DNA of 64,000 bases from Monosiga brevicollis MX1 (lineage: Eukaryota > Opisthokonta > Choanoflagellata > Craspedida > Salpingoecidae): assembly GCF_000002865.3 (NCBI RefSeq), contig NW_001865072.1, positions 210,655 through 274,654 of the forward strand. Direction: 5' to 3'. The translations under genes and the position numbers were made by a program. This document shows positions 1-64,000 of this stretch, one piece after another. Every line of letters begins with the position of its first letter. The first letter of the stretch is position 1. Under the pieces are notes generated by a model. It made no database searches, was not told where the DNA came from, and saw nothing but the letters and a program-made list of their open reading frames with translations.

Positions 1-4
1 CAAG

Positions 5-1639
5 ATGGCAGAGGCCCAGACCACCGCCACGCCGACCACGGCTGAGAGCAGCGCAGCCGTCCCGCCGACGGCAGCAGCAGCGCCCGAAGCGCCAAGTGCC
101 TCGGCAACCCCGCACCAGGCCCCCTGCATCATTTGCATTGGTAGGGTCTGCCACCTTGACACTGCTTTGCCTCACTCTGCAACTAGAATTGAAACCAGCT
201 GGGCGTGTGCGTGCAGGCTGACCATCAGCGCTGGGTTGCATGGTGCCTAGGCATGGCTGGCTCTGGCAAGACGTCCTTTGTGCAACGCATTCATGCGCAC
301 CTGCACCAGAAGGAGCGACCCACGTACCTCGTCAACCTCGACCCAGCCGTCTACCAGGTTCCTTTCGATCCCAACATTGATATCCGTGACACTGTCAACT
401 ACAAAGAGGTGATGAAGCAGTATGGTCTTGGGCCCAACGGCGGCATTGTGACCAGCCTCAACCTGTTTGCCACAAAGTTTGATCAGGTGAGCCAGCTACC
501 GCCCTGCCTCGAGGCTCTGCCTAGCTAGCCCTGGGTGTACTACTCCGAAGCTCTGCTAGGCCCTTGCTGACCTGACTGCTGCTCACTGTCTCATGTGTCG
601 CGCGGCGGACCAACAAAAGGTGATGGCGTTGTTGGAGCAACGCTCTCAAACACACGACTACATGATTATGGACACGCCAGGCCAAATTGAGGTCTTCACC
701 TGGTCTGCCTCGGGCCAAATCATCACCGAGACCTTGGCCTCAACCTTTCCCACCGTTGTCGCCTACGTCGTGGATACAGCACGATGCGTCAGCCCCGTCA
801 CGTTCATGTCCAACATGCTCTACGCCTGCAGCATCTGCTACAAGACCCGCCTTCCCTTTGTCCTGGTGTTCAACAAGAGTGATCTCGTCGACGCCCAATT
901 TGCCTTGGACTGGCTCAAGGACTACGAGTCTTTCAACGAAGCCATCGCCTCAGAAACCACATACATTGCCACCCTGGCTCGCTCCATGGGTCTTGTCCTC
1001 GAAGAGTTTTACACCCAACTCCGCGCCGTCGCTGTGTCCGCCTTTACTGGGGCTGGCATGGACGACTTTTTTGAAGCCGTTGATGCCGCTGTGGTCGAGT
1101 ACAATGAGGAATACAAGACCATGCTGCAAACACTGCGTCAAAAGCGGGTGCGACCTTCATCGGCCCCTGCTCGCCGGGCCCTGGCCTGGCGGACCACCTC
1201 TCCCGTCATTGACACCCCAGCATCATCTCACCACCATTACGCCCCCCCCCCCCTTCCTTTTCTTGCAACAGGTTGAAGCTGAAACAAGTGAGCGTCAAGC
1301 TCAGCTGCGCCGCCTCGCCGAGGACATGCAATCTGGTGGCCACACCATCCTCAACGCCCGGCCTCCGTTGGATCCCTCTGAAGATTCCCGCCTCGGTTTG
1401 TATCGAGGTTTAGATACGCGCTCCGTGTCGGGATGTTCATCCAACACCCGTTGTATCTCTTGCCGCCCCCGCTTCGCCTCATTTGGCCCCGCTTTTCTTC
1501 GTGCCTGGCTGTGGGCCTTTGTATAGAGGAGGAATCGGGCCGCATCATGGCCTCGTTCCTGCGCTCTCAGCAGTTGCCCCATGACGATTTGGACGACGAC
1601 GAGGAGGACGACGACGATCGTCACCACCGCCACAGATAA
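5..1639 (+). CDS. GPN1: GPN-loop GTPase 1 (GPN1/XAB1/Npa3)
   Basis: GPN1 is a cytoplasmic GTPase that, with GPN2 and GPN3, assembles RNA polymerase II and escorts it into the nucleus. Exons are 5-140, 251-486, 620-1147, 1272-1395 and 1527-1639; the phases close. Seen in order: an Ala/Pro-rich leader; the P-loop GMAGSGKT, whose first Gly is split by intron 1; the family-defining Gly-Pro-Asn loop (GPNGG, about residue 110); switch [17 protein letters not shown]; the guanine-specificity motif NKSD; and an SAFTGAG G5-like motif. After the GTPase domain come a charged helix and a very acidic tail (DDEEDDDD) ending in His/Arg. Animal GPN1 also has an acidic C-terminal tail. The start is the first ATG in the window, so an upstream extension cannot be excluded. 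The next gene is convergent, 0.6 kb away. Confidence 0.95.
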
Positions 1640-2221
1640 GAGCCGAAGTACCGATGTCTTGCGTGGTTGTCATCACCAGCGGCACCACAGGTGCTTTTTG
1701 AGGGAATGGTGATGTAAAACAATGTTGGAGCAAGGGCCTGCGGCCCGCAAATAGACAGTGAATTGCGCCTCGGTACCTGCCGTCCAGGGCTGCACTGCGG
1801 CACAAAAGTCTGCCTTTTGGCCACACTGACTCGCCACTAGCACCAATTGACGTAGTGTGTCTTTTTTTCAGAGCATCATCCCGACTCTTATCATGCACCA
1901 TGTCACGTCAACTCAAGACCCTAGATTGACTTTTAGTGTACATGTAACATGAACCCGACAGACAGCCAACCCACGTATGACACAGGCGGCTTACATGCTG
2001 GCTATGTGCTGCCAAAGCTTTCCCTCTAGCTCCAACGGGCGGACAACCATGCAGATCAAACACAATCCAGGGAAATCCAGTCGGACACGAGGATGACGGC
2101 CGTATCGGAGCAGACCAGTAGACATGAACAGAAATTAATCGCCTGTTGACTACCCAATCTAGCCCGCTCGAAGTGAGAAGGGCCGGGAATGAGAAATCAC
2201 GCCAAGATGCGGCGGTTGCTT
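1640..2221. other. Tail-to-tail intergenic interval
   Basis: This 582 bp stretch lies between the stop codons of GPN1 and the converging coiled-coil gene. I see no coding exon, RNA gene or dinucleotide tract. It should hold both 3' UTRs. Confidence 0.6.
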
Positions 2222-4635
2222 CTAAACCAAGACACCATCGGTAGCCAGGCTGCTCGGCGTGGTCAAGGGGGACTTGCGACGCCCGCTCCGACGCACGTGG
2301 GAAAGAATGTTGCCACGGTAGCTCTTGGGCACACCATGCTCATGTAGGACCTCGTCCAGGCGCGACGAATCATTCATGGCGGCGTGCGAGCTCTGTGGTA
2401 AGCAACAAGTGCAAGTGAATTTGCGTGAAGCAGGGAACGACTGCGGACTCTCCCGGTGCTTTGCACTGAAACGCGCCCTGATTGACCTTCCAAACTAAAA
2501 AAAAAAAAAGGCTAACGTACGCGAAAAGATGACGTGGCCGAGACGCGGTCGGGTGTTCGGTCACTCAAAAGCATCGACTGTTTTTGTTGCAGAAGCGAGG
2601 TCTGCGACCCCATGGAGAACATCTGCTCGGAAAAAGCCGAGCGCACTGACGCACGACGAAGGCCAAAGGGCTCCGTGGTCAATAGGGCTGCCTTGGCCGC
2701 GTCCGATCCATGCGCTGAAAAAGAGAAGCGTGGTCCAGATGTGGGAGATGTTGGTGAAACAAGGTCATCCTCCAAGCTAGATTCAAGCACGCGCTGGTTT
2801 TGCTCTGCCTCGCTTGCAGACTGCCCCTCGCCGAGTGCCTCCTTGGCACCTTCCGGCTCGCTTGTTTTCTCCTGGGCCTTTGTGGACTGGCGAGCAGGCG
2901 CTGCGGCTCGTAGCACGGAAAGCTCGTCGTTGGCACGACGCAGCTCGCGCGTCAGAGCCTCCACCTGTTGGTCGCGCTCATCACAAATACTTTGCAGCTT
3001 GGCCGTCAGGGACTTTTCAGCGGCCAATGCACGCCCCAGCTCGGTCTGCCCAGTGCGCGCGTGGCGCATGCTACGATTTTCGTGACGCAAAGATACAATC
3101 TCTGCCTGCAACCGTGCACGCGACATGAGCAGCAGCTGCTGAATTTCACGATCAAGCAGCTCATTGATCTAGCCAGGAAAGGTGGTTGAAAAATGAATCG
3201 TCCCATCAAGAATTCAAAGTGAGCAAAGCATTCGTTGGAAGGGCTGGCTAACGTGGGCAAGAAGACCATGGACGCGCAGAAAAGAGACCAACGAACGACA
3301 AGGCAAAGACGCGCGTGGACGCACCTGGAGCGGAGTGGCACCCACTGCCCAGGCCCGGGCCAGGCGGTGGGTGACTGCTGCCACCTGACTCGGCTCGATG
3401 CGAGTTCGTGCCCGTCCTTCAGTGATGGGAATCGTGTCCTCGTAGGCCTGCTTCTCGATCTGGAAAGTGCTAAGCGTGGCCGCGCGAAAACTGCCTGTCT
3501 GGCTAGAAGGTAAACCGCTCATGCTTGTCCCCACGCGTAGCGGGGAAGTTGTATGCACGGGTGAGGAAGCAGCCACCGCCGCTGCCGCCGCCATGTCCAA
3601 CCGTCCAGACGGCCGACGCTGCGCAACGACCGGGTGGTGCGCGTGAGGGCTGAGACAACATGATGGCGTGGGTGGGCCTGAAGCAAGTAGCCTACCGAGG
3701 CGGGAAGAACCATAAGCAAGGTCTCGATGTCTTGCTCCAACAGCTGTTGCACCTGCAGTGCCACGGAACACACACACACACACACACGAGTGGGCCGTGA
3801 GTTTGCGTCTGCAGGGGAGCGTGTGGTTCAAGCCGCTGGCGAGGGCGAGTGTCACAGGCCACATACCTCCTCACCGTGCCGCTCAATGTCACTTTCGTCA
3901 ATGTTGTTCTGAAGCGCAAGTGAGAAGGGTCAAGTTTGGCGACCCAGCGTGAGCAACTGAGCAGAACACATTGACAGCTCGCAGGAAAGACACCCAGCCA
4001 CATGGTCGCACCTGGTGCAATTTGGACATGATGTCGTCAATGACACGGCGCTGCGTTGAATCAAGGTCTTCTGGACGAAAGTGCCGCGAGACCACGCCCA
4101 GTTTTTGGAGCCAGTGAAGCCCGCGACTGGTGGAGAGGGTAACATCGGTTGTATCCCACTCAAAGGCCGCAGCTGCCCAGTCCCCCAGGCCCAGGTCATC
4201 CGAGTTGTTGGAGAGCGACGGCAAGAAGCCATCGGCCATGGCTTGGTCCTGAATATCCACATCATCGGCGAAATGGATGTGGCGGGACGAGCCTTTATTG
4301 GAAGTACCTTTGCGGGTGGCCTTGCTTAGCTGCCGCACCTGGGGCGGCAGCTGTGATGGCTGCTCGTGGTGCTGCACTTGATGCTGGTGTTGTTGTTGCT
4401 CGCGGGAGGTGCCAGCCATGCGCGGTGCGCGACGCAGGGTAAACAAGCCACGGCGCTTGTGTGGCTGCCTGCGCATTAGCAGATACAGCACGGGTGGTGT
4501 TGAGCGGGGACAAACAAGAAAGCAAGACATCTGCCATTTGAACGAAGGAACAAACACATACGAGGAGGAGATGGTGGGCCCGCTGGAGGTGGAGCCAGCG
4601 GCCGCAGCCGCGGCTCGCTTTTCCTTACGGCCCAT
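2222..4635 (-). CDS. Unrecognised coiled-coil protein
   Basis: I do not recognise the family. Exons on the minus strand: 4562-4635, 4012-4468, 3867-3908, 3696-3752, 3325-3618, 2521-3168 and 2222-2392; the phases close and predict 580 residues. Seen: an N-terminal basic, Ala-rich segment (MGRKEKRAAAAAAG); a Gln/His-rich stretch; an acidic patch followed by LHWLQKLGVVSRHF and PEDLDSTQRRVIDDIMSKL; two short helical exons ending in VQQLLEQDIETLLMVLPAS; a Ser-rich linker; and a long heptad-like coiled coil around residues 330-420 starting INELLDREIQQLL. The C-terminus is Ser/Arg-rich (RRSGRRKSPLTTPSS). A further 5' exon is possible because an in-frame reading continues upstream behind a good acceptor near 4675. 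It is likely a structural or scaffold protein; no catalytic motif is visible. Confidence 0.75.
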
Positions 4636-5486
4636 GCTTTTCTGAAACAGTTCGGCTTGGGCGCGCCGTCGCCTGCAAAGCAGACGAGCGAGTGGAGTTG
4701 GACTAGGGCAAGCAAAACGAGTGGGGAGGCAGGATGAAAGCCCAGTTGGAGATGCAGACCCGAGAGAAGTGGCAGGGGCCCAGACGCGGCGAATGGGTGG
4801 GACGTGTGGCTCACGCCCGGCCAGATGCGTAAGCTGACGCACAAAAGTTGCCAGGACCCTCAGGGAAAGAGATCGAGATGATGGTCGAGAGTCGGGTGTT
4901 GTAGGGGCGCATGAAAAGGGCCAATGCAGAAGCGCATCACCACAAGAGCAAGGGCAGTTCCTGTTTGTAGCTCGTGCTGAATTCCCCCTACATCCGCAGT
5001 TCATCGTGCCAACCGGACGACCAATTCTCGGCGGACACTCTCTAATTTGCATGCAAGCAAGCTGACTTGGTCAGGTCAAGCTGTTCGGTTTTGCTGTTGT
5101 GAAGAGGTGTTTGCTTGGCTACTCTGAGTTTCCGCGTATTTTTCGGATGTTTTTTGCTGATTTAAGGAGGATCAACGCGATCTTTAAAGTTATTGTAGAA
5201 CTCTGACATTTTATATAACAATCACTGCCTTTGCTTCCATCAACTTGTTGCAGCTAATTTGGAGGTTGTTGTGGTACTGCTGCTGTGGGCGGGAGCGATT
5301 GGTGTCGACAGCGTGCAGACGGCGACGCGTGGCCGGCCCATGGCCGAGATATTATATCAGGTGGCAGAGGCTGGCTCGGGCGCAATGGCGATGGTCTTCG
5401 ACACCGCTGCTGCAATCGTGCCGTTTGCCCTCGCGTGTGTCTAGAGGAGAAGCTCTTTTCCCGGACCGCCTTGGCCATTGGGCAAC
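4636..5486. promoter_or_regulatory. Head-to-head promoter interval without a GA tract
   Basis: This 850 bp interval lies between the starts of the coiled-coil gene (-) and the two-pore channel (+). It includes an AT-richer patch at about 5080-5240. It is the only head-to-head interval in the window without a (GA/CT)n tract. No TATA box or other element could be assigned with confidence. Confidence 0.4.
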
Positions 5487-8400
5487 ATGCGGCTGTGGGA
5501 CAACCGGACCCGGGTGGCACCCAATGGCGGGGCCACCAGCGATGTGGTGCAAGGCGAAGCCACGTCAGGGCAGGTGCCCCAGCGCACCCTGCAACGGCCG
5601 CTCGAGGATCTTGTGGATGACCCTCTCAACAAACTGCACGTCTCCCAGACCCCTGTGCACATTGCGCTCGCCTACAACTACGTTCTCGATGCCATGGATG
5701 GGCGGTACGTGCGTTCGGCAACCACGACGTGGTACAATGGCTGCAGCCGCTATGCGGCAGCTGTTGTTTCGCAGCACCTCTTCCCTGATGCCCCGACGCT
5801 TAAAGCAATCATGATGCCGGTTTGCCATGCTTGGATGGTGCTCGCGCCTTTTCCTCAGGTTGGCCAACGGGCGCGGCAACCTCTACTTTGCGAACCAAGC
5901 CAAGCAGCTGTGCTTTTTGCTACACAGCCATGAGATGTGGACGCACATGATTTATTTGGTGGCTTTTGTCCATGCTTTCCTCGCGTTCTGGGAACCCCCC
6001 ACCTGGGGTCATGCATCTGCCGTCTGCTATGCGCTCGAGTTTCTCTGTCTGGCGGTAGGTGGTCAACTTTCGCTGTGATGCTCTCTCAGCACCTGTTTGT
6101 TGCCCCTTTGCCTCTCCTGTCCAACTTGACCACATCCGTACTTGCCAGCCGCTCCAGCCTACCATTCCCCACATGCAAATGGGCCCATGCTTGACAAACA
6201 CTCTCATGCCATTGTACAAAACATCCTCTTGCTCTGCAGGTTTACAGTATCGATATTTATCTCAAGATGGTGTATATGGGAGCGCGCGTCTACGTCTCCA
6301 AAAAATGGCATCGGTCTGTTTGCTACCCTCCCCCTCAAACCACTGTCGAAAACGGCACAGTGACATGCTTTTATGAAAGCGTTTACACCTCTCCTCCCTC
6401 TACGGCACCCCTCTCTCTATCCTACTGGTTAATTGCCTGCCCCATGTAACCCGTTGCTGCACCCGCATGACCCGATGCCTCACTTCCATAGTGTTCAAAT
6501 TACACTGGTCACCCTGTTCATACTCGACTGGCTCATAGCCGTGGCCGGCGCTGGCTTTCCACGATGGTCTCGATGCTTACGGCCAGCCATTTTAATTTGT
6601 CGTCATCGAGACATTCGACGTATCTTTTCCATCGTCACGGCCATGCTTCCGCGCTTGGGGCGACTCTTTCTTCTGCTTCTTGGGTTCATCCTCGTCTTTG
6701 CCGTCCTGGGCGTGACTCTCTTTGCGGCTGACTACCAAGACCTCGACGAAGACAATCCCGAGGAGGATGTGCTTGAAGGCGCTTTTGACAACGTGCTCGT
6801 GGCGAGCCTTCGCATGTTCGTCCTGTTCACCACCGAGAACTTTCCCATGATTACGCTGCCCGCCTGGAAAGACTCAAAAGCCAGCTTCGTCTACTTTTTT
6901 ATCTTTGTCTATGCCGGAGTCGTCTTTTTGACTTCCATCATCTTAGCCCTGGTACGACCTCAATGTACACACCACCTGCGCCGTGCTGCCAGCATGAAGC
7001 AACACCCGCGGGTGGCTGACGCCGAGGCCTGCGGTGTGTAATGTGCGTTGTGTCGCCATAGATTGTCAGCTTTTACCTCGAGTATGCCGAAGAACAAGTA
7101 CGCCAAGAGCGCAAGAAAGAATGGAAGGGTGCGTGCGCCGCCCTCCAACCGTTCCCAGAATGTCGCAAACTGGCCAAGACGCAGCGCAAGCCTTTTAACG
7201 CGTGCTAACAAACGCTACCAACCATACTTCCTTTGGGCGATTTGACAGGTCTCATGAAAGCTTTTCAGCTGCTTGACACCCATGGCCGTGGTTGGTTGTC
7301 CTTTGCTCAGTTCTCCACCTTTATGAAGGTCCTTCGACCCAAAGCGGAACGCCCAGAAATGCGCTTCTACTTTGAGCTACTTGATCGTGATGGAAATCGA
7401 AAGGTCCGACTCTGCCCGAGCTTGTGAACGACTGTCGCCGCCGGGCATGCAAAACTGCGCTCCGCACCTCGCACCTCACGCACACCTGCCCTTCGCCGCT
7501 GATCATCACCAGATTGACCCCTTTGACTTTATGGATTTGCGAGAGATTTTACAACTCACCGTCACGAAGCTGGAAGACAACGAGCATCAAACCGACTGGT
7601 TTGACCACCACCTTCGCTGGCTACGGCCCGCTGCTGACTGGTGCGACTGACGTCGCGCAAGCCTGGTTGCTTGTCATTTCAAGTCGCTTATGCATGCTTT
7701 GTATTTGCTCCGTGCCAACTGTTGCATTGCTGCTCAGGCTAGTCAACCATGAATGGCGCCATTTTGGGCAAATGACCCTCACGCTGAGCAATTCACTGCT
7801 GACCTGCATCCTTTGGCGTGGCATGTCACCACACCTTGTAAGCGTCCTCCACGCCGTCCACTTGGGTCTGGCCTCCATCCTTTTCGCTGACGTGCTGTTC
7901 GAGGTACAGAAGCCGCCCGTTCCGTTGCTATAACGATGGTGTGCTTGTTATTATTAGTTGTAGGCTTTTTTATTTTATTTTTTTTTTGGCTTTTTTTTTT
8001 ACATAACTGAGCATCCATTTCGCTCTGGCCACAGATTGTGTCTGAAGGATGGAAAGACTTTACGCGTCGCTTCTACAAGGCCATGGATTTGAGTTGTTGC
8101 ATTGCAGCTTGGGTCCTCTTGTTAGCGGCCAACCTGCGGGTCCATGAAGCCAATCTCCTGGCCGTTGTGGCAAACGTTTTGCTGTTTCTTCGCCTTACCT
8201 GGCTCTCCTCTGACGCTCGCTTTGGTCTCTTGCTACTCTACTGGGTCTCCGGTGTGATCTTTCACTTGGTGAGTGCAAGGCTGTGTGGTCCGTTTTCATA
8301 GCATTGAAATGTTTTCCATGGCTCATGAGGGCCTGCATGCCGCTTGTGCACAACTTGTGCGCTTGCCCCACGAGCAGAGCTTGTTGATGATGGTTGTCAT

Positions 8401-10389
8401 GTACTTCTTTGGCGTGATCGGTGTGGAAATCTTTCACGATTACGCCAATACAGGTCCGTTGTCAGCCTGCGCTTGGTACACTTGTGACAAAGTCAACGCC
8501 ATCGTTGCGCCTGCCTTCTTTTCAACGCTTGAATACGAGGATCCCTCATTCCACCAACTCCTCCAGCTGACCAGGATGACATGTACTATGACGTCTTTGG
8601 ATGTGAAACGGGCTTCAAAACGCTGGGCTGCGCACTGTTTGCGCTTTTCCAAACCCTAACGGGCAGGTTCGACAGTCTAGGCCGCTGCCTTTCTCCCAGG
8701 CCAAGCCGTTGCGGCAACTTGACGCGCTCATCCTATCCATGCTTCTGTGCTTGCTTCTCTCTTCAGTAACTGGCACGATGCCATGAACTCGGTCATTGAG
8801 CTCGTGGGCTGGCGGGCCGCAGTCTTCTTCGTGGTCTTTTATGTCTTTGTCAACATGATTCTGATGGATTTGCTTGTGGTATGCTACTTGGCCTGCATCG
8901 GCGTCTCATTGCTGTTTTTGTTTTGTTTTTGTTCTTGTGTTTTTGTGTCGCGGGAACCGCTTCTTACGTGTTGCTTGCCAATTCCTGGGTTGGCTCTTTG
9001 GGGCATCTGCATTTCTCCCTGTAGGCCGTCACGATTGAAATGTTCATTGGCTTCCGCAGCCGCTATCAGGGGCTGACTGTGGATGATCTGCACAAGGCGT
9101 TTGTGGTCATTCCTGATGCCCCGCCACCACCGCCAGTTGACGAACCGGGCATGAATGGTGACATGCTTTCGCGCGCCGTCTCTAGCGCTGTACGTTTCCT
9201 CAGACCCGCCAAGACTGTGCGACGGGCTACCCGCCTTTGTTGCCAACAAGCCCCTAACTTTTGCGCCGCTTTACCTGTGTGCCACAGGCTGACACGCCAG
9301 AAACCATGGGGAATCTTTCCAAAGAGGCGCAGGAGCTGATTCAGCGTGCCAGCAAGCAGGTGGAGGCACATTACGCGGAAAGCCACCGCCGCCTATCGCA
9401 TGTTTCGCGCGGGTCGCGCCGTTTCTCAACCAAAAGCCGCGTGAGCATTCAGAGCCGCAGCAACGGCAGCAACATAACAAGTGAAGAGCTGCCTGATGAA
9501 CCTTCCATTGCATGGAGAACCGATGCCGACCCTTCGACAACAAGAGGGGCACAAGTCGGTGAGGTGGAGGAAACTATGCCCAGCACGTCAGAACCAGGGC
9601 CCTCACCCCTGACCCCACGAGCCCTGCCAGTCCCATCTGGCTCAGCAGTGCGCCGTAATCGCAAGCCTAGTGAGAACGACGTGCTGCCCGCGCGCAACGA
9701 CAGCCCTAATTTGAGGGAGCCCATTGTCAACAACAGCCCGGTTCCAGGTCACCCAACCACACGGCGCCCCCAGCGTTCGACCTCCTTTTCTCTTGTTTTG
9801 CAGCAGGATCGGCGCCGGAGTAGTTTTTCCGGCACGGGACAACTGGCGGAGACTTTGCGCCGCGCACGGCACTCAGCTCAGGCAGAGTTGGAGCACATAC
9901 CCGCCTCCACTGCATCCACTCTGTCGAAGCGAGAAACACGTCGCACTCCCGATGGGTAAGCCTATGTCGACGCACGTGCCCAGCGCATGCCTGCATCACT
10001 CTCACTGCACGACTTGACACCTGCAGTGGCCAAATCGAGATTATGGCATGCAAGGACACGGGCATTATTCGACGAGAGCTGGCCCAACGCGGTTCTGATG
10101 GACTTTTGCATCGCTCAGGGCTGTTGGGGCGTGACCTTGCCGAAGTTACCCGACAGGCCACTGTGCACTTTGACCATTCAGACATTGAGATTTACGAAGA
10201 GTCAGACGCTGATGTTGACGAAGATGACAATGACGTGGTGGTGTATCGCATTCATCGTCGTCGTGGTCCGTGGCGGCGAGAGCTTGGCGGGCACGAAGAT
10301 GGTTCGTCTTCCGTTTTCTGGCCGTGTTGCGCGCCAAATTGGTTTGGATGAAACTGAGCGTCATCAACTCATGCTCGCTTCTTCCCTCT

Positions 10390-10447
<58 letters not shown>

Positions 10448-11833
10448 GCACTTGTCTTTTTAACGCAGCCTTGACGGTCATGGACACTAACGATGTGGCC
10501 AAGCTGCAGAAGCTGGCCCACTTTGATCTCGTTGGAATGCACAAGCTGAAAGCTACGGTAGGTTTGCTTGCTGCATCAGACAAAGCCAAGTAGCCGTGAT
10601 AGGCTATCGACATGTGGCCGGCGTTCTTTTGTGCCTCCCATACCAAAGCTTGACTCCCACTATGGGGCACTTTGTGTTGCCGCACTGCGTTTTCACCTTT
10701 TTGCCACCCATAAACCGTTGGCACGCGCTGTCTCCCATAGCTACGTCATGATTACAATCGCGAACATGCCCTTCAACGCCTCTTCCAGCCAAGTCGGCAG
10801 GAGCAAGAGTCTGCACGCGCGCTGAGCAAGATCTCTCCCATCCTGAACTGGTGGATGATTTCGCAGCTTATACGCGAGCATGAGGCAGCAGATGAGGGAG
10901 ACGGCACATCGACCCTGAACCGAAGCACGGCCAAGAGCCCAACACAAGAGACCGATTTGGACGAGGTTGCGCGAGATAGTCAACCGAGCTCCCTTCACAG
11001 CAATTCCAATCGCCCACGTCTGCGGTCTGTTTTTCTCATTCTTATCTTATCTTGCTCAATCAGTGGTTGCAAAAAGTGCCTACGCTCATCCAACCCCTTG
11101 CACGTTCACAGAGACAACACTTCAACCATGACGCTGCACATGATGCGAGAGAATGTGCGAGTACGCGGCCCCGAGCATGCGGTAAGACCTCTCGCCGTGG
11201 CACTGCTCAGTCACTTTTCTGTTATGTTTGATGCTTGGGCTTTGCCAAAGCAGATAGCTTGACGTACACATGTGCGCGGGCATGCTGACGCCGCATTGCT
11301 TGCTCGGTCCTGATTTGTGCCAGGAGGAAATTGTGACCGTCGGCGGTGGAGGTGGCATGGTAGAGGTGGCGACAACGGAGCGGCCCGACGTGATTGACGA
11401 GCACGTGGGCCCGATGCGTCGGATTCCCGTTCAGATGAGCTCACCACTGCACATGGAGCTGTTGACCGAGTCATCGGACGAAGCGCCTGAATCTGATCTT
11501 GAGAGATCAAGTGAGCATTTGACACGCCGAATCACACGCAAGCGTACCGTGAATAAACACGGCTTGCGACCCCCTGGACGCGCCCTATCCCGCTCGCTGA
11601 GCGAGCGAAGGCGAATTCTACTCAAAGCTGCGGCACACCATCACATGCACCATGCAATGCCGAAAGAAGTGGGACGTCGACCCGCATCAGCGGCGAGTGG
11701 GCGCCCGGGTACTTTATTGCACCCCCTCGAGCGGCGCCGCTCCCGTTCGGCAGACCTGGTGCCATCTGCCTCGCTCCCCCTTCCGCGAGGCCGAGGGAGT
11801 GGATCATCAGGAAAAAAACATGGTACTATGTGA
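5487..11833 (+). CDS. Two-pore cation channel (TPC family) with EF-hand linker and long C-terminal tail
   Basis: TPCs are endolysosomal or vacuolar two-repeat cation channels gated by PI(3,5)P2, NAADP-binding partners, voltage or Ca2+. Nineteen exons: 5487-5704, 5859-6054, 6240-6313, 6492-6951, 7062-7128, 7249-7403, 7513-7640, 7738-7903, 8035-8268, about 8292-8453, 8567-8666, 8767-8878, 9025-9189, 9288-9955, 10027-10301, 10469-10557, 10741-11024, 11064-11181, 11324-11833. Repeat I has an Arg-bearing S4 (RPAILICRHRDIRRIF) and pore TTENFPMITLP, aligning with animal TTANFPDVMMP. The linker aligns with the TPC EF-hand region; its second loop DRDGNRKIDPFDF is intact. Repeat II has few S4 charges (LRLTWLSSDARF) and pore LTGSNWHDAMN. 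About 650 residues follow S6, Ser/Arg-rich with an acidic run, of unknown function. The 8268/8292 junction does not keep phase as drawn, so an exon edge there is wrong or unusual. Confidence 0.88.
10381..10446. repeat. (CT)n microsatellite inside a TPC intron
   Basis: An almost pure CT tract of about 65 bp lies in intron 10302-10468. It ends about 20 bp before the acceptor at 10468, so it forms the polypyrimidine tract of that intron. Confidence 0.9.
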
Positions 11834-12284
11834 CGAGTTGCCGACTTGCACAGGACCGTGTGCTTCTCTCGACTCCTGCCGTTCTTCCCGTGTGAGATAC
11901 TCTTCTTGCGTCCCAGTGTGCCCTGTGTGTGTCACTCCTATGCCGAATATGATAGATGCCGAGTCGCGACTTGCGCTGCGCGCTCTTTGACTTTTTTTAC
12001 CGACAATAGCCCGGCGCGGCAGATCAGCTTTGGAAACGTGGCCACAGTGATCTAGAGGATGTTGTGCATAATTATATTAGCCCAAAAAAAAAAACAAATG
12101 ATGGTGTTGGTGGTCCCGTCGTCGTGGATGGGCCCTCTTGAGGATCAACACGCAACAGTGCGAACGAAAGTACGAGAATTCGGCTTCTCGAGTGTGAAAT
12201 CCGCAAGGCAGGACAACTCTGAAAATGATTACACAAATGAAAGACACTGTGCCCGATTGTGTTTGTCGTTTTAATGGTGATCGA
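11834..12284. other. Tail-to-tail intergenic interval
   Basis: This 451 bp stretch lies between the stops of the TPC and amine oxidase genes. It has a short A-run near 12083. I see no gene or dinucleotide repeat. Confidence 0.6.
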
Positions 12285-14926
12285 TTACAGAGATGCAAGA
12301 TGCGAGCAAATGTCACTGACGGCTCGACGACCCGACTGTGCGGCAGCCTGCAAGTCACCCACAAGTGAAAGCGCACACATGAGATTACACATGGCACCGC
12401 TCGGGCTCAAGCAAACCAGAACGACGCTTCAAAAGCTGGATGACGAAGCATCATCCAATAATTATAGAAAAAAGAGCAAAAATTATGCGAAAATTATCAA
12501 ACGGGGACATGGCATCACTGACCTGAATGGTGACGTCTACAATGTCCGAAGTGGCCTCGCCAGCCCAAAAAAGGCGGTCCGCCACAGGGGCAGCCAGAGC
12601 TTTGCGATACTGAGCCGAACAGGCATCAAGGGATGGAGACGAGTAGCTGAAGCAGCGGGATGGCTGCATGAGCGCGCACACAAGATTCGGGCCATGCGAA
12701 GCGAGACGGCTTCAAGACCGGCAACCAACATACCCGCCCAAAGTGCGAGGATCAGCGCCCCAGTCAAAGGCAATCACGCTTTGAATCCTGTCGTAAAGCG
12801 GGGTCTGCAGAATCTCAGCCAGTCGGCGACCAGTGGCACTGCGAAAGCATGGCGTACCAGCATCAACATCGGCAAGTGGATGAGTGTGGAAGTGTGGAAG
12901 CCTGCTCCAGGCTTGTGCGGGGTGTGCGGGGTGTGCAGGTCGCAGCCCGCCTGCGCCGCCATCCATGCGCACACCTGAACAAGCGCTGCTGCTCTGGCGT
13001 CAAGTCTGACCACGCTGCCTCATCAAAGTCAGCTGGTCGGCAAGCGACGCAAGTGGTTGGACTTTGGGGAGCGCAGTCGCAGCCGGGGGCAGTCGACGCC
13101 GGGTCACGGGCACAGACAAAGCCCACGATGATGGTGGCGCCATCGACTGTCTTGAACTGGTGGTAAATATATCAACAACGAAACATACCAAACCAACAAA
13201 AGCCAAGTGAGGCACGGGGAGGTGGGTGCCAGAGGTAGCTCTGAGTGCAGCTCAAAGGAAAAGAAAGTGTATGAGCCGTCAAGGTGGGGGCCTTACGTAC
13301 CGGCAGGCGCCATATCTCTGGTAGACAGCCTTCGGCGCAGGTAATGGTATCAAAGTGGGTATCGATAAGCTCGCTGGGCACTTTGAAGAAAATCTTGCTG
13401 GCCGGTAAGAACTGCCATCGCCGCCGAGCAGGCGTGAGGTTGACGAGGGCGAGCGAGTCAGGCGGGTTAGGCATACTCAGCTAATTGGAGCGCAATCATA
13501 CTTGTAGACGGCAAATGGCTTCCCGCTTGGGCTCGGGCAACGGGGGATCAAACACAATGTGGTTCGCTTTAAGAACGCCGAGAGAGACGGTCACGATGAC
13601 ACGCTGGGCGTGATATGTGCGAGGCTGGTTCTCATCATGACGTGCACCGTTTGCAAGCACCAGAGTGCAGCCCGTGAGGGCATCATATTTGACGCTGGCC
13701 ACCGGCGCACCTACAGGAAGCAGCATCATGGTATTCAGGATTGTTTGTGTGCAGATGCTGGTGTCGGAGGGCAGTGAACCGGCTCAAGAGATGCACACGA
13801 AACGGACCCGTGCGCACAGAGACGTGCGAAAACACGTTCTGGATCACAGCTGAAAGGCCTGGGACAGGAATGTACTCGTCCTCGCCGTGAGACCATTCTA
13901 AGCCCGGTCACCAGTGCAAATGAGTGTGGAGAGCCAGTGGGTGCGTGGTGCGTGTGGTGCGTGCGAGGGCAGTAAGATGAGGTCAGGCTGGAATAGCCGA
14001 TACTATTGCGATGCCACAACAGACCTTGTTCCGCGAGAATGGCTTCGTGCAGACCCATGGCCTCGATGTGCGAGCAGCGGTCATTTGCAAAGAGGCTATC
14101 AAGGGCTGCTTGGACGTGTTCCGAGGCCCCCTGGCGCTGTAGATACTCGAGCACAGTCATGTCTGCGCGCACACAGTTTTTTTTTTTTTCGTGGATGAGC
14201 GATGAGCATGTACAAAAACCCAGCTTTGTGCCAGGCATAGGAAAGCACCTGGTTTGTCTTGCAGAGTCGAGTCTTCCAGCATGGTGTCTAGTATCTGCAA
14301 GCGTTTTTTTCGAGTGTCAAAGCATAGGCACGGTGGTCGCACAGGTTGGGTCGCTGGATGAAGAGGGCGGGGTGCACATGAAAACAAACATCTTTTGCTT
14401 CAGCCCATGGCGCAGCAGTGACATCATGATAGGCTTCGAGCTTGGTGCCCACGAGGACACGGTCAGGGTAGTGCAAAGGATTGAGTTGACAATCCTGCTT
14501 GGTGTCATGCGGGCCATGAGACCCGATCTGAGCATTGACCAAAGAAGCGGTTGGGTATGGCCAGGGAGGGGGGCAGAAGTGCATACCTGAGATTGTGCAG
14601 CGGCATAAAATTCGTGATCACGGCCATGTAAAAATTGCGCACCCAGTTCGAATTGATGCGAGTCATCAAAGCCTGCGGAGGTGGGCAAGCGCATGAGGGT
14701 GGGTACAATGATCTCATCTTGGAACTGGTGAATTATTTCGGGCCAGCGAGGCGGACGCAGACAGACCGCTGGCACTGCGCACTCGGCCACCAACAGTCTC
14801 GTTGGCTTCCAATACAAGGTAGCTCAGCCCTTGGGCGGCACAGGCAGCACCAGCCGCCAAGCCGGAGACACCAGCCCCCACGATGATCACGTCCAGTGTC
14901 TGGGCAGCCTCTTCCTCTCGCGTCAT
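12285..14926 (-). CDS. FAD-dependent amine oxidase, polyamine/spermine oxidase type
   Basis: Flavoenzymes of this family oxidise polyamines or related amines to an aldehyde, an amine and H2O2. Twelve exons on the minus strand: 14767-14926, 14587-14672, 14390-14527, 14249-14294, 14025-14162, 13808-13897, 13502-13710, 13301-13480, 12975-13156, 12734-12838, 12523-12646, 12285-12347. The sum is 1521 bp (506 residues) with every phase closed. Seen: the Rossmann dinucleotide site VIIVGAGVSGLAAG followed by GGRVRS; FELGAQFLHG (substrate/FAD motif); WSHGEDEYIPVPGL; the strand ASKIFFKV, aligning with the Lys-bearing DKIFLEF strand of PAOX/SMOX; FDWGADPRTLGGYSS; and the C-terminal FAD motif RLFWAGEATS followed by SGRRAVSDI. 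Substrate specificity cannot be read from sequence. The C-terminus ASL is not a standard peroxisomal signal. Confidence 0.93.
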
Positions 14927-15132
14927 TGTGCCTGGTTCAGAGTCGTCAAGTTCCACCCCCAAGAAACTGCCTCAAACCCGTCGCACAGATTCAGATCGGT
15001 AAAATGACACTCAGCCCGCCCACAAACGCAAGCTCGTGGTACAACCAGACCCCCCCCCCCCCCCAACAACCCCCGCCTCGTGTCTATCTTGAGTGAGAGA
15101 GAGAGAGAGAGAGAGCCTGACAGCTGATGAAA

Positions 15133-15172
<40 letters not shown>

Positions 15173-15323
15173 AAAAGCAGTTGCGCCATCCGGGTAAATT
15201 TTCTGACAAAAAAGTTGCAGTAATGCATAGATTGGTTGGTTAGAGAAAGAGAAACAGCAAAAGAGAGAGATGAGAGAAGCTCGGAACGCATGTTATGGTG
15301 AAGTGGGAGGAGGGTGGAAGCGA

Positions 15324-15409
<86 letters not shown>

Positions 15410-15471
15410 GCGGCGGCGGGTTGTGTTCAATTAGGCAGCGGTTACAAACGAACAATTTTCATGTTCACATG
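14927..15471. promoter_or_regulatory. Amine oxidase promoter region with GA and GT tracts
   Basis: This interval separates the amine oxidase start from the MMACHC stop on the same strand. It holds a C-run at about 15050-15063, short (GA)n at 15095-15114, (GT)n at 15136-15170 and a long (GA)n at 15328-15405. It is upstream of the amine oxidase and downstream of MMACHC. Confidence 0.6.
15328..15405. repeat. (GA)n tract
   Basis: About 38 GA units in a row, followed by a short GCG-rich stretch (ggcggcggcgg). It lies upstream of the amine oxidase start. Confidence 0.95.
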
Positions 15472-16748
15472 TCAAGTCTGGGTCTTAAGATGGACCTCCA
15501 GGGGTCGACGATCCTTGGCATAGTAGTACCAGAGCTCGTCCTGGGAGTATCGGGCCGATTGGCCTTTGGGGATGGCTTCTCTCATGAGTAGCCAGCGCCA
15601 CCAGCGGGGGACCGTGGTATCGGGCATTGACATGTCAAGTGGTGTTTCGACGACCGGAGCATCAGACCATTGTCCCCCAAAAATAGAGGGCGTAGAGGCG
15701 GTGCCAAAGCGTGCGTCTAAATTCAACATCCACGATATCAAGCAGCCCAAGAATGGGTGGCCATCGAAGCAGGGGCGCTAGCAAGGAACGCACCTCGCTC
15801 CCGCCGTTCCTGATGATAGCGCTGCACCTCAGAGGGCGGTAGGGGAAGCTCCCGCAGCGCCGTCTGAAGAGCCTGATGCAAATCTTGCTTTTCAGTTGCA
15901 GACAGCGGGCTAACACAACCCACGGGCAAGCCAGACGTGAGAGATCTGCGACCTAGGTGCAGTGTTGGTACGAAAGTGGCGTACCATGTGTGTGTGCGGG
16001 GCGGACCCACGAGTCCCAATGCATCGGGGGCGGCGTCAAGGACAATGACGGCCCGCAAAGCAAACCACGGGCCCAGGTCCGGGTGTATGCAAAGGTGCGT
16101 CGTCTCGTCCAAGTATGCAAGCCCCGCCACATGAGCCAGCCGCTGCATGGCCACGAGCTGACCTATTTTGTTCATGTTACAGTCAATCCTCAAAAAAAAA
16201 AAAAAAAAAAAAAAAAAGGTCTCGAAATGCCAGCAAAGTGCAGCATAGACGTACCGGGTTCCGTGCGGTGCGCATAGCGCACGTAGTGTGGGCAAGGTAG
16301 ATTCTGGCATACCTGCGCCAAGGTCTATCGAGGCAAGACGCCAAACACAACAGCAACGACAGTAGTAACGACAGCAGCAAGCAACGCTCAACCGTATCAT
16401 CAACATTTGGCAATGGCAGGGTCATAGAATCAAAAGTGCATACGCCATACGTACTCGTTCGACATATGCATTCACGGGATGCTCCGGTACTCGCCCCAAG
16501 CGCTGGATGTCACGCTGAAGCGCTGGCCACAATGCGCGCTGACTGCCAACCAGGAGAGCTGCTTGCCCAACTCCCTCAGACAGTGACGCTGGCTGACCCC
16601 CAGCCACATAGGGAAGTGACAGCTCCGAACCAACAACCTTATTATAAACAGCCGTATCCAAACGCTGCACCACATCCAACCCCGCCGCAGCCAGACGCTG
16701 CTCCAGCTGCACCACCGCCCGCAGCACCACCGAGGTCGTTGCCGCCAT
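15472..16748 (-). CDS. MMACHC: Cobalamin-processing protein MMACHC (cblC)
   Basis: MMACHC removes the upper axial ligand of cobalamins (decyanation, dealkylation) in the cytosol and passes the cofactor towards methionine synthase and methylmalonyl-CoA mutase. Four exons: 16455-16748, 16255-16312, 15794-16162, 15472-15716; 321 residues against 282 in human. Seen: N-terminal [10 protein letters not shown], matching the conserved aromatic-x-Tyr-Asn segment of human MMACHC; then [27 protein letters not shown], matching human HVAGAAYYY and CIHPRFGGWFAIRGVVLL; then [19 protein letters not shown], matching the human WRDWTYRDAVTPQERYS segment. A linker of about 60 residues before the last exon is longer than in human and poorly conserved. 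An upstream in-frame ATG at 16796 is possible; 16748 was preferred for length. It is divergent from BCKDHA, 0.63 kb away. Confidence 0.92.
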
Positions 16749-16915
16749 CTCAGCCCCCCGGGTCAAAATAATCTGACAATTACAACACCCATACACGGCG
16801 CTACCAAAGTTTATACAACCTCAAGTGTGACTTTAATCAGAGTTTCGCTGTACGGGTGGTGCTAAAGGTGTGCGCGCTATGAGAGAACGAGAGAGAGAGA
16901 AGTAAAGAGAGAGAG

Positions 16916-16955
<40 letters not shown>

Positions 16956-17379
16956 GGCAGCGGCAGTGGTTGATGGTCTGAGGAGACAAGACTTCAGGGG
17001 GCAGTGGTTCTTGGCAGGAAGACAGGTCTGCACACCTCTGTGTGTGTGTGTGCGCGTGCGCGTGTGTGTGTGTGTGTGTGCGCGCGGGTGAGGGTGTGTG
17101 GTCGAGACTGACTCGGGGGAGAGGGCAGCAGATGCGGGCTGGCCATGTGCTTGTGCGCCCGCTTGTCTGAACAGGGCTGGTGGCAAGCTTGGGGACAAGT
17201 GGTCTGGTGGTCTGGTGGTCTGACGGATGTTTGGTTTGCTGTGCTTTTTGTGCTGTGCAGACGCGAGTGTACCGGATCATTGCGAGGCGGTTGGAGCCCC
17301 GGCTCAAACTCTTGTTCCCTCTTCTCGGCCCTTCCGGTAGCGCAAACGCGCTCATTCATTCCTAGTTCCCAACAGCAGC
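16749..17379. promoter_or_regulatory. Shared promoter of MMACHC and BCKDHA
   Basis: This 631 bp head-to-head interval carries GA/GT tracts at about 16887-16952 and a GT/GCGT-rich tract at about 17039-17100. It lies between the starts of MMACHC (-) and BCKDHA (+). No specific factor site could be assigned. Confidence 0.65.
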
Positions 17380-19784
17380 ATGGCGCTGGCTGGTCTTGCT
17401 CGCGGCGTGACCGCGCCTCGCTTGGCACTCTGGTCTCGGGTAAGCACTGGCGCTTACATCCTGCCCTGCAGACCTCGGTTGCAGCTTGCCGATTCTTGAA
17501 CATGTATGTGTTCTTCGCCAGCCATTGCCCTCAGCCCACTTCTTCTTGCCCTCCCCCTGGTCCTTAGGCGCTGAGCTCCACGACTCCCACTCTTCAGGGC
17601 ATGTCCAATTTCCCCGGTGCCAACAGCCGCTTTGTGCATGAGGTACAGGTGTTACTTGGTTCCGTTTGCCGCTCGGTCTGCAGCTGTCTTGGCTTTGCTG
17701 GCTTCCTCATACCCGTGGCTTGACTCGCGACCCTCCTTCTTTCTTCTCTTCAGCTCAACCTGAAGCGCTCGATCGACAATGAGCCCGAGCCCTGCTACCA
17801 GATTATGAACAAGGAGGGTGTCATTGTCACACCGGACGAGTTTCCTTCTGAAGTGCGTTTTGGCCCTCGCTGTAAAAGTCTTCTGCCCCGTGCATACCAA
17901 TGGCCCCTCGCACCTACCCCTGTTCCAACACCAGTTGATCGCCATTTCTTTAGCGCTCAAACAGCTTCTCCAATTGGTCGTTTTGCTGATCTCTTGTGCT
18001 TCCTTCATCTGCTACCCCACTTGCAGATCAGCCAACAGAATATCCTCGATTGGTACAAGCTGATGAACACCACCAACCAGATGGACCAGCTCTTGTACAA
18101 CGCTCAGCGCCAGGTGCGGCATGACTCTGGTCGGAAAAGCCCCTGCTTGATGATCCACTGCCCGAGTTTGACCAGACCCGCGCGCTCATTTGTGTTTGCA
18201 GGGTCGTATCTCGTTCTACATGACCGCCTATGGCGAGGAGGGCACGCATCTGGGCAGCGCTGCTGCTCTCGACCCCGAAGACGTGGTCTACGCCCAATAT
18301 CGCGAAGTCGGCGTTCTCATGTACCGTGGGTTCTCCTTGAAGAATGTCATGGACCAATGCTACTCCAACTCGGGCGATTTGGGTCGCGGTCGTCAGGTGA
18401 GTTTGACAACCTCACGCGCATGGCTTCTCATCTCCTTCCACCATCTCCGACACCCGAGTTGAACATGCGGCTCATGGCTGGCCAACCCCTCTCCAATTCT
18501 GTGCTTCAAGATGCCGGTGCATTACGGCAGTGCCGAGCACAATTTCCACACCATTTCCTCGCCCCTGGCAACCCAGCTACCTCAGGCTGCTGGTGCTGCC
18601 TACGCACTCAAGACTCGTGGCAAACGCAACTGCGTCATCTGCTATTTTGGAGACGGTTCTGCCAGGTACGCCCCACCCGCAGTTGCAGCCTCACCAATGT
18701 GTGTCTCATCATCAAGCCTCACGCTGGTGCTGGCCAACACGATAGCGAGGGTGACTCCTCGGTGGCGCTCAACTTCTCGGCCACGCTTGACTGCCCCGTC
18801 ATTTACTTTTGGTATGTGTGCCTGGGGAGCCCTTTGGTCTACACTCAATCCTGCAGCCTGTCTCGTCTTCTCACGGGCTTGCCTGACATAGCCGCAACAA
18901 CGGCTATGCCATTTCCACCCCCACCAAGGATCAGTATCGCGGTGACGGCATCGGTACGACAGTGGTGTCTGTTCAAACACAGTCACCCAGCTTCTCCACG
19001 TTTTAGCCACACCATATCACGCTCACACGCGGGTGGTTGTCTGAAATTCCACCATTTGCCTTTGGTGCAACAGTGAGCCGCGCAGCAGGCTTTGGTCTGG
19101 ATTACATTCGTGTCGATGGCAACGATGTTTTTGCCGTGTACAATGCCGTCAAGATTGCCCGTGAACGCACCATCGCGGAGCAACGCCCCGTCCTCATCGA
19201 GGTATGTTGCAATTCAATCCTCCTCGACCCTCAATAGTCATTCACGCGCTTCTCCTTCCATGCCTCGGCATTGGCCCGTCATGCGTCATGGCTCACTTTG
19301 ATGCATTACTTCCCGCCGATGTGGGGTGCATGCAGGCCATGACCTACCGTATTGGCCACCACAGCACCAGCGATGATTCATCCGCATACCGTGGCATGGA
19401 TGAAGTGGACACCTTTTCCCAGGACACCCCCATCTCTCGTCTGGAGCGCTACATGACCAACCAAGGCTTTTGGGACGAAGAGAAGGAAGCCGAGCTGCAA
19501 AAGGTAAGCTGACCCACTTTGACTCGAATCTTGTGAGGCAGAGTCGCTCCTGTTGTGTGAGCCTGACTTCTCTTGCTGTGATGGGACGGGGTGATTAGAC
19601 GATTCGCAAGGAGGTTCGCAAGGAATTTGCTGATGCCGAGGCGCGTTTGAAGCCTTCCATGCGTCACATGTTCGAAGACGTGTACGCCGACAAGCCGGCA
19701 CGCTTGCAGCGCCAGGAGGCTGAGATGCATGAGCATCTTGCCAAGTACCCGGATGACTACCCCACGAACCTCCATGAAGCTTAA
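17380..19784 (+). CDS. BCKDHA: Branched-chain 2-oxoacid dehydrogenase E1 alpha subunit
   Basis: The thiamine-diphosphate-dependent E1 alpha of the mitochondrial BCKDH complex decarboxylates the oxoacids of Val, Ile and Leu. Eleven exons: 17380-17439, 17568-17642, 17754-17852, 18027-18113, 18202-18396, 18511-18665, 18746-18811, 18892-18953, 19074-19201, 19336-19503, 19599-19784; 426 residues, all phases closed. Seen: an N-terminal Arg/Leu/Ala-rich presequence with few acids (mitochondrial type); [31 protein letters not shown]; the ThDP/Mg motif GDGSASEGD...[16 protein letters not shown]; and [14 protein letters not shown], the phosphorylation loop whose first Ser is the BCKDK target in animals. 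The last strongly conserved feature is [10 protein letters not shown]. It appears complete and functional. Confidence 0.97.
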
Positions 19785-20188
19785 ATGGAGCATTTCAGCA
19801 CTTAGCCTCCATCGTTTTCTTTATCGTGCGCGAAATCCAACAGAATCCAGCTCATTTCACGTTGAATGTGGGGTCCCCCATCACACGAAGCACAGGACCA
19901 CACCATGTGTCGCCTGTCAACTTGTTTTTTTTTTTGTTTGTTTGTTTGTTGCGGTGATATTTTCGTGTTGATTTTGAAGACAAAGAGTCAAGCCCATCGT
20001 GCACCAACAGAAAGGCAAGCGAACGTAGACAGGCAGGAAGCAAACACCGATATGCTCCTCATATGTCAAGAAGTAAAACAGGTCTCAAAAACGCTAGCAG
20101 GCATTGCCCACCGAGACAGGACATCACAAGCAGACACAATCACTGATTCGATACGTTGACACGCAACAAGCTTTGGGCGACGGCGCAA
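19785..20188. other. Tail-to-tail intergenic interval
   Basis: This 404 bp stretch lies between the BCKDHA and presenilin stops. It holds a T-run and a TTTG-like repeat at about 19926-19950. No gene was seen. Confidence 0.6.
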
Positions 20189-22624
20189 TCACAAGAAGAT
20201 TTGGCGCTCGTTCAAGCGGTCAATGAGGGGATCCAAAACCTCAGAGGTCAGGAAGAAGAAGCAGAGGCCAAAGAAAATACTGATGGGCAGCGCTGGCAGT
20301 GCCTTCTTGAAAATGCTGAGCAACAGTAGCGTGCAGGCCAGACCCTAGCATGACAAAAGCAACCCAGTTTTGCCGGAGAGGCGGGTGAGAGCTGCAACTT
20401 GTGGTTTGATGCCAAGTGTGGGTGTCTGTCATGACATACGATAAGAATGGCCACATAGCAGGCCAGAATCGTGGTCCACTCGTGGGCCGTAGCTGCCTTG
20501 CCGACCAGGACGCTGTAAAAAATAAAGTCACCCAATCCCAGCTTGACTCCCGAGTCTAAGGTGCGGAGCCGGGAAACAGAGCGTCAAGTCGGGAAGACAG
20601 ATCACGTGTAACACATGGTGGCAAGAGCGATGGAAGCGCATGCACTGGAGACTCGACTGACCGTCTTCATCGTCGGGCTGAAAGCTCGGTTGCGAGGCAG
20701 GTGCAGCTTGGTTGGTGGAGCGAGTTTCGCCGCGCGGGGCCGCGAATGTGCTAATGTCTCGTGCACCATCATCGGCCTCGCTATCGGCGCGGCTGCCTTG
20801 ACGAGCTCGCGGTTGGCTGCTCATGCTGGTCATTTCTGTGCCGCGGGTGGAGGCACCACCGTCAGCCACTCTGGGCTGGCTCTCGATGGTGGCCGAGTTG
20901 GAGCTGGAATCGCCCACATCTGCCATTGTCACGGTCCACATCATGGTACTGGAGTAGATGAGCGAGGGGAAAAGGGGCTGGTTCCGCTCCTGTGCTCGCA
21001 AACGTCAGAAACGATGAGCAGGCAAGCTACACACGACAAGTTTCGAGCGGCCTCGGAGCTGGGCGCTTACCTGGGCCACCTCGACGAGACACTTGAGTGG
21101 ACCGCAGGGGGAGAGCACGGCAAAGAGATCATAAATGGCGATGGCTGCCAACAGCACCCATGTCGTCCAGTCGGGAAGCTAAAACAGAGGAGGGGCATCA
21201 GAAAAGCCGGCGGCGCGCTGAAGGCGGGTTGAAGGGGCGCGAGGCGGGCCTCACGTTCTTGATGAGCACCAGCGCCATGAGAGCCGAGACGATCACCAAG
21301 TAGACCTGCTGCACGGCTAGCGGAGAGCGCCAAAAGATGGCTATAAAGCCAACCGTGCCAAAGTTCCATATGATAAAGGCCATGGTGATCCAATCGATGC
21401 TGGCGTTGTGAGCAATCAGCACTTGTCTATGGTGCATGGGCAAAGAGAGACGGTCAGCGCTCGAATACGGATGATGAAGCTAGACGGGGTTCTTTTGGCG
21501 CCACACCGGCGGGTGCACATGACGCACTCAATGTATTGGTAGCTGAAAAAGTACAGGAGGAGCAAGGCCGAGAGGGCTAGCCAACCATAGATGATCTGGG
21601 CATTGGCGAGACAAGCACGCAAGAGGAGTCAGGAAAGGTTTGCCGGTCTCGGGATCGTGCATCATCGAGGCAAGGCGGTAGGCTGGAGGTCCACAAGGGT
21701 GAAGGGGGGATGCACCTTGTAGTATTCGTAAATGTAGAGCATGACAAGGATAAAGGTCATCACGATGACGATACCGACGACAATGAGGGCGTTGAGGACG
21801 GCGCCACCAAAGCGCTCGCCACTGCTTTCACCGGCACCACCGTTGCTTTCAAAGGGCGTGTATGCAAACTGGGTATCATTCTGGCTGAAATAGGTGATTG
21901 AACGGATGGTGGCAATGACCACGATCATGCACGCAGATACGGGCTTGATCAGGGCCAACACGGATTCTATGTTACCGAGCCGATTTGTGTCGCAGGGTGA
22001 GGCAAGACAGAGATGGTAGTGGCTGTGCAGCTCAGCGCGATATTGATGATGATGGACATCCCCCGGTCCATGTTCGTGGAAAGCAGTAGAAAGAAGGAGG
22101 TGGGGGGCAAGGCACTGGGGCTTACCGGCATCATATTTGAGGTCTAGCTCAAGCTCTCGTCGCGCCGCCTCTTCCTGGCGAGCGCGAATGCGAGCCTCAC
22201 GTTCCTAAGGCGGCGGGTGGAACCAAGTTATGGCAGGGTGCGCACGCGGGTGCCTGATCAAGTGTTTTGAGGTACGCACTTCAGCAGTGTAGTTGACCGA
22301 GTTCTCACGGCCTGCACTCAAAAGTCGCTCGTGAACGTTGGCGTCCAGGGGACGTGTGGCGCGGCGTCCGTCATCCTGAGTTGTGCGGCGGTCGTGCTCA
22401 ATCAGCGGATCGCCCGAGTTTGTGGAGGCCACCTCGGGGGCCTGCTCCAGCACACAGCAGAGCACCGTGGCAAAACAAGACCACCATCATCAGCCTTCTA
22501 TCTGCCCCTCTCCCCTCCCCCGCCCCCAGCGCGCGCGGTACCAGACCAACAAGGACCAGGCAAGAGCAACGCATTCCTTTCTCATCTTTGAACAACAACG
22601 TACCTCGGATCCGTCACCAGCCAT
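20189..22624 (-). CDS. PSEN: Presenilin (gamma-secretase catalytic subunit)
   Basis: Presenilin is the intramembrane aspartyl protease of gamma-secretase, acting in ER, Golgi and endosomal membranes. Ten exons on the minus strand: 22604-22624, 22280-22441, 22126-22204, 21716-21966, 21528-21595, 21255-21426, 21071-21178, 20662-20989, 20440-20555, 20189-20344; 486 residues against 467 in human PSEN1, phases closed. Seen: TM1 preceded by LKYDAESV (human LKYGAKHV); TM4-5 segment [16 protein letters not shown]; catalytic Asp in TM6 ([11 protein letters not shown]); [16 protein letters not shown]; a hydrophilic Ser-rich loop of about 85 residues where animal presenilins self-cleave; catalytic Asp in TM7 ([15 protein letters not shown]); and the PAL motif ALPALPISI before the last helix. 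All catalytic features are present, so the enzyme is probably active. It is divergent from the STRA6-like gene across a 1.3 kb repeat-rich interval. Confidence 0.97.
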
Positions 22625-22739
22625 GATCGACCGGTCCCGCTATCAAACCAACGCCACAGCCACAGCCAAGAACCACCACAGATCCATGATGAGGCCAACA
22701 CCGATTCACACACCCATCAACACGGAGCAAAGCGGACTC

Positions 22740-22780
<41 letters not shown>

Positions 22781-23086
22781 CCAGCCAGCGCTGCCGTTTC
22801 TCTCTCTCTCTCTCTCTCTCTCTTTGTGTGTGAAGAATTCTTTTGTTTTCATTCCGAATCATCGTGTTTACAACACCTGTTCTAAAAAAACTGTGATATT
22901 GCGGACAAGAAACAGAGAGAGGAGAGAGAGAGAGAGAGGAGAGAGATGAATTGGTTTGAGAAGAGAGAAGTAAAGAGCAAAGTACTACAAAGGAAAAGCA
23001 CAACTACCACATGTAACAACAAAAGGAACAAACACCACTGACAAACAACAACCAACGAGAGTAGTAGAAGAGAGAGAGAGAGAGAA

Positions 23087-23123
<37 letters not shown>

Positions 23124-23896
23124 GCGAGAGAGAGAGAGAGAGACAGTTCATCATCATCATCTCTCCCTCTCTCTCTCTCTCTCTCGCTCTCTCTCGCTCT
23201 CTCTCGCTCTCTCCCGCTCTCTCTCTGTGCGTTCTGGTCTGGCTGAGCTCGGTGTCGGCTGTGTTGGCGTGTCGTCGGTGTCGCACTCTGGAGTTTGCGT
23301 CGTCTGGGGGGTTGCGGCTGTGGTTTGATCGGCTCTTGGGTGGTGCCTGGTGGTCTTGGGCGCGTCTGTGGGTTGCCTAGTGTGTGCTGGGACTCGTTGG
23401 GTCTGATCCAGGTCGTCACCTGTCCTTGTCGGTTTCTCAGCTGTCGGTGATGGCTGCCTGTCTCAGCTCTCCCGATTTGGTCACGGCTCGCTGAGGAGCG
23501 GCGCTTGGTCTTTATTCACTCTTGCTTCAGAGCCGAGCTCCTTTGCTTCATCTACTTCTCGACCCTTTTCAGCAACACTCGGCATCTACAAACCTACGCC
23601 CCCAGCCTAGGCACGGCCCTAACGTGGCTCGTGCCCGACTTGTCTGGTCCTCCTTCGGATCGGTCCCGTTCTCCCGGCCCGTCGTCTGTGAAAAGCACCG
23701 CGTTCGACTTAAGGTCTTCACTCCTGACCTCCTGTGCCAAAGTCATTGACGGGCGAGCCTCGTCTTGGTTCTACGCCGATACTCTGTTGATGCCCATCCG
23801 TTCTGCGCGAGATCGCCGAGGAGCAGAAGCAGGTCAAACCAGTTTGGTCTTGCTTAATTCATGCCTACATGCTAGCAACCTGATCACACCCACGCC
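22625..23896. promoter_or_regulatory. Presenilin / STRA6-like head-to-head interval, rich in GA/CT tracts
   Basis: This 1.27 kb interval carries (GA)n at 22744-22780, (CT)n at 22799-22822, GA blocks at about 22915-22945 and 23067-23142, and (CT)n at about 23160-23226. GA and CT blocks on one strand could pair as inverted arms. From 23240 to 23896 the sequence is ordinary and probably holds the 5' leader of the plus-strand gene. Confidence 0.65.
23067..23226. repeat. Adjacent (GA)n and (CT)n tracts
   Basis: Interrupted GA tracts up to about 23142 are followed after a short ATC-rich spacer by CT tracts to about 23226. The two are near-complementary. Confidence 0.85.
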
Positions 23897-29772
<5,876 letters not shown>

Positions 29773-31786
29773 GGCCCAGAGTGTGGCCTCTGGGAAATTT
29801 TAGAGACGAGGAGAAAGAAATGAAAGCGAGCCATGTCGGCGGTGAACACGGGCGTACACTTTTCCCTGTTTACACCCAGGCCAGATCCCTGATCTGGTCG
29901 CATGCACAGCCGTTTCCCACCAAATCGAGTATGCAAGACATGCATGACCTCTTTTTTCTTTTCTTCGATTGACAGGGCAAGAGGATCACGTCACCTCTTG
30001 TCGCCGGGTCTGTCGGCGCAAACGAGAATCAAGTCAGGGGACCACGATGAGGCGCCAATCGTTGCTTTTCTGTCGAAGGCCTGACCGCGACTTGATGCCT
30101 GGTCGGAGCGGACACAGAGGTCGCTTGCTCATCAACTCGAACGTGGGGCAATGAGGACATGCCGCTGTGGCCAACGTCGCTCGGCGTCGGGGTTTGGTGC
30201 GGCCTTTCTCGAAGGTTGAGCTTGCACGGGAGTCCTGTCAGGCATGCGATGTTAGCAAGCGAGCATGGTCAAGGAGCGAGGGGCCGGGCGCTTGCCCACT
30301 GTCGGCCTAGCTGTCTTACCCTGCTTCCCCTCTCGCCCCTTCTTTCCAACAACACACAGCCGGGCGTACCCTCTCTACGGATGGGCTTGGCGTTCAAGTA
30401 GGCACGCGCAAAGGGGGCTTGAAGCATGAACACGCCACGCCGTTTGATGGGAAAGCAAAGGTTGTGCGAAAGGTGACACCCATCCCGGCGTTCAGGTTTC
30501 AGGATCCATTCCAAGCCAGCACAGCGGGCAAGGTTGGTGTCGGCGCCATTCAACGCACTGATTACGCGCGAAGCCTCACCTCCCCCTGCCCCATAGCCTC
30601 GTCGCGTGCAATGTCCTGTTGCTGCATTTCAGTCACCGATGGGTTTCTTGCTCGGGGAGGATTTCGTCGGTACTGGACCAGACGGCCACACCCAAACCCA
30701 CAACTACGACCCAAAACGACCCCACCCCGTATCACATACGACCATCAAGCGTGTCGTAGTTGCATCATATTACCCACAGATGATTTCTCTGCTGGTTCAA
30801 GGCCCGAATGCCTTGCCAACCCTGCCACCAACCCCCACTTACCCCTCCGTCTGCTGACCAACACCGGCAACAGCCAATGCAAACGCGCGTATGTCTTGAG
30901 CAGCAGCAGCAGCAGCAGCAGCATGTGGCATCTTGCGCCCCACACTTTCCCAGATACGACCGCTTGTCGGTGTATCCCCGCCCCCACACACTTGCCAACC
31001 AGGGTCGGCGGGGCTTTTGTTTGCCCCGACGACACCTGTCCTGTCATCTGTCGCATAATGGACGCACTGACTGAATCAGGAATGCCCCCACTACCACTAC
31101 CACTACCACTACCACTACTACTACTACCTCGCCGTCATGGACGTCAGGTGCCCCCACCCCACCACCACCACTTGCCCATTCCGCCGAGCTTTGCCACAAC
31201 CCCAAATCCATCAGCATGACTGGCCCGCGACTCCTCCCTGCGTGCAAGACCAAACGCGCGATTCCCCCAAGCGACATTCTGTCCTCTCCTGCGATCATCA
31301 CCATCACCATGACCATGACCGTGGCCATTACCGCCGCACTGCGCACAGCTTCCCCTTACTACTTGAGGGCTCGGCTGCCCCAAGCCGCGTTCGTCGCTTG
31401 CACTTTGAAGTGGGGGACTTGCTTTCCCCCACCTGCTGCTGCTTCACATCCTTGTTAGCCATCCCCCTTGCTATCTGTCAACAATACCTCCGCCTCCGCC
31501 TCCGCCTCTGCCTCCGCGTCCGCCTCGGCCTCGCTCCACACCCCGCCGCACAACGGTGGTGAGCGCAGTGCTTCTCTCGTTGTGGCTGTCTTGATCACAA
31601 TTAACCGAGGCTGGTCATTTGCCCGGCACGGTGCTTCTTGAAGCCATTCGCCTTCCTCCCCCGTGGGTCTCTGGATCCAATCACCCCCATCCCGGCCCCA
31701 CTCATTCTTGGCAAACAGGTTCTGCCAGCACGGCCATTTCTTCGCCCCGACCTCGACCCCGACCGCACGGCAAAACGTTTGTGGAT
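29773..31786. other. Tandem intergenic interval, no gene recognised
   Basis: This 2 kb stretch lies between the STRA6-like stop and the zinc-finger start, both on the plus strand. It includes (GCA)n at about 30899-30922, CTACCA-type repeats at about 31088-31128, a His-codon-like CAC/CAT patch near 31290-31320, and an imperfect CCTCCG repeat at about 31490-31540. Open frames here are low-complexity and I could not support a gene. A 5' exon or leader of the zinc-finger gene may lie here. Confidence 0.4.
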
Positions 31787-32939
31787 ATGGATTCGCACCG
31801 CTCCTCTCCAGCGGGGCGGTTGTCGTCGCCGTTGAGTTCGGACGGCGTCCCTGCCACCAAGCGGCCGGCCCCGCAGCGCTTTGCCTGCTTGCAATGCGAC
31901 CTCGACTTTAGCCGCAAGGCCCACCTCGAGCGCCACGTTCGCCGAAAGCACCTTAGCAATGAGAGCCTGCCCATCCAATGCCCATGCTGCTCCACCCGCT
32001 ACGAATCCCTCGATCGCCTGCGGTACGAACCCCTCCTCTGCATTGCCATTCGTCCCTGTCCCTGTCTCGGTCTCTGTTTTTTCAAGTTGCACACCGCTCA
32101 ACGCTGATGCCACTTGTTTTGGCTTCGACTGGGCCTCACCTCACTTGTGAACCTTGTGCACTGCGCTCAGGTGGCACATGGAAATTCACGAGGCAAAGAA
32201 AGCCTGCCCCGTACAGAACTGCAGCAAAACATTTCGCCACCGTCGCGACCTCAAACGCCACATGGACCACGTTCATGCCAGCTTGGTCGAAGAGTTTCCT
32301 GATCTCTTCAAGCTTCCCTTGCTCGATGACTTTGTCACAACACCAGCCTCCTCCACCACCGAGACGCCCGACGCTGAGATGATGGACAGCCCGTCTCACA
32401 TCTCTTCTGCCTCAACATCCCGCCGATCTCGTCGTGCCCATCCCAAGACCGATGCACGAGACAAGGACACTGTCCCTCACAGCCCAGTCTCGCCCTCGAC
32501 GGCGCGGCCATTGACCTCAAATTCAAGCTTGAACACGCTGGCGGCGGTCGCGGCGTCGTACGCCCAAACACTGAGCCAAGGCAGCGTCGCAACCCCAACT
32601 CGCACTCAAATTTTGGATGCGGCTTCGACCATGGCCAACTTATCCAGCTCCACGTGTGCAAATCGACCGGTACCGACTCGGCCCGATACAGCGCCCACCG
32701 TAACCAAAGCCAAGCCAACTCCTGGTGATGCCTGGCTCCAACAGGAAGACTTGCGTCGCCTGCAAATGACGCTGGGGCAGATGTTGAATCAACTGCAAGG
32801 GACTGTCGCCGGTCAATCCCATTTGGTCCGCCAAGCCTCCCCGGAAACCGAGGATCGCCTGCGTGACACGCAAATGGAGTTTCTGATAGGCTCGTTGCAA
32901 TCTGACACCCTGCGTATGTTCCTGGCAATCGCTTCTTAA
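31787..32939 (+). CDS. Three-finger C2H2 zinc-finger protein
   Basis: A probable DNA-binding transcription factor; the target is unknown. Two exons, 31787-32022 and 32171-32939, joined in phase 2; 334 residues. Finger 1 reads C-x2-C-x12-H-x4-H within FACLQCDLDFSRKAHLERH. Finger 2 (CPCCSTRYESLDRLRWHMEIH) is split by the intron at the Arg before WHMEIH and has C-x2-C-x12-H-x3-H. Finger 3 (ACPVQNCSKTFRHRRDLKRH) has C-x4-C-x12-H-x4-H. The fingers are followed by about 230 residues rich in Ser, Thr and Ala, with a helical segment near residue 280 (DLRRLQMTLGQMLNQLQGTV) that could dimerise. The start is the ATG just before the conserved region; the in-frame reading continues upstream, so the true start may be earlier. 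Confidence 0.85.
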
Positions 32940-33391
32940 GACGGCGGGACGAGCTGACCATCAGCACCTTGCATATCCGTCTCTGCCTTTGCTTGTCATT
33001 GGTTTGTATTTTACATCCGGATGTTCGTTTTCCCTTCCATTGTTTTCGGCGTGTACGAGTGTGCACACATGTTTGCTTGCGTGACAATTACTCTCTACTG
33101 ATTTCTGGCCACGGGCAGTACAGCCCGTTCATGTGGTTTTACTATCAATCGATTTGGAACTCTAAAAGGACGCACGCACGACCTGCTCTTGGTACAAATA
33201 CCAGAGCCCGTGTCACAACCCGCGTCGGTGGGGAAACACAAACAAAAAACAAAAGCAGAGAAGAAAGAAAGCCAAGGAAAGTAGGGGCATGAACCACGAG
33301 GCGCGCCGAAGAAAAGCGGCATGGTCGCTTACATGGTGTGCCTTTTTCGCCTCATACCCCGAATGGGGCAGGTTACAATATGCTTCATCAA
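32940..33391. other. Tail-to-tail intergenic interval
   Basis: This 452 bp stretch lies between the stops of the zinc-finger and epimerase-like genes. No gene or dinucleotide tract was seen. Confidence 0.6.
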
Positions 33392-35391
33392 TTAGAGCAA
33401 CGCCACCCCAAAGGAGCTCTCAAAGACCTCACCGGCATCCAGGATGTGCAGGCCGTTATAATTGTTGTACGCATCCATCTGAAATGTCAGGGCCAAAAAA
33501 AAAAAAAGGTGGATGAGCGATCAGAGAAAAGGCTCAAACATACGTGCAAGCGGCTCGACCCAGCGGGCACCGCGGGTAAAGCCTGCTCACCTCAGCAGAC
33601 ATGGCTTCAAGGGCGATGGCTTGCAGGCCCCAAGTGCTGACGGCCCCCGTGTAGATTTGAACATAACTAAGAGCCAGGACAGTAGGACAATGAATGGTTG
33701 AGCATAGGCAGTAGAAAGCCTGGCATTATCGGCATATACTGCCACGGGACGAGGGGCATGGGACGAACGGGTATGATGCATCGGCGAAAAGTTGAATGTG
33801 GGTATTGCCATCCACCACAACGTGGCTGTACTGATCGCAGGGGGTGCGGGCCTTGAACTCATCATCCAGATCTGCACAAGGCGGCGCGGCGTGTCAAGCG
33901 CTGCGAGGCAAGGCCTCGGCACCCACAGCAAGCAAGCGACACGGGCATAGTACGTACAAGTTGGTGCATCAGGATCGCCGCCAATCGGGGCCGAGCCGTC
34001 CATGCCGTGAAAGGCTGTCATGGTGCCGGTGGGGTCGAGGCGATCGTCAACCTGGCGCGAGCCCAAGGATGGTGGGGTGGGATGAGGCAGCGGCGACCGA
34101 CTGCAGCAAGAGTGGTGGCAGGCACGCGCGAGACCGCACATTGACGTGGTTCCAGGAAGTACATTGATCAAAGATGACGCGGGCAGTGGAGACGTTGCAC
34201 AACAGATACGGATGCCAGCTATTGAAGAAAGGAAGGGGCCAGGCGNNNNNNNNNNNNNNNNNNNNNNNNNNNNNNNNNNNNNNNNNNNNNNNNNNNNNNN
34301 NNNNNNNNNNNNNNNNNNNNNNNNNNNNNNNNNNNNNNNNNNNNNNNNNNNNNNNNNNNNNNNNNNNNNNNNNNNNNNNNNNNNNNNNNNNNNNNNNNNN
34401 NNNNNNNNNNNNNNNNNNNNNNNNNNNNNNNNNNNNNNNNNNNNNNNNNNNNNNNNNNNNNNNNNNNNNNNNNNNNNNNNNNNNNNNNNNNNNNNNNNNN
34501 NNNNNNNNNNNNNNNNNNNNNNNNNNNNNNNNNNNNNNNNNNNNNNNNNNNNNNNNNNNNNNNNNNNNNNNNNNNNNNNNNNNNNNNNNNNNNNNNNNNN
34601 NNNNNNNNNNNNNNNNNNNNNNNNNNNNNNNNNNNNNNNNNNNNNNNNNNNNNNNNNNNNNNNNNNNNNNNNNNNNNNNNNNNNNNNNNNNNNNNNNNNN
34701 NNNNNNNNNNNNNNNNNNNNNNNNNNNNNNNNNNNNNNNNNNNNNNNNNNNNNNNNNNNNNNNNNNNNNNNNNNNNNNNNNNNNNNNNNNNNNNNNNNNN
34801 NNNNNNNNNNNNATTTGGGGGGGGGGGGGGGGGGAGGCTGATGCACTCATTCAGAGCCAAAGGCGCAAGGACACTGACGAGGCATCGCGAATGCGGTTGG
34901 CGTAGGGTAGCAGAATCTCGCCCTGCCAGTGCGGGTTGGTGATCATGGCGGTGGCATTCCCGTCATGCGTGGCAATGACATCTCGCAGCTGGTTGGTGGC
35001 GGGATCAACAAGGCGGATGGCCTCGACTCGACCTCCCATATTCGTAATGATGATGGCCGACTGGTTGGTGTGCGTATCCAGCAGCTCCTACACGCACAAG
35101 TCACACGCCTTGGGATCAGCGTACGCACACGACGAGGGGCAGCGGCCAGTGTTGACAAGCCCAACACACGTTCTCAAAACAACAACAACAACAACAACAA
35201 CAATTTTTGAAATTTTGCTTTCGGCAGCGGCTACCACACCCCGGGCCAAGCGCAATCACCTTGGCTTCAGCAACATAGTCACCAGTCTTGTACGTAACAT
35301 CATTAATCGTGAACCGTGGGGACGCTGCCGTCACCACGGCACACGCCAACAGCACGGCAGCCGCCAGCGCCATCCCGATCGAGCCAGCCAT
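33392..35391 (-). CDS. Secreted aldose 1-epimerase (galactose mutarotase)-like protein, interrupted by an assembly gap
   Basis: This family interconverts alpha and beta anomers of hexoses. Exons visible on the minus strand: 35260-35391, 34879-35087, then an assembly gap, 34140-34218, 33958-34051, 33769-33871, 33591-33666, 33392-33478. Phases close for all exons on each side of the gap. Seen: a signal peptide (MAGSIGMALAAAVLLACAVV), so the protein enters the secretory pathway; ITNMGGRVEAIRLVD; GEILLPYANRIRD (family NRI motif); WHPYL, holding the catalytic His; DDRLDPTGTM; VQIYTGAVSTWGLQAIALEA; and near the end LHILDAGEVF, holding the expected catalytic Glu (the family usually has PGE). At least one exon is lost in the gap. 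The layout resembles bacterial-type mutarotases more than cytosolic animal GALM. Confidence 0.88.
34246..34812. other. Assembly gap (567 N)
   Basis: A run of N inside the epimerase-like gene. The right edge is followed by a G-run (about 34817-34834), which may explain why sequencing failed. Confidence 0.99.
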
Positions 35392-35449
35392 GTCTCCGTT
35401 CTGTTTGAAATTGGAGAGGTGTTGTTGAGAAAGGGCTGAATGTTATTAT

Positions 35450-35504
<55 letters not shown>

Positions 35505-35905
35505 AATTGGTTTGGTCGGAGACAGAGAGAGAGCGAATTCGTCGGTACAACTGAAGCGAGCTTGATATGTGAGTGAGCAGGGCTCAAGTGAGCAGAGCTT
35601 GAGCAAGAGTAGAGCGAGGAAACAGGGCGTGAGCGTCGACAGCGAGACTGCGTAAGAGAGTGAGAGTGCGAGAAAGTGGAAGGCCAAGGGGCGCTCAAGA
35701 GAGCGTACTTGCTCCTGTCAAGGTGCATCTGGGCCACGAAGAAAAAAAAAAAAAAAAACGAGTCCGCCACATAGGTAAGGCAGAACGCGGGATCAACATG
35801 TTGCTGGGCCACGGTCTCTCTCATTTGACACACGGCGACGGGGGACTGCACTTGTGGTAGTTTAGGGCAGGGCTCACGGTAGCAACATCAACAAGATCTG
35901 CCAAC
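35392..35905. promoter_or_regulatory. Shared promoter with (GA)n tract
   Basis: This 514 bp head-to-head interval lies between the epimerase-like gene (-) and the zinc-ribbon/SPRY gene (+). A pure (GA)n tract covers about 35452-35501. An A-run lies at about 35743-35758. Confidence 0.65.
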
Positions 35906-37077
35906 ATGGCTTCGCCACTCTACCACAAGTACTGCTCCAAGTGCGGGACAGCCACCGAGCAGCTCGGACAGTACTGCCGCAATTGCGGCAACTGCGTGCT
36001 TGGTCAAGCTGAGGAAGACGACGCGCTGAGTTATAAACCACCCTCTTTGGTGAAACACACCGATGCGCTTCCGGGCAGCTTCTCACCCTACTCTGGGTGC
36101 TTTGAGATTGAGGAGCAAGCTCAAACCATCACCATCACCAAAAAGGGAGGAAACGCGTGGGCCACGGCTTGGATGACCGACCCCATGAAGATCAGCGACA
36201 TCTGTTACTTTGAAGTCGAGCTCAAGCAAAACTTGAGTGGCTGTGAGTTTTGCTGCGTATCTCATGCACGTCAACAACGATCAGCTCTCAGGTCTGCCTT
36301 CCGCCAACGTTTCACACAGGCCTTGGCTTTATCCAGAAGCCCGAAGGATTCATGGCATCGGGCAGTCCATTGTGCCTGACACATCTGCATGGTGATGATG
36401 GGCACTGCGGCAAGCAAAACGGCGTCTGGACCTGTGTGCTCACAGGGGCCGGAAACTTTCGTACAACCCCGGCTGCAGGTCGCCCGGGTCCGGCGCCCAA
36501 GGCGAAAGATAAGCTTGGCTTTCTGGTCGATTTCTTCTCAAACCGGATCATCTTATATGTCAACGGCAAACGTCATGGCACAATGTGCAGTGGCATTCGC
36601 GAGATCAAAGGTGGTATTGTGTTTGCTCTGTCAGTCTCCGCTGCTGGCCACGCCTTTATCATCAATCGCGATGCAAAGCTGGTAAGCGACAAGGCCTAGC
36701 CCCGCTTTGAGGACACGTGCATTTTCCGCACAGGGCATGGTAAATGTAGGTACGCATTGCCTCGGTTCACTCTTTCTGATACTTGTGCGCCATACATTCA
36801 CACCTTGTAGCCCCCGGAAACGGAGCAGCTGAGACGCACACTTCAAGCCCAGCAAGATTTCATTGAGCGTGCTTGTGGGCGCCTGGAGCTCAAAGCCCGA
36901 GAAGTGCGACAACTCAAGCAGGCTCGCGAGATTGACGAGGCCACCCTCCAGGCTGCAATCAAAGAACGTGATGCTCTCCGTCGCCGCCTGGCAGAATTTG
37001 AAGCTGCGGGCTCGACTGCATCCGAGCCCCAGTTTGCGCCCAAAGCCTCAGCCACGACGCCCGAGTCATGCAAATAA
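35906..37077 (+). CDS. Zinc-ribbon plus SPRY-domain protein
   Basis: Three exons, 35906-36242, 36320-36681 and 36811-37077, phases closed, 321 residues. The N-terminus has a zinc ribbon with two Cys-x2-Cys knuckles (YCSKCGTATEQLGQYCRNCG). Residues about 55-230 look like a SPRY/B30.2 fold: GCFEIEEQAQTITI, YFEVEL, LGFIQKPEGF, LGFLVDFFSNRIILYVNGK. The C-terminal 80 residues are a charged helix that may be coiled coil (QLRRTLQAQQDFIERACGRL). SPRY domains bind partner proteins; the ligand cannot be predicted and no RING or kinase domain is present. The specific orthologue is not recognised. It is divergent from the mutarotase-like gene. Confidence 0.85.
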
Positions 37078-37419
37078 AGTGCAATCTGTCTATTTCCCCT
37101 CGCAAACGCGTCGACCCGGTGCGGGATATCTCTGATGATGTTGAGTACCATGTGTCGAGTGCAGAAGCCTCCAATCCAGGCGTGTACCGCTACAGATAGC
37201 ACTGAATGCCGATTCATGTGACTGCTTTACAGCCTTTGTATACCATCACGAGAAGCATAGCTACATGCAAACTTGCCAAAGAACATCGAGGGTTGTTCGA
37301 CATGAAGCGGGTGGCGTAAGGGCCACATATTGACTCGACAGTTAGATCATGGAATTTACATGTTGGGCACATTGAATGTACCAGAGCAGCGTGCAATAGC
37401 GTCCTAAATTCACGCTTCA
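37078..37419. other. Tail-to-tail intergenic interval
   Basis: This 342 bp stretch lies between the SPRY and SAM gene stops. Nothing was recognised. Confidence 0.6.
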
Positions 37420-38581
37420 CTAGCTACCCAGACGCGTGAAAAGGTCAAGCAGCTGACGCCGGAGCGCAGGGGCTCGAATTTCCTGCGGGCATGGCCGGAT
37501 TCGTGCGTGAGTACGCAATGGGATTGATTCACTGGCAAACGGATAGACGCACCAAAAAATCGAGATCTTCCTCATTAAAGTGCTCGAGGCTGGCACCGCT
37601 GTAGGCGTTTTCGCGCATTCGGTTGGCCACAACTTTGTCGACATTCTGCTGCACCAGATAGTGATACAGCTACATGCAGCAAGCGTAACACGGCAGAGCA
37701 ACATGAAATAGAACCTGGGCTGCATGGAGCCGGCAAAATCTCGAACCTTCATCGCCCCTGTCTGAACATACCTGCTCTGAGGTCATATCACAGACGCGTG
37801 GAGATGGCTGCGCTTGATCTTCCGTTGCCCTCGCTGCTGCAGGACGACCACGTGCTGTGGAGGAGGCGCGCGCCTGGTGACGGTGGTGATTGGCCCGTGC
37901 GTGAATCTCAGGCGGCTGTCCAGCCGCTGCACGAGCGTCCATGTTGGCTGTCATGAAATCGTGGAGCAGCTCTGCATCGGCGGTTTCTTCACTCATTTCG
38001 CGAATCTCGAGGCCTACGCTGGCCAGCCTCGAGCGTGCTTGATCCGATGTCAGCGCGCCGCTCAGATAGTCATGAAAAAAGGTCAGTACATCACTATCAC
38101 TGGGCTGGGCTTGACCGCACCAGACGCAGGTTGTGCGCCAGAAGCTGACTCCTGTCTGATTGATTTTGATGCCCGAAAACTTCTTTTCGTCGTGCTCGCG
38201 CGCTGTGGCGGCCGAATTGACGCAGACGCCAAGGCCCACGTCTGAAGCACCAAAGTTGACGGTCGTGCTCGAAGTGGACGAGCTCTGTCGCGAGTGAAAC
38301 TCCCAGCCAGCCCTCGAACTGAATTCAGCGCGAGCAAGGCTACAACGCGAGCATGATGCATAGCAATGCACCCCCCCCTCATTGCACTTGACGGGCGCGT
38401 GTGTTGCCGCGTTGATGAGATATTCGGGAGCATAGACTATGTCCTGTCCGGCATGCGCGGTGGCAAACTGCATCAAGTCGCCAGCGGGCTCTGCAGCTAC
38501 TCCAGCCCGGCCCGTCGCGTCGGCACTGGTTGGCGTCGTTTGGGCTTGGCCAGGGCCAGACTGAGGCTGCTTACCAGACAT
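37420..38581 (-). CDS. Protein with C-terminal SAM domain
   Basis: Three exons on the minus strand: 37772-38581, 37553-37669 and 37420-37482; 329 residues. The last two exons with the end of the first encode a SAM-like helical bundle: LYHYLVQQNVDKVVANRMRE, then the typical acidic turn NEEDLDFL, then RRQLLDLFTRL. SAM domains form homo- or hetero-oligomers. The first 200 residues are Gln/Ser/Thr-rich at the start, then have scattered Cys (CYASCSRC, CVWCGQ) that could bind zinc, then a helical stretch DVLTFFHDYLSGALTSDQAR. I do not recognise this part, and a hidden intron in the long first exon is possible. The start lies 243 bp from the FKBP2-like start on the other strand. Confidence 0.75.
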
Positions 38582-38748
38582 GATGATGGCACTCGTCAGC
38601 TCGCGATCCGAAGCGAGTCAACAAAAAAATGCCGGCTTTAAGCGGGTCCAGGAAGAGCACACACGCAGTGAGGGATTCATGAACAATAATGCAAGCAGGA
38701 GAAGAGAGAGAGACACAGATCCACTATGAGAGCAACTGCTTGTAAGGA

Positions 38749-38781
<33 letters not shown>

Positions 38782-38824
38782 TCTCTCTCTCTCTCTCACG
38801 GACAAGATATTGTTTGGTTGCAGC
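38582..38824. promoter_or_regulatory. Compact bidirectional promoter
   Basis: The shortest head-to-head interval in the window (243 bp), between the SAM-domain gene (-) and FKBP2-like gene (+). It holds a short GA tract at about 38702-38712, (AC)n at about 38750-38780 and CT repeats at about 38784-38797. Confidence 0.7.
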
Positions 38825-39586
38825 ATGGTGGGACGCATGACGGCGGCGGTGGTGGTGGCCGCCGCGGTGGCGGTGGCTTTGTGGGTATGGCCTGGTAGTG
38901 TGGGGCTGGTTGGTCATGGTAAATCCGAAGCGGGCTCGCCCGCCTCATCTGGACGCGCCCGGCGGCCCATTGAGCAATTAAGCATCGGGGTGAAGCGTCG
39001 CGCCGAGGATTGTGGCATCAAGACGCGCGTTTACGATGCGCTGGCCATACACTACACGGTAAAGATGTGCCGCGTGCCATCTTCGCTTTAGAGTGTCTGT
39101 ATCCCAAGCGAACGAGCGCTCATCGCCTGGTATACACGCAATGCAGGGCTGGCTACACGCTACCGGCGAGGAGTTTGACTCGAGCATTCCTCGTGGCGAC
39201 CCGTACATCTTTACGTTGGGTGCGGGCCAGGTTGTGCCCGGTTGGGACCAGGGCCTTGTTGGGTGCGTGTCGGCTCGAACATTTTTTTATTGGGCTGCAT
39301 ATGCAAGTATGGTGGAAGAGAGAGGGTACCAAAAGGCGGGATAGGGATGGGGGCAGGGGAGGCGCATATTCAAAAGGTATTTTTCAGCGTGTTGAGTGGC
39401 GTCGCTTTACCCTGATCCGACGACGGTGGTGTGTGTGATAGGATGTGCATTGGTGATGTCCGTAAGCTAAGCCTGCCGGCCGAGCTGGGCTACGGGGCAT
39501 CGGGCGTGGCCGGCAAAGTGCCGCCCAACGCGGATCTAATTTTCGAGATTGAGTTGCTCAACATTGAGCGTCGCACTGGTCCGTGA
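38825..39586 (+). CDS. FKBP2: FKBP2/FKBP13-like ER peptidyl-prolyl isomerase
   Basis: FK506-binding prolyl isomerases of this subtype act on folding proteins in the ER lumen. Three exons, 38825-39058, 39147-39262, 39442-39586, phases closed, 164 residues. Seen: an N-terminal hydrophobic signal ([14 protein letters not shown]); [17 protein letters not shown], aligning with human FKBP2 [51 protein letters not shown] with the active-site Trp and second conserved Cys of the FKBP2 disulphide; LGYGASG; and ELLNIERRT. Human FKBP2 ends RTEL, an ER-retention signal. Here the protein ends RRTGP, so the retention signal is absent and the protein may leave the ER. Confidence 0.95.
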
Positions 39587-40326
39587 AGACGGGCAGCAAT
39601 GGCCAAGCCCAGCAAGCGCTGAGCGCTTCAACGATGATGCCCCTTCCTGTTAGATGACGTAGCCGTCAAGACAACCAGGGAAGCTGCATCTACATGTAGT
39701 CTAAATTAAACCCTTTCTTTTGGCTGTGCGTTTTGTTTGTTTTTTTTTGTCAATTTTCGATGCCAAGATGGCGGCAGAAAAGGATGGAGGGAGTCAGGTG
39801 GGCAAGGTCATACAACTGCCCCAGAGACATTGCAAAACACTATGGGAGACATGCACACACTCCTAAATAATAACGGCATCCAGGGGAGCTCTGTGGCCAC
39901 AGATAGAGCCTTGGTCAGACAAGGGCACACGAGGCCTGCGGCTGCTTAAAACAGCTAGCCGGGGCATGTGATGCCTTAGGCGTCTATTGAGCGGCCAGGT
40001 CAAAAAAAAATTTAATACAAAAACCAAACAAGAGTTCAAGAGATGCAAACAAGCGTGCGGAAACAAGACGAAAAGGAGCATGTTTCTATGGGCCACACGA
40101 TGGGATAGGGAAGCCAGAGAAAACACAAAGTTCAGGGTAACAGAGGGGATGCAGTAAGCAAGATGACGGAGAAATTGAAATGAGATGAGAGCTGCCGCAG
40201 GCAGTCAGAACGACCATGAGCATGGTCAATGAAGAGAAGAGCATGTGGGAAGTCAAGCAGGAACGAGCCAAGACGGGAAAGCGGCCTTTGAGTGGGGTGG
40301 CAGGCGTGAGCGTGCTTTGGGCCTGA
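39587..40326. other. Tail-to-tail intergenic interval
   Basis: This 740 bp stretch lies between the FKBP2-like stop and the HMG-box gene stop. It contains AAGATGGCGGC at about 39766-39776, which matches the vertebrate YY1 consensus, but no gene start there could be supported. The frame from that ATG runs only 33 codons. Confidence 0.5.
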
Positions 40327-41589
40327 TTAATTGGAGGGCCGCACGAGACTGTGGAACTCGGCTTCCGAGATGCGCTTGGCCAAGCTAAAGGCGGGGGGTG
40401 CTGCATACGAGGGCGGGCTGTTGGCTGGCGCTTGGCTGGTTGCAGTCGAATGCTGATCAAAGGCGGTGGCGGTGGATGAGGTGGTAGACGAAGCTGGGCC
40501 ACGGGCGCCAATGGTGCGATGGGCAGTGCCGTAGGCAGGTGGGGCACTGGCAGCTGCGACATTTTCTGGCTTGGGGGACGGGCGCGTGCTGTAGGGCGGT
40601 TGGTGATGGCCAGGAACGGCAGCCCCGGCACTGGCGTTGTGCGAGCTCAGCGAGAGGTGCGAGGAGGGACCACTGGTGGTCGGCGGGCCGCCATCTTGCT
40701 GAGGATTGAGCTGATACATGTTGATGGCTTCATTGTAGGGCGGGGGGGCGCTGGTACCCGCGGCTCTGCTCGCACTCTGGCTGGTGGGTGGGGGCAGGTG
40801 AGAAGACGGTGGCGGAGGCGCAAATTGGACTTGTGGGTAGAGGTGTTGGGGGTTGGGAGCGCTTGAGGAATTGGGGTCGGGGTGCTGAGAAGCGGCCGAT
40901 CCATTGGTGGGCGCCAAGTGCTGCTGCTGCCCCTCATTGGCGTGGTCCGCCTCCGTATTGGTGCCAGCCTCGTCGTGATCGTGATCGCCATCCACAGAGT
41001 GCTGGGAGACGGATTGCTTGAGCTTTGAACGGGATTTCTTGTTTTTGCTGGTGTCGCGGGTAAACTTCCAATCGGGGTAGAGGCGGCGGTGCTCCTCGGC
41101 CATTTCCTTGGCCTTGTCCACGTAGACCTGCTTCTGTGAATCGGGGAGAGAGGCCCAACGCTGTCCCAGGAGCTTTGAAACGGACTTGTTGTCGAGGTCT
41201 GGATGTTGTTGTTGGATGAGCTTGCGCTGTTCCTTACCAAAGATCATGAAACTATTCATGGGGCGGGGGATGCGCTTTTTCTTGCGGCTCGAGATTTTCA
41301 TCATCTCCTCGGCCTCGGAGAGGCGCATGGGTGGTGGGGGCGGAGGCATGGTGGTGCGGCCAAAGGTGGGCGGCGATGCCACGGGTCGGCCCATGTACAC
41401 GGGACGACCTCCGGGGCCATGCACGTACATCGGAGCATAGCCGGCGGAGGGCATGGGAAAGTATCGATCAGAGGCATAGTAGGGATGGTGTAGCGGTTGT
41501 GCCTGCGATATTTGCGGTGCCTGCTGTTGTGTTGAAGGGCCGTGCTGTCCGGCAGAAAGGTTTGCCGGCGGGTAGCGCGTTGCCATCAT
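40327..41589 (-). CDS. SOX/TCF-like HMG-box protein with PPxY motifs
   Basis: A probable sequence-specific DNA-bending transcription factor, encoded by one uninterrupted exon of 420 residues from tandem ATG codons at 41589 and 41586. The HMG box (about residues 105-185) starts RIPRPMNSFMIFGKEQRKLI, continues SVSKLLGQRWASLPDSQKQ and ends HRRLYPDWKF. The RPMNxFM start and YPD(Y/W)K end are SOX-type, although the usual Trp after FMV is Phe here. The N-terminus is rich in Pro, Tyr and Gly. The C-terminal 230 residues are disordered, Pro/Ser/Gln-rich, with three PPxY motifs (PPPY, PPAY, PPSY) that WW domains can bind. The reading frame stays open upstream to 41829, but that part is hydrophobic and low-complexity and was left out. 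Confidence 0.9.
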   Translation of the reverse strand: MMATRYPPANLSAGQHGPSTQQQAPQISQAQPLHHPYYASDRYFPMPSAGYAPMYVHGPGGRPVYMGRPVASPPTFGRTTMPPPPPPMRLSEAEEMMKISSRKKKRIPRPMNSFMIFGKEQRKLIQQQHPDLDNKSVSKLLGQRWASLPDSQKQVYVDKAKEMAEEHRRLYPDWKFTRDTSKNKKSRSKLKQSVSQHSVDGDHDHDEAGTNTEADHANEGQQQHLAPTNGSAASQHPDPNSSSAPNPQHLYPQVQFAPPPPSSHLPPPTSQSASRAAGTSAPPPYNEAINMYQLNPQQDGGPPTTSGPSSHLSLSSHNASAGAAVPGHHQPPYSTRPSPKPENVAAASAPPAYGTAHRTIGARGPASSTTSSTATAFDQHSTATSQAPANSPPSYAAPPAFSLAKRISEAEFHSLVRPSN

Positions 41590-42653
41590 GGTCGGCGGCG
41601 TAGGCGTCGAGCAACCGCCACAGAACGCGGAGAAAAAGGAAGGAGAGAAAAAGGGAGGAGGAGGGAGAAAAGGCAGGAGAAGAAAGGAAACCAAGTATAA
41701 ATGTAAAACCAAGCAGCCTCTGCCTGCTTGCCTGCCGACGCAATAGCGCAGAGCCAGGCGAACACCGAGGACGACCAGGACCAGAGACGGTCCCAAAAAA
41801 AATAAAAAAAAAAGCAGAGCGACTGACACGAACGTTCTTGCGCCACAAACGCAGAGACACTGGTGGATCAGAGAGACGGTTTCAGAGATGAAGCGGTTGA
41901 ATCGAAAAAAAAGAAGGAGAAGGTGAGTGTAGAGAGAGGGAAGGAGAGAGAGAAAGAGAGAAAGAGAGAGAGAGAGAGGTGTTAGAGAGGCATAGGGGAG
42001 GCGTGTGTTTGTTGTTGACCATGTCTCGTCAATTCATCCGATGACGATGACGGAGGTTAGGCTTGCAGCACCAACAGCCGGGTCTCTATGACCCAGCGTC
42101 TGGCAGCGTCGTTACCTCAGCTCTGGGCACAGTCGACCGCCATGCCCTTGGTCAAGACCCAAGCAGCAACAACAACAGGAACGAGGGAAGACGCGCGCTG
42201 CCAAAACGAACAAATCCCGTTGCAGCCAAGGTCTTACGTTTGGTAATCAGCCCACCACCAAATCTCTCCCTCTCCCTCTTGCCGCTCGAGCGCATCACGA
42301 CACACGTAACCCCGTCGAGGGCGGGGCACCCCTTCAAAGTATATCAGCGTTCCAACATAACGAGTACCTCTCTAATGTTAATATCTGACATTATGTCCTT
42401 TACGTCACTCTCTTTTGCTGATGATGTTTTCGGGCACACACACAAACCTTGATGGATTGAGATCATCAAAATCACTCCTCTCCGCGCCTCCCCCTCTCCC
42501 CTCTCCCTCTCCCCTCTTCCCTCTTCCCACTCCTCCCCGCTTCCCTCTCCTCCCTCTCCCTCTGACCGCTTCCCTCTCCCTCTCCTCTCTCCTCCCCTAA
42601 CCCTCTCCTCGCCTTCTTCCTTTAATCTCCTCGAGTGGTGGAGCTGCTGTGCC
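41590..42653. promoter_or_regulatory. Head-to-head interval of HMG-box and L-domain genes
   Basis: This 1.06 kb interval carries GA-rich tracts at about 41637-41690 and 41936-41980. A CCCTCT-type pyrimidine tract spans about 42478-42610, directly before the plus-strand start. It probably holds both promoters. Confidence 0.6.
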
Positions 42654-45412
42654 ATGCGGTCGCTGCGGTTTGTGAGTGGGCTCGTTGTGGCTGTCCTACT
42701 CTACGCCAGACTCGCCACAACCTGGGCCTCGGAGGATGAACCCATCATTGCAGCCGATATCAACGGCAACCTCATCATCAACAGCTCATCAGTCACCAGC
42801 GCCACCCGCTTGCTGTTCAATGGCGTGGACGTGTTAAACGCACTCACCGAACTTCGCGAAATCTGCTCGGGCTGCTCGCCACAAACGCCGCCATCACCCA
42901 CTCCCGCCCCGAGCACCACGGCCCCCACAGTATCTCCTGAAGCGGTGGTGTATTCAAGCAACGTGGGGTGCAGCCCAAGTGGCGTGCCACCCAACGCGAC
43001 GCACATCCTCGGCCACCTCGATTTGTATTATTGCACAAATCTCACCGCGCAAGACTTGCAGGCCCTGCAAAACATCGTTCACGTGAGCGGCCACGTTCAC
43101 ATCTATGTACGTCACGTGGGGCTGGCGAGCAGAAGAAACAGAAAGGCTGAAGGGCCGGTGCAAAAATTTGCTGCTTCCGCGTCTTTGGCCGGCCAGGCTA
43201 CAACGCCAATTTCTCTCTCCCTCTCCTCTGAGCTCACACTCTGCAATCGACTCTTGCAGCAAAATGACGCATTGACAAATTTGGATGGACTCGGCAACCT
43301 GACGTCCATCGGCGGTTATCTTGAGATACGCATACGTTGGCATGCTAGCACACCACATCATCAACCAATGCTTGCAAAAACGTAGAAAATTTAAGCGTGG
43401 GTGCGGCACGTGTCAACCTGATGATATGCCTGGGTGGAGCTCACGGCTAGTACTGAACACGCAGGACAATGATGCCTTGTTAGATGTGAACGGGTTGGGC
43501 AATTTGAAATCAGTTGGCCGCTATTTAAGCATTTCTGTACGTCCGCTGATTCTCGGCCAAACCGGGCCTCTTGTCTGCGTTGGAAGTGCCCATCTGCCAA
43601 AACGTATAAAACGTCTCATTTCGTTTGAGTGATGCCATGCCTGGACCTCGTAGTACAACGGCTTGCTGGCACATCTGAATGGCTTGGGTAATCTCACATC
43701 AATCGGAACCTATGTTCTAGTGAGCGTAAGTCATTGGTGATTGAAAAACGAGCTCCATATTATTTGCATCAGGTTAAGGCCTTGGATGCTCCGTGGAGTC
43801 GTGTGGGAGCTGTTGCAGAACGAGAGTCATGACCTTTCAAGAATTATGGCTTGGTGAAGTGAGCAAGGGAGAAAAGACCCCTTTCTTGAGTTGAATAGCC
43901 TGCCTTGTCGTTGAAGTTACGGGTGGTGCTCAGCACGGTCAGCCCCTCACCATACCGGTTTCGACCTGTAGGACAACAATGCATTGTCAAACTTGGACGG
44001 GCTGAGCCGTTTGACGGCAATCAATGGCCATTTTCAGGTTGCTGTACGTCCTTGAGCCCTCGTGCAGCCACCCATGACTTTGTCTGTGCGCTCGAGTCAG
44101 GCATTGGGCAGCTCATCCGACGTTGTGTTGGGCAACCATGTCATCATGCGACAAACGGTGCTCTAGAACAATGTTGCGCTTGCTACTCTGAACGGCCTGA
44201 GCAATCTGATATCAGTCGGCGACTTTCTTCAAATCAACGTGAGTCTCGCCTGTCCGCGCTCCCAATACAGGCATGCCCAGGAACCCGAGTCCCGTTAGCA
44301 AAAGAGAACAAATGAGGAAGTGACTTCCAAGGTGGGCATCAGCGACATCACGGCGCTCATTGGCACTTTGATACAATACATTGATTCCGACAGGTCAACG
44401 CAAATCTGGAAAGCGTGCACGGCTTGGCCAACCTCGCAACTGTCGGTGGGGATTTTCTTGTCATTGTACGTCCTGTGGTGTTACCATTCAAGATTGACAG
44501 TGCCTGTTCCCAGCCGTGACCAAATGCCAGGGCAGCTCCCAGCTTTTATGGGCAGATGTATTCCCTCAAAAGGGAGAGAAACATTGGACTGTCAGCATTC
44601 ATTTGCAACGGCCGTCGATTCACTCGGTGTTCAACCGTGATATGCTTGTTTGGCAGAGCAACGGCGCACTGCAAAATGTCAACGGCTTAGACAAGCTTAC
44701 ATTCGTCGGAGGTTCCCTCTTGATCTCTGTACGTGACGCCCGTTGAGCGCTGCCTTGTTTGCGCCTACCATTGCTTTTTACCAGGCGAGGAATCGAGAGA
44801 GGGCTGGAAGGTACTTGTACTACGATGCACGGAGACATGTGGCCCTTGAGAGCACCATGACGCGGGCTATGTCCTTTCACAACGGGTACGGCTTGTTGTC
44901 TGTGCAGGGCAATGTTGGGCTGAAGAATGTGGATGGTCTCGGAAGCTTGTCCTCAATTGGCGGCTATCTTCGAGTCCAGGTGAGTTGCTTTTAGGCGATG
45001 ATTGGCTGCGTCGCTTTGCCAGCACGCTTCATGTGCATCTAACTGTGTTTCTTAACTCCGTAGAGCAATGTTGGCTTGACGAACGTGGACGGACTAAGCC
45101 AGCTGACGATTGTTGGCCCATATATCCGAGTGCAAGTACGGTTGAGCCGTTGAGTCCCACCGACCGCTGATCAAAGACTTGGTCGTCTTTCATGACAGCA
45201 TTTGTGACTTCTCACACGTTTGGGTCTGGCAGGAGAATTCCCATTTAACCAGTCTTGAGGGCTTGTATGGCATAACATCTGTCGGCACCTATGTGCAAAT
45301 CTGTAGCAATTCGCTGCTCAACATCAGTGCGGTCCAGCGCGAGCTAGGAGACTTGGGTGTTCCAGGCCACACCTGCCAGACCTTTACGACTGGCTTCTTT
45401 TGTCCCTGCTGA
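42654..45412 (+). CDS. Secreted L-domain-type repeat protein, one 24-residue repeat per exon
   Basis: Eleven exons: 42654-43106, 43260-43331, 43465-43536, 43654-43725, 43972-44043, 44167-44238, 44394-44465, 44657-44728, 44908-44979, 45064-45135, 45233-45412; 426 residues. Exons 2-10 are each exactly 72 bp, phase 0 at both ends, and each encodes one repeat of the form N-x-x-L-x-x-(L/V)-x-GL-x-x-L-x-x-(I/V)-G-x-x-(L/F/Y)-x-(I/V). Examples are GLGNLTSIGGYLEI and GLGSLSSIGGYLRV. Exon 11 starts with a tenth repeat and ends in a Cys-rich cap (CQTFTTGFFCPC). Exon 1 carries a signal peptide, a Pro/Thr linker and a capping repeat. The pattern resembles the receptor L-domain beta-solenoid of fungal Ecm33/Sps2 proteins. 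No membrane anchor is visible, so the protein is probably secreted. The intron after exon 2 begins AT instead of GT. Confidence 0.92.
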
Positions 45413-46195
45413 AGAGAGCCAGATGCTGCAGCTGGCATCCAAATCTGGCCCTGCTCGATTTTCCGCCGGCCAACCACAATGGCGGTCATTTCATTTCAGG
45501 GCTTACATAAATATGAACCGGCGGATGAGCATGGTGGTCAAGGAACTTGGTTCATCTCGTCAAATCACCGGTGTTCCCTTCCATGTCTGCTCGCCTCCCA
45601 TGTCCCGTTCCTTGTCGACTGATTTTTTTTTTCCTCGACCACTTTGTGTAATGTGCAACGCTGTGGCAACACTTGCCTGATGCAAGAATGCAGCAATGCA
45701 AGAAAGCTCCTCGGCCTTCAGACGCCAAGTCATGACAAACAACCGAATCACATTGCCGACTACAGACTCATCGATTCCCAATCCCGGCACCACTGACTGG
45801 GCCTTTTTAATCTGCTCCTAACATCGACGCCATCAAGCTTTGTACGAAACGATTTGGCTTTATCAAGCCCTGACCTCGTCTGTAGGGCATCAATGAAAGC
45901 ATGATCTGCGATGCGACTAGCGAAGCGTATGGGTGTGGCATGTCGCTGGTTCACGTGTTGCAATAAACAAAATGTAAAAAAGACTTTCTGGTTGAATTGG
46001 TTGGTGCTCTCCGCCTGATTGATACAAGCAGGTCGAGCTGGCACCTATAAGAAGGAAAGGGGATAGGATGATTCAAACATAATAGAAATGTGCTATCGCA
46101 CAACACCCGTGCCCACAAACACAACACACACACAGCACACAGATGCTTTTTCACACATGACCAATCTTCATGTTGATCGTCATTTGTTGTGTGCC
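45413..46195. other. Tail-to-tail intergenic interval
   Basis: This 783 bp stretch lies between the stops of the L-domain gene and the CCDC88-like gene. It has a short AC-rich patch near 46122. I see no gene. Confidence 0.55.
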
Positions 46196-49100
46196 CTAGA
46201 CGGTACCAGCCACGTCCCACTCGGCCGAACTATCAGGATTCATGTCCCTATGATGCAAAAGTGAGGGCACGTGATGAGCTGCTTGGCTCAGCATTCGACA
46301 AGTCTGGGTGGCGCAAGCAAGCATGTAAAATGCAGGGCACCAACAAACTTACATTGTAACATCATGATGAAGAGCAGCAGCAACAGCTGAGCCCTCATCT
46401 GTTTCAGACTCGCCAGGCGTGAGGCCACCGAGCCGCAACATGGGTGGTTGCTGCTGTTCAGCAGTAAAGCGCCGCAAATCAGCTACGCCAGTGCCCCCAG
46501 GACCCGATAATTGTCCAAAGTTTGGCGGACGCTCTACTCGCCGAGGCACGCGATGTTGACGAGTGGGCTGCGATGTCATACTCAATGCTGTAAACGGCGA
46601 CGCCAAAGGCGTGCTATGGCCCACAGAGTATTCCTGTGCACATCCAAAGGGAGAGTGAGAGCCCCTGTACGCAACATGGCAGCCAGCCGCGCGCGGCTCT
46701 CGCGCATTTGGCTTTCTAGAGGGTTCCAAGTAGGCGCGGGTGCATACTTGGCGTGTGCGGCCACGTCGCGATGCACCAGACAAATTACGGCGCTGGCGTT
46801 GCAAAGTGGGAGATGTCGGGCGCCGAGCGGGTTCGTCAGATGCATTGTTGCCAGCTCCATTCGACGGGTGCTGCTGCCGGTCATGGGCGCGACGCTCCCA
46901 CTCCTAAGCCCGTGCGCAAGCAAATCAGTGCCCACCAGACCACAGCAAGGGTAGAGTAACCCTAGGTGCACGGGTCAGGATCCTCTTTGTGCAGCAAATG
47001 AACTGATCTACGTACAGGCTGGCGATTCTCGGAAAGGAAAAACTCGAGAATGGTTTGCTCACGCGAATTGGCGTGTCCCGGCAAAGGAACGGGGCTCTCC
47101 TGCTCTCAAGAAATGACATAGGAAATTGACAAAGGATTGAGTGCCATGCTGCACGGAGCTTCAGATTTTGGCCCAAGGCCTGACACAGAAATGTCCAGCC
47201 CCTTTAATAGCCGAACAATGTTCACCGCGGCTTTGCCCATGAAACCTTGTTGACAGTTCCACCACCCACCTTATGAATGCGAGATTGCGGAGGGGGGTGG
47301 GCCGGCGTTTTCCCATACCCTCGGCGCGCCATGTCCATGCGGCCCTCACGCAAGATGTCATACAGCCCCATGGTCTCCTATGAACATGTGCAGACAGACG
47401 GCAAATCATTAGACGCCACCCGCACAAATAGCAGAATAGGAAAGTTCGACCTACCGAGCCTCCCGAGCTATTAAGACCCAGACTGCCAACGCTGGCTGGA
47501 GCAGCCAGCTGAGCAATGTGCTGATTGACCGGAGTTGACGGTCTATAAGCCACATGAGCAACCATTACCGACATCAATCGTTGCGCCCGTGCGCACCAAT
47601 GCTGACTGCTCACAAACGCGCCAAGCAATAAAGACTCACTCTTGCGGCATCACCAGGCTCTCCTCTGCAGCCATAACACACAGTACCGGATATGGTGAGC
47701 GCGGGGAAATGGCCCAAAAAACAGGCGGCGGATGTCAGAAGCCTGGCCCTCGAAATAGGGACATGCCAGTACAATTTGCAAATTACGCACGTGAGCCTTG
47801 CTTGTCCTTGAGCTTGGGCTGGCCTTTTTTGCGGCGAAACCATGTGCCGCGGCGCTTCTGCGCACAGGAAGTTGGAGCGGCAAATGGCGAGCGTTGGAGT
47901 GGTGGTGAGGACACAAAGCATGGTGACTGCTGGATTGGGATCAGCCAGTTGAAAAACCTGGCTTTGCAAATCCATGCGCCTCATACCTTTTCCTCGGGTT
48001 CGGCAGCAGGGGCGCCAGGGCCGGTCTCGGCCTCGGATGCCTCCTGACGCTGCGTCAATTGCCGTTGCAAGTCCCGCAAGGCAAATTGAAGCTCCGTGTT
48101 GCTCATGAGCGCATCCTCGAGTTGTGAAGCCAAGTTACGATTCTCTTCTAGCTGTTGTTCATGCAGGCGGACCATTTTGGCCGCTTTCTCGGCATAGACC
48201 TGCAAGCGCTTGCGCAGCTTGGCTTTGTCCCGCTCTGCCGATTTGGCTCGATTCCTCATCCGCTCCACCTTGTCAACCAAGTCTGCATTGCTGGATTCCA
48301 GATCTGCTGCCCGGCTGTCGTTCAGATCACTGCGCCTGTGTGTGTGCATGTGTGTGTTTGAACAGGTTTGCGCGTCAGCCAAGCAAGACTCCAGAACGTG
48401 CTGGGGGGGAGGCTCCCGAACATCGACACTCACATCAGCGAATCGTCCAGTTGGTCCGCAAGGCGATCGTGGTTGCTCTTCAAACGCTGGTTTTCATCGC
48501 GCAACGACGCCAGCTATTGGGAATTAAGCGTTGCATAAGCATCCAACCATGGTCACATGCGTGGCTCATCCTGAGAGTTTTGGACGAGAGAGTAAAGAGC
48601 AAAGCAGACCTCTTGGCGAAGGACGGAAGTGGCGGCATGAAAGGCCTCGTCGCGGTCGAGATCAGAATCTCTCCGCTGCAAAGAGCACACACACGCAGCG
48701 GGCAAGGCACATATCAGCATGGTCTGTGCAGACGCTTTGTTGCGGCAAAAAAAAGAAAATTATAACTTGATAGGCTTGTCAACAAACCTCCTGTTGTGCA
48801 GACAAAGGGCTACTGATGACGGGCTTGGAGGAGCGACGCGTTCTAGAGTTTCACCAAAAAAAAAAAAAAACCAGGCAAGTACGATTAGCAAGTCGAGACA
48901 AGGCCAAATGCAGGCGTTGCAAGTACGGTGGGCTCAACGGCAAGCAGACGCAAGCAAAGAGCAAGAGCCAGGCGAAAGATGATGGACCTCTGAAGCTGAA
49001 CAGGTTCGGCGGGCGAAGAGCGAGCTGACTGGCGAAGGCGATTAGCATGTGATTTGTATGTTTCCACATCCTGCGTATCGATGAGCAGACCCGGCGCACG

Positions 49101-52100
49101 CGATGAGATCTGGCGGAAAACGGTAAAAGCTGATGGTTTAATCGAGGACAACGCCAAGTACCTACATCACGAAGCGCTTCGATTTGCTTGTTGGCATCCT
49201 GAAGGCGATCCTCTAGGACTTGGATGCGCTCGTCCTTGAGCTCCAAAGACTTGCTTAAAGCGGCATCAAGGCGTGTTTCCAAGGTTGCTTTGCGCAAAGA
49301 TTCTTCGTTCAAGCTGCGTGCCATCTTCTCTGCATTACTATCTGCCTTTCGTTGCAGCTGTAGCCCCAATGGTGCATGAGTTGACCATGGCAAGGCGCGA
49401 AGAGGGGCATCTGAACAGCAGTCAGATCATCCACGACCCGAGAAGAAGAAAAAAGGGGAAGGCATCACCAACCTCCGCTTTTTCGCGGTCGGCAGCATCA
49501 AGACGTTGCTGGAGAGCTGCCGCCTGTTCGATGCGATTACGAAGTTCGGTTTGCGCCTCATCCAAGCTTTCCTCAACCGATCGCTAAAACAGACGAAAAG
49601 CCCGTCAGAAAAACGCGCCGATAATACACGTGCTGCAAAAAAACCTTCCCCACCCTCTCCAGTCATGTCCACCAACCAGGGTAGCGCGCATAGTGGACAA
49701 TTCTTCGTGAGCGGTATGGGCATCCTTTTGAAATGACTTGACCGACTCCAGCTCAGTCTGACACGCCACAGGTAGGGAACCAACGATGTGTGAGACCCTC
49801 AAATCATACGTGGAATGCACCACTTTACATTCAGAGCAAAATCTTGCGCGATTGCGTATCCAGACCTGAAGGCGAACGATCTCCGTTTCAGCCTCAAGAA
49901 ATGTCTTGAGAGGAACCGTATCTTGCGCATCCGCCAGTGAGCGCTCGGCTCGCTGCTGAGCTTCGTTTGCGCGCTCTTGCAACCTTTCAAGCTCGCGCTT
50001 CAACTCGGCCAGCTGCTCGTCTTTCCTAAAAGATGACCACAATCGATGCCGTTTTCATGCGACCGGTGTCATGAGTGATGACCGTCTAAGACGTGAGCTG
50101 ACTGTCCCTTTTTCAGTTTGACCACATGTCCTTGGAAGCATAGACTCGCTGACATCCAAATCTCCTTGTTGCCCACGCAAAGGCAACAGGAGGCTGGATA
50201 TGCCAGCATGGGTTCGCTGCAACCTACCGCGCCAAATCGATGTACTGCTGTCGATTCTTGAGCTGATGACCGGCAATGGCCTCGTTGAGATCACGAACCT
50301 GGATGACTAAAGTCTGGACCTTGCGGTCACTCTCATCTGCAAAACAACAAACCCAAAGACAGGAAATGTTTGTCAAAGACCGGCTAGGCCCCTGTTTAAG
50401 CTTGGTCGGTACAAAGCCAAGCGTGCAACGCACCAAGGTCGTCTTTCATGTTGCCAGCGGCCAGGGATGACTCTTGTGCACGCGTAACCTGCTCGCGCAG
50501 CACGCGATTCTGCTCAAGTAGATCATTGCGCTGTTTATCCACATATTCAAAGTCCTCAACCCGTTGCTTCAATCTCTCCAGCTCATGTTTGTAGCGGTCT
50601 GCGTCTCGTGCCTGTTGCGAAGCGCCACGACGTTAGCACACAAGCTTGTGGCAACTTTTTGTTGCTTTCTTATAGTGTTGTTTGGGGGAGTCTGAAAAAA
50701 TGTACCTTGTTGGCAAAGACGTCGAGGTCATCACGTAATGTCTGGGCTTCCTCGGCAGTGGCTTGCAGTTCTTGCACCTGGATAAGGGACAAGAAGAGGC
50801 CATGAAAGCAATGAGTTTAGAGGATTATCTAATCCGCCGTTTCACCGCGGCACCCGCGCCGGCTGAGGTTTGGCGCACCTGAGTATTGAGGCGATTGATG
50901 TCGTTGCGGCGCGCGTCATACTCGACCATGAGTTGATCATAGGCATCCGCCTTCATGTCCCTAGAACCGAGTGCCAAGGACAAAGGGTACAAAATAAGTC
51001 GCAGCCGCATGAACCGTTGTGAAAGTCAAGCAACAGAGACGAATCAGCCATGGCAGCGCGCGGAGTCGTCATGATTCAGGGAGCAGATACATACAGCTCA
51101 TCTGTGAGTGTGCGAATGTGAGCCTTGAGGTCAGCCTCGTGTCGGATAGCCCTGTGCTCGGGTTGCGCAACAGCGCACGAGTGAGCACCAGTATACGTGG
51201 TGGGAGAGCACGTGAAAACGTGGCCCGTCTCGGCGCTGCGTACTGAATGGCGGCTTCTTGATCACTCTTGGGGTCAATGCAACGTGAAGTTTCGAGCATT
51301 GTCCATTCAGCGCGGTACAAGCGCCGTGCGTAGTCGTCGCGCTCTGCCAGAACCAGATTGAGTTTCTCCAGAGTCAAGCGGGACAACTCCACCTGGAACG
51401 AAGCAAGACAGGCACATCATCAATCGCACCGCAGCACGATGGTCAGTATTGAGCCCAAGTCTCGCTTGCTCAAGAAAGTGAGAGGACGCATTTCCTTGCT
51501 TTCTTTGTGAGCCTTCAAGGACACTGGACGCACCAGATTTTCTGTCGGCTGTGCCTCCAAATTAGACATGGGGACCTCGAGGACACCCGCAAAAAGAGCA
51601 TTGATGCTCTCCATCAGTTGCAGCTATCAAAAATGGCCCCGACGATGCAGAATAAACCCCATCAGAGTTACTCAGAAACGCTTGTGAGGATGGGGGCGCC
51701 GCAAACTTGTTGATACCTGCACGTCACTGTCTAGCTCGCGCAGTTGCAAGACGAATCGCTCGCTACCACACAATGTCACAAGAGGTCAAAGGGCGCAAAT
51801 TCCCTGTTGTGAGAAACGAGCATGCAAAGAGGGCATTGCATAGGCAAAGAGCAAGGGCGCGGGCGCGCACTTGTTGGCACACTTGACGGCACAGCCCAGC
51901 ATTAGGAGGAGAAAACGGCTGAGCCCCTGCTTGCCCAACTCTGCCGCAATTGCATGTGCACAAAGTGTGAGCACCTGGAGGCGCACAATTGCACGGTGCA
52001 AAGAGCACGGGCAGGTGAAAAGGCGGCATGGATACCAGAGGCGGGATCGTTGACGATCGCATCTGTGAGGGGCAGCTCCATCAATATGACGTGGGACAAC

Positions 52101-52673
52101 ACGTCCTGTCATTGCCGTGGTGCAAGCGATAAGAATGAGCTTTTACTTGCAGTCTTTACATTGAGAGTGGATGTGCACTCATCTACCTGATAATAGTTGG
52201 TAATGGCCTCAAGGAGCACTTCCAGGTTGTGTCGGCGTTGCTCCATGTCCGTCACCTACCGTACGTCAACCATCGTCACTGTGGATGTCGCAGGTGCGGT
52301 CGGCCGGCCGGAGGCCAGAAGCGGGTCTCGGACTCGGCTTTGACAACGCTTACCTTATCAAATACGCGATCCACATAATCCCCAAAGTACGAGCCATCGC
52401 TGCACAGCGAAAGGATTCAAACCAGACCACACCAGCGTGAGAAGGGGAGGGTGCCAGGCAAGAAACCCGGGGGAGCTGCCTTTGTCACAAGCATTTTGAT
52501 CGCGCGCACATTTGACACATGGCTTCATGAAGGACTACGGCATCGGCGAGTTGATCGAGAGTTTCACAGTCATTTTCGCAGTCCTTGCAAAAGAACTGCA
52601 CCCACTGCACTAGCGAGGTGTGCATAAAGGCGGCATCGTGGGCGGGCGCTGGTGGCCCGCCATGGCTCGCCAT
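46196..52673 (-). CDS. CCDC88/girdin-type protein with HOOK domain and long coiled coil
   Basis: CCDC88 (girdin, Daple) and Hook proteins link dynein, actin or G proteins to membranes. Twenty-nine exons on the minus strand, from 52510-52673 to 46196-46247; summed length 3165 bp (1054 residues), all phases closed. Representative exons: 52354-52399, 51871-51940, 50434-50611, 49166-49357, 47987-48329, 46353-46633. The N-terminal 150 residues match the HOOK domain: SLVQWVQFFCKDCEN, FLLLMLGCAVKCANN (Hook/girdin LILGCAINC). A long coiled coil follows; LDAALSKSLELKDERIQVLE aligns with girdin LESTLKKSLEIKEEKIAALE. After the coil, RRGTWFRRKKGQPKLKDK matches girdin RRRGNWITLKMRKLIKSKK, a phosphoinositide-binding type basic stretch. 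The tail has TILEFFLSENRQ, like girdin TLQQFLEESNK. Animal girdin is about twice as long. A G-alpha-activating motif could not be identified. Confidence 0.9.
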
Positions 52674-53753
52674 GGCGCCAGAGACGTCAAGCAACGCAGA
52701 CAAAGGCGAGGCCTATGCACTTGAGACCTACACCACCCTTCTGTGAGAGATGCACGTAATGCAAAAGGGTTGCGGTATCAAACGAGCACGCCCTCGCCTG
52801 CTCAGTGCCCCGATACATGCATGCACACACTTGCCCTCGCGCGCTCGCGCCCTTTCGCACGCTTGCTCCGCTCACCCTTCACCCCTGACCAGACACAGCC
52901 CACTGTAGCACACTATGCTATCCAAGCAGTCGCAATAACCTCATATCCCAATCATACCGGCGTACCTGCGAGCGCTGCCGTCGGGTCGCCGTGCGCTCGA
53001 GCTCCGTTCGGATGACGCCACAGAGCCACACACACACATCCAAAAAAAAAAACCAAAAATTTTGAAAAATAAAATTCGCAGTCGGTTAAATTTGAAGAAT
53101 AGATAAAAGTATTTTACTTCCTTTAGTATGCAAAGACCCAACCTCAAAAGTATTTTATTTTTCGGTTTGTATGTTGTCTTTGCGCAAGTCGGCGTTGCGC
53201 AACGTACATGTGCTGTGTCTGTGTGTTGTTTCTCTCTCTGAAACTCTCTCTCCCTCTCTGAAACTCTCTTCTGAAACTCTCTTTCTCTCTTTCTCCCTCT
53301 GAAACTCTCTCTCTCTCTCTCTCTGACTTTCTCTCTGACTCTTTCTCTGACTCTCTCTCAAACTCTCTCTCAAACTCTCGCTCTCTCTCTCTCACACAAT
53401 TTGTTCTCCTCTTCTCAAGGTGTGTGCCGAGGCGGGAAACGGCAGCGGGAGGCGCTGAGATTTGTGAGCAGAGGCTACATGATGAGGATGGCAGGAGCTG
53501 GACAGCATGGATTATTTTGGAAGGGGCAAGGCAGGAAAGGCATGGGCACGGAAGTGATACTGCGATTCGAGGATGGCAGTGTGCAGTCAAAGCTGCACAA
53601 CGCAAGACGGCTGCCTTCCGACTTCAGCCATGACCGCCCCCTGACCACCTCGCCCCATGCCCCTCCTCTCTCTCTCTCTCTCTCCTTTAGGGAACAAGCA
53701 CGGTTTCTTCCCAGCTCTTGCCTCCTTTCTTTTCTTCTATCGCTTCCGCTGCC
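52674..53753. promoter_or_regulatory. Head-to-head interval of CCDC88-like and PAICS-like genes
   Basis: This 1.08 kb interval has an AT-rich patch at about 53040-53165, an imperfect CT-rich tract at about 53227-53394, and a short CT tract at about 53666-53686 just upstream of the plus-strand start. Confidence 0.6.
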
Positions 53754-55794
53754 ATGGAGATGCTTGGCAAGACCATCGTCGAGGGCAAGACCAAGGTGTG
53801 AGCCATCGCACAGCCCATGGCAGTGCACGTGCGCGCTCTTGTGATGGTTGTGCGCTTGCCTGTGCTCATTCTTGCCCTTGGCGGTAAACTCAGGTCGTCC
53901 ACCAACATGCCCGTAACTTTGACCAAGTGATTCTCGTGTCCAAGGACCGCATCACAGCTGGTACGCGCCTGCTCTGGACCATATCCCTCTTTGCCAATAC
54001 CCTCTTTGTTCGTTCGCCTGTTGACCGATGCGTCCATGAACTTGACATCGGCAGGGGATGGTGCGCGTGCTCATGAGATTTCGGGCAAGGCCAAGGTTGC
54101 CAACGACACCACCTGCACCATCTTTGAGTTCTTGAACAGCGTTGGTATTCCCAGCCACTTTGTCGCTCGCAGCGGGTGCGTGCCAGTCTTGTCAACAGAA
54201 GCGAGTGCTATTTATTGCACAGAAGCGGCTCATGTACCAGTCGACTCATGCACTCGGTTAGCAAACATGGTTGCTGAGACCCTTGATCTTCTGACTACCG
54301 GCCTGCGCCCTGCCTTTCTCGCCTTTTGGTTAGGGACATGATGGTGGCCAAGAAGGTGCACATGATCCCGATCGAGTGCGTGGCTCGCCGCGTTGCCTAC
54401 GGCTCGTACCTTCGTCGTTTCAAGGTGCGTTTGGTTAACTTGTACACCTGCTGAGCGCTGGGTCATGCCCGTCAATTCGCACACGGGAATGGCGCAATTC
54501 AGATGAATGCTTGTGCTGTCTGGCATGTGCCCGCGGCCCCAGACGCCGTTCCCTGTGACGGAGGCCTACCGCTTTCCAACGCCTTGCCTCGAGTTCTTCT
54601 ACAAAGACGATGCCAACCATGACCCGCAAGTGACCAAGGAGCAGCTCCTGAGCAACCCTCTTCTGCTTGACGAGGCCAAGCAGCTGCGGCTGACCCCAAA
54701 GTACGTGGAGCAGATGGAGCTCTGGACCCGGGCCGTGTTCGAAACCCTGGAACGCGCTTGGGCCGTTCAAGGCTGCACCCTCGTCGACATGAAGGTAAGA
54801 CACTTGATTTGCACTTGCCCAATCAACTGCACAAGTAACCGGTGCCCTGTGCTTGGGAACGCATCCCACCTCATCCGTGCACGGTCACCTCACCCCACGG
54901 CATCTCGCTTGTGAATTCGACACGTGATGCCTGCGCTGCGCCGTTTTAGATCGAATTTGGCATTGACATGCAAGGCCGCCTCATCTTGGCTGATGTCATC
55001 GATAACGATGCCTGGCGCGTGTGGCCCCAGGGTGATCGTCGTCTGATGAAGGTCAGAAAGGAAACGGTCCGCTGGATGAGCAATGGACGTGACGCACGCT
55101 CACCTGACTTGAACCCGTTGTCCAGGACAAGCAGTTTTACCGCGAGCTCAAGACTGTGACAGATGCCGACTTGACCGAGGTGCTTAAAAAATACGAATGG
55201 GTCGCCGATGCTGTGCGCGGCTTCAAGGCCCGCCGCCCCACTGCCTGCATCGCCGTGGGAGGTAGGTCTTTATGCTTGAAAACTGAGTACCCCGAGCGCG
55301 TGCGAAATTTTTCAAACGACAGTGGTCCAATAGCAGCCTCGATGCAACTCAACTCAAGACGATGTTGTACACTCTCGCATTGCTCTGCATCGGCACACAG
55401 TGGACGCCCCAAACCTGAAGGGGGCCCAGACCAAGCTGCAGCACTACTCGGCCTTGACTCCAATCAGTCTGACCGCACTCCAAACCATCAGCGAACCCAC
55501 AGTGGTTGTGACCTCTGCAGCGTACGTCCAGCTTTGCCCCCATGTTTCTCTGCTCTTCTACTGGTGTGTACCAGGCACGCAGCGACTGCACCCCTTCACA
55601 TGTGCTGGTGTTCATTCAGGCTGTTTGCAAGTGTGGCATCCATCACGGCCTGCCCCGTTCTCATTGCTGATGCCAACACCGACTCGGCCGTGTTGCGGGA
55701 ACAAATTCTGCGTATTCTGGCACGCGACGACCACGTGTTGTGGTGCAGCTTGCACGCAGAGCAGATCGCCGCCACAGTGGCTGCCCAGAATTAG
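53754..55794 (+). CDS. PAICS: SAICAR synthetase (PAICS-like) with a shortened, degenerate AIR-carboxylase-like tail
   Basis: SAICAR synthetase joins CAIR to aspartate using ATP in purine synthesis. Nine exons: 53754-53795, 53894-53960, 54055-54175, 54334-54424, 54543-54794, 54950-55051, 55126-55261, 55401-55521, 55620-55794; 368 residues against 425 in human PAICS. The synthetase part is complete: [93 protein letters not shown]. It is followed by YEWVADAV, as in animals. The last 105 residues replace the roughly 160-residue AIR carboxylase. EPTVVVTSA and [11 protein letters not shown] loosely match its later strands and HVLWCSL matches its final helix, but the CAIR/AIR active-site loop GSxSD and the SAHK region are missing. 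I infer no carboxylase activity. Confidence 0.92.
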
Positions 55795-56192
55795 GTTTTA
55801 GCTTTTCTAGACACTTCTCGCGTTGGTAGTGTCTCCATCCTTTGCAGGTTGCTTGTGGTTTCGTGGATGTTATGTGTTTGCTACGTCAATGTGCTTTGGT
55901 GTTCTTTACATGTTGTGTCAAGATGACTGCCAATTCAAAGCGCGGGTGCTGACCCAGGCTTCTTTGAGAGTTTTCCATCTGTGAACATGATCAAACGAAC
56001 ATTGGAAATCACAGCACGAGTCAAGTTGTTTGTGGAAGCTATTATACTGCACGAGCTGGCAAGGAGAGCACAATGATAATGCCTCGGACAAACATCAGGG
56101 AACGTAAAAGAGAACAAAAAAAAAAAGAGTTGGCTGACGGACGGATGACCCGTTGGAGACGCTTGGCGTCCAGCGCAGCTGATGAACAGTAT
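55795..56192. other. Tail-to-tail intergenic interval
   Basis: This 398 bp stretch lies between the PAICS-like stop and the ankyrin gene stop. Nothing was recognised. Confidence 0.6.
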
Positions 56193-57086
56193 CTATTGCT
56201 TAGTATTGGCGGCCACGGGCGCCAGGTCACGATGAATGCCCTTCTCCAGTGCTATGGACACGAAATGACCAGACATGATGAGACAGGCAAACGATGTTTG
56301 ATTCTTCTGGTCAAGCAAGGCAAAGACGCTTACCATCAATCACGTTGTCGCCTTGAGCAGTTTTGAGTGAGATGTCGTAGCCTGGGTGATGAATCAGCAC
56401 TAGAAGAGCGTCGCGCGTGTCACCCTGCCCCAGTCACACCAGGTGTCCATCAGAGTGTCGTCGCGCATGGTTACCGGGAGGCGGAACGCAGTGTGTGACC
56501 GGAATTCGAGCAGGCCTCGTACATAGGTGGCTGCAATATGCATGGCAGTAAGGCCCCCGTTGGTCTGCGCATTGATGTCGGCCCCGTGTCCCAAAAGACA
56601 CTCGATGATATGAGCCTTGTTCCAGCGCGCCGCACAGTGCAATGGGCGCCAGTTATCTTTGGTGCCCACATTGACATCAGCACCGCTGAGTAAAAAAAGG
56701 GGGAGCTGATGAGACCAGAGCAATCGGGTAGTGCGAAACTCAGAACGGAGCAATTGCAAAGGTGGGGGCACACCTGGCAATGAGCAGCTCTACAACGGCA
56801 AGGTGGCCATTGTAGGCTGCCTTGTGCAGTCCCGTGTAGCCGTCCATGTCCTTTTGGCCCAGAAGCCGCGGGGCCACTGTTGGATTCTCATGCCGCAATT
56901 GAGCCTGAACCACCTCAATGTGCCCCTTGCGACAGGCCGTCAAAAAGGTCTTGGCAATCTATCGCCACAAGGCAGTTGAACATCCCTGCCAAAAACCCAT
57001 CAGCCCCCACCCCAGCAACCCCCTCCCCCCCCCCCATCACCCGCTAACGATCATACCGGCCCATAAGTCGCCTTGTCCAGCTCCAT
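56193..57086 (-). CDS. Small ankyrin-repeat protein
   Basis: Five exons on the minus strand: 57057-57086, 56774-56958, 56438-56685, 56334-56399 and 56193-56251; 195 residues, phases closed. Exon 2 encodes a first divergent repeat (FLTACRKGHIEVVQAQLRH) and a clear ankyrin repeat (DGYTGLHKAAYNGHLAVVEL). Exon 3 holds two more (WRPLHCAARWNKAHIIECLL and GLTAMHIAATYVRGLLEF). Exon 4 ends the stack with HHPGYDISLKTAQGDNVID. There is no other domain, so a protein-interaction role is likely. The donor of exon 3 (t then gtgact) was chosen to keep frame and is the weakest junction. The start lies 322 bp from the KCTD9-like start. Confidence 0.82.
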
Positions 57087-57174
57087 GCTGCTCCACCCGC
57101 CGAGCCTCCACCGACACGACCTCTCTCTCTCTCTCTGTTTATGCCTCTCTTTCACTCTCTCTCTCTCTCTCTGT

Positions 57175-57221
<47 letters not shown>

Positions 57222-57246
57222 TTTCTCTCTCTTTTTCTCTCTCTGT

Positions 57247-57296
<50 letters not shown>

Positions 57297-57408
57297 AGCC
57301 AAATGTCAGCAAATTGGCTGCGTTTTGTCAAAAGCAGTTTTGTGTGACGTGCGGGGAAGGGAGAACGGCAGCGGTGGTGAGCAGGGCAAGCGGGGAGCTT
57401 GGGAACTT
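57087..57408. promoter_or_regulatory. Compact bidirectional promoter dominated by a (CT)n tract
   Basis: This 322 bp head-to-head interval lies between the ankyrin gene (-) and the KCTD9-like gene (+). More than half of it is CT repeat, at about 57120-57295 with a few interruptions. Confidence 0.7.
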
Positions 57409-58820
57409 ATGACGACGATGGCTGAGAAGATGATTTACCTACAAGTGAGTATCATGTGAGGCATGTGGGCGAAGGTCGACGGCTGATTTGACTTGGATGT
57501 ATATCCAACGTTGCGGCATGCGGGTTGATCATCATGGCGCTACGTGTGTTTGAAGCTTGGCATTGGAGCTCATGCTCATGGCGACCTTGCGGCTCAACCC
57601 AGGTGGGACAGGCGCGCTTTGTGAGCAGTGAGAGCACGCTGACCCGGGGGCGCGCCGAAGGGAGCATGCTGGCTGCCCTCCTCCAAGGTTGGCAGCATTG
57701 TAGGCTGACCTCATTGCCTTGGTTTCAGGGCACGCTCTTCATTATCGAATGCCTGGGTTAGGCCAATTCGGCGTCACGCACGCCGAAAGCAGAGAGAACG
57801 AGCCGCCACACGTCTTCATTGATCGGGACGGTGCCCAGTTTCCGGCCATTCTGCAATTTTTGCGTGCTGGCTCTGTGCCACTGAATGCCCAGACGGCTTC
57901 GATGGTGCCGCTCTTCCTGGAGGCCGACTATTTTGGCCTCGAGAACATGAAAGCAGTCCTCAGTGCTTTCTACCCTGGTCTAGCTCGCTGGGCCACCCAG
58001 GTGCAAGGCGCAAGCTCACACGACGGTCAAGCTTTGCTTCCTGGGCATCGACATCGATGCGACCCAAACGCTTTTCTCGCCGCTTACACCGCCGTGCGTA
58101 GTTCGGTTGTCTGATGTGTGCCACCAAGCGCTCCCGTTCAAACCGATTCGCTCGTCGTCTCATCACGGATGTCTGGAGCCTGGGTTCTGGAGGGGTTGTT
58201 GTCGTCTTGCCTCACCGTGTTTTGGTCGCTCCGGCTTTGGCCAATGTTAGGGTCGAGATCAGCATCTAGATGGACTGGATCTCACCCTATTGACTCTAGC
58301 TGGACTGACACTGACCAACGTGGTGTCGCTGCGCAATTGTCTTCTTGACGGCGTGGACATGCAGGACGCAACACTGCTCTCAACTGATCTGAGCAGCAGC
58401 CACATGCTCAAGACGCGCCTGTCCGGTATCACCCTGCGCTCGGCTATTCTGAGCGATGCCATCATTCAAGACGTGTCCTTTGAGGGTGGCCTTCTGGACC
58501 GAATCAGCTTTGATCGCGCCACGCTTGAGAACTGCGAGTTTCTCGGTATGCGTGGCATGACTCGAGTGACCATGAGCAAGGCGCGCCTTAAACGCTGTCG
58601 CTTTGACTGCGTCAGTGCAGTAGGACTACAATATGTCACTGCCGAGGACTGCGATCTACGCTCGCTCGCGCTACGTGCACCACTAGTGTTGGGGGCCTAC
58701 TTCGTACGCTGTCAACTGCCATCTTGCCTGACCGATTGTACTGACCGATTTACGGCTGATGATTGTACGTTCGGGCCACCAGACGCTGAGGTTGCCGCCG
58801 AAGCCGCCGAGGTTGCTTGA
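57409..58820 (+). CDS. KCTD9-like protein: BTB/T1 domain plus pentapeptide repeats
   Basis: KCTD proteins are pentameric BTB adaptors for cullin-3 ubiquitin ligases. Four exons, 57409-57444, 57603-57687, 57729-57977 and 58270-58820, phases closed, 306 residues against 389 in human KCTD9. The T1-type BTB domain reads VGQARFVSSESTLTRG, then FIDRDGAQFPAILQFLRAG, then PLFLEADYFGLENM. From about residue 125 come pentapeptide-like repeats of A(D/N)Lxx type: LTNVVSLRNCLLDGVDMQDA, TRLSGITLRSAILSDAII, LDRISFDRATLENCEF. The end is acidic and Ala-rich (DAEVAAEAAEVA). Human KCTD9 has an extra N-terminal domain that is missing here. An alternative donor at 58001 breaks the frame and was not used. Confidence 0.88.
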
Positions 58821-59431
58821 CTCATCGGCAGAACAATCGGGCGTGTTCATACCCCTGTGCACGGTTGTTCAGTTTGTTGGTCTCGGGTTTCGCCTAAGCA
58901 GTATTTTAATCTAAGTTTTATCAAATTCATATACAGTGCGTCAACTGAAATCACTACGCCTTGGTGTTGTTTTGACTTGCGTATTTCCCCGCTGCTTGCG
59001 CACAATGCCTTCTGGCTCTGGCTCTGGCGGGCGTGACACATTACTACACCGACGTCGTAAAGAGAGTCGGCTGCCTTTACTGCACCGCAGCTTGTGATGT
59101 CGAGAACTGACGCGCATTAAGACGAAGCGAATGGCAAAAGCTCAAATGAAGGCAAGAGAGTACATCTGGATGGAAGGAAAAAAAAAAACAAGGAAAAATT
59201 AGGGAAAATTAGTTGAAAATTAACGGAAATCAGGCCCGCCTCAGCGTGTGCATAGTACAGAACTGAGCCTGGCACATATCAAAAAGTCGGTTCAGCCAGA
59301 AGCTGGACGCAAGGCTTATGGAGGATGAGCAAGTATTCTCATGGTATCAAGTGATGTCGGCGCAGCCGAACGCATCAAGAAATAAGAAAAAGCACAACAT
59401 GAAGCAAGTCCGTTAGGGCCGAGGATGCATG
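58821..59431. other. Tail-to-tail intergenic interval
   Basis: This 611 bp stretch lies between the KCTD9-like stop and the hydroxylase-like stop. It includes a short AAAATT-type repeat near 59190-59225. No gene was seen. Confidence 0.6.
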
Positions 59432-61054
59432 CTAGCAATGGCAAATATGGTCGTGCTTTTGCGTCATGGCCTGAGCCTTGACCTTGGCTTCACTAATGAT
59501 GGGAGACTGGCGAGTGAGCCATTCACCAAATTGGTGCAAGCTTTTGCTTCCGAGAGGAAGGTCATCACGGTAAATGTCCATAAAGAGGACGACTCGAAAA
59601 CTTGTGTTGTGGAACGCTTCGCTCTTGACTTCGTGGCGGAAGGCATCGTCAAACATGACGCCTTCTCCCTCCTATCACGTCAACCGGGCGGGTCCAAGAA
59701 CCGTGTTCGAGTGAGCAGGCGAGATAACCTCAAATTGGTAATTTGCGATGAGGCGTTGGTTGGGATGGGGACGTTGGGTCGTGGGATGACACGAACCTTC
59801 CAATGGTAGGTGAGATCTTCCACCTGAATGTAAGCATCGTTGGCTTCATCCACTTGAAGGCCCAGATGATATCGGTAGACGCTACGCATGGCGCCGCAGT
59901 GGCTGACAATGTGCTGGTATGGGTGGATGCAGGCGTGCGGTGAGCACTCGGGATGGGATGGGAGAGTGGGGGAAGGAAGGCCCCCGCGGTGTATAGGGGG
60001 GCTAGGCACGAGCCTACCTTGCCAGGTTCGAGAATGGACAGGATGGCGGCGGAAATTTGGTTATCAGCACCCTTGAGAAGACGGGTGGTTTCGGGCATGA
60101 GGGCTGCATTGTCTTCGTACCACTCGCCGTATGCCTGTTTGCGCAACGAGGGGGAGGTGAGAAGGAGGCCGGGGCTTTAGTGCCACACAGAGGAGCGAAG
60201 TCCGCACCTTCAGGACAAAGGTGTGCCACGGCACGCCGTCACGGGTCGCCAGGCGGGTTTGAGCAGCGTCCAAGTTCTCAAACGTGGGGATGTCCGAGGC
60301 CATGCTATCGGTGAGCGGGGAAGGGCCGATGCATGAGGTATGTGGTAAGTGGGGAAACGAGTTTGAACAAGGCTGGCGGTAACTCGACTTTGAGAGTGTG
60401 GCAAGCTGAGGAGAGGGACGACGGACCGCATGACGCATTGCGTTTCACACTGGATATGGCGAAAGTTGTTGGGGTCTTCGAGGACCTTGGCGTATGGGAA
60501 GTGGCGGTCGCTGGAGACAAATGGGGGATTCAGTTCACCGGGGGTGCGCATGGCGTCCTCATCGGCGGGGGTGATGGGCGTTTGAACGGGGTGTGGGATG
60601 CCACAGCCATCATCATGACAGCCGCATTCACTGGTGGCGGGTTGTGGGCCTGAGATATCCAAGCAAGGGTGGGCGCATGAGTCGGCCGTGACTTTGGTAG
60701 TCGACACAGCGCCGCTGGGATAGGGCTGGGTGCGCCCTGCATTCGAGGAATGACACGGCTTACCTGGCTGGTGGCCAGCACGGACCGAGGCCAGGGCAAT
60801 AAAGCCACGCACCTCCTGTAACATGAATGAGGGGTGTGAGTGGTGTGGCATGGGCAAGGCAGTTTGGTGGTCTGGGGTACGGACTTGCTTGGGATGGAAC
60901 GAACCTGGAGCATGCCACACTCGTTGGTAGCTATGCAGTTGCGAGTAAAGCTGACGAGCCAGGTACCCACGGCCAGCGCGGCAATGCCAAAGATGAGGCA
61001 GCCGTACTTGAATATACGGCGCAGCTTCTGGTTGCGCTCGTGCACCTTGATCAT
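59432..61054 (-). CDS. Type II membrane aspartyl/asparaginyl beta-hydroxylase-like protein
   Basis: This family uses Fe(II) and 2-oxoglutarate to hydroxylate Asp/Asn, in animals within EGF-like domains in the ER. Seven exons on the minus strand: 60905-61054, 60764-60815, 60451-60649, 60208-60304, 60018-60134, 59797-59913, 59432-59671; 323 residues, phases closed. The N-terminus is basic with one helix (YGCLIFGIAALAVGTWLVSF), giving a lumenal catalytic domain. Key region: ISAAILSILEPGKHIVSHCG, aligning with the family's FSxLxPGTHIxPHCGP, then YRYHLGLQV, then GVMFDDAFRHEVKSEAF, which matches human LIFDDSFEHEVWQDASS and gives the second iron-binding His. RVVLFMDIYRDDL matches RLIFIVDVWHPEL. A His/Cys-rich insertion lies near residue 75. 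There are no TPR repeats, so it is shorter than human ASPH. Confidence 0.9.
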
Positions 61055-61126
61055 GACGCCGTTGCGGCAAGCTGATACTTGTATGCGAGCAGAGCGTGCT
61101 CGGCAGAGGAGGCGGCCGGGGGGCGG

Positions 61127-61217
61127 AGAGGGAGAGGGAGAGGGAGNNNNNNNNNNNNNNNNNNNNNNNNNNNNNNNNNNNNNNNNNNNNNNNNNNNNNN
61201 NNNNNNNNNNNNNNNNN

Positions 61218-61309
<92 letters not shown>
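61127..61309. repeat. (GA)n tract containing an assembly gap
   Basis: GGGAGA-type repeats run into 71 N (61147-61217), then at least 45 GA units. The gap is very likely an unresolved part of the same tract. It is upstream of the hydroxylase-like start. Confidence 0.93.
61147..61217. other. Assembly gap (71 N)
   Basis: A run of N flanked by GA repeats on both sides. Confidence 0.99.
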
Positions 61310-61311
<2 letters not shown>

Positions 61312-64000
61312 GGATCCTTGGTACCAGGCGGCTAGGCCACGAGCAGGATGGCAGCACGGGCGAGGAGAGAGAAAAATGAAACGGCAGTCGCCACGCGCAA
61401 GGCACTGTGGCTGGAGGCCACTGCTGCAGTCAAGGCGGGGGCCTGCCGTCGCTTGCTGTGGGAGGCGCAATGTACATCATGACGAGTGTATGTGCAAAGA
61501 GGATACGGGGCTGGCAGCCGCCTGAACGCGTCTCGTATCATGATGTTGCAAGTATGGCGTGGGTTGCTTGCGCACGGGTGCAACGACGCAAGCAAGCCCC
61601 TGCACACGAGCAACACCCCCCAGAAGACTGCGGACGCTGGCGTGTGCCTGTACACGAGCATACACCGGTCACCGGCGACCACCCCGCGGTCCATCCATTG
61701 TTATCAGCACAACCCCTAGACGTCGACGCCAACCGCCCCTCGCCCTCTCGCGCTGGCCCTCGCTGCCATGCGCCCGCTGCCGGCAGCTCGTTGGCCGCTG
61801 CCCTGTTTGAGCTGGAGTCCTTTTTTTTCTTTTTTTTTTATTTCTTTCGCGTCTTGTTTCATGATGATGACATTGTGATGCAGTCGTTCCGTCCTCTCTC
61901 TCTCTGACCTTGTCTCTGTCTCGTTGTACATGTACTCGTTGTATCCGTATGTACTCGCTGTACGCTCTGGACGTGTTTGTGCGCTCTGCTCTGTACTCGC
62001 TGTGCTCTTTGTACTCGCTGTGCTCTCTGTACCCTCTCTGTACTCGCTGTACTCGCTGTGCCATGCTACTCTTTATCCTCTCCTCAGTACATCTCTCTCG
62101 ACTCGCGACTCTACTCTCTGTCTTCCTACTCTCGCTTTCGCATCAACGTCATTCATACACACACAGCGACATTTGAAAGTGTCACGCTATCTGATGTCAT
62201 GCAAAGCAGGTGTTTTTTCTCTCTCTCTGTGGCAAGGCGCGCGTGGAGAAGTGAGCGTCTTCTCTGGAATGACGTGTGAAAGGCTAGGTGTCTGGAGTGA
62301 AACCCAGTCTCTGGTACTGATGCTCGAGCACGCGAAAAAGCCACCCGCCAGCATCGCCTCTCTGGTTTGAGTCAACTACTTGATCTTTGAGGAATCGTGT
62401 GGCGGCATGGCGAAAGGGGATTGTATCCATGCATTGGGGATGAAAATCAAAGTCGACTGTTGCAACACCAGAGCAGCCGTCACATGACCAGTCACGCATT
62501 GCTTACTTGCACCAATATGAAGCTTCATGCACAAGCAAGCAAGACGCTGTGGCACATGCCACGTGAGAAAGAAAAAGTCAGCAGTCTTTGCTCGAGACTG
62601 AGAAACTGGAAGACTGCATGCTGGGGGTTTTGGGTATGTTCCCACCAACTACGTGGAGCGACCCTGTCGGTATGCCGTTTCGCCATGCTGGTGCGGCACC
62701 AACACCCGTTTGGTCTTGGCAACCACCCCGAGGCAGCGCACCAAACAGGCCCAAAAGCCAACAACCAAAGTGCGCTCTTCAATCCATAAAGGCTCTCGTT
62801 CTCCCACTTCGCCCAGCTCGCGCTTTTACGCCGGCTGAAGCGTTCAGACGGCATTTTTTACCACTGGCCTGCTCGCGTCACAGGCAGTCGGCGCCGGCGC
62901 CGAAAAGGGCCAATCGTCACTACATTCGCGCGCTGCCCCATGGAGCCACTTTGTCAGACAAATGCGTGCTGCACAAAATGTCTTGCTCGTTCCAAGCTCT
63001 ATGGCCAAGAGCGTCAGAGATGGAGAGCGCGATCAATAGCAACTGAGAGAAGTGTGACAATGGTGAAAGCTCTTACACTGGGTTTCAAAGGTTAAAGAAG
63101 AGGTACCGAGGGCATCTGAACAATTTTGAGAGATGCTTTGAATCAAGTTTGACCTCGCCCTGCCTTTGTTTCTCCATGTGTGCATTGTTATGGGTGCGTG
63201 TGTTTTGGCTGTTGTTGTATCTTGTGACGACGTCAGCAGGGCGGGACCACGCCACTTCCGTGCCTGTCCCTGGCTTTCCAAGGGCTCTTGCTCGTGTTGC
63301 CACAACATGGCAAGGTCGCGGCCTAGCTTCCCATGCCACGGAGCAGGTCAAAAATCGTTTGGCTGCCGTTTGATAAACGATTTAAGGCCACGTTTCCAAC
63401 AACAAGAACTTGGTAGGCGCAGGATTTTTATCCCTACTCTCCTCGTTCTTCTGGTGAAATCGCGGGCGCGCCATAGCGTTTGCCCCCACTTTCCCATTCA
63501 ACGTCATCGTCACACCTGGCCCGTACCTCTCTCGTCCCCGACCAGAACCCTGCCTGGCCTTTCTGGAGCCGTGTCGCATCAACACGTGACTGGCACCGTT
63601 GCAGCCGATTGCACACCTATGCGCTCGGAGGCCTTTTTTTTTTTTTTTTTTTTTTTGTCGTCGAAGCAGATCCCAGACTCGTCAAGATCCGAACGTTGAC
63701 CCACCCCGCCAATAAGAATCGTGTTCCAGTTCAGCATGTTAACATACAATCTTTTCCATGGCCAATCTTCAATTACGATCCGATCGGAAATCGCGCGCAC
63801 GTGTGTCGATAGCGCACACATCGTGATAGATCAAACGAATCAGCGCTCCACGCCGGCCAACCTGTATTTCGGACACGTGGGGAATCACAGATTGATGCAA
63901 GGGAAGAAAATTGGCGCTGGCGCGGAACAGGCGAGACACACGCGGCCCCAACACGAACGCAGAGACAGACAGACCATGCATAGCTGGAACTCACCCCTCT

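Follow-up and report, generated by a model that had tools for sequence, protein, structure and literature searches.

A predicted secreted repeat protein of Monosiga brevicollis with one 72-bp phase-0 exon per repeat, and its paralogous arrays

The window, the whole 64-kb stretch of Monosiga brevicollis DNA that was analysed, carries a gene on the plus strand between positions 42654 and 45412 which, according to the exon model and its translation, has 11 exons, encodes 426 amino acids and has every intron in phase 0. Nine successive 72-bp exons, each encoding one 24-residue repeat, lie between exon 1 and exon 11. Intron 1 is 153 bp long and the introns that follow repeat exons measure 84-246 bp, as an earlier sequence-only reading of this DNA had stated. 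The features are:

42654-43106, plus strand: exon 1, 453 bp
42654-42731, plus strand: putative signal peptide, residues 1-26, from the exon 1 translation, boundary placed by eye
42741-42875, plus strand: N-terminal module ending RLLFNGVDVLNALTELREICSGC, kept in paralogs according to exon 1 matches
42876-42941, plus strand: Pro/Thr/Ser-rich linker, from the translation
42942-43106, plus strand: N-cap at the end of exon 1, first turn of the L-domain-like solenoid (Pfam stretch 116-175, continuing into exon 2)
43260-43331, plus strand: repeat exon 2, 72 bp, then donor ATACGT; exon model and profile scan
43465-43536, plus strand: repeat exon 3, 72 bp; exon model and profile scan
43654-43725, plus strand: repeat exon 4, 72 bp; exon model and profile scan
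43972-44043, plus strand: repeat exon 5, 72 bp; exon model and profile scan
44167-44238, plus strand: repeat exon 6, 72 bp; exon model and profile scan
44394-44465, plus strand: repeat exon 7, 72 bp; exon model and profile scan
44657-44728, plus strand: repeat exon 8, 72 bp; exon model and profile scan
44908-44979, plus strand: repeat exon 9, 72 bp; exon model and profile scan
45064-45135, plus strand: repeat exon 10, 72 bp; exon model and profile scan
45233-45412, plus strand: exon 11, 180 bp, with the last repeat, a cysteine-containing C-cap and the stop codon; from the translation

An AG precedes all nine repeat exons and a GT follows eight of them. A profile was built from 195 exons at loci other than the window. 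With an AG required before the exon and a threshold of 14 bits, it recovered precisely the nine repeat exons and the last exon on the plus strand of the 64-kb window. At 14 bits or more, no other match was seen on either strand of the window, and none on the plus strand of 20 windows shuffled in two-base blocks. Because the profile finds only these exons, and none in the shuffled windows, the exon pattern is not a product of chance. The proposal that the gene contains nine 72-bp phase-0 exons with one repeat each is thus upheld by both the gene model and an independent profile. The N-terminal module possibly forms a short oligomerising helix. Just upstream of the solenoid gene, and divergent from it, the minus strand at 40330-41829 encodes an HMG-box protein (PF00505, E 1.1e-19). 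Eight of nine other frames in the window gave no Pfam match and the remaining one gave a C2H2 finger below the cut-off.

The protein had been likened to the receptor L-domain solenoid of fungal wall proteins, with a comparison against the Pfam Recep_L_domain profile suggested as a check. The window protein passed it, matching PF01030 with an E-value of 5.9e-16 and a score of 59 bits, as compared with a curated cut-off of 21.8 bits. Four stretches of the protein match this profile of 112 positions, the best of them covering profile positions 3-62, and 10 of 10 four-repeat segments match it within an E limit of 1, the best at 2.8e-7. No other Pfam domain scored above its cut-off in the window protein, and nothing in NCBIfam came near one. 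The attributes of the EGF/insulin receptor family (furin-like region, membrane span and kinase) were not found: the five Pfam matches up to E=1 include no furin-like or kinase domain, and exon 11 has no strongly hydrophobic stretch (highest 19-residue Kyte-Doolittle mean, 0.92). Matches in the PDB by sequence were weak (best E 0.0097 with the single sequence and 0.0004 with a profile). The predicted model of a bacterial relative, which gives a fold for that relative and not for the window protein, is LRR-like, and its first repeats show a strand at positions 21-24. In this model, residues 20, 22 and 24, together with residues 1 and 3 of the next repeat, would lie on one exposed strand face. 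The likeness to an L-domain solenoid is borne out by the Pfam match, but the bacterial model points to an internalin-type LRR solenoid rather than something particular to fungal wall proteins.

The sequence-only reading had described one gene. Its layout is as described, but the gene is not alone, since at least 23 such arrays are present in the genome. The genome agrees with M. brevicollis in a 54-residue Unc18 stretch that is identical at 54 of 54 residues to UNC18 in PDB entry 2xhe, a protein of this species; of the other Sec1 frames compared, one was closest to Vps45 and one had no match in the PDB. Searched at the protein level, the genome (57 contigs, 39.47 Mb) gave at least 134 matches up to E 10, which include the window's own exons and weak matches; 98 of 153 candidates were scored. 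In 20 fetched regions and the window, 231 repeat-exon starts were found. They make up 23 arrays, each with 3 to 22 repeats and 22 of them additional to the window's, plus two single hits. No array was seen in L038 and L054, which are among the 20 regions. The scan required an AG at a fixed register of the repeat but accepted any length between 60 and 87 bp; repeats cut elsewhere would have escaped it. Of the 231 starts, 18 belong to last exons or to a single hit, for which no donor at 72 is needed, which leaves 213 internal exons. With the start held at the fixed register, 202 of these 213 are 72 bp long and 211 preserve the frame; the other lengths are 69 bp (eight exons), 78 bp (one) and 71 bp (two, both in L041). 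A GT stands at 72 bp in 200 of the 213. One exon in L043 has GC at this position and one, exon 2 of the window gene, has AT; one GT-at-72 match in L056, which lies inside an unbroken 305-residue frame, is probably no exon.

The N-terminal module, centred on NGVDVL, is present in 14 N-termini including that of the window gene, and is mostly followed by a linker. The motif search of 19 loci yielded 15 sequences, the 14 with the true module and a chance frame in L026, and did not find the motif in L019, L027, L034 and L035. A hydrophobic start could be recognized by eye in 12 of the 14. Four other loci (L021, L022, L025 and L031) carry long Thr/Ser-rich, mucin-like stretches, and in them the same 24-residue repeats form short runs without introns. 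Three open frames of 778 residues (C33:44034, C47:1121873 and C23:66978) share the same weak match (28%, query 125-292) and are perhaps recent copies of another repeat protein.

Family clusters, counted as the window and the fetched search clusters with other genome matches left out, lie near contig ends: 10 of 18 are within 25 kb of an end (contigs C10, C11, C17, C25, C27, C36, C37, C40, C47 and C55) and 12 of 18 are within 50 kb. At most 0.072 of positions would be expected within 25 kb (P about 1e-7). For two of the 18 clusters, on C24 and C55, the sequence fetched contained no array. The clustering may be subtelomeric or may be an assembly effect; the arrays themselves could break contigs. 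TTAGGG is the telomere motif used in our search; a DNA search, said to skip simple repeats, returned a single exact (TTAGGG)4 run genome-wide. With this single run, we set aside the term subtelomeric for the clusters.

The nine exons had also been read as a clean case of growth by exon duplication. The window repeats have a mean nucleotide identity of 54% (43% at third codon positions), and the likeness of one window intron to another (identity x coverage) is 0.42, as compared with 0.42 for shuffled introns. The window array is old, too old to show unit duplication. In three paralogous arrays, L041, L040 and L039+, entire exon-intron units are duplicated, with intron likeness of 0.80, 0.84 and 0.69 versus 0.54, 0.57 and 0.52 for shuffled introns. 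In L045, L049 and L051, the exons are alike and the introns barely so (0.53, 0.52 and 0.54 versus 0.46, 0.48 and 0.52). Growth by duplication is therefore seen in the young paralogs, where whole units have been copied, but it is not demonstrable from the window alone. The first repeat exon is common to L040 and L041 (71 of 72 bases), the arrays of which contain 8 and 17 repeat exons, and two L052 genes with arrays of 16 and 8 have their three leading exons in common (96-100%). As near-identical exons thus occur in arrays of unequal length, repeat number differs between close paralogs. The nearest relative of an exon is in the same gene for only 67 of 194 exons. Recombination between homologous exon-intron units is the probable route by which arrays lengthen, shorten and become mixed. 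Symmetric phase-0 units would leave the frame intact when their number changes, as was seen for the window gene (see below).

The five highest entropies among the 24 repeat positions are those of positions 24, 22, 3, 1 and 20, which flank the strand predicted for the bacterial relative. We compared nonsynonymous change at the exposed positions (pN) with synonymous change at all sites (pS) in 8 of the 23 arrays, by counts rather than by a codon-model test. Among the three young arrays the ratios were 1.56, 2.28 and 1.34, and bootstrapping set their lower bounds at 1.02, 1.62 and 1.04. Of these arrays only L039+, with 6 units, is independent, because the set of exposed positions was fixed after L040 and L041 had been seen. 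Four middle-aged arrays gave 0.88-1.03, which is about the synonymous and intron rate, and the window array gave 0.76 (0.66-0.87), with no excess. Because the excess appears only in the young members of the eight arrays, diversifying selection rests on these three. Synonymous change at the exposed codons themselves was above nonsynonymous change in L039+ (0.667) and L040 (0.654). In the nine closest pairs, nonsynonymous codons occurred at 15 of 45 exposed positions versus 13 of 171 elsewhere. The idea of a variable surface, which had been raised for the window gene, stands as an inference from its paralogs, but the window array alone bears no sign of diversifying selection.

In L040 and L041, exon ends diverge by 0.28 and 0.31, introns by 0.13 and the exon middle by 0.09, so that divergence at the ends is over twice that of the adjoining introns. 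Among the nine closest pairs, 21 of 918 intron sites differ, yet silent differences affect 13 of 216 codons, so that exons and the introns beside them seem to have had separate histories. The parts of a unit are nearly uncorrelated, except for the upstream intron and codons 1-4 (rho 0.41). Intron homogenisation or within-unit recombination could inflate the apparent divergence of the exons. Because intron and silent exon differences disagree, we judged the introns unsafe as the sole neutral yardstick, and the claim of selection therefore rests on pN versus exon pS.

What might such proteins do? Their parts would follow the order signal peptide, N-terminal module, Pro/Thr linker, N-cap, variable 24-residue repeats and C-cap, with exposed positions that appear to diversify above the synonymous rate in young arrays. 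Such proteins most likely bind a varying extracellular target, for example bacterial surface molecules or partner cells. The diversity is most likely germline, and alternative splicing could add to it. Judging from sequence comparison, we consider it probable that the window gene belongs, as an old member, to a family of secreted, exon-modular choanoflagellate solenoids that serve as germline-encoded recognition or adhesion proteins for a varying target.

Alternatively, the proteins might be structural solenoids of a wall, theca or matrix, in which repeat number would be neutral, changing through unequal crossing-over, and exposed residues would drift unconstrained. A structural role would suit the 17 of 23 arrays that were followed to the C-cap, where a stop comes soon after and the last exon has no strongly hydrophobic stretch (the other six arrays were not followed to the end); it would also suit the rates of the middle-aged arrays and the lack of excess in the window array. 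It is harder to reconcile with exposed pN that exceeds all-site pS in the young arrays even at the bootstrap lower bounds, and with exon ends in L040 and L041 that outpace the adjoining introns. We think that a purely structural role is rather unlikely.

Intron 2 of the window gene starts with ATACGT, having AT instead of GT, and so differs in its first base from GTACGT, the commonest donor in the family (74 of 200 GT donors). Among the options tried, the full frame was kept by use of the AT donor or by skipping of exon 2, whereas two nearby alternative donors and retention of intron 2 led to early stops. Intron 1 (43107-43259) is open in frame, and its retention would add 51 residues with no stop. 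That symmetric exons would be skippable without loss of frame, as had been suggested, agrees with our computation, in which any single one of exons 2-10 could be removed in frame (nine single skips). The AT may possibly be an assembly error. One could also envision that the window gene is decaying, and that the AT donor and the two 71-bp exons of L041 are signs of copies turning into pseudogenes; the early stops would fit this scenario. However, all eleven window exons are free of stops and frameshifts, repeat identity is 51, 69 and 43% at codon positions 1, 2 and 3, with the second above the third, and the whole frame survives the skipping of exon 2. Decay therefore appears improbable. The two L041 exons, at 2603 and 2998 in an array of 17, are either real frameshifts that would need skipping or assembly errors. 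The AT donor of the window gene is a case already at hand in nature in which to see whether symmetric exons can buffer the mutation of a splice site.

The notion that introns were inserted in parallel at one repeat position of an intronless repeat protein, to which the intronless relatives with the same repeats in this genome and in bacteria and the lack of detectable common sequence among the window introns could be fitted, was set aside as very improbable because young arrays copy exon and intron together (intron likeness 0.69-0.84 versus 0.52-0.57 for shuffled introns), and about 200 exons have one cut position and phase, although the scan required that start position.

Among 16 bacterial loci found, two Recep_L-type loci (L065 and L066) are closest, with 24-residue repeats 49% and 52% identical to those of the family, as compared with 27-39% for the other bacterial loci. 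Unlike the one-exon-per-repeat family, they are unbroken frames; L066 resembles it in having capping ends as well. Two bacterial genes that lie next to each other in L066 (853-2196 and 2228-3256) encode the same repeats, signal-like starts that contain cysteine, and linkers rich in Asp and Thr.

In lamprey variable lymphocyte receptors, which are assembled somatically, an LRR module has about 24 residues and the variable positions lie on the face of the strand. The modules and variable positions are similar here, but the diversity is most likely germline. Like the window's family, glycoprotein-hormone receptors and LGRs have one LRR per exon in a uniform phase; this is phase 2, however, and they are membrane receptors.

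A closely similar exon layout is that of the brown-algal LRR-ROCO candidate immune receptors, for which PMC11378527, which cites Zambounis et al. 2012, describes one 72-bp phase 2 exon per LRR in tandem arrays, exon shuffling, alternative splicing and positively selected sites on the concave face. The choanoflagellate arrays share the tandem 72-bp exons. In the algal genes, however, a 23-residue LRR is encoded by bases 3-71 and is joined to a ROC-COR GTPase, whereas the window gene is in phase 0 throughout and its protein is predicted to be secreted, of Recep_L type and without ROC-COR among its Pfam matches. A sign of strand-face selection, as in the algal receptors, appears by counts in the three young paralogs and not in the window array or the four middle-aged ones. 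Tetrahymena (PMC6564038) has arrays of 90-bp phase 2 LRR exons with extreme intron phase bias, variable array length and recombination between paralogs, and its youngest LRR genes cluster near centromeres and chromosome ends. These uniform-exon arrays of variable length resemble ours; they differ in exon length and phase (72 bp and phase 0 in M. brevicollis) and in number, most species there having more than a thousand LRR genes, as compared with at least 23 arrays here. For M. brevicollis, PMC2939053 reports LRR-kinase receptors and no Toll-like receptors. The sequence-only reading knew of no animal or choanoflagellate counterpart. None for choanoflagellates appeared among the literature matches listed (including PMC4894438 and PMC2939053), in a search that most subscription journals and all preprints lie outside; on the other hand, a similar layout occurs in brown algae, and PMC11378527 draws attention to animal gonadotropin receptors and their exons as well. 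Going by these sources, the exon logic is known from brown algae and ciliates, and the repeat type, phase, protein context and lineage differ here.

One genome thus holds an age series, from arrays in which exon and intron are alike, through those in which mainly the exon is, to those in which likeness is confined to the protein, which shows how arrays form and age. We suggest, tentatively, that the sister group of animals may possess a germline, exon-modular secreted repertoire for recognition, in which recombination makes use of the likeness between introns, the exon ends encoding the binding face change fastest, strains differ in array content and in-frame skipping of exons yields further variants of one gene. 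The choanoflagellate case would mean that a secreted recognition family which diversifies rapidly stands beside the root of animals, and would suggest that the trick of one exon per repeat has been invented repeatedly and independently.
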